Origin: Gonapodya prolifera JEL478 | Taxonomy: Eukaryota; Monoblepharomycota; Monoblepharidomycetes; Monoblepharidales; Gonapodyaceae | Direction: 5' to 3' | DNA: 64,000 nt | Assembly: GCA_001574975.1 (NCBI GenBank) | Contig: KQ965746.1 | Span: 319,812 to 383,811, forward strand | Part shown: positions 1 through 64,000 of the stretch, piece after piece | Position numbering within the stretch: position 1 is the first letter of the stretch | How the letters are laid out: every line of letters begins with the position of its first letter | The notes under the pieces: model-generated | The model's database searches: none | What the model saw: only the letters and a program-made list of their open reading frames with translations | Told to the model about the DNA's origin: nothing | Translations under genes and position numbers: made by a program

Positions 1-3
1 CAT

Positions 4-2383
4 CTACCAAGGCCGGAATGAACTCCCCGTTGTCCTGCTCCTATACAGCGACGTTGACCCGGGTAAAACATCCTCCATCCCCGACACAGCTCCAACAGGT
101 GGATGAGGCATCATTGTGGTTGTTTCGCCACCACCCTCCACTGCTGTTGCCCACACGTTATCTCCGACCCGAACCATTCTGGCCGCGGTGGTGTCCGAGT
201 CACTAGTCGCCACACTGGCCCCGTCATCCGACGTGACCGACGTCGCGGTGGACGCGGAAGATCGGGTTGAATCTGACCGCTTTAGCTCAGACGCCGTGTT
301 CAGCCGACGGTGGAATACAAGCGGTGGAGGATGGAGGCGGTTGGGGTCTGGGCGCAGCGGCGTGTGCAGGCGAGGTACGTGGGAGGACACTTTTATCGTA
401 GGTGAGATGGTTCCGCATTTTTCAGACGGTTCCAAGCAGAGGCAAAGTTCACAAATCGAATAACCAACCTGATCGACGCAAGTTCGCACCGCTAAGAACG
501 CGCACGCCTTCCTGTTCAAACATGGCAACTCCAAGCCCCTTTGTGGTTTTCGAAGGACTCCTTTGGTCCGCCCCCACCCTCGCCAACTCGGCCGCAAGGG
601 CGACGTGCAAATCGAGCAGCCCGCTTGCACTTGCAGGAGAAGCCGCGCCGCTTTCCGCGCGTGGGCCTGGCACCACCACGTCACCACTCTGTCTCAACTC
701 ATTCCGATGCCGGTTCATAGGCAACGGCGACGGCGACGACGAAATCGCAATCTCGAGCAGCATCTCCGCGGTCTGGTCCACGGTGGCGGCGAACCCGGTC
801 GGTCCAGCCCGCCCCGTCGCACCTGCACCTGCACCTCCACCTGCGCCACTCAAGCCGCTCCAGCCCGCCCGCGGGGTCACAGGGTCTTCCGTGTCTTCGT
901 CCATGCGCTCGAAGGGGTACTCGTACTCGTTGGACCCCGGCGTGCCCGGCTGCGAGGACGCCAGCCCGCCCGCGTCGTCCGAGCCCAGCGCAACGGTGGC
1001 CAGAAGGTCGATGCTGCTCGCTGTCGACGCGGTCGATAGAGTGTGGCGGTGACTGCGGTACCAACTCGCAGACGTGGGTGCGCGGGACGGGGACGGTGAG
1101 GCACCTGCGCCTTGGTGTTGTGAGGCGTCCAAGAGAACAGCGGGGGACATAACGATAGACCTGCTGCTGCTCTCGAGCGGCAGTACGGCAGAGTCGCCGA
1201 TTATTGGGCGGCGCCGTTCGTCGTCAGCCGCCCCCGCAGAGGCGAGTGCGAGTTCCTCCACGGCCACAGCAGAGAGGGTGGACCCTGTGGAGCTCCGTCG
1301 GCGGCGACGGCTGTTGGAGCGCGCGACTGTGCCCGTGGCCTTGGATTCGCGAGTGCTCCTGGCGGAGCGTTTGCGCTCCAGGTGGGTCGACCCAGATACA
1401 GGTTGAGCAGCTGGATCGTCCAAGAGGTTCGAGCTTGTGTGGTACGCCGATGTGGAGGTGAGCGTTGTTGAGTCTTGCTGGTGAGACAAGAGCGCCGAGG
1501 ATGTCTGGTTGGACGTTTCGCGGGAGGCAGCACGCTGCTTGAGTTTCGCACGGCGATTTTGGAACCATATCTAAAGTTTCGCACGCCGTGATAAGCAGCA
1601 ACAAGGTTGACGTGGTGCCATGGTATCGCGCAGCCGTGAGAAGCAGCAGCAAAGTCGACGTGGTGCCATGGTATCGCATTCGAGTTTGTAAAAGTGTTTG
1701 ACCGTGTCTTTTGACAAATTGTAGTAACCTACCTGGACCTCTCTCTGTGTGAGCCCCAACTGCTCCGCCAGCGCTTCTCTCTCGGTGGTCTTTGGCTTGT
1801 CATTTCTTTGGAACGCGGCGGCAAGTTCTCTGGACTGGTGTTGCGAGAGTGTCTTCCTCTTTGGCTTGGACTGCAGCTCTCCCGTCGCCGTCACAAACAT
1901 CTCCTGCACAAACGCGTATTCCTTGCGCAGGGGCTGCTGTCCATTTGCATTTTGCGTCGGCTGAGAGGCGGTGGGGGGTGAAACTGCCGGGCTTGTCGTG
2001 TCCATCCCCGAGTGGGAGTGTGGTTGTGGTGACAAGGTGCGAAACGCCTGCGCATGAGCATGAGCATGATGCTGCTCCACGAGCCCTCTCGCAGCTTGCG
2101 CCGTTTTTTGGAGGTATGCGTGAGCCGGCTGGGGCACGACGCGATGGGGGTGGATGAGGATTGGAGTGTGGTGTGCCACGGGTTCGCCGTGAGGGCCGTA
2201 CGCGACGGGCAGCAACACCGTGTGCGCGCTCGCACCGGACGCTGTCCTTCGATGGCCTGCGCCTGGCGTGTGCACGGGCAAGAGAGCGACAAAAGGGTGC
2301 GTGACCTGAGTAACTGCGCGCGCGGGCGTGGCTGCGATCGGCGCGTGCTGCAATGCGCTAATGGACGCCTGCTCGCGATCCAT
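4..2383 (-). CDS. Homeobox (homeodomain) protein
   Basis: Predicted 3-exon gene of 712 aa: exons 2383-1733, 1570-469 and 389-4, introns 162 and 79 nt. A homeodomain lies at about residues 172-231; its recognition helix reads REVQ-IWFQNRRAKLK, with the invariant W48, F49, N51 and R53. The first intron splits the domain between residues 46 and 47, and joining the exons restores the canonical motif exactly. The homeodomain is preceded by a His/Pro/Ala-rich stretch and followed by long Ser/Thr/Arg-rich low-complexity sequence, so it is probably a sequence-specific DNA-binding regulator in the nucleus. The start chosen is the ATG before DREQ; an in-frame ATG at 2617 lies upstream and is possible. 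The second intron rests on phase only, so the last 128 residues are less certain. The target genes cannot be told. Confidence 0.88.
1585..1677. repeat. Two-copy 48-bp tandem repeat inside the homeobox intron
   Basis: Copies at 1585-1629 and 1633-1677 differ at only a few bases (period 48). The repeat fills most of the 162-nt intron that interrupts the homeodomain. It is intronic, so it should not alter the spliced protein. Confidence 0.8.
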
Positions 2384-2769
2384 GGCGGCGACCGTGCGAG
2401 AAGAAGCTGCTGGTGCGGGGAAAGGGTCTCGTCCCTCAGAGTGGGAAGATCCAAAACAAAACTGCACCTTTTTTTCCTTTTTAGGAATTCCAACAGACTC
2501 TTGTAAATGTGTGCGTTGATTTGTCTCAGCAATCTCATAAACGTCTAAATATGTGTAAGTGCCAACACGCCCAGGGGCACGTTGCGACCCCGCGCTCAAC
2601 CGACAAAACAGGCTCATCGTTCAGCATTATTTTCACTATGCACAGAATGGACATCCGTCAGTCCAGTCCCACCAGTACAGCCAGCCACCCTTCTCAACGT
2701 CCCACGAGTGAGTTTTTTCGCGACACCCTTCCACGCTCCCACGGTCCCACGGTCCCACGGTTCCACGCT
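2384..2769. other. Intergenic: homeobox promoter and eIF4G 3' end
   Basis: 386 bp between the eIF4G stop and the homeobox start, both on the minus strand. It holds three perfect copies plus one imperfect copy of the octamer TCCCACGG (2737-2768), directly beyond the eIF4G stop. No other feature is visible. Confidence 0.6.
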
Positions 2770-5700
2770 TTACTCAAGTTCAAGCGACCGCAGGAACGGC
2801 ACTTGATTCAGCGCTTCGCGCTTCGACCCAGTCTCCCTCGTCGTGTCGTCCCTCCAGTCCCGGTACGTTTGATCGTCCAGAATCTCGCTGTCGACCAATA
2901 TGCGGAACACGTGGTCAAGGAAGCCTGACGATACCGTGCGTATTATATTCGTCAGTATGACACGTTTGTTTCCACTAAATACAACGACAACCAACAAACT
3001 CACTTGACGGGAACCCAAGTCCTGCGCAGTAAGCCTGCGCCGCGAAAAGCACCTCGAGCCGCAGGTCCTTCCGATCCTCTGGAAGAACTTTGACCAGCGT
3101 GGTTCGGTACCGCTCAAACACCTCCTTCTGCGCATTGTACATCTCCGTCGTGGCCGGGATGGGCTCAGTGGTACCGTCGGGAAGGAACGTGCGCGACGCG
3201 ACGTGTCGCAAAAACGCTGTTACAAGGGTGTGGATAAAGGCGGGGGAGGAAGTGTCCTCGAGGGTGAAGTCCGACTCGAGCCATTCCGAAACGATGCCAG
3301 CGTCGGTGTCAGATCCCAGTCGTTCGACAAGACCCGCCGAAAGTCGTTCCAGGGCTGGGCCCGACCCCCCGGAATCGGACGATGTGGTGGTGGGTTCTTC
3401 GTTGCCCGGAGCCGCCGCATCATTTGCTTCCGAGGGAGTGTTGGTGGAGGCGGATCGCATAAAGGAAAAGTTGTTCAGGTCTACCCAGCGCCCGATTTCC
3501 TCGGGCTTGGTCGACGATGGCCAGAAGGACTCCAGCTCAAGTCCAGATTCGGACCATACGCGGGAAACCTCATCCTCGTCGATTTTCTTGAGGGTTGCGA
3601 AGGCATCTTTGATGAGCTTGGGTGCTTTGGAGCGATATTGGAGTGGGGAAAGGGCGGCGACGTGGTGTCAGTCGCCATGCAAAATAGTTCTGCCGACACA
3701 TTACTCACCGACGGGGAACTTGGGACTCAGCTCAAGCAGCGTGCTGGACACGTCCGCAAAGATGGATGGAGACGCGGCGCCGCCTGCGACCAGTCGCGCG
3801 ATGAAGGTTCCAAAGGTGCTATACACCTGAGGCACGTCGATCGCCAGATCCTCGAGAATGCCCGTGTACTCGCGGATGCTATTTTATATCCGTAAATGAA
3901 TGTTCGAAGGTGTACTTCAAACACCAGAAAAATTTAATACCCACACTTCCATCACCACCTTCTGGTCCAATACGTTCTCCGTGTTGGATACCACGTGCAC
4001 GATGACGTCGGCAGCCCGAGTGATCTGCGCTTCCTTAGCCTCGACAACCTTGTTGATCATGCTCTCCAACGCCTTTCCTTCGAACTTGTTGAACTTGAAT
4101 TCTTCCCAGGCCTCCACCGCAGCCTGCCCGTCCACATCGCCGTTTAAGATTTCACGGTTCAAGTTGTCCGCACGTGACTCGAGCTGATCTTCTGTGAGTT
4201 TCTTTGGTCCCTCAGCAGGCTTTTCAGTCTCCTTGGCGTCCTCCTTTTCATCCCGAGTGTCCTCCTTGGGCTCGTCCTTCTTGGGTTCCAAGATATCATC
4301 CAGAGCGCTGAATTTATTAGAAACTGGGGTCGCGATCGACGCTCCACCTTGTGACCCTGTTCGGGACATGGGTATGGACCTCCTGTCTGAATCATCCCCA
4401 TCCCGCCAACCTTTCGACCCAGCACCAAATGCACCTCCGCCAGGACCCAGGCGCACTTCCGTCGGCTTTCGAGACTCGCTTCCAAGTTTGCCAAAGCCAC
4501 TGAGGTCTCCAGTTTGCTTGCTTACTTGCTGACCTCTGTTGTAAATGGTAACGGGGCGATCCTCCATGACACCGCGTTGGCTGTGCTCACGTCCGCCCAT
4601 TCCACGCTGGCTTGATTCTCGTGCCATGGGAGGGCCACGACCGGATGGCGTACGGCCCTGTGCCCTAAGATTCGCCTGTTCCTGCTGTGCGGCCGCCTAG
4701 CAAAGAAAAGCAACCATGGAGGTCAGACGAAATCGTATCCCACATCTTTTACGACTTACTTCCGCTCGAATCTCTGCAATTGTCTTGGGACCGGTAACTT
4801 GGCGGCGAGATACCCATTTGTTCCTCCTTAGGTCAATCAAGTCTAAGAGACCAAAGCGTATCCGGGAGGTAATCAACTCGTTCTTGGATAAATTGCTCAT
4901 CTCTTTGAAATAAGAGTCGATATGATCGGCTGCCTTCTGGTGATCGAGTTTCTGTCCTGCAGTGGTCAACAATTTGATGAGAGTTTCCAATTCCTCCTCA
5001 ACCGTGATCTTGTTGCCGCTTGCGCTCTTGAGTGCATCATGAACGTCACGGAGAAGACCCAAGATACATGTGTGCATAATCTTCTCGGTGAGTAGCCCGA
5101 GCTTGAAAAGTTCTCCGATGAAGACAACATTTCCGAGGGTTCTCCGCTTGAGTTTCGCTTTCAACTCTTCTTCGGCGATAATGGTGTCTTTCTCTTCCTG
5201 TGTCATTTCCGAAACATCCTTCTTCACGCGATTCTTTCCCATCTCCGACCATTTGTTTCCGGCTTCATACTCCTTCTGGTTCTTGTTCAGAATAAACCGA
5301 CGGAACGCATTATGCTTGTCATCTCCGATAATCCATGGTTGCTTTTCAGGAAGCTCCTTTGTGAGCTTCGCGCAAAGTTTGGAATACAGGGCGGCAAAGT
5401 TCGGTTCATCGACGGCTTTGTCGAAAATTTTCTCGACAACGATTTCAAGTTGATCCGGTCCAGTAACGGGCATTCCAAGGATTTGCAAAGAAATGGCATC
5501 GAAGTTGTCCATGGTGAGCTTATTCAGCAAACCTTGAATCTTCTTCCCAAGCTCTTCCAAACGCAATTTCTCCTTCGCCTCCTGATCCAGTTCAGCCGCA
5601 GTTGGTTTTCTCTTGAGTGTTCCTGGAAGCCACGCTGCTTCCGTAGATTCCAACGGTTTGATCTGATCGACGGGGATGGTAAACTGAGCCTCATCAACAT

Positions 5701-8700
5701 TTCCACCTCTGCGTGAACCAGTACGTGGACCCATACCACCACCCCGGCCTCCTCGTCCACCTGGTGGTCCAGGTCTCATAGGCCCGCTACTAGGAGTGCG
5801 AGAGATGGACGGTAAACCCACACCAGAGTTTGACCGCATGGGTGGTCCGGGAACGAACACACCAGGCCTTCCAGCCGGAGCGTTAATTCCGAGAATGACA
5901 CCAGGCACCCCAACACCAAAGCCTGTAGCTTTCCTTTGCAAGAATCGATCTTCGCTGGACTTAGGAGGAAGGGTGGAGGATCGGGACAAGCTGACATCAC
6001 TTCCAGATGGCATTCGAGGCAGAGTCGCACTACGCCCCACAATATTGGTCGAACTTGGCGGGCGACGATCCAAAGAGCGAGGGCCACTTGCACTACCACC
6101 CCTCGCGGGAGACGACCCAGCCTTTTTATCTTCGAAGATCTCCTCCTTTGTGGCAAGACCTTCCGGGCGGACAGTGCATACGGCTTGGAACAGTCGAAGG
6201 AACTCCCGACTGTACTTCGGAATCCCAGCTACTACTTCCGGAGCCGTAACGCCAGACGGGTACGCCACCTTGCCGAAATCGCTCGGAGAAATCTTCACAA
6301 GAGGTCTTGGAGGTCGATCTTCCTTCTCTTCAGCTTCGTCTTCCTGCTCATCGGCGATCTCTCCTTCTTCAAGCTCCTCTCGGGTGTATCGCTCTCTCGA
6401 ATCTTCGTCAGCTTCAGCCTCAGGAGAAATACCTCGCTTGGCGTCTTCGTCCACTTCTTTACTGACCAAAGTTGCGTCTTCACTCTCTTTTGCTCCGTCA
6501 GCGGTATCGTCGTCGCCGTCGTCTCCAACCTTGAACGTCTTGGGACGAGGGACCATGCTGCTATCTTCATCGGCGGCCAGAATCGCCTTTCCGTCAGGTG
6601 TGGCATCCGCCGCCTCTTTCACCGCAAGAGATTCAGCAAGAGCAGCATCTTCCTTCTCACACTGCTCTTGTAGCTTGGCGGCAGCTTCTTGTTCTTGACG
6701 AAGCTTTTCTTCTTCAGATTTTTGCTTCGCAAGACGTTCTTGCTCAACTTTTTCAGCCTCTAGGCGTGCTTCGTCCGCCCGCTGCTTGCGCTCCTCCTCT
6801 TCACGCTCTAGCTGTTCCTTCTTCACTTGCTCTTTAGCAATCCGGTCTTGCTCTTCCCGCTCGAGTCGTTCCTGCTCTTCACGTTCCTTTTTCAACCTCT
6901 CTGTCTCCTCCTGTTCTTTCAATTGCCTCTCCTTTACCTCCTGCTCCTTCTCAGCTCGTTCTTTCTCCCCACGCTCTTTTTCAAGACGTTCCTTTTCTTC
7001 CCGGTCTTTTCTCTCCTTCTCTTCCTTTTCTTTCTTCACATCGTCAGGGTGCCGGATGGGAATTGCCTTGCTCTTGGGAGGGGGAAGAATACCAGTCGAC
7101 GAAGGAGCAACGGCAGATGCGACGGTAACTCCAGCCACAGGAGCTTGCTGCGGTTGTGGAGATGGCGAAGTGGCAGGTCTCCCAACGTTCACCGACGCGG
7201 AAGTAACAGAGGCGGATTTCTCATCAGAGGATTCAATTTTGGTGAGGTCCACCTCTTTCCCCGTGTTAGGGTCCTTGATTTGAATCCTCCGTGATTGTGA
7301 AGTTGGCAAAACCGGACGCCCGACTGAGATGGTTGAACCTCCAGGAATGCCAGACATAATGGGGACAGAGGTTACCGCCACGGGGGCACCTGGGAGAGCC
7401 GCAGACGTCCCCGGAACTGCAGGTACGGGAGCAGAAGTAACATTAACGCGGGGAATGTTTGAAGCACCGGCACCGGCGCCGGGTAGTGCGGTAGGTGGTT
7501 GGGCCCCAGGTCGAACAGTGTAGCCTCCTTGGGTCATCATCGGAGGAGCCATGTAGGAGTACGTCTGCTGGTATGGGTAGTAAGGTTGGTATGGATTGTA
7601 CTCGGCCATCTACAGAAATGATCGCAGAACGTTTCGTCGGTTATTTTAGGAGAACTATTTTCGTTCTGGACTCACAGGGTACGCTTGCCATGGTGCACCC
7701 ATTTGAATTGGCTGCAATCCGGGACCCATGGTTTGCGGGACCAACACTGGTTGAGCCTAGAAAAATGTGGTACTTAATTACGGGATGAAGGGTGTCCAGA
7801 AATCGGATCAGCGCACCTGTTGATGTTGATAAGCGGGTATTTTGCCCTGTTTTCCTGGTTGGTAAGGAGTGGTGTACGCCTGAACTCCGGGTACAGGAGC
7901 TGGGGCCGGTCTCGCTGCAGCATACGGACGCGCTCCTGGTACGAGGAACCCTGCGTTAGGTTGAGGCAAATTAGACCCTCCCACAAAAGTGTGGGATTGC
8001 GCTGCAAGAGGTCCGGTGGGTGGCTGAGACTGAGCTGGAGGGGCCGGTGGCAACGGGTGCTGTTGAGTAGGGTGAGGGGATGGTGACAGTGACAAGCCAC
8101 TGTGTACAACCAATTGAGAAGGAGGTTGTGGGGTCACTCTAAAAGCACTAGCTGGCTGAGACAAAGTTACTTGCGTTGCAGAGGAAGATTCGGATGGCTC
8201 CGTTGTTTGGGCTGCGGGGGTGGCAGCTGCAGGTTGCGAAGCGGGAACAGTGTGCACGACGGTCTCCAGTGGAACCGACACATCTATAGATCCAGCAACG
8301 TCCGACAGCTCTCCTGCCGGTACCACCTGATGGTCATCAGGCACAACGGTCGCCACTGGGGCAGGTCGCGTGACTTTACCCTCATCAACACGTTCCACCT
8401 TAGGAGGGGCAGAGTGAATTCGGGGAAGGGTCTCAGCTCTCACCGAAGCCGGAACAGATGCCTGTGCATGCGAAAAGTGATTCGACTCAATGCATTTCAC
8501 TGAACGGCGCGAGTTTACCCACTTGAGTGGCCTTTTGCCCTTTAGACTTATCATCAGCAGCACTGATATCGCCTCCGAACGACACATGTCCAATCATTCC
8601 ACCCAGCCGTGAACCATTTGAATTTCCGTTGCCATTTGCACCATTTAAATAGGACCTTGCAAGTCGGGACTCATGGAACTTTGGCTGATGAATGTGAACC

Positions 8701-9392
8701 GCACCATGCTTCTGATCGGCAGGATCCACAACGGGCGAATCAAGAAGAGCAGAGGACTTCGGATTTGTTCCCGGTACAACGGAACCGAACACAACGCGTT
8801 GGCCGTTTGCTTGGGCTTATCAAAGAACAGCTTGTTGGATAATCCCCTTGATACAAACAATATCTTCTCACCAGAGGGTGCAGTTTTCTGCATCTTGTTA
8901 ACAACGCTTGGGCTGAACTGAACAGCACCATCAGAGGACTCTTTGTTGACCCTGAAAGGAAGTGGTGTATCAGGAACCAATCCTCGGGAAACCATATCCT
9001 GGATCATCCGGCGCCAATCTACTCCTACACTGCCTCGTTTCGGCTCTAAGCATCCACTCGTGCTTCCACGGGACACTAGTGCGGCGAGAGCCCTGTTCTA
9101 ATGTGAAGGTTCAGCGCTGAACGTACCTTGCATCCGAGTGCCCTTTGAGTTTCATAACTCCATTGGCCGAACCGTCGAGAGAGTTTTCGGGGGTCAAGCG
9201 GGAAGTCTGGGAAGGAGGGGGCGTTGGAGTGGGTGCAGGTGCTGCCTGGACCGGAGGAGGATTCGTTGGCAAGCGGAGAGCGCTCGCATAGGAGAATGAA
9301 GGCCTTAATTCAAACAGCACGATCGTAATGAAAATTGGTTAATGCTATGCTGTTGGAGTCCGGCTTTCTACGACTGACCTGTTAGCCGCCAT
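2770..9392 (-). CDS. TIF4631-like (eIF4G): Translation initiation factor eIF4G
   Basis: Scaffold of the cap-binding complex eIF4F, bringing together eIF4E, eIF4A, poly(A)-binding protein and eIF3 in the cytoplasm. Eleven exons joined by phase: 9392-9379, 9303-9127, 9092-8872, 8809-8523, 8461-7817, 7756-7676, 7609-4760, 4696-3945, 3878-3709, 3624-3004, 2924-2770 (about 1990 aa). The N-terminus reads MAANRPSFSYASAL. A long Pro/Gln-rich region is followed by a Glu/Lys coiled coil, an eIF4E-binding-type motif KYSREFLRLF (about residue 945), a MIF4G domain (about 1170-1410), an MA3 region (about 1600-1770) and a C-terminal W2-like domain. The MA3/W2 tail follows the animal layout; budding yeast eIF4G lacks it. 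Exons 4 and 8 use the donor GTGGGT. The first exons are short and rest on phase and plausibility. Confidence 0.9.
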
Positions 9393-9746
9393 GACTTAGA
9401 CGGAAAGAGTGCTGGCCTCAATGAACAACGGCCAGCGGAAGCAGGATCTTTTAAGAAGATCCTGCAAGCGTAGAACCAGAAAGGTTGAAGCAGACAGAAG
9501 CCTCGCGATTGCGGACGGCTCCTCCAACAGTCTTGGGGGATTGGAAAGTGTCGAGCCAAAAAGTCCTGACTAGACTTCCTCTGCTGGACAGTTAAAGTGA
9601 CTTGGCCTAGAGCTGAAGGGTATCCCGCTGTTTTGTGGACACCCGATTGGGGTGAAGTCAAGAGAGACTTGCGCAAAGAAAGCAGGCCGGACAAAGCCCC
9701 TGACCAAAGGTATGGAGAAAACAAAATTCGAAATAGTTTATTTTGA
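9393..9746. other. Intergenic: eIF4G promoter region
   Basis: 354 bp between the DRS1 stop and the eIF4G start, both on the minus strand. A minus-strand open frame here (9368-9946) overlaps real DRS1 coding sequence and has no family signal. No clear TATA box or repeat is seen. Confidence 0.5.
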
Positions 9747-12700
9747 TTATCGCCGTGTAAATTTCCGTTTCCCATTTGAATTAGATTTACTATTCCCTTT
9801 ACCCACTTTCCGTGCCCCCGCGCTTCCTCCACGTGCACCTCGAATCTCAGATTTGAAACCGGCACCAAGAAGCTTCCCAGGTTTCTTCTTTGATAAACTG
9901 CGTGATGCTCCTTTTGCTGATGACCCTTTCGGCTTTTCGCCCTCATGCGACGCTAGCCTTGGGAGTTTCTTTGGCTTGAACGAAGACTTGGCGTGATGTG
10001 CAGCTGCTTTCTCGTGCACAAGGCTTTGCTTTTCCTCTTCGCGAATCTTCATCCGGCGTTTCTTATCGCGGCTGAGACCATCATATTTCGAGCGTTTAGG
10101 CTGTAGGAAAGAAGGAAGAAATCATCAACTTGAGTTCCAAACAAAACTACATAAAAACGTCGTTCGCAGTGTCCGATTGGTCAAAAGTTTAGGCAATAAT
10201 AAGAGCATCCGCACAATGTTCTCGGATCAGGTCTGTGTTATTTTTCTTCATCATGCAATCGCATCCCAGTGGTATCAGCCCCAAAAAACAATGCATTGAC
10301 AAAGTACTCACTTTTCCCGCCTCATATTCATCGCGCTTACGTTTTCTAGAGTCTGACAAATCGGCTGATGTTTCTGATTGTTGTAGTGAGTGTAGTTTTC
10401 TCACAGCATAACCCCATTCTAACAACATACCTTTAGCAGAAGCTTTTTCCTTCTCAGATTGGAACCATGTCCTTGCAGGCTTTGCATAAATTTCATCTTT
10501 GTGCTTGATGAGATTTTCCGCTTTAGTGGCCTCCATATCCGCTTGGGCAAGCTAAAAAACCAAGGAAGGAAATTTCGCTCGAAAAGTGCAGGGCAGCCAC
10601 TAACACTTACAAGTGCCTCTTCTTTTTCCTCTTGCAGCACTGATTCCACGTCTTTGTCAATCGCGGCGATGGTGGTTTTGTACTTTGAAATAACGTCGGG
10701 TGGAATTACACGATGCTTGACGCCGGCTCGCGAATTCTTGAGCGCAAGTTTCAGAATGGAACGATCTTGTTCCCCCACAAGAGATATTGCTCTGCAAAGA
10801 AGATCTCATCAAGATATTCATTTGTGATTTCAGAAACCATAACTCACTTTCCCGCCGTAGATCCACGCGCTGTTCTTCCCACTCGATGAACATACTGACT
10901 GTAATTCTTCGGCATGTCGTAATTAATGACGGTCTCTATACCGGCGATGTCGAGTCCACGAGCTGCGAGGTCAGTGGCCATCAGGAAATCCACTCTTTCA
11001 TCTCTGAACTCTTCAAGCGCCTCAAGTCGTTGGATTTGTGTTAGGTCCCCATGAAGCTCAGCTGCCTTGAGTCCAAGGAATCCGAAAACCACCTTCATAC
11101 GATGTGCACCTTTCTTGGATCGGAAAAAAACGATGCAACGGGTCTTGTACGTTCGGGAGCAGAGGGCTGCAAGGACTGCGGAACGATCTTCCTCTTTATG
11201 TGCGCGGATACGAACGAATTCTTGAACGAGATTTGTGGTGATGGAGGTCGTAGGGTCAACGAATAGCCGGACAGGCTTCGTCATGTGAAGGCGTACGAGG
11301 GAGTCGATATCATCGGTCATTGTAGCCGAAAACAGCATTGTTTGTCTTGATCGAGGTGTGAGTGACATGATTTCGTTGAGCTCGTCTTCAAACCCTTCAT
11401 CGAGAATTCTGTTCGCGCACCGAAGAATACAATGTCATACAACGTTCCGAAAAGTGGCTCTTCAAACGCTTACCTATCTGCTTCATCGATGACGAGAATC
11501 TCGAGCCCGTCCAAACCAACGCCAGCCGAATTCCGAACGTGATCGATAAGCCTTCCCGTCGTGGCAACGATAATATCGGGACGCGTTCGCAGCTCTGCCT
11601 CTTGAGCGGCTCTTGACAGCCCTCCAACGCACAAGGATATGCGAACATCACAGAACTTCGCCAAGTTGGTAGCAACGGAATGTACTTGAGCACCGAGTTC
11701 ACGGGTAGGCACAAGGACAAGAACGCGAGTCTGGGGTGCTTGGTTCGGGCGGTAGAGAAGGCGTTCGAGGATAGGAATCATGAAAGCGGCGGTTTTACCT
11801 GTGAATCGAGAATGACACGTTCACTACGATTAAACAGAAGACGTTATACCAATCCACGCGACGTACCGGATCCAGTAACAGCACTCCCGCATATATCTTT
11901 ACCCTGAAGTGCCAATGGAATCGTGCGGACCTGGACAGGTGTTGGCTTCGTCCACCCCAAGCCTGCGACTGAACGCATTATGGGTCGCGACAATTTCAAC
12001 TGTGTAAAGGCGTCGATGGTGGGTCCATCAGGTTCTGGAGGTGGCGGAGTATCGAAGAAGTCCCTTTTTCGCTGAATTCAATGTGATTACATAGGTTTTT
12101 CAAGGGTGAACAATCCGAAAAATTTACCTTGTCGTTCACAATGTCACCAGAGTCACTCGCTTCTTCTTCATCGTCGTCGCCGCTTGTCTCTTCTTCAACA
12201 CCATCGGATTGGTCGCCATCGTCGACTTCAGAACTTTCATCATCACTACCCGGTTCACCATGGAGCATTTCAGGGACGTCGTTGTCATCTTCAACGACGC
12301 TCTCTTGATCGCTTTCGTAACTGTCGGCATGTTCATCGTCAATCTTTGTGTCTTCGGCATTCGTACCAGCAGCATCGCCATTAGCTTTGCCGCCAGACGG
12401 CATCGAAGTTTCATCGTCGAGGCTCACAGCGGGATTTGAAGCTCGTTTCTTGCGAAGAATTTTCTCGTCGACGGAAGTTCGAAAGGTCTGAGAAGAACAA
12501 AGAGGGATGACATTTGGTGAGGTGTTCACCCGTAAATCGAAATCATAACAACTTACAGACTTCTTCTGAATTGCTGCCTTCGCCTGTGAGAAGTCCCAAC
12601 TCGTTTTGTTCCGGGATGATTGAAGAGACCCTTCTGCATCGAAGTAGAAACCGGGATTGAGGTCCGCGCTACGCAAATCTGATGAAGTTCCTTTTGTCTT

Positions 12701-12867
12701 CCGCTTTTTTCTTGATGGCTGCACCTGAAGGGAACTTTATCAATTACGAGAGGTGACACGCAGATGGGGCAAACACGAACACCAGACTCCGCATCGGAAA
12801 CATCTTCATCGATTTTGGCTGAGGGGCTTTCGTCGTCGTCCGACAGCGTCATCACAAAGTCGGCCAT
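9747..12867 (-). CDS. DRS1: ATP-dependent DEAD-box RNA helicase DRS1/DDX27
   Basis: Nucleolar helicase for 60S ribosome assembly. Ten exons: 12867-12781, 12724-12557, 12487-12128, 12071-11867, 11798-11474, 11408-10848, 10791-10611, 10551-10431, 10373-10312, 10100-9747, giving 807 aa, about the family length. Visible motifs in order: Q motif GWTKPTPVQ, Walker A GSGKTAAF split by an intron, [27 protein letters not shown] and HRVGRTAR. The N-terminus is acidic (Asp/Glu runs) and the C-terminus basic (Lys/Arg/Ser/Gly), with the DDX27-type stretch [20 protein letters not shown]. The first donor (near 12780) is non-consensus, so the first 29 residues are the weakest part. Introns are 56-69 nt except the last (211 nt). 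Confidence 0.92.
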
Positions 12868-13038
12868 CTTCTGTACAACGTTCGAGTGGTTGGGGATTGG
12901 AAAGAGAAAGCTTTTGGCTTTGGCCGTGCACGGTCTGGTGTCTGTGCCACAGAAGACCTGTGTCCAGGCTATCTTCGAAATATAACAAACTGTTGCGTCT
13001 TCGTCTTCAGGATGAAAGCTTCTATATTCCCAACTAAC

Positions 13039-15690
13039 TTACAAGGACTTTGCCGCTTTAACAAACGCTCTGATCTTATCCAAATCTTTAACACCCTTCT
13101 GCCCATCCACCTCCACCCCGCTGCTTACGTCCACGGCCCATGGTTTCGCGACACGAATGGCCTCCGACACGTTTTTGGGATTTAGACCGCCAGCCAACAC
13201 AAGTGGCAACCCGGAATCTGCAATGGATCGAGCCACCGTCCAATCGAAACTTTCGCCGCTACCACCCTGCTGACTCATCGTGTTTCCGACCAAGGTATCC
13301 AATACAAACCCAGACAGGGGTCCATCTGAGCCACCGCTGAGCCTGGCGGAAACAGATTCCGGAGATTCACCAGGGCCTACGTGCTCCGCTTTGAATGCGG
13401 GCACTGTAAGGAAACCAGCCAACGTGGCAGGTTCAGACCCATGAAGTTGCACCAGGTCCAAACCAACTTTGACCACCGCCCGGTTGATGAAGTCGTGGCT
13501 GTGATTGGAGAATACACCAACCAACAGCGGCCTTCGCGAGGACTGGACAGTCCGCGATATGTCTACACTGAACGAGCGCAAATACTCGTGGTATGACTCA
13601 GCGCTCCCATTGCTTGTCGCTCTGCTTTGTCGTTCGTTATCCAGTCCCCGCTCCGCCCTCCATTTCGCCACTGCGGTCGCAATTTCTGAAGCTTTGGCGG
13701 TGTCAACTTGTCTCGCGCTTGGTGCAAAAATAAGTCCGATTAGGTCTGCTCCACTATCTGCAGCAACCAACGCAGCCTCAACACTGTTAACACCGCAAAT
13801 CTTAACTAGCGTTTTACTTGAAGCAGTGGACTCTGGAGCAGGCGGCGGAGTTGAGGCGTCCGCACCCAAAAGATGCTGAATGAATTGACCCTTGTTCTTC
13901 GATCGCATCAGCGACTCCCCGACAAGAACTGCCTTTGCTCCTGCTTCCATGTATGGGATGACGTCTTGGCGTCCGGAAATTCCACTCAGAGCAACCAATA
14001 TCACGTCCTCGGGAACCATTCTGGCGAGGGAGCTGGTGGTGGCCATATCAACGCTGAAATTGTGAAGATTCCGGTTGTTGACGCCGATAACTTTTGATCC
14101 AATCGCGAGCGCCCGCTTCATCTCTTCCGCGTTATTGACCTCTACCATTGGTTCCATTGACAGCAAACGAGCGAATTTGTAAAGCCTCGCAAGTGTTGCG
14201 TCGTCCAAAATTGCAACGATGAGGAGGATGGTATCAGCTCCGTAAAGCCTCGCTTCTAGGATCTGATATTCATCAACAATGAAGTCCTTTCGCAAAACAG
14301 CAGGGCGATTCTCGATCTGATCAAGAGCTGCTCGCACCTCCCGCATATCTTCGAGAGAGCCTTTGAACCATTTGGGCTCTGTCAGCACTGAAATCACGGC
14401 AGCACCACCGCGGGCGTACGCGAGAGCCTGTGACGCCGCGTGGGCATTGATGTCAATGTCGCCCTTCGATGGCGATGCCCTCTTGACCTCGGCCATGATC
14501 GCGACCGGCTTCGCCACAGAGAGTAATCGTGCGGGGAAGTCAATAAGTGGCGGTGAAAGCCCTGCTGCGATGGAACGCTTCAGGAAATCAAAGCCGCGAC
14601 CAGGAAGTGACTTCGCCTGTGAGACATCTTTCAGACGTTGGTCGTGTATTTTTAGAAGGATTGAAGGGGCTCCGGACTTGGCAGGTGAGGAACTTGAAGA
14701 AGACGGGGCACTGAAATTTCCATTGGTGGTCTGCGGCTGCAGACCGCTGCCGACGGCCGCGAGGGAGACTTGAGCCTCAGAACCTCCAGCCGCCGTCGGC
14801 GTTGCCAAATGTCTCGTCAAACTGTGGACTACTCCCACACCCGCCGTTGCGGCATCCCCGCTTGGCACGATGAATGTTGCGCCCTCGCTTATCGACTTTC
14901 CACCAATCTTTTCCACCTCGTATCTTCCCAAAATGCTCTCCAAGGGCTTCACCAAATCATTTCTGATCCTCAGATCTTTCCAACTGCCTCCTTCCCATCG
15001 AAGGAAGTTCCAAAGCATGCGACGACCATGTTCGCTCGCAATACTTTCTGGGTGGAACTGGACCCCTTCAAGAACGTAGTCTTTGTGCCTGATACCCATC
15101 ACCACATTACTTTCCGTCTCGCTAGTGATTTCCAAAACAGCAGGGAGAGTCTTACGATCGCCTGCAAGAGAGTGGTAACGTGTAACCCTGATACCCTGCG
15201 GCACTCCTTCGTAGACACCGCGACCATCGTGGATCAGGGCAGACGTCTTTCCATGAACAATCTCTCCAGCGTACGTCACAACTCCACCGTATACCTCATA
15301 CATGCACTGCTCACCAAGGCAAACACCAAGGATTGGGACCTTGCCAGCAAATGCAGTGATGACATCCTCGGAGACGCCAGCAGCATCCGGACGGCCAGGA
15401 CCCGGAGAGATGACTACGTTACGAGGCTTAAGGGCCAAGCACTCTTCCACTGTAATCTCGTCATTTCTGAAGACGCGGACATCGGCCCCCAGCTCTGAGA
15501 GATACTGATACACATTCCAAGTGAACCTGCAAAATTTGGTCAGAACTTGTTTCACGATTACACTGATATCGTTCTGGTACCCACGAGTCGTAATTATCGA
15601 TCACTAAATTCAAAGCGGAAGACGTGGATTAGTCGGAGAAAGGAAGATATTTGAAGCGCACTTACGAAGTGTAATTCCGGTTCCCATCAT
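13039..15690 (-). CDS. TRP1: Trifunctional tryptophan protein (GATase - IGP synthase - PRA isomerase)
   Basis: Fungal fusion enzyme of tryptophan synthesis (A. nidulans trpC type). Three exons, 15690-15666, 15603-15585 and 15526-13039, give 843 aa; the 19-nt second exon joins to restore LIDNYDSFTWN. Residues about 1-210 are the glutamine amidotransferase subunit of anthranilate synthase, with nucleophile Cys in GVCLGEQC and the FHPES His/Glu. About 280-560 is indole-3-glycerol-phosphate synthase (AEVKRASPSKG). About 580-843 is phosphoribosylanthranilate isomerase (KICGVNS). Its partner, anthranilate synthase component I, is encoded by the next gene upstream on the same strand, 110 bp away. 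The middle exon uses the donor GTGGGT. Confidence 0.95.
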
Positions 15691-15800
15691 AATGTGTTAC
15701 TCGATTTGGATAAAAATGGAATGCGAACTGTTAAGACAAAGAGAAGAGTGTAGAGGAATGTCAGCAGTCAATTTTGGCAAAAACGAACGGGGACCTTACT

Positions 15801-17510
15801 CTAAAGAATGCTGTCGTGAGCGGAAGTGTCAACGAGTACCTCTTTGTGGGGAATCGCGCCGTTGATGGCGGTGTGCTTTAATGTCAAGGCTTCCTCTTGC
15901 TTCTGCATAGAGCTGTAATGCAGTTCGGCTCGAGCCAAAGCGGTAATATTGCTTTTCAGCTTGTTGATCGTCTCCTCATACTCAGCATCCGGATCCGAAT
16001 CATACACGATTCCTCCGCCTGCTTGCAGATATGCCACACCATTCTTGAACAACATTGTGCGGATTGCGATGCAGGTGTCGATGTTCCCAGCATAGTCGAA
16101 GAAACCAACAGATCCAGCATAAATGCCACGTTTCTCGCGCTCAAGTTCGTAAATGAGCTCCATAGCACGGACTTTTGGAGCACCTGACACTGTACCGGCG
16201 GGGAATATCGATCTGAAAGCATCGAAGCCCGTTTTTCCGGGCCTCAGTTGACCAGAGACGTGCGAAACAATATGCATCACGTGAGAGTACCGCTCAATGT
16301 GCATTAGTGAGTCCACCTTGCACGTTTCGGGACGGCAAACCCTGTTCACATCGTTTCGGCCCAAATCAACAAGCATGATGTGCTCAGCACGCTCCTTGAT
16401 GTCCGCCAAAAGTTCCTCTGCCAGGACATTGTCTTCGTCAGAGGACTTTCCTCGCTTTCGTGTTCCAGCGATTGGGTGAGTCACAACCTTCCCATCCTCC
16501 ACCTTCACCAACATTTCGGGAGAAGCGCCGACCAATTGGAAGTCATTGAGATCGACGTAAAACATATAGGGTGAAGGGTTGACCGATCTGAGCTGACGGT
16601 ATGCATTGAATGGATGAAGGGTGGTTGGGCGGGCAATTCGCTGTGATGGCACAGCTTGAATGATGTCTCCCTCATTAATGTGATGCTTGAGGCTCGTCAC
16701 AAATTTCTTGTAACCTTCTTCGCCCACATTTGAGGTGCCCTCGTTTCCAAGTTCAATGTGCGCTTGCTTGGGCAAGGGGGTAACTTCCGCGTTAAGGAGG
16801 TCAATCATCTTCAAAATCTCTTGCACCGCGCGATTGTACTCTTCAACAACAATGTCCGGAGAAGACCCTTCAGCAATGTGCATATGTGTTACAACAGTAA
16901 TGACGTGCGTGAGGTGGTCAAAGATGATAACGGTATCGCAAAACATGAAGACTGCATCAGGGATTCCTAGAGGGTCGGCTAAGTCGCGTCGTGTTCGCGG
17001 TTCGAAGTACTGGACGCAGTCGTAAGCAATGTAGCCGATTGCACCGCCTTCGGGAGAAAGCAGTCAACTTTCCAATGCACATCATTAAACCATAATAAAC
17101 GGTGAACTTGCCTGTGAAGTTCAGCACTCCTGGATATTTGACGATTTTCACGGATTTCAAACGTTCTTCCAGGATCTTGAGAGGGTCCCCTCTGTCAGGA
17201 AACTTCTCTCCAGTTTTGACAACATCATACGGGTGAGCGCCGAGGAAGCTGTATCGTCCAATTTTTTCGCCGCCCGCGACTGACTCAAGCAGAAATGAAT
17301 ACGGGGAGGATGATGCAACCTTCAGATACGCTGACACGGGAGTGAGGAGGTCGGCAGCGATGGTTTGAAAGACTGGTATAGTGTTGCCCACACCGGAGGC
17401 CACGAAGGACTGGACTTCAGAGAGGCTGGGCTTGAACGACTAGACGACAGGTCGGAATTAAATATCACCCATCTGGTACCATTCATGAAGCTGCAACTCA
17501 CAGAAGACAT
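15801..17510 (-). CDS. TRP2: Anthranilate synthase component I
   Basis: Converts chorismate to anthranilate with ammonia from the amidotransferase domain of TRP1. Exons 17510-17502 (ATG TCT TCT only), 17439-17112 and 17047-15801 give 527 aa, the normal length. Family motifs visible: LLES and GRYSFLG in the feedback-binding N-terminal part, then YMFYVDL, AGTRKRGK, LVDLGRNDV and GAPKVRAMELI in the chorismate-binding part. The second intron (17048-17111) starts with GC instead of GT (CAG|GCAAGT), and the join gives GGAIGYIAYDCVQYF without a break. The start codon lies only 11 bp after the stop of the small gene upstream. Co-location with TRP1 suits equal supply of both subunits (inference). Confidence 0.95.
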
Positions 17511-17521
17511 TGCTTTCTTTC

Positions 17522-17991
17522 TTATAAAAGAAGGGAGGGGCTGTTCTTCGTCTGCCATCCAACTCGTTAATATATGACAATATTGTCGCTCAACAAGTAC
17601 CACTCACCCAGTCAAATCCATATCTCGCCCACATGGGCCTCAACGCCTTCGTGTCGCGTGCGACTGTCGCGGGAAAACTGGCAGCATTAAGCCGCCTCGC
17701 CAGATATCGGCGAGTGAGAACGTTATCCGTCCGAATGTTGGCATGTTGCTTCACACTGGCAATTCGTCGTCGTCGACTCAACACGAGGTCAAGAAGGACT
17801 GGTCTGGTTAAAGTCTCAATGGCCAGTTTCGGCGGTTTCGCCATCGGTGAACGAGCCGATGAGGCAACTGGGGTCGGGCCAGACACGAGGCGAACATTTT
17901 GCCTGTGAGGAAAAGAAAGCTTCAGCGTACAGTCAATCAACCCGCAAATCGTCACTCACCGTCGGCTTAGCGCAATGTTCTGTGGGCGCAT
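17522..17991 (-). CDS. Small putative mitochondrial protein, unknown function
   Basis: Three exons (17991-17960, 17902-17608, 17551-17522) give 118 aa. The exons join in phase across two introns of 57 and 56 nt with GTGAGT donors. The protein begins MRPQNIALSRRQNVRLV and is very rich in Arg, Ala, Ser and Thr with few acidic residues, which looks like a matrix-targeted protein; it ends RPMWARYGFDWTKNSPSLLL. I do not recognise the family. It may be a mitoribosomal or respiratory-complex accessory subunit, but that is a guess. Its stop is 11 bp before the TRP2 start on the same strand, so the two may share a transcript, or the last exon may be joined differently. Confidence 0.55.
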
Positions 17992-18284
17992 AATGGGCTT
18001 GTGGAGAGCCCGAATGATGGGAATAACAGCTACGAAGTTCGTCACGGGAGATTCCGACAAAACAACTTCGCAGTAGGAGGGGGCTGGTCCGAAATCCTTC
18101 TGGATCGGAGCCTACAATCATTTGATAAGGGAGTGAACGCAGTCCTACCAAACCAAGCATCACTGCGACAACCTACACTTCCGGAAGCAGCCACCAGTGA
18201 TGGAAACTCAGAGTCGTAGTAAATTGAGGTCTTTGAAGTGCTTTCAACAGCAACGCGAGATTTGCGATAACGTTTGTGAGCTCG

Positions 18285-18680
18285 ATGACGTGTAGAACGT
18301 TTTCTCAGCGCGAATTTCGCGCTGTTCCCACCGCAGCGGAGGTCCTCGACGCACTAGATGCAATCGATGCCAATAAAACAGGTAGGAAATGAGGAGAGAT
18401 TCAGGTCGTGAGTGTGGGAGATACAAGACAACATGGGATATCAATTGAAGTCCATTAGGCCAAGAAGTAAGTATCGATCATTCTTTTCTTGGAAACACTT
18501 TCGCTTACCAAAGCGGAGGACACTGCAACGCTGTCGAGGTCATTGCCGGCACAGGTGAGCGCGAAGCTCCTGGTCGACGACGACCCCAGGTGGGAAGATG
18601 ACCACCCGAAGCGAGCGATGGATGCCACGGTGGCGATTAGAAACGTTGATTTGCTCTCTTCTGAGATTTGTGATTGGTAA
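18285..18680 (+). CDS. Possible small spliced gene, unknown
   Basis: Speculative. An ATG at 18285 opens a frame ending in ATG-distal sequence LDALDAIDANKT, followed by a GTAGGA donor. An 8-nt exon (18459-18466) and a last exon (18555-18680) keep phase and end in a stop, giving 76 aa with the stretch LLVDDDPRWEDDHPKRAMD. The composition looks protein-like, but I recognise no family and no second line of evidence exists. It could equally be promoter DNA of the neighbouring genes. Confidence 0.25.
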
Positions 18681-19038
18681 ATCAGGGTTTTTCGAAGGTC
18701 GTGAAGAACCTCAAAAAGGCCCGCCGTGCCACTCATGCGGCACTGCCGACCTCAACAACACCTGGCAAATTTTCTGACAACATCGGTTGTGGACGGATTC
18801 AGAGCAACTTTCATTTATGATTTGCATATATCAGAACCCGTAAAATGCAAGGCTCCATACTCATGCTCACGTTATCTCCCATCTGTTTCCTCTTTGATCT
18901 CCTTAATCTTTGCGTGGTGGTCTCTCCATCCATAATTATGAGTGATCCTGCTCACTCACTCCATGCCAAAAATTACCCGGCTGCAGTTCATCCGTCGTCG
19001 TGTGGCACGCTCTCCGCTGGTGGCTTCGATTTGGGCAG

Positions 19039-22000
19039 ATGGAGGGCCGAAGTCTTCTGACGGGTACTGGAACGACGAATTACAGGACATTTGGTGGACC
19101 AGAGCGATCGGTAACAAGCATTTTGACGGATGGACGTCCATCCCTGGAACCATCATTTTCGGGAAACATTCCACGTGTGCGGCACCGCTCTCGCTCGACG
19201 CATTCAGCGCGGCCCCCTAGGCGGCTGTCTGGGGGGGGCCAACTTTCTTTTCGAGAAGCGTTGCGAAACGACCCCAACGATTCAAATCGCACTGTCTTGC
19301 AAAGTACCTCCTATTATGACGACGACAGACCATTGAGACCACAACGCATTATAAACCCGCGTCATAGCATATATTCAAACTACGAGAATGTTGAGTCAGG
19401 CTCGCAACAGCGGGGCGCTCAGACGTTGACAAATGCCATTCCTGTGGATGCTCCGCAGGAGCCACCGGTGAACAAGCGTGTGGAATATATGAACTTTGTT
19501 TCTATTGACTGGACGAATGAACTCACGCGAGAGAGCCACCGGCGGCGCGAGTTTCGAAGATTGCGTGGATGCTGGGGAAGCACACAGCGATTGTTTTATG
19601 CATGTCAGGCATGGGTCCTGGTCGCACTAATTGGCGTGATAGGAGCAGTCTTTGCTGCGTTCATCGACATTACGGGCGATTGGCTTTCGGATTTGAAAGA
19701 AGGGTTCTGTCCTGATGAGTTCTACCTCAACAAGCACTTCTGCTGTATGGCATCCACGAGTAAGCACTGGTTCAGCGAAATTGCAAGGCTTCTGATGTAG
19801 GGTATTTCTCTCTCCCAAGCTGATGAATCATGTCCCTGGATATCATGGTCAACTTTCATAACCAGTCAACTGGGAGTCCAGGATGAGGTTGCCACTTATG
19901 CAGCAGCCTTCATTCCCTACACTGCGTTCGCGTGTCTCTTTAGCTCAATCGCGGCTATACTTGTCAAGGTGTGTGGGATCATTGGAGAGTGCACCAGCAA
20001 AGGGTCTCTTCTTACCATTTCCGGTGAAGACATATGCCCCTTATGCGGCCGGCTCTGGTATTCCAGAAGTGAAAACAATTTTGGGTGGTTTCGTCATTAA
20101 AAAGTTTTTGGGATTCTGGTATGTCTCATGATTGGACGTCGCTGAGGTTCCCTGCACTTGGTAAAATTTCATGACTCAAGGACTTTGATCGTGAAAACCA
20201 TTGGACTAGCACTGTCGACAGCCTCGGGCCTGAATTTGGGCAAAGAAGGACCTCTCGTGCACGTACTATGTGCCATCGGGAACATAGCGTCTCGAATCTT
20301 TCCAAAGTTCGCATATAACGAGGCGAAGAAGAGGGAAATACTTTCTGCTTCGTGTGCCGCTGGGTGAGTGAATTGTTACTTGTAAGCCGCAACATCAATG
20401 TTGAAAGAGTACACCTCACCTCGTCAGAGTGAGGTAAGGAAACGTAAAGTGTGAGATGTATCTCACTTACCAACCCAAGTTTACGTCGCGGCGATTTCAC
20501 TTGGTGGCTAGTGTTGCATTTGGAGCTCCGAGTAAGATGGCTCTGGCGTCGTTCCCTATCGGTTGGGTTTCACTCTGCATTTTCCAGTTGGTGGTGTGCT
20601 TTTCGCGCTGGAAGAAGCGTCCACATACTTTGGGCCCAATACTATGTTTCGATCTTTTCTTTGTGCGATGACGGGAGCTTTCGTTTTGCGGCTCTTGAAT
20701 CCCTTTCGCAGTGGAAAGTGAGATTGCGGGCGTGACTCACTCATTTGCTTTTCGTTTATCTTGTCCAAAAACTTAGACTTGTCCTTTACGAAGTTCAATA
20801 TACAACCGCCTGGCGAGAACATGACGTGCCTTTCTTTATCCTTCTTGGGATCTTTGGAGGTGTCGTCGGAGCTCTGTTCATCCACGCGAACCTCCGAGTA
20901 GCCCAATTCCGTCGCTGGCTTAAAGTATCACAATGGCCAGTGCGGGAGGTCTTCTACGTGACTTTAATAACTGCCATCTGTAGCTATCCTATGGTGCTCC
21001 TTAGGGCCAACCTGGGTCACCTTGTTAGCAACTTGTTTCGCGAGTGCTCAGAAGTGGACGAGGAGTTTCAGGATGTTATTTGTTCAGACGATGTGACATT
21101 TTCGGCTGGGTGAGATCATAAACATGAGTGCATCGCGCTCTTTGATCTTCAACCTTGTTTTTCCAGGTCTCTAGTGATCGCATTCGTGGCCAAAATTCTA
21201 CTCGTGACATGGACATTCGGTATTCGTGTCCCATCGGGTATATTTCTCCCACCGTTAGCAATCGGGGCTCTCGCAGGCCGTGCCTTGGGTATCGCTGCCA
21301 AATACTTACAGGAAACGTATCCAGACCACTTACTTTTTGCGGCATGTAAGAATGTGGACACGGAGCAATGCATATCGCCAGGTTTATATGCATTGGTTGG
21401 AGCGGCCGCTGCATTGGGTGGTGTCACGCGAATGACTGTTAGCTTGGCGGTCATCGTTTTTGAATTGACTGGTGTTCTCGAGTATGGTGCGTCGTGTTTT
21501 GTTGTTACACCTTCGTTCAAAACAGCGATCGTTGTATTCATCCCAGTACTTCCAATAATGATCGCAATTATGGTTGCAAAGTGGACGGGTGATTGGCTGG
21601 GGAAGGAATCAATCTATGAAGGGCTTATAACTTTGAATTCGTTGCCGTATCTATCCCCACGTCTCGGTATGTAACGGCTTGCTTGTGTCTCTTCCAACAA
21701 TTCGCTTACTTCTTAATCTTGCAGATTACCTTCACCCTTACCAGATGGAAGACATTATGACGCCAACAAGTAGTCTATGTACCATTCATGCATATGGCAG
21801 CACTGTTGGAGATCTCACGACAATGATCCGCTCTTATGATTTTCAGCAGTTTCCAATTGTGGACATCGACATGACACTGGTCGGCATCGTTGGGGCGCGG
21901 GAGTTACGCTATGCTCTCGATGAAGCTGTCAAGAATGGTGCCACGGAAACCACCCCCGTTGTGTTCGAAGAAGAACATGGAGGGGTGTATCTGGAAGGAA

Positions 22001-22383
22001 CTAGTCTCTCACAGGAACCCGAGAGCCTTGATGAAGAAGCGCCTGTAAACTTGCGTAATTGGATTGATGTCACGCCATTTTGCGTCCAGAGTATTGTCTC
22101 TGTGCATTCAGTGATCGATTACTTCGTGAAGCTGGGGTAAGTATGTCCCGATGAAGCTCGCAAGAGTCGCGGATTGACGAATTTTTCGGTCTTGCATAGA
22201 CTCCGGTACAGTGCTGTCACTGATAATGGATATCTAAAAGGTATCCTAACGAAGAAAGACCTTCTCAGGCACTTGGTGCATATGGAAGCGGCCGAATTCG
22301 AACAGAAGCTTTTCGTGGAGACGGATCGTGAAAGGAAATTAACTGCACGGCTGTGGAATGTTGAGGGTAGAATCCTGGACTGA
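19039..22383 (+). CDS. CLC-family chloride/proton exchanger (GEF1/ClC-3 type)
   Basis: Membrane anion transporter with C-terminal CBS domains, expected in Golgi, endosome or vacuole. Eleven exons: 19039-19759, 19820-19968, 20030-20118, 20181-20363, 20428-20433, 20512-20531, 20588-20717, 20777-21109, 21167-21666, 21725-22136, 22200-22383 (908 aa). CLC signatures: [14 protein letters not shown] (gating Glu kept), AAGVSVAFGAPIGG, LFALEE (the Glu pair that marks H+ exchangers) and GIFLPP. Two CBS repeats lie in the last 230 residues. The fifth exon is only 6 nt and the sixth only 20 nt; both are needed to rebuild the AAGVSVAFGAPIGG loop. The N-terminal 170 residues are polar, rich in Ser, Arg and Pro. 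Confidence 0.93.
20428..20433 (+). other. Predicted 6-nt micro-exon of the CLC gene
   Basis: AGTGAG is flanked by CAG on the left and GTAAGG on the right. It contributes the last base of a Gly codon, a Val codon and two bases of a Ser codon, turning GVAFGAP into the canonical GVSVAFGAP. The flanking introns are then 64 and 78 nt, normal for this window, instead of one 148-nt intron. It sits in the 3' arm of a 7-bp inverted repeat (20413-20419 with 20429-20435). Confidence 0.75.
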
Positions 22384-22474
22384 TGACACTTGTACACACA
22401 ACCATCTCGACGGCATTGGAATCATGTGTTGAACATTTGCAATCACAGAGTACTTAGATACATCATTACGTAAC

Positions 22475-23453
22475 TCATTGCGATTTGGCAGCGTTCTTTG
22501 TCTTTGGTGGTCTATACAAAAAAGTCAGAAACAACATCGCATCAGGATTAGCGTGAATGAGTATGACGATCGCACGGGTCACTCACCCGGATGGGTATGC
22601 GATACACTGAGATGCAAGCACGACATTAAGGGCAGCCGCAACCACGGCCCCAACCATGAGAAGTGGGTCATTGACCTCTTGCAAGGTCGTAAAAACCCGT
22701 GCAACTGAGCCTGCGGAGATAAGAAGGATCGTTATGGAGGATAGTTGTCCCACAGAGCGATTTGTGTAGTTTGAAAGAATCTGGGGGACACGTGACGCAA
22801 TGCCTGCAGGCAAAGCTGCAATCAGCCCTGGGTATTGTTGTGAAGGACAGTTTCAACCTCGCACCTATAAGTATAGTAAGTCCCTGAAGCGCTCCAAGTA
22901 GCCCTGGCGGTGCAAGAGTGGGCTGGAACAAGGCGAACAGAGCTGCAAGGAACGCCAGCATGACGCCCCCAAGTTGGTGGTACTTGGCATTATAGCCCAA
23001 GATAAGCGCAATGATGATGAGATTTTGTGCGAGTAGGAATACTTGTTCACCGTATGTTGTGAAAGGATTGTCGTTACGGCTATTGTAGGCAACTGGGGTA
23101 AAAGTGCCGATATGGGGAAGTATAAAGAGCTGATTCAGGAAAACAACAGATGCTAATTTCATGAAGACTGATTGCTCACCTGAGATGGTGAAAGCTATTG
23201 TCTCAAGGATGTAGCTCGAGTACGAGATCCCCTCGACACTCCCGCTTGAGAAAATCTTCAAAATCTGCGGTAGCTTGACGATGCTTCCTCCCACAATGAG
23301 TCCTACGCCAAGTCCTTTCGATATAAAGAGCTTGAGACAAGCTGTGTCTCCAAGGTTCACATTTTTGAACAGCGATGTGTGGCATTTTTCCCCGACCAAT
23401 GGGAGAAGAATTGGTTCAAAGGGGACGAGCAGATCCGCTATGAATTCTGTCAT
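22475..23453 (-). CDS. MPDU1-like PQ-loop membrane protein (dolichol-P-mannose utilisation)
   Basis: MPDU1/Lec35 proteins let mannose-P-dolichol and glucose-P-dolichol be used in N-glycan and GPI-anchor assembly in the ER. Exons 23453-23180, 23092-22865, 22827-22587 and 22511-22475 give 259 aa, close to the human 247. Two PQ-loop repeats are visible (VGGSIVKLPQILKI near the N-terminus and ASRVPQILSNY in the second half), with several hydrophobic helices and a Lys-rich cytosolic tail (PPKTKNAAKSQ). The first intron (87 nt) is a multiple of three with no stop, so retention would insert 29 residues. It ends 91 bp from the convergent CLC gene. Confidence 0.88.
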
Positions 23454-23551
23454 CGGGTAGCGGGGATAGTTGAGCGGTGGAATTTCGTTTCTATCGAGTT
23501 GGGATTCGTTCTGAAACCAACTCCCATCCGTCATGAACACTTCATTGTTAT

Positions 23552-25887
23552 TTACAATAAATGATTGTTCCGTTCGGCCCCCATCAAGCCACCGAATATT
23601 CCCGAGGTGCGGAATTCCGATCCTGGTGTATTCTTCCAGACGTGCGGTACAACTTGGGGGGGAGGACTGAGTCATTAAGGATGCTCCTGGCGGATGCCTT
23701 CATCACACTCACAACCAATTTTACCATTCTCCCATGCAATTAGTGACAAAGTCCCCCGATCGAATCGCATGTGGGTTACGCAGATAGGTCGCGGACGCCA
23801 ACTGGTCCCTTCATGTGACGTCCTTCGGTCCGCACGATCATTCTCAGTTTCATTCCACTTAGGACCACGGGCGTAGCCTAGTGGGGTGAATCGGGGGTCA
23901 TATCGCGCGTGGCTCACGGAGAATACGGCGAGCAGCTCGGGTGATTGTTCAGGCAATGTCGAAGAGGGATAGAAAGATAAAAGAAGTCTTTGCCCAGTGG
24001 GTGACAAATGAATGCAGCTAATCGGGCCTGCAAGGCTGTCGCGATTGTCGGGATGGTGGTTTATGTTTGGCTGATGAGGATTGGTGCACACTGCTTACCT
24101 GACCGGATAGCCATCCACGGTGTCGCCGACGTAACCGGTCACATCCAACGCTCTGTCGGGCATGTGAAAGTACTCCACACCCGATTCTGAGCCTTCCACT
24201 CGACTCTCTCTCATTGCAAGGCACTCCACAAGAGTGCTACCGTCGCCGGCATATAAAATAGTACGGGAATCTGCCAACCATACAGCACCGCACAGTGGGC
24301 GAGGTACGGAGAGAGTCCGCTCTTGCCATGATCGGGAAGACCACAATCGCAGGAAAGGCGCGCTGAAAAGGTTAAAAAGTATGCTCTCAGTCATCGAACT
24401 TCAAATCCCCTCTTGCCAAGAACCACTGAAGTTCGTCCAAATTGTGCATAAGACACCTTTCCAAAAAATTCGCTTACCTGCACCATTGCGCCAAGTACTC
24501 CCCATCCGGGCTCCATAAGACTCCTCGTGTGGGTCCACCGCTAGCTTTGTTAATCCACACCAATTCACCACTTGTCGCGTCTAGCACTCCGAGTCCCGGC
24601 TTTGTCGCAGAGCCGAAAGCGAGGAATCTTCCACGCGGATGCCATGCGAGACAAGACACTGAAGGAACGTCGTAGTGTTCCATCATTGGCGCGGAGGTTG
24701 TAGAAGTAAGAGAAGCAAGTTTGAGTAAAAGAAGACCGGTGCTATAACCGCAGACGGGTAATTGGTTACTCGGGGTCCACCAACACTTAAGTTCACCAGA
24801 ATCCTGCTGACCTGCAACCAACGATGAGCTCGTGACCTGACATTGGTCTCCATTCCACGCATGTTGGAGACTTCATCAAACGATTTGTAAAGCCGCCGGC
24901 GCTTGTTGGCCACCAGCCGTCTTGTTTGCCGAGATCACGGATGAACAAACTTCCGTCGCGATGCACAAATGCAATGATTTGAAGAAACGAGTGACAGGAG
25001 ATGTAGACCACAGGAGAAGATTGTCGGAGGATTTCTTGGTGGGGTAGTACAGGAGTCTTCGATGTGTCGTGGGATCTTGTTTCCCTTTGGAAGATACCAA
25101 GAGCACTGCCAATAGCTTGAGCAGCAGAGGCGCTGACATGCCCGATGGTACTTAAAACTGTGGATAACGTGGTGGTGGCTTCTTGCCCGGTGGTGGCATC
25201 ATGTGAGGACGCTGTTGGGCTGCATGTAGAGTCAGGAATGTTATCCATATCAACTCCAAGCTCTTTCATTTGCACCGGGGAAGAATCAGTGGCTGTGGAA
25301 CACTCACAAAACTTTCGCAGGCAATCCTTTTCTGAATCTCTCGACTTGCTCCTTTAAAATCGTTGAATATTGCGACGGCGAAAAGGTGTTTAATAGTGGG
25401 ATGGAGACTCTCGCAGTGTTGTTTGACGGTGCACGACGCAGTTGAGGAGAAGGGTCGAGAAAGGGATTTTCTTGGGCACTAGCATCATGATGCGGTGTGT
25501 CAGTTGGGTCGGTCGGGGAAAGTGGGAGAGAGAATGGAACAACGATATTGGGGAATAGCGGAAGCTGGCGATACCCAGTAATATTGGCGTTGGGTACAAA
25601 AAAACGGCCCCACTCGAGAGTTTTCACCTACATTGGCGTGCAGATACCGAGCGTGGGCATCTTCGTCTTTGGGTCCACGAATGTGAACTTCACAACGTCC
25701 CACCACGCCACCCATCGTCAGAGCTTTGGACATGGAAGGAATCAATTCTCCACCTTGACTCACCCAATTCATCATTGATTTCACATGCGGTCACAGAATC
25801 CAGCGGGGGAACGGGGGGACGCAGCTCTATTGGTGTGCCGAATGCTGTTGGCAACCTCTCGTTACGATAAACAACGTTGGAATCCAT
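23552..25887 (-). CDS. AAAS: Aladin-like WD-repeat nucleoporin (AAAS)
   Basis: Aladin is a WD-repeat protein of the nuclear pore. Eight exons: 25887-25764, 25687-25632, 25564-25308, 25219-24797, 24741-24478, 24362-24099, 24035-23713, 23652-23552 (603 aa; human 546). Recognition rests on ordered similarity to human Aladin as I remember it: EINDELV near the N-terminus, VSCLAWHPRGRFLAF, TRGVLWSPDGEYL, FLRLWSSRSW and LIAWENGKIGFVPHVW at the end. An in-frame ATG at 25911 is an alternative start. The second intron uses the CTGACG branch at about 25712 and a GAAG acceptor. The start of MPDU1 follows after 98 bp. Confidence 0.85.
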
Positions 25888-26093
25888 CTCACTTGACAGT
25901 TGCACGACCATTCCACGATCCTGGACGTGCAGTGCTTCAAATCACAGAGGAAATAGTTGGGTGCAAGGAAAATTAGCCGACCATTGATTAATTGAATTGC
26001 CGCATAATCCTTCACATGTACGTAAGATATCTCGGTGAAACAAGCATTCATCAAATCAATCATTCATCAGTATGTTACATCGAACATAATTAT

Positions 26094-27913
26094 TCACAGT
26101 TTGGCGATGATCTTCTTTGCATCCGCCTCGGGAATACGCTCAATGATCGTGCAGTTCGCAGTACCCCCACCCTCGCAAATGGCTTGGAGTCCGAACCTAT
26201 CGAGGAAATGTGTCAAACGGAGGCCCGTTAAGAATCCAACGTCATATTCACCTTCCGTTTCGCCTTTCTAGTTCGTAGAGAAGGGTGGTCATAATTTTGC
26301 ATCCTGTGGCTCCAAGTGGGTGGCCGAGAGCCTGTGGTATCACCGTGCCAAAGATGCTCGAGTTACAAAACACAAAGGTGTGGCCCACCTGAGCTCCTCC
26401 GTTTACGTTAAGTTTGTTAATGTCAGCGCCGACCTCCTTCGCCCAGGCGAGCGGGATGGATCCGAACGCTTCGTTGATCTCGTAAAGGTCAATGTCCTTG
26501 ATGGACAGGCCCGCCTTCTTGAGAGCATTCTGGGTTGCTGGGATAGGTCCGTGGAGCATGACGACCGGGTCTAAGTAGTGATTACAAAAATTGTGAGAAC
26601 AAAATTACGTGAACACGAACATCGGACGAACGAGATACGACATGAAGCTCACCTGTTCCAGCCAGAGCAAGAGTGTGAATCTTGGCCCTAGGGCGAGCGT
26701 TCTTGCCGAGCTTCTTCAGTCCGGCCTCGTTGCAAATCAAGATTCCAGCTGCACCATCGCAAATCTGGCTCGCACTTCCAGCAGTGATGATCCCTCCCTT
26801 CTTGAGGGCTGGCAGCTTGGCCAGTGCCTCGACGGTCGTTCCCGCGCGGATACCCTCGTCCGTGTCGTGGATAACCTCAGCACCAGTTTTGGGGTCGGAC
26901 CCCTTGATTGGAAGGATCTCCCTCTTGAAGTATCCGTTCTTGGTGGCGTTAAGAGCTTTCGAGTGACTGGCTGCGGCGAACGAGTCGATTTCGGCACGCG
27001 AAACTCCATACTTGGACGCGACAAGCTCGGCAGCGGTGAACTGCGAGAATTCGATGCCCTTGCCGTAGCGCGCCTGGACTCCCTTGGCATCGGCGTGTCG
27101 TCCGTGACCGGCGGCGTGCCCGTCGTTCTCCGCGGCATTGATGGGCACTTTGGTCATGTTTTCGACACCTGAGGGAATAAGTCAGAATGGGTTGAATCGC
27201 TATTGTTGTTCAGCAGGAGAACCTACCGCATGCAATAACGATGTCTTGCACACCCGACATGACGGCTTGGGCGGCAAAGTGAACCGCTTGTTGAGAGCTA
27301 CCGCACTAAAAGAAAAAGAATCGATATCAGTTCAAAGCCACTGCGCGGAAATCGTTCACCCTCTGATTTGAGCACAAAAATGGAGCAACTAGTGTCAAGA
27401 CTTAAAGATAGGGGCATTGACTGTCACCATCTGAACTTTGGAACGTCAGTCCACCTCTCAAAAGTAGACATCACACTACTTGTTCGTCGTATCGTGCCTC
27501 GAATCCAATATGGGGGACTTGACTCACCATTCGGTTCACGGTGGTACCGGGAACACTCTCAGGGAGCCCCGCAGCAAGGACAGCCGTTCGTCCAATGTTC
27601 ATGGACTGCGATCCCACTTCATCGACACATCCGAGAATAACGTCGTCGATGTCGGCAGGGTTGATACCAGAGCGGCGAACCAGTTCCTTCAGAACCTCGC
27701 CAGCGAGATCAGCGGGTTCCCAATCCCGAAGGCGGCCGTTCTTGCGTCCACCTGAGATAAGCAACGATGGATTGGTGAAGGGGAATGGCGACGATGGGAC
27801 AATGATGGTGAGCGGAACTTTCTTCGGCACGACATCAACGCCGAACCCGAGACCTCAAGGAATCTCTCACCAGCAGTGCGGACAGCTTCGACGATGTATG
27901 CAACGGGTGCCAT
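26094..27913 (-). CDS. Bacterial-type acetyl-CoA acetyltransferase / 3-ketoacyl-CoA thiolase
   Basis: Thiolase, forming or cleaving acetoacetyl-CoA or longer 3-ketoacyl-CoA. Seven exons: 27913-27871, 27751-27528, 27305-27227, 27168-26653, 26570-26389, 26331-26252, 26196-26094 (408 aa). The nucleophilic Cys lies in VNRMCGSSQQAV, split by a 222-nt intron; the His in GGAQALGHPLGATG; the second Cys in LQAICEGGGTANCTIIER. CGSSQQA and CEGGGxAN follow the bacterial (actinobacterial FadA6-like) pattern I know, rather than the CSSG / CIGGG pattern of ERG10-type enzymes. The protein ends in AKL, a PTS1-like peroxisome signal. Beta-oxidation in peroxisomes is the likely role. Confidence 0.9.
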
Positions 27914-29240
27914 TGGTGTAATCGGAAATAAACTTCGGAATGAGCTGTGTGTAAATTTAGGGCGAAGAAATACCTAAAGGGCTGCCAGGAGAAGTTGATG
28001 CTCCGAAGCGGTGGAGACCGCTGGGAGCGTCAATCACCACGCCTCTGTTACATTTTTTTTTTTTTCATATTTGATTTCATCGGAAGCCGCCAGGACTCTT
28101 TCTACACGCTTTCACCATTTTGAAATCTGGTTCAAGGCCACAAATCATCTTTCACACGGGGGACATCTGAGACAAAGTGCACCGTTCCGGCGATCTTCGC
28201 CGCTTCGGTCCCGTCTCTTCTCTCGTTCCGCCTCACCCGCGGGGACCTGGGCGGGGTTCCTGAATGGCGTCACTTGATTTGCTCAACCTCACCCCTGGCA
28301 TCTGGAACTGGGCATCTGGAATGAGCAGTTCCCAAAACTCGTGGCTACCTGCTTTAGCATCGACCATCCGGGCCCCTCGGGAATCATTCTTAGTCTTCCA
28401 GCTAAGAGAGTGATAGGGACACGACGGACCCACTGATGACGCCTCGTGCGAAGTCTCATGGCTTCCCTCACAAGTTTGCCCATATCTCAACATTGTAAAT
28501 ATCCCTTCGACGCTCGCACTGCCCATCGGCAAGCTCGGCTTGTCGACGAGCCCAAGAAGGGATCGGGGGGCAGCAACAAACAAAGCATTCGTGACGTTTT
28601 CACCTCTTTTCTTCGTAAACGTAGTGACACGGGAAAAAAATATTGCGTGCTTTTGCAGATCGAAGACATGACGAAGCGAGTGGGACTCATGGACGACACT
28701 TTCGTGGGATGATGCTCCCCTGGTTTGCCACGTTCGCACAATTGCTGGCTTCTTCGTGATCTTTAAAGGCCGTGCAGCTTTTCGGCGACCCTTGCAAGTC
28801 CATGGATCTCGCTCCATCCTTCTGTTCCCCTTCCTCTGACAGCCGTCGTGTTAACTCCTGTCCGGTCACCTTCTCCTCTCTGTGAACCCGGCAGACTGTG
28901 GGCAAAAAAAATCGTTGAGCACCCATGCGACTGCAATAACGGGCGACGCCGTGTCTTGGGCCACGAAAAGTGGAGCCTTCATCAAGATGTGTGAGGCGCG
29001 TTAACTTGAGTCATTTGGGAAGGGCTTGTAGTAGTTACAGTATCGCTCGTCCATTCGTTCATCTGCATTATGTAGTAAAACGTATCATGGCTTGAGTCTC
29101 ATTAAATTGGACAGGGTTTGTCATCATTGCTTTGCGGTGCCGGCTTGCCCGTCCGGGTTAACTCATTCCATATCAGGAAGTTTACCCTTTGGCGCAATTT
29201 TCTGTGGTGCTCTCCATCAACTAGCAGAGAGCCTCGAGGA
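27914..29240. other. Intergenic 1.3 kb between divergent thiolase and GH16 genes
   Basis: A poly-T tract lies at about 28050-28063. A 194-codon minus-strand open frame (28233-28817) shows no family motif, hydrophobic pattern or splice partner and is probably chance. No RNA gene is seen. Confidence 0.5.
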
Positions 29241-30848
29241 ATGCTACGATTCCTCGCCTTCATCGCTCTCCTCGGTCTCTTCACGGGGTTGCCCTCGCAT
29301 GCAACCAGTCTCCCGTCCGCCCGAAAGTTTGGCCATGGCAACCCCCAATGCGTCAACTACCGCGAGGACTTCTCAGACCCTAGCGTTCTTACTCAGATAG
29401 ACTCAGCCTCCACTGCATCGATGTGGATTAACGAGGAGTATCCATTCAGCACTGCCACAATTGAAGGTAAACCCTTCCGTCCCTTCCGTCATCATCATTA
29501 GTGCAAAACTCAACAGCGCTCCTCTTCCGTGCCATCATGGTCTAAAACGGAAATAGATGGCAAGCTAGTGCTCCGCCTGCAACTCTTCAACAACTACACT
29601 AACGGTTTGGGAAAGAATGAGGGATCTGGCGCGACTGTCTCTTGGAACCCATGGATCACCACCGGGAGAATGTGCTTCAACCTCAAAGCTGCGCAAGGCA
29701 AGGGAGTCGTGCGTATTTCGCTCGGGATCGAGTCTTAATGGAATCGGAGCACCTCACCTCACTCAATTTTGCGCAGGTAACCGCTTTTGTGTGGTCTTCA
29801 TGGACAGACGGCCAACCAGTGGATGACAACCTCATCTGGGAATGGGTGGACACGCTGCAGTCCAACTATTACGCCTTTGGAGTGGATGATCCGAAACCTC
29901 AAGTTTATGTTCAGGTCACGGATTTCGCCACAAACTACCACACGTATTGCGTCGAGCGGTGTCAAAGCTTTGTGTCATGGACGCTCGACGGGGTGGAAAC
30001 CTACAGGCTGACCCTTGCGTCTGTCGGGAACGACCTCACAAAGTTCCCGTACCGGTGAGATTCAAAGTCACACCATTGAAAGTGGATTGTCACTCATTCA
30101 TGCCTTTACTGATGTCAAACGCTGTGTCACTCGTTTATCTGACGGCTCTGTCATGCATTCTCATGTCGAAACACATCCATATCTGACTGCTGTGTCACTC
30201 GTTCGTGTCTTAAGGCCCGGCAAGGGAGTGTTCAACATATGGGACGGAGTTGAGTTTTGTTTGTCTTGATGTATGGGGGAGTTTTTACTGACGGTGCTGG
30301 TGCTGTTTTTCAGGGCGCCGGGGACGCCGTCATTTCGAAGTGGGCGAACGGACCCACCAGTAAGTGTTAAATTCAATCGATGTTTGCATCCACTTTGCAA
30401 GGATTGCTAATTCTTCTTGCCCCCCTACCCCTAGACTGGACGGATCCTAACAACCCCGCTTATGCTATGTATGTCGACTGGGTGGAGACACGTTGCGGAT
30501 GTGCAGACGATGTAGCATCCACCGCCGCGGCATCAGCCAGTGAGTCAATATGTAATTCCTCACCTTCGCTCCAACGTGTTGACGTGTCCTCGCTCAGCTG
30601 GTACTTCTGGCATTTCCGCAGTTGCAGCTGCCACAGGTACAGCTGCCGCCGCCACCGGTGCACGCCCAACAACATCAGCCAGCCGTTCGACCAGCACCAC
30701 GTCAGCGCGACCTGGAGCGGCGGCGACTGGAACGACTTCGGCTTCTGCTGGTGCGAGCTCGGCGCAAACAGGAGGTGTAGGAAGGAGCTTCGGAGTATCA
30801 GCTCTTGGTTTGGTTGGAACGTTGTTGGTGGCAGCTCTTTGGCTGTGA
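29241..30848 (+). CDS. Secreted GH16 / Crh-like wall protein, probably GPI-anchored, catalytic site degenerate
   Basis: Resembles fungal Crh transglycosylases, which link chitin to beta-glucan. Seven exons: 29241-29466, 29557-29708, 29777-30054, 30215-30248, 30314-30359, 30435-30539, 30598-30848 (363 aa). A signal peptide (LRFLAFIALLGLFTG) starts the protein. The lectin/glucanase-like core shows ITTGRMCFNLKAA, VVTAFVWSSW and SKWANGPTNWTD...AYAMYVDWVE. It ends in a Ser/Thr/Ala-rich linker and a hydrophobic tail suited to GPI attachment. Where Crh enzymes have ExDxE (as in DEIDWEW), this reads DDNLIWEW, so the nucleophile Glu is Asn and the middle Asp is Ile. It may be a binding protein rather than an enzyme. 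The donor after exon 4 (GTTGAG) is weak. Confidence 0.75.
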
Positions 30849-31236
30849 TAGAATATTAGGACTGAAAAGGACTTTTTATTAGTATGCTTATTGGATACAC
30901 AGACGCCTCCGCTTGCATTGCGGGAAATAAAATAAAATATACAAACGTAGTACTTATAAAGAAAAGTCACACAAATCGTGTTGGAACACAACTCTTGTTT
31001 GATAGAAATACCAGATGAAGTGTCAAAACAAAATGGAGGCAGATTTCGTTCTCTGGCTGAAGACCCGTAGTTGACAATGTTGTCCTCCAAGGGACATCTC
31101 CTCCGCGTGAGTCTAAAACAGTTGCGGAAACGGAATCCATCCACATCAGAGAGCATGGGATCTGCGGGCGCTTGTCCCCTGTTGGTCCACCTCCGGGTTG
31201 TCGCCTATGTACACGTCATTACCGTCAGCTGACTGA

Positions 31237-31527
31237 TTTCACTCGGATCACCCGCATTTCTCCCACAAAAGTCCTTTTCGGAGGTCATTACACCTTTATC
31301 TTCTACTGGACGATGTTTTCTCCGTCCTGCGTGACCGTTTCCTGACATTTGCTCTTTTTCTCGACCCACCATTCGGCTTCCATTTCGCTCGGATCCGCGG
31401 CATTTCTCCCACCAAAGCTCTTCTGGGATGTCAGTACTATTTTATCCTCTACAGGATGATGTTTTCTCCAACCTGCGTGGCCGTTTCCTGACTTTATCTC
31501 GACCCACCGTTTTCGTCTTTTGGCTTC
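31237..31527. repeat. Tandem duplication, period about 147 bp
   Basis: Copy 1 about 31237-31380 and copy 2 about 31383-31527, diverged but clearly alike, sharing for instance GATGATGTTTTCTCC or GACGATGTTTTCTCC, CGTTTCCTGAC and TCTCGACCCACC. No open frame is shared. It lies just left of the exon-intron cassette array. Confidence 0.75.
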
Positions 31528-31927
31528 CGTTTCCTTCCTCTGACGTGCTTTTTCCTTATTCTATGCCAGATTGCTTTGAAAATCAACAATGGCGGCGCGC
31601 TCTCTGTCCTGATCCATTCTTCGCTCTCTCTCCTGTCGTGCGAACGATCTTTTTGGGCTCGTACGAATCATCCGTCCAATGTTAAAGCCATGACACCGGG
31701 CGACAAAGTGAGTTAAACTGCTGTTGTGACACACTTTACGGGCTGACTCCATCGAAACATCATTCCGCTCGGCTCATCCTACCTTCCCTTTCGCAAAGCG
31801 GAAAAGGCTTGGAAAGGGGACTCGTGGGGACGCCACGGCTCCTCGACCAACTAGACAACCTGTTTTGTCTGCCACAGACTGTAACGCCAAGGTGGGAGCA
31901 GTACTCTCCAGTTTCGTGGACTTCTGT

Positions 31928-34030
31928 TTCTTCACCTTGCTTTCGATCTCGACACTCCCTTTCTCCTCTCCCCTGACGTCAAAGTAAGAAGCCACTCTCT
32001 ATCTTTATTTGTGCTCCTTGCTACAGTCTTACCATTCCCACTGGTCTCCGTCGGCGACCAAGAAGAATCCTGCGACCGTCTGAGTCCGTGTCGGCATCCA
32101 TGTCTGCTTTGGCTTCCTCGAATTCGAAGCCACGCACACCACCGGCAACAGCAGGCGATAAACGGGCGCATCCCACGCAGTGAACTCTGGACGGGGTGTT
32201 CATTTCCTCCATGAAGAGACGGATCGGTCTCGATGACAACAACGTGAGTAGTCCACATCCCAACTTTAACCTCCTTTATTACGAGTCCGTAGTTCACAAG
32301 TAGCGAAGCGGATTGTGAACGGAGGTGCGAAGCTAAAAGTTTGTGATCACGAAAATGCTTAGGGTCTCATGGGGGCCAGCTTGTCTGTGTCTGTCCCCCC
32401 GCCTTTTTCTCGCCACCCCGACCTCCCCCGTCCATGCCGTTAAAAGGGAAACATATCTAGCAAAATTCAAGATGGTTGATGATCGAGAAGAGGAAATTTA
32501 TTGGTTTTTGGTTCAACGAGTTACCGTTGCGCCAGTCCCACGACTCCCCACCCCTTCCCCACACCCCGTTGCTTGGAAATTAAGCGGAATCCATATCACA
32601 GATATTTTGTGGAGGTAATTGGCCCCGGTGTGCTGTGATTCTCCCCCCGGTGGATGCTTCGGCTTCGATTCGACGAACTTTCTTCCATCCCCACTCCAAT
32701 CTGGACTTGCCGCCAAACTCCCCTCTCGGCGGCGCTCGCTTCAAACCGACGTATGTGATGTCCAATGCCCGAAGCGGACCTAACTTGGCTTACCGCGCGA
32801 CTCGGATTTTGCTGTGGTAATTGCAAGGCAGCAGCAAAGACGCTTGATGTGAGCAAGTCAAGTCACACGACGGCGCTACGCTCTCCAGCCACCCGAGCCT
32901 CCAAACTTCGTGGACTTATGGACTGTATAGCTACATGTCAATGTACGAATGTTCCCTTCCACCCAAAGAGAAGTTATGTACACTTGAACGTGTTCCTAAC
33001 CTAATTCATGCCGACCAGGCCTGAATTACTATATCAAGCTCGACACGGGCGAGCTCGGGCTTTGCCCCGATTCTTTTATAATTCATTTTGTACTGACGTT
33101 GAATTGCTCTGTGTTCTAGGATACGTCGCGTGAGAAGAACGACTCGGACTTTGCGGACGTTGTTGATGTATCACAAAAGAGGTTAAAGTAAGTAGCCTCT
33201 CGTTGTCGTCATTCGTGCTCCTTGCTCAAAACCTTTACCGTTCCCGCAGGCGTCTCACCGAGATCAAGAACAAGGCTACGTCGTCTGCGACAGCGTCCAC
33301 ATCCGCCTCAGCCTCCTATACTTCAAAGTCAACCGCACCAACTACAACAACGTCCAAAAAGCGGGCGCACTGGAAACAGCTGACAATAGACGGAGCCTTC
33401 CACCGTGCACCTGTCAAGCAGGCCCACGGTCTTGTGAGGAGTCCTCATCCCAACTTAACCTTTTTCATGCAATTCATTTCATAGTGACGTTGGATCGCTC
33501 CATGTTATAGGAAGAGCCTCGTGTCATAAGCGACTCCGACTTTGAAGAGGTGGTTGATTTACCGCGGAAGAGGTTGAAGTACGTAGCCTCTCGTTGTCTT
33601 TACTAGCAGTTCTTGTTCACAATCTGACCGTTTCGTGGTGTTTCTTCACCTTGCCCATGATCTTGCTACTCCCGTTCCCCTCTCCCCTGAAGTTGAAGTA
33701 AGTAGCCACTCGTTGTCTCGCGGTCTTCATTCGTGCTCCTTGCTCACAACCTTACCGTTCATATGGGTCTGTATCGGCGTTCAAGACTCCGGCGTCGGCA
33801 TTGGTGTCAGCGTCCTCTTCATCGTCCTCGACTTGGAGCCCACTGCACAAACGGCACGACAACCGCAAGCAAGAAACGGGCGCAACCTAGACAGCAAATC
33901 CTACACAGCGTGTTCAAGAAAAGACAGTTTGACTACGACGACGAGATCGGGAGTAGTCCTCGTCCCAACTGTTACCTCTTTTATATGATTCATTTCAGTT
34001 TGACCTTCGCTCGATGTTGTAGGACAATGG
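31928..34030 (+). repeat. Array of duplicated exon-intron cassettes (partly decayed gene family)
   Basis: Several block types recur in order. An exon of exactly 68 nt occurs at 33120-33187 and 33511-33578, both flanked by AG and GTAAGT/GTACGT, coding DSDFADVVDVSQKRLK and DSDFEEVVDLPRKRLK. An intron block beginning GTAAGTAGCC recurs near 31984, 33188, 33579 and 33698. A Ser/Thr/Lys-rich exon recurs at 32043-32243, 33250-33433 and about 33780-33950, ending KRAHPTQ, KKRAHWKQLTIDGAF and KKRAQPRQQILHSVF. An intron block beginning GTGAGTAGTCC recurs near 32244, 33434 and 33949. Only the central unit (33120-33578) keeps all splice sites and an open frame; the first has a stop in the matching frame and a lost acceptor, the last a lost donor GT. 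Function unknown. Confidence 0.7.
33120..33578 (+). CDS. Intact central cassette, possible gene fragment
   Basis: Exons 33120-33187, 33250-33433 and 33511-33578 join in phase without a stop and read D/E-rich, then Ser/Thr/Ala-rich, then Lys-rich sequence, then the D/E-rich exon again. I cannot find the true start or end. The motif QLTIDGAF near the end of the middle exon loosely resembles a PCNA-binding box (Q, aliphatic at +3, aromatic at +7); this is only a resemblance. It may belong to the gene at 34227-36864 or be a relic. Confidence 0.35.
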
Positions 34031-34102
34031 TGAAAGCCACTTGCATTGCGGGATGAAACCATTAAAATATATAAATCCAAGTTTTGTACTTACATTCATT
34101 AC

Positions 34103-34111
34103 TATATAAAG
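34103..34111 (+). promoter_or_regulatory. TATA-like box
   Basis: TATATAAAG lies 116 bp upstream of the ATG at 34227 and just after the last cassette. It is the clearest TATA-like element in this intergenic stretch and may mark the start of the next gene. Confidence 0.35.
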
Positions 34112-34226
34112 TCCCCCTCTCAAAGGAAAAGCACTTTCAGTCACTAAGATTGTGGAAGACGTTTCGAAACTATCGACCGCCTCGCCACCCACAAGCAGCA
34201 TCGACCTTGCTCTACCGGACAAAGTA

Positions 34227-36864
34227 ATGGACTCCCTCGATATCCCCCGATACGAGAACATCGTTCGGGATGAAGAGGGCCGGCGAGTGTGGGCGGTCCC
34301 CATCATTGTGCGCGAGCAGAAGGATGATGACGGAAAGGAGTTTCTCGAGGTGAGAGCCGCTCGATATTGACCATTTCGAAGTGGCCGTGGGATAAGGAAT
34401 GTGACGTCACCCCCCCCCCCCCCCCCTTGCACGACAGCTTCTAGTGCGAGTACCCTTCGAAGGATTTTGGAACAGTAGGTCTCGCTTTACTACGGCGGAA
34501 GGACTTTGTATTTCAGTGACTGATGGAGCCTTTGTGTTGTCGCTTTGTCAAAGATCGCCACGCCCAGATTCGTCACCAGAATTTCAAAGACGCCCACGAG
34601 CTTGTCCGTCCTAAACCAAGTGCTCAGGTACCCGCAGACTCTCGGCTCGCGTTTCCTGCGCTTGTTGGGGGAGCTCTGGTGCCACTTTTCGGGACCCCCT
34701 CGCCCCCCTCGTTCCATGGGTTGACACCCAAGAACGACGAAGACAACAAAACGGGTGTCACGATAGAGTTCTTTAACGTGAGGTATGCTGTGCGAATGGA
34801 AGGGCCACGACAACTTGTTGAGAAAGGTATGTTTGGAGCGAAGCAACCTGCGATTGTTTTATGCGCTCACAGATCTCGCGGAGCAGCTTTTGCACACTTT
34901 GTTACATTTTTGGTGAGTACTCGCTTTGTGTGCTTTCCAGTGAATACTCTGACCATCAATCGCCAGAATCCGCCGACGCCCCCCCGAGTGGTGAAACGGC
35001 GGACCCTGGCAGCCAGTCAAGAAGGCGAGAGGCCCAAGGAGTCCGTTGACAGCGGACCACTCCCCACGAACGCGTCGCTCACCTTTGTTGTTGGATGTCC
35101 CGAGGATGCCGTGCTAACTTTCGTGCCATACGCATACGACAAGAACGGAAAAATTGCCAACCTTGTGACATCTGCGAGCGCAAGTGCTCAGCCCATGTGT
35201 GTTGTGGAGTGGAAGGTGAGATCTGTTCTGCTGCTGGTTTGAAACCAAGACTCATTGGTGGTTTGTGCTTTCCAAATCTAGGACTCTCCGTCACCAACGT
35301 TTGCAGAAGACGACGCCGATCCTGCCGTTGAAGCCGAAGAGCGCTTAGACGTTGTTACGCTGACGGAGTTTCTGGAGCCTACGGTGCGCAAGATGAGAGA
35401 GTTCGCCGAGGAGATCACGAAGGAGAGGGGAGATGCGGGTACGCCTGCGGCGCACTGCATCCAAGGAGAGGTCTCGGCGTGGCTGGGGAAAGCTTGCTGG
35501 GGTCGGTTTGGCAAGGCTCCAGCGGTTGCGTTTGAGTCTCCAAGTGGACGGCTGCAGCGACCGTCATTCTTTGAAGCGAAGTACGTAAACAACATTCCAG
35601 TTTTGCTATCAACATATTGCGTATTGGCATATCTAATGCCACCATATTTGGCAGACTCAGCTACGCAAACTACGAGTCCATCGCAGACGCCTTGGGCAGG
35701 CTTCCGCAGGTCCGATCAGGCCGCAACACATGCGAACTGGTCCTCCAAATCCTTGATTTCTCGACGGACAGCGTGTTCGGCAAGATGACGCTAGGGGTGC
35801 GCATCGACGAGGTCGGCGACGGCAACGTGCCCACGCGGGAGGACCTCCGGATCTACGGCGGGGAAGAAAGCTGCATGACCTTTTTCAAATGCCGGCGCGC
35901 GGAGCTGGATGCCCGCGTGGGAGTCAAGGTCGTCAAGCGCCGCGCGGGACAGGAAGACGTGTGTGATGGGGTGCTGGCGTTCGTGCAAGACCTTGTGCGC
36001 GGGCTTCAAGTAGTGTGTGTGAAGCCCTCCCCGGCGAGCTCGGGTCCGTGGGTGCCCACATGTCAGCAGGGCCCCATGATACAAGACGCGTACAGGATTC
36101 CGACTTACCTCGAGACGATGCGCAATGTTGGGTACAAGTTCGCGTTGAAGACGGCACGGTTCAAAGTCATGGAGCGGTGGGAGGACGATGATTTCGTGTA
36201 CGAACTGTCTAAGAACCGGAACGTCGACTTGGAGTTTAATCGGGATGAGTTTGGGTTTGTTGTGCAGGGGGATGAAGAGAGCGAGGACGTGGATGCGGAC
36301 GCAGGAGAGGAGACGATGGACGAGGATGGGCCCGACAGTGGCGTGAAGGATTGGGATGCGGCAATGATGCAAACCCAAGATCTCGACGACATTGACACGG
36401 AGTCTGACGAAAGTGACAACGATACATTTGGCAACGAGGCGGCGGGAACCGCCAGGGAGGACGCGAAGGATCCGTTCTCCAGGGACTTTTTCCTGTCTGA
36501 GCCGACGGTGCTTCCCAAAATGCGCAAACGCAAGCGCAAGCGCAACAAGCACAACCCGTTCAGGCCACGCAAGCGTGTACTTCGACACAACCAGCGCGCC
36601 ACAAAACTGTGGGACAAGCCGCCGGCGCGACCGCGCGCCGCGCAGGACCAGCACATGCAGACGGGGGCGGCTTACTTCCAGTACACGATGGTGTGCAAGC
36701 GGATGGGCGCCGTAATGGAGAAGGTTGTGGCGGGGACAGAGGAGGAAGCAGGCGTGGCCAAGGAGTTTGTGGAGATGGCGATGTGCGTGGCCAAGCAGGT
36801 GCTGGAGGTGTCGAGGGAGGTGAGGAGGTTCAGTAGGGATCCGCAGAAACCGGACCTCGAGTGA
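34227..36864 (+). CDS. Large charged protein of unknown function
   Basis: At least eight exons. Well supported: 34227-34349, 34438-34474, 34628-34826, 34873-34912, up to 35215, 35282-35580 and 35655-36864; the joins around 34517-34627 and 34913-34990 are unclear. The last exon codes about 403 residues: a globular-looking part (LSYANYESIADALGRLPQ onward), an acidic run (DEESEDVDADAGEE), then a strongly basic run (MRKRKRKRNKHNPFRPRKRV), suggesting a nuclear or nucleic-acid-associated protein. I do not recognise a family. The first intron contains a run of 17 C (34410-34426) as its pyrimidine tract. The start ATG is the first in frame after the TATA-like box; earlier exons in the cassette array are possible. 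Confidence 0.6.
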
Positions 36865-37169
36865 GCGGGCGACCGTGTAGAAGCCCGATTTTTAGTGAGA
36901 TTACGAGTTAAAGTAGGATGATGTGCTCACCTTCCAAAACAATCTTCCTTGGGTCATTGACATCATTCCCACCAGCGCGCACCATTCGTGTGATTTTGTG
37001 TAAGACGCAGGGTGAATTCACACCTCTCTAAACAATTGTCATTGGGTCACTGGCACAGCGAAGCGGGCACTTTTCGTGAGATAGCATGCAGACATAGGGC
37101 GATATTAAAATTTTGCAAAATAACTTTCATTCGTTCGGGTCATAAGGACATGATTGCAATGTTATCGTC

Positions 37170-37601
37170 TTAATGAGGAGGAGGGTAACGTCGTGCGACC
37201 AACTCTCGGAGTTTCCTCTCCAATCCCCACTGGGAAACGCGATGTTTGAGAATCACCTCGCCATCGACCTCGACGACGGGTATCTCGTATTCGAGTTCCA
37301 AGCGACCGATATCTCTGTAATCGCAAAACTGGGACTCCAACGAAAACTGCTCGAGCGCGACCGTGTTCCCGTCCCCGCCGACGCCGAGAGCGGCGCCCTG
37401 CTTCAGGCGGCCAGCGAGAAGGGATACTGCGGTCTTTGCGCCGTCGCAGAGTGGACAGTTGTCCTTCTTTCCGATGATGGAGATTCTCAGCACGAGGTCG
37501 GATTGCAGGCGAGTCTGGGCGACAAAGCAGGACGAGTTCGCACGATGATGCGAGGAAAAGAGGGAGGGACGCGACGGAAGCCGGGAGACAGCGCGGTGCA
37601 T
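37170..37601 (-). CDS. Glutaredoxin-like protein (C5orf63 / YDR286C family)
   Basis: Single exon, 143 aa. A thioredoxin-like fold is suggested by a beta strand ending in the redox motif CPLCDGAK, and by YEIPVVEVDG with the cis-Pro of the family, followed by a C-terminal helix. The N-terminus (MHRAVSRLPSRPSLFSSHH) is basic and Ser-rich, fitting a mitochondrial targeting sequence. The substrate is unknown for this family. It is divergent from the methyltransferase gene, with 77 bp between the two start codons. Confidence 0.85.
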   Translation of the reverse strand: MHRAVSRLPSRPSLFSSHHRANSSCFVAQTRLQSDLVLRISIIGKKDNCPLCDGAKTAVSLLAGRLKQGAALGVGGDGNTVALEQFSLESQFCDYRDIGRLELEYEIPVVEVDGEVILKHRVSQWGLERKLRELVARRYPPPH

Positions 37602-37678
37602 GTGAAGTGGGCAGTGAGCAAATAAGTATGGGCGGCCGCTGCGGTCAGACTGGCCGAAGGCAGCTGCTCATTTGCAAC
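37602..37678. promoter_or_regulatory. Compact divergent promoter
   Basis: Only 77 bp separate the start codons of the glutaredoxin-like gene (-) and the carnosine N-methyltransferase gene (+), so both 5' UTRs and promoters must share or overlap this DNA. No TATA box is seen; a GC-rich CGGCCGC element is present near 37632. Confidence 0.5.
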
Positions 37679-39526
37679 ATGAGCGCGTTCGATGGGCAGC
37701 ACGAGCACGACTGGACCGATCATGACGCGCACTCACACGACGCAGACGCAGACCAGGTGGAGGAGCAGAAGGGTGAGCATGCACACTCTCTCCTCCTTGG
37801 TTTCCCTCCACACATCCACCCACCCACCCACCCACCTGCTCATTTTCCTCCACGCAAAGCATTCTTTCGATGCCTGGCCGCGTTCACCCACTACAAGATC
37901 CACTCCCTCGCCACGCTTGCGCGGCGGCGGCGACACTACGCTGCGCTCCCCAGTCCCCACAAGTTGCTGTTGCGGAACGCTGGGTTCGAACAGAAACTCG
38001 ACCACGCGGAACAAGCCGTCCTGCAGAACTTTGAGTTTATAAAGTACATTGTGGCAGAGGAGAGTCCGTTTCCCTATGACGAGGATGCGAAGAAGGAGGT
38101 GAGTTGTTCATCATGCCGGGCAAGAGGAGGTCGGTGTTTGGACGGCACTGGAGAGCGCTTTCATTGAGGGAGATATTAGACGTATTCTTCACACGGCTCG
38201 TGTCCTAAATTGCATTCACCCCTCTCAGCTGTCCGATTCCGGATCGCAAGAATCGTCAGAGAGCGACATGGACCGCGTTCGGTCCACCATCCGCCAAGTC
38301 GTACGGGACTGGAGTGCAGAGGTACGCCCGGGGGTATCCGGGTTGTGGTGGCTGGGCGGTGTATGCCACCACATGGAGAGACGAGGCAATGAACCGATTT
38401 CGCCCAGCTCAGGGCCGCGCCGAGCGCGACGCGACGTACACCCCGATCATGGAAGCGCTCGACCGCGCCTATGCGTACCTCCCACCGTCTGAGCGGTACG
38501 TTGCGTGACGACGACGGCACAGGTCCCGTAAGCCTGTCATTTTTCTCACACCGACTTCACAGGCACACAGTCCGCGTGCTTGTCCCCGGAGCAGGATTGG
38601 GCCGCCTGTGCTACGAAATCGCCAAGCGGGGGTACTCGTCGCAGGGAAACGAGTTTTCATTCTACATGGTACGTAAAGAAGTCTCACTCCGCTGCCTTAT
38701 GCAGCGTCAGCTTTGCAACCTGCCATCCACTTTCCAACCTTTGTTTCCCCCAATGCCCTCGTTTCCCCCACGTCTCCCACGCCAAACACCTCACACACTC
38801 ACCAACACTAAGCTCCTAACGTCAAACTTCCTCCTCAACCGCATCCAAAGACCCCGGCAGCACGTTATCCACCCGTGGGTCCACTCGTTTAGCCACGCGC
38901 CCACGGCGGCGGATACGCTGGCCGCCGTGCATGTCCCGGACGAGGTGCCGGGGAACCTCCCCGCGGGAGTGGACTTTTCGATGGTGGCGGGCGATTTCAT
39001 TGATATATACGGGGGAGTAAAGGAGCGCGGTACGTTGTTTGTGTCACGTTGATGCACGCACGGCTGTCGGGGTCTTGACCCGCGTTGCACGCTCACGCGC
39101 ACGCTCAGGCCAGTGGGACTGCGTCGTGACGTGCTTCTTCCTGGACACTGCGCGCAACGTGTGCCAGTACATGGACGTGATCCACTCGTGCCTTGTTCCG
39201 GGCGGGGTGTGGATCAATCTCGGGCCGCTGCTGTACCACTTTGAAGGCTCCGAGGAGGAGCCCACGGTCGAGCTCAGTCTGGAGGAGGTCCAGAGCGTGG
39301 CGAGCCAGTTCGGGTTTGTGTTTGAGGTGCGTGCGTGTGTGCGTTGCGTGGTGTGGAGTATGTGCAGTCGGAAACGTGAGCATGTGGTGTGTTCGTGTGT
39401 GTTTAGGAGTCCCGAATGCTCGACGCGACGTATGCGCATAACCCCAGATCCATTATGGCGTATGTGTATCGGTGTGGGTTCTGGGTCGCGCGCAAGCCTG
39501 GAGAGGAGGAAAACGTTGCGGAGTGA
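37679..39526 (+). CDS. CARNMT1: Carnosine N-methyltransferase (N2227 family)
   Basis: SAM-dependent methyltransferase of the CARNMT1/UPF0586 family (yeast YNL092W). Eight exons: 37679-37772, 37860-38098, 38229-38321, 38413-38495, 38563-38668, 38813-39029, 39109-39326, 39407-39526 (389 aa). The SAM-binding motif VLVPGAGLGRL is followed by SQGNEFSFYM, LLTSNFLLN, FSMVAGDF, WDCVVTCFFLDTA and GGVWINLGPLLYHFE, all in family order. The N-terminus is His/Asp-rich. In animals the substrate is carnosine (methylated to anserine); the natural substrate in a fungus is not known. The joins are supported by phase and motif continuity throughout. Confidence 0.92.
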
Positions 39527-39909
39527 GGCGCGCACGCCGACGAATGTTCCCAATTGCAAGCCTCGGGGCGATCGCGGAATGAGATGGTGGAAAGCCTCAA
39601 GTATTTTATTTTTTTTGAAAAGGGAGAGTTTTGGTTTTGACAAGATATGATTGCACACTGGTGCTGGGGCTCTGGATCGGCTGAGAAGGTTTTTGAGGTT
39701 CAGTCCTGCGGTCACCGGTTTCTGAGTTGCCAAGTAACACTCAGCCAGGCTGTTCAATCCCAAAAGACCGCGATTCCTGCGCGATCGCAACCGGAAAACA
39801 CCACTCACTTACCACGTGCTTTGGGTTTCACTCGCGGGGCCAACTATGTGTGAGTGCAACTGTTCCTTTCTGCAACCCGTCAGGAGTATTATCTTACAAA
39901 ACCGATTGA
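39527..39909. other. Intergenic, TMEM97-like promoter region
   Basis: 383 bp between two plus-strand genes. The methyltransferase gene ends at 39526; a T-rich run at about 39606-39615 may aid its 3' end formation. Nothing else is recognised. Confidence 0.45.
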
Positions 39910-40507
39910 ATGTTCCGGCTCTCGCGCTGTACAGCGACGCCAATCCCGCTCTCGAAGCGGCCCGCGGACCTTGCCTTCTTCGCATTCTTTTTCCTGCACG
40001 TACCTGCATCCATACTGGACGGGCCTATCGCCGCGCTGTCGATACCAGCCTTGAGCGCAATCTTCCCGCAAGCCATCAACGACTTTCAGCACAAAGCATG
40101 GATCGATCACACCGGAGACCCGTTTATCCTGGCGGCAGAAGCCGGAGCCCCCATCGAGCGCGCTTTTGTTGTCATTGAAACGCTTGTCTTGATTCCAATG
40201 ATGATTGGTATTTGCATACGGCTCTATAGTGGTACGTTTCCGTCCATCGCGGGTTCGTCGCGTGCCTGCGTCATGTGCGTTTCTTTCAGATGATAAGCGG
40301 CTGCAATGGCTGTCTTATGTGTACGCCCTTTACGCCGCTCCAACCATGAGCTACGTGCTCTATCAAACGCTTATCGCTGATCACGGCCTCTCCGTCATGC
40401 AGAAGTTGCAAATCGCGTCCGCGTATGTTCCATTCGCACTCGTCCCAATATCATTTGGTATATATGAGTGGCGCGTACGCGCGCAAGAAAGAGTTAAGAG
40501 CGAGTGA
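39910..40507 (+). CDS. EXPERA-domain membrane protein (TMEM97 / sigma-2 receptor type)
   Basis: Two exons (39910-40231 and 40290-40507), 179 aa. Four hydrophobic segments are visible, starting ADLAFFAFFFLHVPASI, with the EXPERA-type Asp after the first segment (SILDGPIAAL) and the last segments QWLSYVYALYAAPTMSYVL and AYVPFALVPISFGIYEW. TMEM97 proteins act in ER and endosomal sterol handling; this role is by analogy. The 58-nt intron joins in phase (YSG|DDKRLQW). Confidence 0.82.
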
Positions 40508-40929
40508 TATGCACGCGGCCGTATCCCCATCGCAAAATCACGCCGCCGTCGAGCTTTTTTTTGGTTGTCACGATAAAGAATGACTTCTCAGCCGACAATG
40601 CGATACTAGCGTCATGTAAGCCTATACATATATATTATTTCAAAGCTGTTTCAAAACGAGGATAAGTGCTACTAGCAAGAAACTTTCGTTCACGCGTCAG
40701 AAGACAGAAAATGTTGAACTCACTGCCCTTTGCCAGTGCACCGGTATCATAGAAAGACTGTGTTGTTCGCAGTGCTAATAAAAGCCCCAGGAATTGATTT
40801 GAAGAATCTATTCATTACTTTTGTCCTTTTTTCTCAGTTTTCGAAGAAAGGGGCGTGTCCAACACACCACACAAATTCACAACCAGAAGGCATCCGTGAC
40901 ACACCTCTCACCAGCAACGATATCTGCGC
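40508..40929. other. Intergenic, RNA-binding protein promoter region
   Basis: 422 bp between two plus-strand genes. AT-rich around 40620-40640 (TATACATATATATT). No gene is seen. Confidence 0.45.
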
Positions 40930-43906
40930 ATGGGCGATCTATACGACGACCTCTACGGTGACTTTGGCGGGGACCCGTCCCACCCTTCTTCGTTCTCAGC
41001 ATTGGATGGCGGTGACGACACATACGACCTCGCGCGCGATTCTGCGGGTGCCGGCGACGCCCGTGACGAAGACATCTACGGCGCAAGTACGGGACAGGGA
41101 GCAGGAGCAGGTTCTACCGGAAACGGCTCTTCAACCGCCGAGAGCAAAACGAACCACTACCAGCAGAACCAACACCACCAGGAGCAGACTTTCGAGCATT
41201 TTAAAGTCGAAGAAGAGGATGGACAGCTTTTGGAAAGTCACGACAACAAGATCCAGGTGACTTGCGGTTGTGCTTGTGTCTTGTATGAGACCACCCTAAC
41301 TCACAACTGCTTGTGAACAGTCGTTCGAAGAATACAAAATACAACCCGCTGGTGACGACGATATTGAAGCTGGGTACGGATTTTTGTAGTTTTACAGACA
41401 CCTGTAATGTGACTAACTGTTTTGTATGCTAACAGGAAGATTTTCATTGGAGGTCTGAGTTGGGAGACGACCGAAGGTGAGCCACAGAAAAAAAAAACCT
41501 CGTAAACTGGCAAAAGGATGGGAAATGTTGGACGCGTTGGGACGACGGAGTCATGGTGGCCGGATCCAAGTTCCGAAACCGATCACATCTACGAGCAAGG
41601 TCAGAGCATCAGTAATGCGTATCGTGGTAGTCAATTACGTAGTGCACATCGGAGCCAATAGGTACATCTTCGTTAGCGTATTTCGGGCTAGCCCAGGTAT
41701 CTAAATCTTAGTCTTTCAGATTTTGATGTCTTTGTGTTTTGAGAGTATCAGCGGCTAGACGGTGGCTTTATCATGACGGACTGTTTCGACCAATCCGTGC
41801 AACGTGTGGAAGCTTTTGAATGCTGTAGATCGTCATACGGTAATTATTACTCTGTTACGGCTAGTTGATTGCAACATTCTTTGTCCGTTATGGCGCTATG
41901 TTTATTACCTTTACTTAGTGAAGACATTCATAGTTTTCATGCTACCATGCTCGGGCTCCAACGCTTACTGTCTCCCGAATCAATATGTGATCTTAGATAC
42001 ACCCGAACTTGCGCGTCATTAACTTGGATCTGTGATCACATCCGCAAACTTGGAAGGTTCACATTGCTACTGGTGTGACATTGACATTCTCAGAGCGAGG
42101 ATATGGATTCAAGATGTATTCGTTGGACCGGACAGTGCATCCTCTTCCAATTCTTACGTTAGATCTTATTCTGACAATCGTATTCTCCACCCTTTTATCC
42201 CACATCTGCAACGCTCTGAAGCATCTCTCCGCAAACACTTCTCCGCGTGGGGCGATGTGAAAGACGTTATCGTCATGCGCGACCCAACCACTGGCAGATC
42301 CCGCGGTTTCGGATTTCTCTCGTTCTCGGACTCGAACAGTGTGGACGAAGCTCTCAAAGTTGTGCACGTTGTAGATGGCAAGACGGTGAGCGCTAGGTTC
42401 CGGGTGGGTGTTTGGCGAATACCAGCTTTAATCTTTGCCACGGGCGCTTTTGCACCCGCTGTCAACCATTCGCTTCACATTGGAAAGGTTGATCCCAAAA
42501 AAGCAGTACCGCGCCCAGCCCTTGAGATGAACAACAAAATCTTCGTGGGCGGTGTGCATCACGAGGTAACGGAAGAAGAATTTGGGCAATACTTTGGACA
42601 ATTTGGCACTGTGAGTTGATGTTACAAATGGACGGTGATTCTCCGATCGATGAAATAATCTGAACATCCTACAATTCTCAGGTGACGGAAGCTACTCTGA
42701 TGTTTGATAGAGACACAGGTCGTGCACGCGGTTTTGGTTTCATTGCTTTTGAGGACCCCCTCAACGTTGACAGGGTTCTTCAGAGACAAGGATATCTTGA
42801 GTTTAGAGGGAAACCAGTGAGCTTGGCTTTTTAACATCACTGCATGGTAACGTAGTTAAAAATGGCGCTCCCAGGTTGAGATAAAGCGAGCTGTTCCGAA
42901 GCACAAGGCACCCCCAGCGCAAGTTCGAGGTCCTGGCCAGACCGCTATTTCCACCGTGCCTGCAGCGGCAACAAACCCCCTTCTCTCGATGGCGATGGCG
43001 GGAGGTATACGTCCAAACATGGCCACTGCCGCATGGAACCCTGCGATGATGATGAATATGTGGAGGATGATGAACCCTATGATGGCAGCCCAATGGACTC
43101 AGCAGGCGATGGGAATGCCTTCCGCAGCCGCAGCGCAGTGGGCGGCGATGAGAGGGGGGATGGGGATGGGAATGGGAATGAATGGAATGGGAATGATGGG
43201 CATGAATGCGATGGGTCAACAAGGGGGCCAGGCATCTGGCGGTGACGAAGGTGGTGCAGAAGAAAACGAGGCTAAAGTCGCTATCGAAGGACAGGATGCA
43301 CAGCATGTGGAAGTCAAAGCAGAGCCTGGTTACATGGCGGATGGTGAAAAATCAGAAGCACCCAGCGGTGAACGGAGCTTCAAGGAAAACGATGTTCAAG
43401 CGTCCTCGAACAACGGAGCGCCCACATCACGGAGATCGGAAGAAGTTCCGAATCGAGGCGGGTCCAGCCAGGATCGTGAACAAGGATTTCAAGGGGGACC
43501 GAATCGATACCCACAAGGTGGTGGTGGATACATGGATATGCAACCAGGCTATGTCGATTCAAGAGCATCGCATGTCGGACCCATGAGACGAGGGGGTTTC
43601 GGGCCACCGTCCTATGGTCCTTATCGGGGCGGCAGAGGGGGATATGGAGGACCGGGTTTCGGTGGGTACGGAGGTCCTTATGGACCCCCTCGTGGTGGCT
43701 ATGGAGGTGGTTATGGCGGTTATCGTGGGGGGCCCGGTGGCCCTGGCGGTCCTGGTGGAGGCTTCCCAGGCTACGGCGGCGGTGGTTTTCGGGAGGGACC
43801 AGGCTATGGGCGTGATGGACCAGCGGATAGAGACGGAGAGTTCGGGCCCCAGGGGGGAGATGGAAGAGGCGACAGAAGCGGGAGGTTTGCACCATATGGG
43901 CGATAG
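40930..43906 (+). CDS. hnRNP-type RNA-binding protein with two RRMs (HRP1/DAZAP1-like)
   Basis: Seven exons: 40930-41256, 41321-41373, 41436-41476, 42222-42385, 42488-42610, 42682-42816, 42875-43906 (624 aa). RRM1: KIFIGGLSWETTE (RNP2) and RGFGFLSF (RNP1), ending DGKTVDPKKAVPR as in HRP1/NAB4. RRM2: KIFVGGVHHEVTEEEF and RGFGFIAF. The N-terminus is acidic and Gln-rich; the C-terminus is Met-rich, then Gly/Tyr/Pro/Arg-rich (GGYGGPGFGGYGGPYGPP), typical of mRNA-packaging and 3'-end factors that shuttle between nucleus and cytoplasm. The third intron, within RRM1, is 745 nt, about ten times the local norm. A broken genomic copy of the RRM1/RRM2 junction lies 5.6 kb downstream. Confidence 0.92.
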
Positions 43907-44235
43907 TAACATGCATTTCAATTGTAAATGATACGTGATGCACAATGAATTGATTTTCCTGAAGCAAAACTACTCTATCAAACCAATCAAATCAGCACTA
44001 CAAAAAGAGCAGGAGACTGCCAGCCAAAAGGAGGGGAAAGCTCACCTAAAACTTGAAAACTCATCAAAATGCGAAGAAAGGTGACGAACTGTGTCTGATC
44101 TCGAACTCTGCAAGAAGATACGAATTGCGAAAGTGAAAGTGGATGAACATAACGATCCACTTACGCAATTTTAATGCTCATAATGTCGTCCTCGCCACTG
44201 TACCAGCTTTCAAAATCGCAAACCTGGTCCAGATA
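43907..44235. other. Intergenic between convergent genes
   Basis: 329 bp between the hnRNP-like gene (+) and the K+ channel gene (-), holding both 3' ends. AT-rich, no gene or repeat seen. Confidence 0.45.
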
Positions 44236-47200
44236 TCATTTAGAAAGCGTGGCAATAACGTAAGAACGCCATTGACACACTTTCAACTCAACATGGCTGG
44301 GTGTCCGGGTGCCCAGCTCCCCAACAAGGGTAGGGATCGGTATTTGTAGAGGTAGATTGTAACATGCCAAGTCTCTCGTGGCAAACGGGCTTCTGGGCAG
44401 CGAAGCATCCAATGTGTCGCCTCGCAAATAGAGATCAGATGCTCCTTGACTCCGAGATATAAAAGACATATGTCGCGACTGATGACGTGACGGCTGTGGA
44501 ATGGGGTCAACTGAATCCACTACGTCTCCAGGAAAAGCATCCCCTTGAGCAGGGATCACTCCAAGGGACGACTTCGAGGAAAATGACATATGACGTGCTT
44601 GCAAATGTTTACGACGACTGGGAGAAGGGACCTTGGGGACATCCGAAGAGGTATTAGGTTTGTTGCTTCCAACACTCGAATTACCGCTGATTTTGACTGG
44701 TACGCGCAATAGGTTTTGCGGATTTTCGGTCGGTCGTTGTGAGTCTACGTCCAGAGAGTTCGACTCCCGATAAAGCGAAAGTACTGGGACTCCCAGGGCA
44801 GCAGAGGCCACCAGCTCCGAAATGGTAGTCAGGTGTTCTTCGGGTTGAGAGTCTTCTTTTACCTCTGGTTCTGGCTCGACAGTTTCCTTTTCAAACAAGA
44901 AAAGATGAGGGACTAAGCCATTCAAACTGGCATTGGGCAGTTTGGAGGATCTCGGAGCTATGAGCTGCGGTCTTTGAGTAGTCAAGGCAAGGGGAGGCTC
45001 CTTATCCTTTTGGGGAGGTGTTCCGCGAGTTGGGAGGAGCTGTGGTAATGCAGTGGCCGTGATAGTTGGAACTTCATCTGCCCCAACTTTTGGAAGTGGA
45101 GTTCCACGAGTGGCCGCTGTCCGCATAAATGACAGTCCCTTTTTCGAGTCCAAGCGGGAATGATTTGACGTTGTCGCGACCGCAGCAACTTTGGGTGCAG
45201 TCGAAGTCATTGCAACGCTCGGGTCATTTGCATCAGTTTTTTCGTCTGCGAGTGCCAAGTTTATCGTCTCAGGCGGGTTGAGAGCTGGTGACGTTTCTGT
45301 ATCGTGTCCTAACGCAGCATCCTCGTGCAACGTTTCAGCACTCTGCGATGGTTGTACTGGCGAGGCTCTGTTTGAGATGGAAACATTTGTCCCTCGATCT
45401 TCGAAACGATTGCCCATTTCAACGGTTTTCGAATCCCTCACGAGTGACGTCTCGTCTGCTGATGTGACTTCGATGACAGGTTCCTGGGATCCGAGGGAGA
45501 TCTGCTTGAGCGCCTTTTGTGTAAGCTCAGTGAACCGCTTCTTGGCCCGTTTCGGGTGTAGTCCAGACAATCGAAGTTTCTTGCGAGCGTCTTTTTCGGC
45601 TAGCTTCATATGCTTTCTACGCATCTGGTATACCGCATGAGAAAGCAATACTGCTGGACGTCGACGCAAAACCTACAATCTTTGCATGCTGATTAGCTTC
45701 CCAGCGGCGCAAAAGGTGGGAAAACTGGAACGTGATCATTGTCAGAGGGAATGCGATGACAAATCTAAGAGTGTTTGAATAGAATCAAGGATTCGAATGG
45801 GCCCCAATTGGTCGCGATAAAACGCACAATGAAGATACAATTGCGAGAGACGCGGCAGTCTTCCCTAGTGGTGTTTTCGGTGTTACATCGCCGTATCCGA
45901 TCTGAAGGAGGAGTTGAAATGGGTTTGTCTTCAATGACAACTGGAATATTACTTACTGTGGTGAGTGTGACAAGAGTGAACCAGAACGTATGCGGAATAG
46001 ATTGGAACGCTGATATGGAGTTGTCTTCAACGTAATACCAGTACCCTTCCTGATAGTACTCTCCCGTTTGCTCCGCGTAGTAGATAAGTGTGCTGAAAAA
46101 CGCCACGATCGTAACCAAAGCGTACAACAACGCGAGGATTCCGTTCCTGGATTCTACAAGCGCGGAGAGGAGTAGTTGAATCTTTCCACTAGAGCAAAGG
46201 GACTTCAAACTTTCGACATTTGCAATTGCGCTGAAATAATATCACACCTTTTACCCGCTATCCGAAACAATCGAAATACTCGCATCAGCCGAAGCACTCT
46301 GAGGGTCGCGAGCCCCGTAACGCCGACCGAGTTGTGAAGGGGGTCTGCTCCCACGCTGATGACATACAGAAGCTCCCCCCATATCGGCAGTGTGGCCAAG
46401 AGATCAATTACGAACCACCACGAGAGCACTTCCCACACTGATGCCTGGCTTGTTAGCGAGGTTGAGTTGATTCAGGTTGAGAAAACCCCGACTAGACGTA
46501 CCATCCCCAGCAAATTCAAACAGATTTCGACGGTAAACAATACACCACAGGTCATTTCGATGAAAAAGAAGGCAACATGCGCTTTATCTGAAACCTCTAA
46601 GCTCGGCAGTGTCGCAAGACACTGTTGTCCCAGTTCAACTTCACTCTCAGTTCACATGCAAAATCGCAGGACTGTTACGCACCATCGATACTGTGCTCAC
46701 TATCACGGTCGTCATGAAAATCCAGCTGAAAATTTGCGCCCACCGACTGCTCTTGTGATCTCGCATAAACGATCGGACGTCTTTTCGCCACATGGGGAGT
46801 CTGCGCGCCTTTTCTTCTATCTGCAGCTCTCTCAAGGATTTATTTCCTCCAAGGTTTCGTTGATGGACGTGTGGCTCAGAGACGCTTGAAGTGAAATTTC
46901 CCGCAAACCTTCCTCCCGTCCGTGTGACGCCGAACGATTCTGCCTGACTGCCCGCCCAATCTGTTTCCGTGTTTGTCGGGTAGTCTGGAAAGCCGAAAAT
47001 TCCTCCTCCTCCTCCCCAAGGCGTGCCATACGGGTCAAAGGACGAGTACTCCGATTGCGATCCGGTAGCACTTGCGGACTCGGTTCTTCGAGGAGGGCCA
47101 CTGAGCCCCCGTTCCTCCCCATCAGTGTCCACATCTTCGATCTCGCTCTGCGCAGATTCCTTCGAATCTTCTTGGGAACCCAGAGCAAAGCCATCAATGT

Positions 47201-47730
47201 CAGAGCCGTCGGTGTAGTTCCCCGTTTGTTCGTCTTCCCAAGTGATTGACCGACTCAAGGGAAGTCCCGATTCTTGTGCCACGACGACACCATCAAGCAC
47301 GAGCGCTTTCACCTTGGAGGACGTGCGTCGACGTTCTCCCGCATTTCCCTCCCTTGCCACTTTGGGAAGCGATTCCGGTTGGGTTGCAACGCGAGAAGTT
47401 CGTTTTGAGTCAGATTGAGCGGTGAGAGGTGTTTTGAGGCCCTCAGAGCCGTCCAGTAGCGACGGATCGGAAGTGACACCTGGCCGTAAATCGCCTGCCA
47501 GGAGTTTCAAAGCTCAAATCCACACCAAGCCACAAATGGCTCTTTCACCACATACTATGCGACATAACGACCGGTCCTACGAACCCCGGTCCACCAACCC
47601 AGACAACATCGTGTTGGCGAGAGGAACGACTTCCCTGCGATCGCCGACGTCCTCGCCGCCGTTTTTCGATCTCGTCGATGTTTTCGCTGTCAATCTCTTC
47701 TTCAGCGACGGCTCCAAGAATTGCTTCCAT
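44236..47730 (-). CDS. Voltage-gated K+ channel (Kv-like, six-segment)
   Basis: Plasma-membrane K+ channel subunit, expected to work as a tetramer. Eight exons: 47730-47556, 47494-46683, 46621-46502, 46444-46248, 46188-45957, 45901-45828, 45764-45677, 45624-44236 (1028 aa). S1 IFSWIFMTTVIVSTVSM joins CLATLPSLE as in Kv proteins; S2 HVAFFFIEMTCGVLF; S4 sensor TLRVLRLMRVFRLFRIAG with five Arg at every third place; pore FWFTLVTLTT joined across an intron to IGYGDVTPKT (filter GYGD); S6 SSLFVIAFPLTMITFQF. I see no T1 tetramerisation domain in the Ser/Gly/Asp-rich N-terminus and no cyclic-nucleotide domain in the 470-residue C-terminus, which starts with a Lys/Arg-rich linker. Confidence 0.9.
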
Positions 47731-48132
47731 CAGAGCTCGAGGATTGTGTGTCTTGGCACGTGGGACTCCCGGCCATTCTCATTTTACAGTTTTGGTAAAG
47801 TGAAAAGCTATAAATATATTTATGCGTCCAATGGAGCGCAGAGCACCATTACGGCAGAGCACCATCACATACGCTCTTCCCAAACCGCTTGAACCCATAT
47901 TCTCACCGCGAAGATTCACAGATCCGTTTGCAATCTAAACAAAAAATCGGTATTCCGTTTGGGATCCTAAAAACACACGAGGGGAAAATTCATTGGTGAA
48001 TGCGCATCAGGAAACGCAACACGGCCAGGCAGCTGAAGAAATTAATTCGTGCAAATTGCCGGAAGCGCAAGGTTTCATACGGGACGGAAAGCTTCAACGC
48101 GCAAATTGCACTAACTCGTTTGGATTACCATG

Positions 48133-48425
48133 TTGGCACCCGTGTCAATCATTCGCTTCCCATTGGAAAAGGTGAACCCAAAAAGGCAGTAACGCCCCCA
48201 GTTTTTGAGATGAATAACAAACTCTTTGTGGGTTATACGCATCACGAGGTGCGGGAGGAAGAGTTTTACATGTAAATACGTTGAACAATTCGGCACTGTG
48301 AGTTATGTTGCAAATAGACAGTGATTCACCGATCGACGAAATAACCTGTACATACACGCATAGAATCCCATGTGACGGAAGCAACATTGGTCTTTCTGCG
48401 ATTGATTAGGGACACTCTCAGGTGG
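48133..48425 (+). pseudogene. Broken genomic copy of part of the hnRNP-like gene
   Basis: Closely matches 42452-42722 of the two-RRM gene: the end of its fourth intron, the whole fifth exon (MNNKLFVGYTHHEV against MNNKIFVGGVHHEV), the fifth intron and the first bases of the sixth exon. Because introns are included, it arose from DNA, not from a processed mRNA. It is broken: the exon frame ends in a stop after EEEFYM, a short insertion separates the homologous segments, and the acceptor of the second intron reads CCATG instead of TCAG. Weaker similarity may start earlier (about 48030). Confidence 0.8.
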
Positions 48426-48672
48426 AGGTTGGTTGATCCGGAGCGGCAAGGTTTGCCCGAGGTGGACTTTTTTCGATTGATCGAATTCGAGAGAGTCGAG
48501 GCCGAGGAGTACTTGCAGTAGCCAGGAAATCATTCCTCTCGCGTCTTCGAATTACCTCGCAGGTGAGACAAACTGGGACTTTCGTTGCCCTCGCGTGGCG
48601 CCAGGCCTGAATCTCTGGATTTCTCCGACAAACAAAGCAAGAAGCCACAAAGAGATCCGGAACCGTTCCACA

Positions 48673-50073
48673 ATGTCGAGGGACTTACTGAACGGCCTCG
48701 ATGACGCACTCTTTCTGGGCGCTCCCCCGGCGGACCTCGTACCTGCCACCCGGAAGGCGCGCCGCCCAAAGGTTAGCCGTGGAACCGACGCGGGAAGGCC
48801 AAAGCGATATCGCTGCACATACCCCGACTGCGCCAAGCAGTTTTCCACCGGGTTAGTTCCGAAAACGGCGGGATCGATGTTGTAATGGTCCCGAACTTCC
48901 ACCCGGGCCTGGACCCCATGTTTTCTCTTACTGACGAGTCTTTCAATTACGTAGAGGGCATTTAACGCGCCATGTTAAAACCTTTCATTCCTTGGAAAGA
49001 CCTTTTGCGTGTGGAGTTGGGGATTGTCCCGCCAGGTTTTCAAGACATGTGAGTTGGACCCCGAAACGGAGGTACATTTGCAACATTGCATGGTTAAACA
49101 TACCAAACCATCTTCCATACGCTAGGACAACTGTCGCCAACATCGCAAGATCCATTTTCGAAATTCTGTTGGAGGAGAAGAAGGAACACCAAATTTGATT
49201 GAGAGTCGCCCACCAAAGACCTTACCGGAGCAACGAAAGGGTCCCGAATCGCCCAGTCGCGTGTCTTTGCGAGCGCGGATAAGCCGTCCGAAATACGTTG
49301 CGGAGTCATCGAGTGACACTGACGAGGGCGAAGGCGAATCGGATGCCTTGACGGAGGACACTGCAGTCGCCTCGCCTGGTTCCGTGAAATCCAAAAGCAA
49401 GAAGGCGCTTCAGAAACGAACGTCGGACCTTCCTCTTGGAGAGGTTCCTACTTTACCTACTCCGGTGGATTCGGGATCTCCGGCACCATCGGACCATTCG
49501 CACGAGACCGCTCTCTTTCCAACCCACCCCGATGTGGAAAGCGCTTGGCAGAATATAAAGCATCCAGCCGTTAGTACCGGCTCCCCAATGGGGTCGTACA
49601 TCACCGTCCAGCATGACCAAAACCCAACCACATATGAGGGTCCATCTCTATCGTCACCGGTGGTTCGATCATCAAGTGATCTTTCTCCTCAACCTCCATC
49701 TCTCACGTTCCCAGGCGCCGTCAATGAACAGCATCCCATGCAATTTCAGTTTTTCCAATTTCCACATCTCCCACTCTCACACATGTTTCCTGTTGCTTAC
49801 CAAGGACAACAAGGATATCCCCACCACACCACTTCACCGGAATCTATGTTCTCAACCTACCAACTCCCTCATCAGTCTCAGTACTTCCCAATCTACTCCA
49901 ACGCACTCGTTTCGCCAACCTTATCTAATGTAGCTCTCCAGGCGGGGCAGGCACCGTTTGTGAACAACACCTGGCCGTTCGGTGTGACGCAGCAGCCCGA
50001 TAATTACTATGGGGCTGGGGCTGGAGCGAGAAGCGAATTCCCAGAAACAGTCAGGCTCGAGGGCTGGAATTAA
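48673..50073 (+). CDS. C2H2 zinc-finger transcription factor, two fingers
   Basis: Three exons (48673-48851, 48955-49048, 49126-50073), 406 aa. Finger 1 CTYPDCAKQFSTGGHLTRH and finger 2 CGVGDCPARFSRHDNCRQH, each split by an intron and joined by the linker SLERPF; the pair resembles Msn2/AZF-type fingers that bind short GC-rich sites. The remaining 290 residues are Ser/Pro/Gln/Tyr-rich with no domain and may hold activation segments. Upstream lies the broken hnRNP copy. The target genes cannot be told. Confidence 0.88.
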
Positions 50074-50401
50074 TCACGGGCAGCTGGACGCCGGACGCCT
50101 GACGGGGCTTCCAAGATACGATACCCTGTGTTTGGACGTTGATGTTGTGCTTTCACACAAATTTACCCCACTGTAGATCTTCGTAGTATTGCGTATTGCA
50201 ATAATCTTTTGGCGCGTAATTCGGGGTGGGGTCTAAGTAATGCAGTTAAAGAATCTCGTTCTGTAATAAATGAGTAATTTTCGCATCCATCGGGCAGCCT
50301 TCGCATTATTCATTTGCACTCTCCTTCTTCTGGCGAGTGACCGACCAACGAACCACTCCAGAGAATCCTAGCCATCCAAGAACCACACATGACCAGCCAC
50401 G
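50074..50401. other. Intergenic, GNAT promoter region
   Basis: 328 bp between two plus-strand genes. A possible poly(A) signal AATAAA lies at about 50264. No gene is seen. Confidence 0.4.
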
Positions 50402-51162
50402 ATGCCACCGCTACTGAAAATAACACAGCTAGAAAGTTTTCCCTTGGAAATATTTCATCGTCTAGCGTCGGGATTCACTTCACGGTTGTGCTACGACGTT
50501 GAACGGACCATCAGCGAGGAGAACTATTCTTTCCGCATCACGCTACGTGAGCTTACAGAACCGTACACCGAGAGTTTTGTCCACAGACCTGGGACGATGG
50601 AGTACTACAGGGAGATCGTGGGAGATGGCACTGGCAATTGCTTTACTGTTGTTCTGGACAAAGACTTCCTCGAATGGAAAAAGGGAGATGTGTGCGCCAT
50701 CGCTGTGTGTGCGAACGAGTCGTGGAATGGGACTCAAATTCTGTGGGAGGTGAGTGTTCACAAACCAGTGTGTTTTGGTCGCTAATGACTCATCCTCGTC
50801 TACATACGTCCAGTTTCACGTTCACCCAGACTTTCAGGGTCAAGGTATTGGGCGACAACTCATGGATCACATTTGTGACATTGCGAGGAAGCAGGGATTG
50901 ACTCGGCTGGAAGTTGAAACCAAAAACCGCAACGTTGGTGGGTCGTAACGATATCCTGGCTCGCACTACTTCGACTTCAGTATTGCGAATCTATTTTTAT
51001 TGTTGAAAGGTGCCATCCGGTTTTACAAACGCATGGGCTTCGAGTTGGAAAAATTCGACCTCACATTCTACACGAACAATGATTTTGCCAACGGCGATGT
51101 CGCGTTCTTTTTGAAGAAGAGACTTGTGGATGGCCCAACGCCAAGCAGGGATGGCGCGTAAA
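50402..51162 (+). CDS. GNAT-family N-acetyltransferase
   Basis: Three exons (50402-50749, 50814-50937, 51011-51162), 207 aa. The acetyl-CoA-binding motif is FHVHPDFQGQGIGRQLM (Q-x-x-G-x-G type), followed by LEVETKNRNVGAIRFYKRMGF, the usual strand-helix-strand of the fold. The substrate cannot be told; N-terminal, polyamine or small-molecule acetylation are all possible. The second intron uses the donor GTGGGT. Confidence 0.85.
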
Positions 51163-51513
51163 TCTCCAATAACGCTGTCAAGCGACAGAGCCTTATTATG
51201 GACGCGTTAGGAACTGTGTAATGGACAATTGAATAGAACTCCAATAATTACAATTTTGATATTGCTTTGTGTTTCCTCTTACATGTATCATTTCCACTAT
51301 TCGACCATTTCGGAAACTGTCCCCCTTGCATGATGATCACGAAAGTCAAGCCATGTCCGAGCTCAATTGATTTAAGATGGTTCATGTGTCCAGAAAGCCA
51401 ACCATAAATAGATATTGTCATCTCGCCATTTCTAGTTTTTGGCAAGTTCAAACTCGTGACCAAAGACACCTTGCAAACACCCGGACGTCCCTTTCCAACA
51501 TCGAGGAGCAACG
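51163..51513. other. Intergenic, eS24 promoter and 5' UTR
   Basis: 351 bp upstream of the eS24 start. Short pyrimidine-rich stretches, no gene seen. Confidence 0.4.
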
Positions 51514-52633
51514 ATGGTGCGTTGGCGTCGTTCCGATGAAAGAATGGTCTCCGCCAAGCAGGACGATGGAGGTTTCGAGTTTGGGGGAGGTCGGGAACGG
51601 ATGGATGGATGGATGGATGGGTTGGACGGTCCTCGCATCACCAACCCACGAAATCAGAAAGCACGACAAAGCCGCACAGGATATTCGAGAGACCAACTGG
51701 AGCGGCGCAGACGTGGTGCAAATCTGCCGTTGTCTCTCGAAGCAGAATTCGAGTCTTGTGCAGACATGGAGGTTCACGCGAATCTCAAACACTTTCTCGG
51801 GGACATTGAAACGACTGTGACGTTACGAATCTTTCGGACTCCGTGCTTGAGTCATAACGTTGCGCTGACAATATCTGCCTTCCTCTACTCGCCCACACTC
51901 ACCTACTTTTCACAACCATTCGACTGACACGATCACAATGGAATAATTTCAGGCCGAAGCTGCTACCATCCGAACCCGGCATTTCCTGACCAACAAGCTT
52001 CTGAACCGGAAGCAGTTCATCATCGATGTCATCCACCCTGGACGACCCAACGTCTCCAAGGACGAAATCAGGGAGAAGCTGGGTGAGATGTACAAATCCA
52101 ACAAGGAGGTAAGTTGCGAACACCGACGTGATGTCCTGGAAGTACGATGGCGGAAGGCGATGTTGTTGGTGGAATCGATCGAACGGTTCCAAGTTTTGCC
52201 TTCAAATTGCGAATATTACTGAGCTTCAACTCCATCTACTTTGCAGAACATCGTTGTTTTCCACTTCCGCACAGCTTTCGGTGGGGGCAAGTCCACTGGA
52301 TTCGGTCTCATTTACGACACTCTCGACGACCTGAAGAAGTTCGAGCCCAAATACCGACAGCAGAGAGTGAGTTATCTATTATGGGATGCTGTTTATGGAA
52401 TATCGAAAGCACGGAGGACGAATAATCGGGACCTTTTTCTTTTTCGTGAAACTGGTTCATGTCTCTGCGTTCTTGACTGACCCCTTTTTCTCTTTCCGCA
52501 GCTTGGATTGATCAAGATCGAGCGCACGTCTCGCAAGCAAAAGAAGGAGCGTAAAAACCGTGCTAAGAAATTCCGTGGTGCCAAGAAGGCGAAGGCGGCC
52601 AGTGCGGCGAAGGAGAAGGGCAAGAAGAAGTAG
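51514..52633 (+). CDS. RPS24: 40S ribosomal protein eS24
   Basis: Four exons: 51514-51516 (the ATG alone), 51953-52108, 52247-52366, 52502-52633 (136 aa, normal length). Family motifs: [55 protein letters not shown] and [11 protein letters not shown] with a Lys/Ala-rich tail. Three introns of 436, 138 and 135 nt are longer than most here, as often in ribosomal protein genes. The first intron holds a GGAT microsatellite (51598-51620) and happens to have an open frame of 137 codons from the same ATG, which would be read if it were retained. Confidence 0.95.
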
Positions 52634-52880
52634 ACGGTGTGATAGCGCAGGGTCGGATGGGCGTCTGGATGCAAGGTTGTGGATTATGGTGTACATGCTT
52701 TTGTACCTCTGCGCGGGCCCTTGACGCACGTTTCTCGCTGAACGAGCAGACGGCGGCCAGCAAGCTGGTAGTGATAGGCAATATCATGCAAATAATTGCG
52801 ATAAAGACCGGGAGTTCATGGTCCCAAGAAAGTGTTGACCAACAGTCAGCGTGAGGCACAGCGCGCAGAACTCCGATCAA

Positions 52881-55800
52881 ATGTCGGAATCCGATGCAGA
52901 CCTGAGGTCTGCTCTCATAAAAACTACGAGCAAGCAGAAACTTAAGACCCGCGTTGCGAAGCCGCCGGACACGGACACACTCAAAACATTATGGGAGGAG
53001 TGTGAAGGTGAGACGAATGAGAAACTTTGGGAAACAAGCAGACACTGAATCTCTTCGCTTTGGACGCACAGCATCTCTAAAGTCTCTCATCAACGTAGCG
53101 CAGCCGACCTCTGAACGGCCAAGACCTCTTATCGCGCCAATTGTAACCATTGCCTTTGATGTTCAAACAGCCGTCGAAAAGCTCGAGCCACGGCTCAAAG
53201 AAGTACAAAAATCCGGACTAGCCTCAAAACAAGCGAGTGATGTGGCCATGATTTGGGAAAAACTCGATGAGCATGGTGTGAGGTCATCGAACACTATTCC
53301 CACAAGACCTTTCGCTGAAAATAGAATCCTTCCCCAAGGTGAAAGTATTCAACATGGCAATTAGTCTGAAGAATGTATACGATGACAAAATTTCTGGCAA
53401 AGAAGTCGGGCAGGAGGAGAAACTACTAGTTGCGAAAAGTGAGTCTGAGAAGCTCCCAAAACGATCCGAGCAATATTCATAATATCATGTTTGCTGCCTC
53501 AAACCTGTTCATTCAGTTCGAGCACTGGGATTCGCTCTTATTCGGATGTCCACTGCGCAGTCCGGGATTAAAAGCATGTTTCCATCCTCTTGTTATCATA
53601 TCATGCGTTTCACAATTTGCATGACCACAGATTTTCTCAAGCTTTTTCATCTCTCTTCAAAAGTTTGTCGGTCTTGGCTGGAAGCAAGCGAGCTTCACAA
53701 TGCCCAACTAGTTGCCGAGATTACGGATACATACATGGTGCGACTAACCGAATCTCTCAAAGACGAAGAACATTTCGGGGCAGGTAAAAATGTTGTCGAA
53801 GTCGCAACAGTTGCGCGAGCGCGGGCGCATTACTTGTTGACGAAAGTTGAGCTCATGAACAAACGAGGAAATGAGGGACTTGCGATTGTGCTAGCGCGCC
53901 AGATCCTCAACAAGGATCTTGCCCCTCACCTTCGAGAAAGGGAAGTAAGTACAAAAAGACTCCCTTTGTTACTGCCGCAGATTTCATGTCCGGCTCAGAT
54001 TGAGACACTTGCGCATCTCTGTCATGAAATCGGAAGTGAGCGGATTCGTTCATCTGCGTATGCAGACGCTGCCCAAGTGAGTCAGTGTAATGTGGGTGCT
54101 GTATGTTCAAAACACCAAACGAAACTAACATCTTGTCACAGTGGTTTCGAATCGCCCACGATGCCTTATGTGTGGATGAATCCGGATTCGAAAAGAAGCA
54201 GAAGAAAAAGCTGAGGGTGAGAAGATCAGCAGTATGCTACAGCTTTGCCTTTCACACTTCACCCATCAGGCCGCGATTCTTCGAAGTCTCGCAAGTGCGC
54301 TATACTATTTAGGAGAAGAAACCAACATGGCAATGGCCGAAAACTGTGCTGATCACGCGATAGAGGTGAGAAACCACAGCTGACTGAGACAGAAAGCGAA
54401 CAACACCAAACAATTTTTTTCATGCACAGCTTGAACCAATACTCCCGATATACGTACTCAAGTTAAAAATACTTCATCGACTTTCGACTCAAGAGAATCC
54501 AGTCGTGTCGAAGGATGAGGCGTCTCGTCGGGCTGAGAGTGCCGCTAAAGAAGCATTAGAACGATGTCCACTATCAACGAATGAGGACAGTAACGGGTAA
54601 GAGCTGATCTGTGCGCCATAATAATCTTGGACTTGAAAACGAACGTTTGTAGGCTACTCTCGCTGGTCCATTCTTCTTTCAAGCTCATGCCCAGTTCAAC
54701 CGCTCTGTCGCTGTTAGATCGCGCAGTAACACGAGCGATCGCTTTTGCTGGACTTGGAGGATCTGAAACTGTCGATCGAATGGTCTGCGCAAAATTGCAG
54801 ATTTGCGAGACTATAGGTATGGGGGAAGAAATTGCGAAGGCAATAGGAAGTACCCTGCGCGGTGAGGCTTAATTGGGAGCCGAGGATACCTATATGCGGA
54901 TTATAAGACTTACCTTTTCGTCGAACAGGGACGACATTAACAGTGCAGGGAAGGTCCGCAACCTTGGTGCGTTTGGTTACAATTCGGGACCAAACACCAC
55001 GTCTGACACCTTTCGAAGATGGTACTATGCACAGCAGGCGATAAATGCTTGACTCAAAACTTGTTTGCAAAAGCGGCTGAATGGTACGAGCTAGCGCAAA
55101 CGCTCGCAGGTTCTGGTACCGTCGGCTCTTCCGAAGACCGCAAAACGGCGGCGACCCTCCAAAGGTGATGGTCATATGACTTATTGACGCTGCAATCCAC
55201 AGCAAATAGTATAACTTTCTGACTTCCCAGGAAACTCGCCTTGGCATATCAACGCACGAAGAGGTTCTCGATGGCACGGGTCGCAGCAGCTCGAGCACAG
55301 GAACTTGAACCGGGGGCTGCAACAAACTATCTCATAATGTTGGAACTGTGTCTTGATATGAAGCTGTCGGAAGAAGGTGCGTACCCTTGGCACGATAGGA
55401 ACTCTGACGTCAGTGATCTTTGTTTTTAGCTATACAATTGGTGAAGCAAGTGGCAGCAACTGCCTTTGCGGATCCTAACGCCAAAGCAGAGCTCTTGGTA
55501 GCAATGGCGGTATGGTTTGATTCTTCGGATTCATGAAACTTTATTTTACCCAACATCTTATCCATTCAGAATATCTCTTACACACGCAACGACAAGCGCC
55601 TCTTAAGTGCTATTCTCGAAACAATGATGGATGCCTGTGAGGTGCCATCGACCATGATTACTACCGAGGCATCTCTGGCCCTCTACCGGTGCATGATTCG
55701 GCTGGGCAAACAAACGCAAGGAGAAAAGGACGATGGTTCCAAAGGCGGAAAATCAGTGGAAATGCTCCAGTGAGTTGCAGAATATCGGAACGTTGGTATG

Positions 55801-57112
55801 TGACTGAAGTGCAGGTGGAAAGACGGCAGCTACGGTACATAGAAAGAGCCTGCAGCATGCTCAATTCGGCGGGAGTGCAGGCTGTGCCAGCGGCAGATGT
55901 CTCGTGGTTTCGTCGCACGGTGATGTAGATATTTTGTTGGTGCTGAAATGCGATGCTGACGTTTTGGTTTAACGTAAGGCATGGAACTCCGTGCTAGAAG
56001 CTGTTGCAATTCGGTGCGACCCAGAACTGATACTCAAACTGTCAGAAGTGGCTTACTCGGTACTTGGTAATTGCTGGGAGTTTGGCGGCAATGGTGTTTC
56101 AGACATTTTCTTTTCTGTCCAGTTGTCGCTCATCGACGAACCAGCAAACCCGCCTCATCCAGATACTGCGTCGCAGCGATTTGCTCTCCTCGCCACCGCG
56201 ATTGAGTCTCGGCTCGACCTTGTCCGCGATATGCTGATAGAAGAGGGATCGGCAGAGGCTTCACGACGCAAAGAGCTGCTCACAAAGAACGTGGATGATC
56301 TGCAACGTTGCAACCATTTACATCAAGACGGCCCCGCGATTACAGGTGTTGTCATTCCGTTGGAGTTTGAAAGTTTGCTCCTGCTCCGTCACTGGGATAA
56401 AGCGATGGGCGTCATCCAGCGTGCAGCCAAGCAAGACTGCGCTCTCAAGACTCTCGAAAGACTTGCAAGACTGGCTGTGCGATCGCATTGCCCGACTGCG
56501 CTACAGTCCGAAGCGGTTAAGACCGCGCTGGAGGCTATGATTTCCAATACGACTGAGCTGGACGTCCAAAAGTTTGCGGCATGGTTTCGGGTGCTCTTGG
56601 AGACGTCGCTTGTGTCCAATAAGGAGCAAGCCCGCGGGTTTTTCGGACAAGGTGTGGGTCCCGCATTGGTTTTCGACTCGCTGTTGTGGTGAAGTTCATG
56701 TTGATATGTGGACTTTGACTCATCTAGTCCGCGACATGATACCTTCCCTGAGCTACCCGGTGTCGGAGCTGCACTGGCTAGTTTCGACTGCATGGAACGT
56801 TAGTGTGGAGCTTTGGAGGTGAGGAGAAGAGTCTCCAGACAATGCCAAGGCTAGTCACCAACCGACCTTGTCCTGTAGTGCTGGTGCCATGGCGGAAGCC
56901 TGCACGTGGGCAGAAGTGGCCCTGGGGCTCTTGCCCTTTGCGTCGGACACGGCTGCTGCTATTGGAATGGGTGAAAAGCAGGTTTGTGTAAAACCCCTTT
57001 CCGTGGTCCATCGTGGCATTTAATGGCTCAACCGATTGTTTTGCAGATCAGAGAAGCGTATTCCAAGATGCTTGCAGAGAGAGATGAGGAGATCGCAATG
57101 GAAATCACTTAG
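52881..57112 (+). CDS. ZIP4: Meiotic crossover TPR protein ZIP4/SPO22 (TEX11)
   Basis: Scaffold of the ZMM group that promotes meiotic crossovers on chromosome axes. Twenty exons predicted, 1015 aa: 52881-53007, 53072-53275, 53346-53438, 53517-53573, 53631-53944, 53999-54076, 54142-54216, 54270-54365, 54430-54596, 54653-54861, 54949-54966, 55038-55164, 55231-55376, 55430-55509, 55570-55755, 55815-55919, 55979-56651, 56695-56818, 56879-56981, 57047-57112. The whole protein reads as TPR-like helical repeats; the family marks are IETLAHLCHEIGSE, NLFAKAAEWYELA, VSWFRRTAWN and YPVSELHWLVSTAWN. Exon 11 is only 18 nt; the fourth intron begins with GC. Exon borders near 54817-54966 and 55755 are the least certain. 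Confidence 0.82.
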
Positions 57113-57757
57113 GCGTCTACGCCGAAAATACGAGGTGAAACTCGAACACCTTCGAAAATTTGTAATGTTCCGTAAAGAACCCTTCACTGTTGTAAATAAC
57201 ATCGAAGGGAGAAGACTGTTCGTTGTGCCCTTGCCTTCGCGCTGATGGCGGCCGCAAAGTAGTGAGACTGCTGCTAGTGTGAGACCCCTCTATTGTATCA
57301 GGTCAGACGCTCTCTACATCGAGGCCGGCGGTACTGGTGGGGAGGTGGGGAGGATATGGGAGGATCGGGCGACTTTGGACTTTGGAAGGGGAGGGTAGCT
57401 AGAGTAGCTAGAGTAGATATGGGACACTCGGCGGATGACCTCCTCGTGGGTGTGTCCTGGAACGCCCAGATAGTGGGTGGCTAACAATCCGCCTTTCGGT
57501 ATTTTTAGTGTTTACTGTAGTGTAACGGACGAGTCACTAATATTCGTGGCCTTTGAAATGACTCTCCCCGCCGCATCTGAGAAGTTGATTGGTCTTTTTG
57601 CATCCACGCGGTGGAGCGCCCATGTGCCGCGTTCATTGTGCATCACTTCGGGTGAGGGTACTGCTGTGGCTGTGGCTGCGGTTGCGCCACACCAATCCGA
57701 TCGGCTGGATCTCACCGCTCACTTTCCGGAACGCTGCACCGAAAAACATTCTGCGCA
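57113..57757. other. Intergenic, monooxygenase promoter region
   Basis: 645 bp between two plus-strand genes. It holds a G-rich segment at 57330-57400 and a direct repeat of GTAGCTAGA (57402-57420). Open frames here (57477-57875) show no family motif and overlap the first exons of the monooxygenase. Confidence 0.45.
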
Positions 57758-60717
57758 ATGTCGAAGCAGCTGGAGTTTGGATTTGTGCGTCGGAAGGCGA
57801 TCTGCGAATCGTGCCGCGGTGGCTTCACATCCGTCTCTTCCCTCGTGCACCGATGTAGGACCCCGTTGCTCTTAAAGCAAAGTATCTCGCGGAACGTGAT
57901 AAGGTAAGTTTTTCACACGCTTCCCCTGTTTCGTAATTCGAGTTCTCACTCCTTTCCGTCGCCTCCCTCAAAAGCGTTTGAGAGCGGTATGTCAGTCGGC
58001 TGGTTTTACGGTACATCACCACAAACAACAGAGCGCCGACCACTAAACAGGACGGCAATGCACAATACCTTGGTATCGATAAAGACGGCATGTTTGGTCG
58101 CTTCCTCGAGGTACGTCGTTTGTGACAAGCGATTTCAGTTGAACAACACCCACATAAACCATTCCGACTCAAAAGGACCCCTACACCCCTCCCATTGTAC
58201 GCGACCCACGAGCCGACGACGTCAGAATCGCAGTTCTTGGCGGCGGTTTCGCCGGACTGCAGACAGCGGCCAAGATCCGAGAAGCCGGCTTTTCGTCGCA
58301 AGACGTTCTCATGATTGAGAAAGGCGGCGACTTTGGTGGCACTTGGTGTGAGTTCGAGCCTGCGCCGTCGGTTGGTGCTTGGTGCCCGTCACTAACACGG
58401 AGGCGATCCGTTGTTTTCAGATTGGAACCGATACCCTGTACGTCCCACCTGACGAAATATGATCGTCTATTTCGAATCTGATGTGCGAGTCTCTTGCAGG
58501 GCGCAGCCTGTGACACTGAGTCGTACATTTACCTTGTAAGTCTTGCGCCATTGCTCTGTGCGCGCGGATGAGCACAAATATCCAACGGACGGTACCCCTC
58601 CCAGCCACTCCTCGAGGAGACACAATTCATGCCCGAGTTTAAGTACACCAAAGCACCCGAAAGTGAGTACCACTTTCCACCATGTTCCCCATCTCGCTTC
58701 TTCACGCCCCATCCGCAGTCCTGGCCCACTGCTCCCGCATCGGCCGAAAATACGATCTCTACTCCAACGTCCTCTTCCAAACCGAGGTTAACGAGTTGCG
58801 CTGGGACGACGCTCGCGAGCGCTGGACCATCATCACAAATAAGGGTGACCGCATCAGCGCCCAATGGGTCGTCATGGCGAGCGGGCCGCTCCACAGACCC
58901 AAGCTGCTCGGTGTGCCGGGAATCGACTCGTTCAAGGGGCACAGCTTCCACAGTGAGTCTGGGGGAACGTCTAGGGATGAAGTGACGTGTAATTTGACTC
59001 GCTCATTGTTTGTGATCGCGTTATAAAGCTTCTCGGTGGGATTATGAGTACACTGGTAAGATTTTTGATGTCATTTTGGCACGTCGAGTACGCTCAAACT
59101 CACGCCACACTGCGTCGTAGGAGGTACATCTTTGGGTAACCTCGAGCGTCTGAGCGACAAAGTGGTCGCAATCGTAAGTACCCCCCCTTCTCCCCTTCCA
59201 CATCACACGTCAACTCACTGGGCGCACTCCACCAGATTGGAACAGGTACAGTCCAACCCACCTGCCACGTCTTAAACACACACACGCCAACCACTCTCCG
59301 CACCAGGCGCCACCTCCGTGCAGTGCGTCCCCCACGTCGGCGAAAACGCAAAACACCTCTACGTGTTCCAGCGGACGCCGTCTTCGATCGACGTGCGAAA
59401 GTGGGTGGGATGTCGAAGGCGTGCGAGGTAGACTCGACTGACGACGAGACAATTATGTTGTTGTTTGGCAGCAATCGCCCGACTGATCCGGAATGGTTTT
59501 GGAGCCAGAAACCTGGGTGGCAGAAGAGGCGAATGGGTGAGTCGGGGCAAGACTCGTCGGACGTGTCCATTCGTTGATCTTTTCTTTCATCAATATCTCG
59601 GTGCCCACTTATTGCTCGACCCACGCCCCTCCTCGCTGATTTTCCTCTTTGCACAAACTCCAAGACAACTTCAACATCTTGGTCCAAGGTGGCTACCAAG
59701 AGGAGGATCTCGTGGGAGATGGATGGACCAGCATTTTCAGGATGATGTTTGATGTCGTCAAGGCTGGGAGAAAGCAGGGTCTTAAAACGTCGACCTTACT
59801 CCAAATGGCCGACTTTAAGAAGATGGAGGAAATTAGAGCGAGGGTCGACTCGATCGTGAAAGACCCGGAAACAGCCGAGGCCTTGAAGCCGTACTATAAT
59901 CAATTCTGCAAAAGGCCATGCTACCATGACGAGTATCTGCAAACGTTCAACCGGGAGAACGTCACGCTCGTGGACACCAAGGGCAAGGGTGTGACTGAAA
60001 TCACAGAGCACGGGATCGTTGCGAACGGCAAGGAGTACAAGGTGGATTGTATCATCTTTGCCACTGGCTTTGAGACTGGCGCTACATTCACGCGGCGCAA
60101 CTACTGCAACATTTTTGGACGAGGTGGCTTGTCCCTCGACGAGTACTGGAAGGATGGCATGCGCTCGCTCCATGGAATCTGGATGAGGAACTTCCCCAAC
60201 TTTGCAATTATTCAGAACTCGCAGGCTGGAGCTTCTGTAAACTTCCCGCACATTATTCAAGGTTTGTCTTGTTTGTGGTTAGATTTCCAAGTTCATACAT
60301 TAACTCTTTGCTCTGCAGAGCAAGTGGTTCTGATCGCAGATGTACTTTTGAAGAATTTAAGGGCCAACGTTAAAACCATGGAGGTTTCCGAAGCCGCTGT
60401 GGACAAATGGGTTCAGGAATGCCTTCGAGTTGCAGTGCTGCGCTCTTCGTTTTTGGAGGAGTGCACGCCTGGATATTACAACCGTGAGTACAAGGTATCT
60501 CCCCGTGGATCCGAAGCCACGCTCATTTCCAACCGTGTGCTCAGTTGAGGGCAAGATTGACAAACGTGTGACCCAAAACTTAGCTTACGGGGCGGGTCCA
60601 ATTGCCTACGCGGAGCTTCTTCACAAATGGCAGGAGCAAAACGCAATGGCTACAGACATGGAATTTTCGTACCTGCAACAGAAGCTAGAGGGCGCTGGAG
60701 TCAGCGCTCGCCTGTAG
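57758..60717 (+). CDS. Baeyer-Villiger (class B flavin) monooxygenase
   Basis: FAD/NADPH enzyme that inserts oxygen into ketones, giving esters or lactones. Seventeen exons, 614 aa: 57758-57784, 57859-57903, 57975-57986, 58051-58110, 58176-58347, 58421-58437, 58500-58535, 58605-58662, 58719-58952, 59029-59055, 59121-59173, 59236-59245, 59307-59400, 59472-59536, 59665-60261, 60319-60483, 60545-60717. Marks in order: [21 protein letters not shown] site [23 protein letters not shown], the Baeyer-Villiger fingerprint FKGHSFHTSRWD (F-x-G-x3-H-x3-W-D), NADPH site IGTGATSVQ and ATGFETG. Exons of 12, 17 and 10 nt restore these motifs exactly. The substrate is unknown. Confidence 0.92.
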
Positions 60718-60976
60718 AATGTGATTCCTTCTCTGCAAACCTTGTTTTTGAATGTAGCGGGTGCTCTTAATGATGTTTTGTCTCGGTTTTTGGACTAACT
60801 GAAGGGATGGTGTAACCTTTCCGTGACCCTTTCCAATTAAAAATGTTCTCTTCAAACCGATGTTACCAAATTATTTAGGAATAATAGAAGCTACTATACA
60901 ATGAGATCTCGCTGCAAAATACCATAGGACTTGCAAGAATAGATTACAATGATCGGAATGCAGATTTTTGAAAAGA

Positions 60977-63955
60977 TTATGCATCCAACTCTGAAACTTC
61001 CGCACGCGCTGCTTCCTCGAAATACCATCTTTCCATCGTAGTCATCCCGTCGTCATCCTCGTCGCCGACGTCATGCAATTCGGAGGCCTTGATGGGGGTC
61101 GACTCCACAACTCGGATGCTCCCAGGTAATGGTGGAAGTGCCAATACCATCCCAGGACTAGACTCCCCTACAGGTACGGCAGGAGAGTCCGTAGACGCTG
61201 CCCTGCCTCCTGGACTAACAGCTGTGCCACTGTCTGTGGCTTCGGCATCGTCTTGCCAGTCCGCAACGGCACCACCAAAGTATTCCCTTTCCACAGTGGT
61301 CATGGATCCCGCACCAGCTGAATCCCATAATTTTACTGCTGCACGATGAAGGGGCGCCGCCGAAGGGGGAAGACGTGCAGCTGCTCGTTCGTCATCCCAT
61401 TTCCTTGCAGCATTTTCCCTAAGCGCCATAATGTCCCGCCACCATCGTTGCAGCACTCGTACAGCAACCTCCACAACGACCATCACAGACCCAGGCCAGC
61501 CTCCATTTCTGCGTATAAGGTCGTACATCTCTTCATCACCGAGCTCGTCAGCGAGATCCAGGGCAGTGCGAGGTGGAGATACATCCGCATCCGGATTTTG
61601 AGGGCGTCCCTGCTCCTCATCCGTGGTGTCCGCGTAAACACTGGAGACACCACTGACGACAGAATTCCGAGTTGTAGCGGAATGGGATAGATCTCGCGGC
61701 GCATTCATCGAAGCGGGACGGGACGTAGCGTTGCTCTGTCGAACTGGCACGAATGGGTAGGGTCGATCCAGCAAGTTTGGGTTTGCCCCCAACTTGATAA
61801 GGAGCGCAACAGTCGAGACTTTGCGGGTACAGACAGCAAGATGCATAGCAGATAGACCGACATCGTCTAACGGGGTGGTTTGCAGAAACAAGCGAAAAGG
61901 GGTTATGAGTGAATACCAGTGGATGGAGTCACACCTTAATCACATACCTTGCTCGTCTAGATCCCACGCACCATTTTCGTGCAAATACTTGACCACGTCA
62001 TCCCACCCTGCCGCCGCCGCGAGCATCAACGCCGTTCGACCCTCCTCATCCCTGGCTCCGACCAACCACTCGCGCCCGTCTTTGCTCGCACTTTTACCCT
62101 TTCCTCCTCCCCCAGCCGCCCGCGCTCTTGCCGTGAGGACAGACACCATTTGGAGATCCCCTCTCCACGCCGCGTGGTGAAGCACTGTCCGCCCTTCGGC
62201 ATCTGAGATGTCGAGGCGGGCACCTGCGGAGCAAAGTAAGGCCGCAATATCTGCGTGTCCCGCAATTACGGCTCGAAACAAGGGGGTCTGTCCTGAGTGG
62301 TCGAGAACATCGGGATTTACAAGGTAGGAGCTAGAAGAGGTGGGCATCGACTCAGAGGCGGTTCTTGAGGGAGATGAGCCAGGGGGAACTCGAAGCTCAA
62401 GGAGAACTGCAGTCACTGTGGTGTGGCCGGCACCGGCCGCGACGTGAAGGGCTATCAGTTCATTCTAACAGCGTTAATCGGATGTGGTGCAAAGGTAAAA
62501 CAGTGCGTACTCACCCGTGGCGCCCTTCCCGTCACCTGCGTTTGGGTCAACGCCTCGTTCAAGACACTCCTCCTTTACCATTACCCTGACAGCCTGCACA
62601 TGGCCCCTTTCTGCCGCCCAATGAAGCGGAGTTCGTCCGTGATTATCGCCCTTGTACCCTCGTGGCATTGACCGTCCCCCGCGTTTCTGCAAATCCCCTC
62701 CTTCACTTTCTTCCCCCTTCCCATCCATCAATACCCCGACGCACCCTGCATGGTTCTTCGCAGCAGCATAATGCACCGCAGTCGCACCACCAGTTGCATC
62801 TCCAACACCTGGATCGCATCCCAATGCAACCATCCTCGCCACAAGTTGTGCATGCCCACATACTGCAGCCCAATGAAGGGGTGTCCGTCCAGCCGAGTCC
62901 CTCGCGTCCAAGTTGACGCTTTTGAGCGCGCACAACGCATCTACAAGAAGAGGGGTGTTGGCAAGTGCAGCCAAATGCAGAGCAGTCCGTCCCTCGTGAT
63001 CTTCGAGGTGAGCCAGTTGAGGGGCAATTCGTAGCACCACAATAGCGCAACAGGAATCATCCTCGACAGTCGCGCCAGCCCCCACACCTGCTCCAATGTG
63101 ACTCTGAGTTTGCGCTGACCAGCTCCTCGATCGACCATCCCCTGGTCCTCCCGCGGATGCAACACGCGATGCATGCCCACCACCTCGCCTCACACCTGCC
63201 GCCCAGTGGAACGCTGTTTTACCATCCGCATCGGTCGCATCAAGTCCGACCTTTCCCGTGCTCACTAATACTCCCAGTACCCGCGTCCGGTCCAGCGCAC
63301 ACGCGAGGTGTGCTGGAGTCATGCCTTGGGCATCCGGTAAGTTCAGTGCGAGTCGAGCCAGGTCACCCGTGGGGTGAGGAGAAGGCGACTGACGATGCGA
63401 CAAATGGGACGGTGCGGGAGATGTCGCCCCGGGACCACGGGTCGACACTCCCAGAGGCCCCAAGTGCGATCTAGATCGACTTCTGCGCCTCGCAGCAGCA
63501 GCAGCTGATGAAATCGAGACAGAGACTCTCCTCCCCACGCCTCGGGGCCACCTCCACCACCCCGTCGCTCCAATGTCACGTGCCGCAGAATCTCCACCCT
63601 GTGCCGCTTCCTCCACTGCCGCAATAACCTCCCGGAGGCATTCCTCGGCTCGTGATTCGTCTTCGCCCATGACGGCCAAATGTACCACTGTCCGGCCAGC
63701 GGCATCTGGTTGCAGCCATCGGACCCGAGGTCCGGCGGTTCGGCGGAGGGTTCGGAGTACGGTGTAATGACCAAGAAGAGCTGCCCAATGGGCGGGGGTA
63801 CGGCCGGTGGGATCAGGGAGGTTGAGGGAGTGTGTGATAGGAGGAAGGATGGATTGCAGAGGAAGGGGTGCTACCAGATCCGAGTTTTTGTTGAGATACC
63901 GACGACCTGCAACAGGGGAGCAATCGAACACACCTCGAATCACCACCTCTTCCAT
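60977..63955 (-). CDS. Ankyrin-repeat protein, probably incomplete at the window edge
   Basis: Exons 63955-62515, 62451-61948 and 61866-60977 give at least 944 aa. The frame stays open beyond the ATG at 63955 to the window end (reading WKRWMEEVV), so the true start may lie outside. More than ten ankyrin repeats are visible, for example GRTPAHWAALLGH, GRTALHLAALANT, GRTPLHWAAVCGH, GRTPLHWAAERGH, GQTPLFRAVIAGH and GLSAMHLAVCT, broken by Ser/Arg/Gly-rich loops. The C-terminus has a hydrophobic/basic helix (VVEVAVRVLQRWWRDIM) that might bind calmodulin, then acidic sequence. The layout recalls inversin-like scaffolds, but the partner is unknown. The second acceptor (ATAG before 62451) restores GATALHVAAGAGH. 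Confidence 0.8.
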
Positions 63956-64000
63956 CCAACGCTTCCAACCACCTTCTTTCGCTTTGCTGCCGCCCAGGCT

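Follow-up and report, generated by a model that had tools for sequence, protein, structure and literature searches.

Exon 5 of a CLC-type chloride/proton exchanger gene in Gonapodya prolifera JEL478 very probably consists of six bases that are constitutively spliced in through intron definition. The gene lies in a stretch of 64,000 nucleotides (positions 319,812 to 383,811 of contig KQ965746.1, forward strand), which is called the window and whose positions are used throughout. The six bases are in frame, restore a conserved motif, and give the best protein fit among the enumerated splicings. The features of the window are listed in Table 1.

Table 1. Positions of the CLC gene, of the exons and introns around its micro-exon, and of other features of the window.
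Feature	Position	Strand	Remarks
CLC-type chloride/proton exchanger gene	19039..22383	+	From start to stop codon; 888 aa encoded by 12 exons; start codon set manually
Exon 4	20181..20363	+	Ends ...ILSASCAAG; phase 2, codon GG/A split
Intron 4	20364..20427	+	64 nt, GTGAGT...GTCAG
Micro-exon 5	20428..20433	+	AGTGAG; supplies the end of G, all of V and the start of S; phase 2 on both sides
Intron 5	20434..20511	+	78 nt, GTAAGG...GCTAG
Exon 6	20512..20531	+	20 nt, short as well; finishes S, then VAFGAP
Intron 6	20532..20587	+	56 nt
Exon 7	20588..20717	+	Carries the E-E pair
Flavin monooxygenase gene	about 57758-60717	+
Flavin monooxygenase 12-nt exon	57975-57986	+	RLRA; gapless alignment with PDB 5mq6
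Flavin monooxygenase 17-nt exon	58421-58437	+	YWNRYP; gapless alignment with PDB 5mq6
Thiolase-gene 222-nt intron	27306-27527	-	Gapless junction NRM/CGSS
Potassium-channel-like gene	44161-47730	-	Ion_trans domain
Trifunctional tryptophan gene	13039-15600	-	Glutamine amidotransferase, IGPS and PRAI domains within one ORF
Chorismate-binding/anthranilate synthase I ORF	15801-17063		Adjoins the trifunctional tryptophan gene
Carnosine N-methyltransferase-like domain	38393-39052	+	PF07942, 105.3 bits

Gene model and identity of the product

The model of the CLC gene contains 11 GT-AG introns, and its 888-residue frame is free of internal stops. The nine introns other than introns 4 and 5 are 56-63 nt each. 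The product that includes the micro-exon matches Voltage_CLC (PF00654) with 278.2 bits against a cut-off of 24.8, covering positions 3-345 of the 346 positions of the profile; the score is 267.7 bits when the micro-exon is left out. A CBS domain is also found in Pfam at 36.7 bits (cut-off 24). Eukaryotic CLC members carry CBS domains at their C-terminal end, and the alignment of the product with CLC-3 extends out to residue 855.

The top PDB match is the CLC-3 H+/Cl- exchanger (8jev) with 606 bits. The next match (220.5 bits) is 7jm6, which is labelled 'Chloride channel protein' in the PDB and which we take to be CLC-7. The signature motifs of CLC proteins are GSGIP, GKEGP, and a third of the GxFxP type. 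All three are found in the product and are aligned with those of CLC-3, the GxFxP-type motif being SGIFLPP. The E-E pair of exon 7 is presumably the proton-glutamate region of CLC exchangers. By its sequence the product is assigned to the CLC-3/4/5-type exchangers, with CLC-3 as the nearest among the solved CLCs, and coupling of Cl- to H+ is predicted.

Restoration of the conserved segment by six bases

The stretch 20364-20511 can be read as one intron or as two. Read as one intron of 148 nt, it leaves the frame open and the product reads ...SCAAGVAFGAP..., in which two residues of the conserved segment are gone. The earlier note had described this loss of two loop residues, and its letters (GVAFGAP) and coordinates are exact. 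Read as two introns, the same stretch gives a product that reads ...SCAAGVSVAFGAP..., where AGTGAG at 20428-20433 brings back CAAGVSVAFGAP. The borders of the micro-exon (CAG/AGTGAG/GTAAGG) are those of an internal coding exon between AG and GT. The six-base exon, its CAG and GTAAGG flanks and the lengths of the two introns had been claimed in that note as well, and all the letters match. In intron 4, the A of a CTCAC sits 9 nt upstream of the intron end.

Protein fit of the alternative splicings

Splicings with one or two introns were enumerated from GT or GC donors and AG acceptors, with introns of at least 40 nt. There are 83 open splicings that keep FGAP in frame (11 with one intron and 72 with two), and only the micro-exon splicing yields CAAGVSVAFGAP, which bears out the claim that the six bases give GVSVAFGAP. 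A wider set of 128 splicings yields 115 open products that differ from one another. Of these, the product with the micro-exon ranks first against all seven reference CLCs, namely CLC-3 and six bacterial CLCs drawn from 279 matching plasmid records. Against CLC-3 it scores 535.6 bits, the runner-up 527.3 bits, and the product that skips the six bases 526.1 bits. The skip product loses 9.5 bits against CLC-3 and 5.5-7.7 bits against all six bacterial CLCs.

Inclusion of the micro-exon adds 5.2-10.0 bits for 56 of the 57 distinct PDB sequences that were matched; the score of the 57th, 2j9l, which consists of CBS domains only, is unchanged. When the skip product is aligned, all five printed PDB alignments, three of them to versions of CLC-3, show a gap at the motif that is exactly two residues long. 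With the micro-exon, the alignment to CLC-3 (8jev) is gapless at AAGVSVAFGAPIGGVLF, with the same letters in both proteins; the identity of the two is about 48% across the aligned segment of 585 residues. The length of the GVSVAFGAP segment is constant across the CLC proteins aligned: the segment is identical in CLC-3, and in all six bacterial CLCs its length is equal while its residues vary. The short loop is absent from the distant relatives aligned (the five PDB alignments, CLC-3 and the six bacterial CLCs). Queries made from the protein and from the CLC-3 alignment, with 2-6 peptide patterns each, matched no relative in the viral and prokaryotic contig collections.

The chance expectation was obtained from 300,000 dinucleotide-preserving shuffles of the interior of the 148-nt intron, where any AG/exon/GT was allowed. 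The exact GVSVAFGA is offered by 1,578 of the 300,000 shuffles (0.53%), and by 100 (0.033%) when the donor is GTRWG. With [VILA][SAGTC] accepted at the two places, the counts are 10,084 (3.4%) and, with the GTRWG donor, 705 (0.24%). All of these percentages are conditional on the two-residue gap having been spotted beforehand.

Splice signals, intron lengths, and gene finding

The matrices behind the splice scores come from the intron calls of a simple home-made gene finder. Among five models, the micro-exon scores -5.78, the skip (148-nt intron) -6.54, a 116-nt intron ending at 20479 -5.96, a 1-nt exon with the acceptor at 20479 -4.53, and the zero-length recursive route -9.69, which is the lowest. 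The CAG at 20427 (1.56) and the GTAAGG at 20434 (3.57) fall inside the leave-one-out range spanned by the other nine CLC introns. On the matrix of these nine introns, intron 5 has a low-scoring acceptor (-1.35), which still lies between the leave-one-out limits of -4.11 and 5.77; this acceptor (20511) is common to the micro-exon and skip models. The acceptor AAG at 20479, inside intron 5, outscores the TAG at 20511. If this AAG follows exon 4 or the micro-exon, the motif drops out of the reading frame; only a different exon, for example that of 1 nt, is compatible with it.

Run freely, the home-made gene finder selected the splicing with the 1-nt exon rather than the micro-exon; in this run neighbouring genes were merged, and the CLC gene was begun late (19747) with its first intron misplaced. 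In the scoring run the CLC gene was lost upstream of 20991, so that this run made no prediction of its own there and supplied just the matrices. The splice scores hardly separate the models and the finder chose the 1-nt exon; the case is therefore carried by protein conservation. The splice signals allow the micro-exon without selecting it, and protein conservation selects it. The claim that gene finders overlook such exons agrees with the available parts of PMC12940212 and PMC8831610 and with the choice of another splicing by the home-made finder.

Intron lengths were compared with 19 other introns of the window whose junctions are gapless in protein alignments read by eye (seven of the nine of the CLC gene, seven of the flavin monooxygenase gene, and five of the thiolase gene). 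The two remaining CLC introns (60 and 57 nt) were left out, since their junctions lie beside alignment gaps. Eighteen of the 19 introns are 55-82 nt long and one is 222 nt long. Given this 222-nt intron, a length of 148 nt is unusual and still possible, so intron length is not decisive.

A common origin for these two introns, 4 and 5, was also considered and rejected. Their alignment score of 14 ranks 82 among 171 intron pairs and is matched by 273 of 500 shuffles, and there is no sign of a duplication.

Alternative explanations

It is unlikely, but the least improbable of the alternatives, that the six bases form a frame-preserving, regulated cassette, so that both a long CLC (GVSVAFGAP) and one shorter by two residues are made. 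Skipping retains the frame and leaves the outer splice sites unchanged, and because the frame survives, the cell could toggle between the full exchanger and the shorter one. The two residues presumably lie in a helix close to both the dimer interface and the ion path. If the cassette were real, the shorter CLC might act as an inactive or dominant-negative partner. A seven-base stem, ACCTCAC/GTGAGGT (20413-20419/20429-20435), spans the CAG acceptor, the micro-exon and its donor (20413-20435 on the + strand) and could hide the exon. However, the region folds ordinarily (z -0.93, equalled by 30 of 200 shuffles) and the stem accordingly carries no weight; moreover, a donor-like GTGAG and a branch-like CTCAC are inherently complementary, so the stem may be due to chance. 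A regulated micro-exon is known in Trichoderma Xlr2, according to the available part of PMC11121469.

That the 148-nt intron is removed whole and the protein is truly two residues short is very unlikely. The frame stays open, the splice score is a mere 0.76 below that of the micro-exon model, and the protein-checked intron of 222 nt shows that longer introns are present in the window. Yet this reading has to accept the exact two-residue gap in every printed PDB alignment, the poorer scores against CLC-3 and all the bacterial CLCs, and seven aligned relatives that have no shortened loop. It also leaves six fitting bases to chance, at 0.033-0.53%. Two further splicings are improbable in the extreme. 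One joins a 1-nt exon (20428), an intron at 20429-20479 and an exon from 20480 into a product nine residues longer than that of the micro-exon. It is the choice of the home-made finder and has the top splice score of the five models, but its protein fit ranks 30 of 115 (518.3 against 535.6 bits with CLC-3), and it adds residues where neither CLC-3 nor any of the six bacterial CLCs has them. The other, hardly credible to the same degree, is recursive splicing, in which 20364-20433 is removed, GTAAGG serves as the next donor, and 20434-20511 follows, giving the short product from an exon of zero length. GAG/GTAAGG at 20433/20434 is formally a recursive site, but GAG is a weak acceptor (0.15) and the CAG six bases upstream is better (3.64); the splice score is the worst of the five, and the product equals the skip product with the same inferior protein fit.

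Proposed route of inclusion

For the constitutively included micro-exon, we infer the splicing pattern of the RNA, its constancy, and the intron-definition route together. The spliceosome would pair the splice sites across each short intron (64 and 78 nt) and not across the exon. Both introns would then be removed and exon 4, AGTGAG and exon 6 joined, which would restore Gly-Val-Ser-Val-Ala-Phe-Gly-Ala-Pro. With introns near 60 nt and sites paired across the intron, the exon need not accommodate two sets of factors. Skipping would keep the frame and lose two residues, and damage to the transporter would be expected.

In Caenorhabditis elegans and mammalian cells, shortening a flanking intron relieves micro-exon inclusion of its requirement for PRP-40, and intron definition is proposed for such inclusion, as given in the available part of PMC8378409. 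The anatomy of the CLC micro-exon fits this proposal.

Comparison with known tiny exons

The size limit of a micro-exon varies by author from 15 to 51 nt; exons below 30 bp are so defined in the text of PMC9142197 available here. For bglA of the basidiomycete yeasts Sirobasidium magnum and Rhodotorula minuta, the same source gives minimum exon lengths of 5 and 6 bp, defined from cDNA. The bglA genes resemble the CLC gene in having an exon of five or six bases and many short introns, and the introns of R. minuta bglA average 60 +/- 4 bp, similar to those of the CLC gene. They differ in that bglA is a glycosidase gene with exons defined by cDNA.

Micro-exons in P450 genes of Phanerochaete chrysosporium have a shortest length of 6 bp (PMC1184071, available part), and a short exon lies within the AGHETT motif of one of its P450s (PMC12940212, likewise). 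These genes are like the CLC gene in having a six-base exon and short exons inside conserved motifs, although they encode P450s. Introns that fall in conserved motifs may favour micro-exons, as PMC12940212 puts it in the portion consulted.

The lower limit for the spliceosome is not six bases, as the earlier note had held, since 1-nt exons with RNA support have been published in the accessible sections of PMC12940212 and PMC8831610. They include the exon of Fusarium CYP621A, which was inferred from a conserved motif and is supported by reads (PMC12940212), and those of plant APC11 and VPS55 (PMC8831610). Like the CLC exon, these exons are required for the full protein, and they were absent from annotations; unlike it, they are shorter still and are backed by many orthologues and RNA reads, as far as these two sources are available. 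No report of a CLC micro-exon appeared in the titles and abstract beginnings of the best 10 of 92 literature matches for fungal chloride-channel microexons. The six-base CLC exon is very probably a fresh example of tiny exons, a phenomenon that is already known.

Protein conservation can thus expose an exon that is beyond the reach of splice-signal scoring. Annotated without the micro-exon, the CLC would seem to have two residues deleted where the compared proteins show no deletion.

Other short exons and genes of the window

A second gene of the window, that of a flavin monooxygenase, has exons of 12 and 17 nt (Table 1). On the evidence of these two genes, tiny exons look like a habit of the genome. 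The CLC micro-exon and the two flavin monooxygenase exons suggest that the gene models of this genome need a second reading that admits exons of such size. The middle of the flavin monooxygenase gene (58953-59688) is poorly modelled and may contain more short exons.

In the potassium-channel-like gene, the stretch around 46231-46501 is also poorly modelled and may hold further short exons. An 8-nt exon (46437-46444) called there by the home-made finder looks like an artefact of this poorly modelled stretch and was set aside. In the thiolase model (27528-27913, - strand), about 20 surplus residues seem to follow VEAVRTA, as judged from thiolase N-termini, and the first intron is probably misplaced. 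A tRNA search of the window found none. Glutamine amidotransferase, IGPS and PRAI domains in one ORF are the typical fungal arrangement, and the trifunctional tryptophan gene of the window exhibits it.
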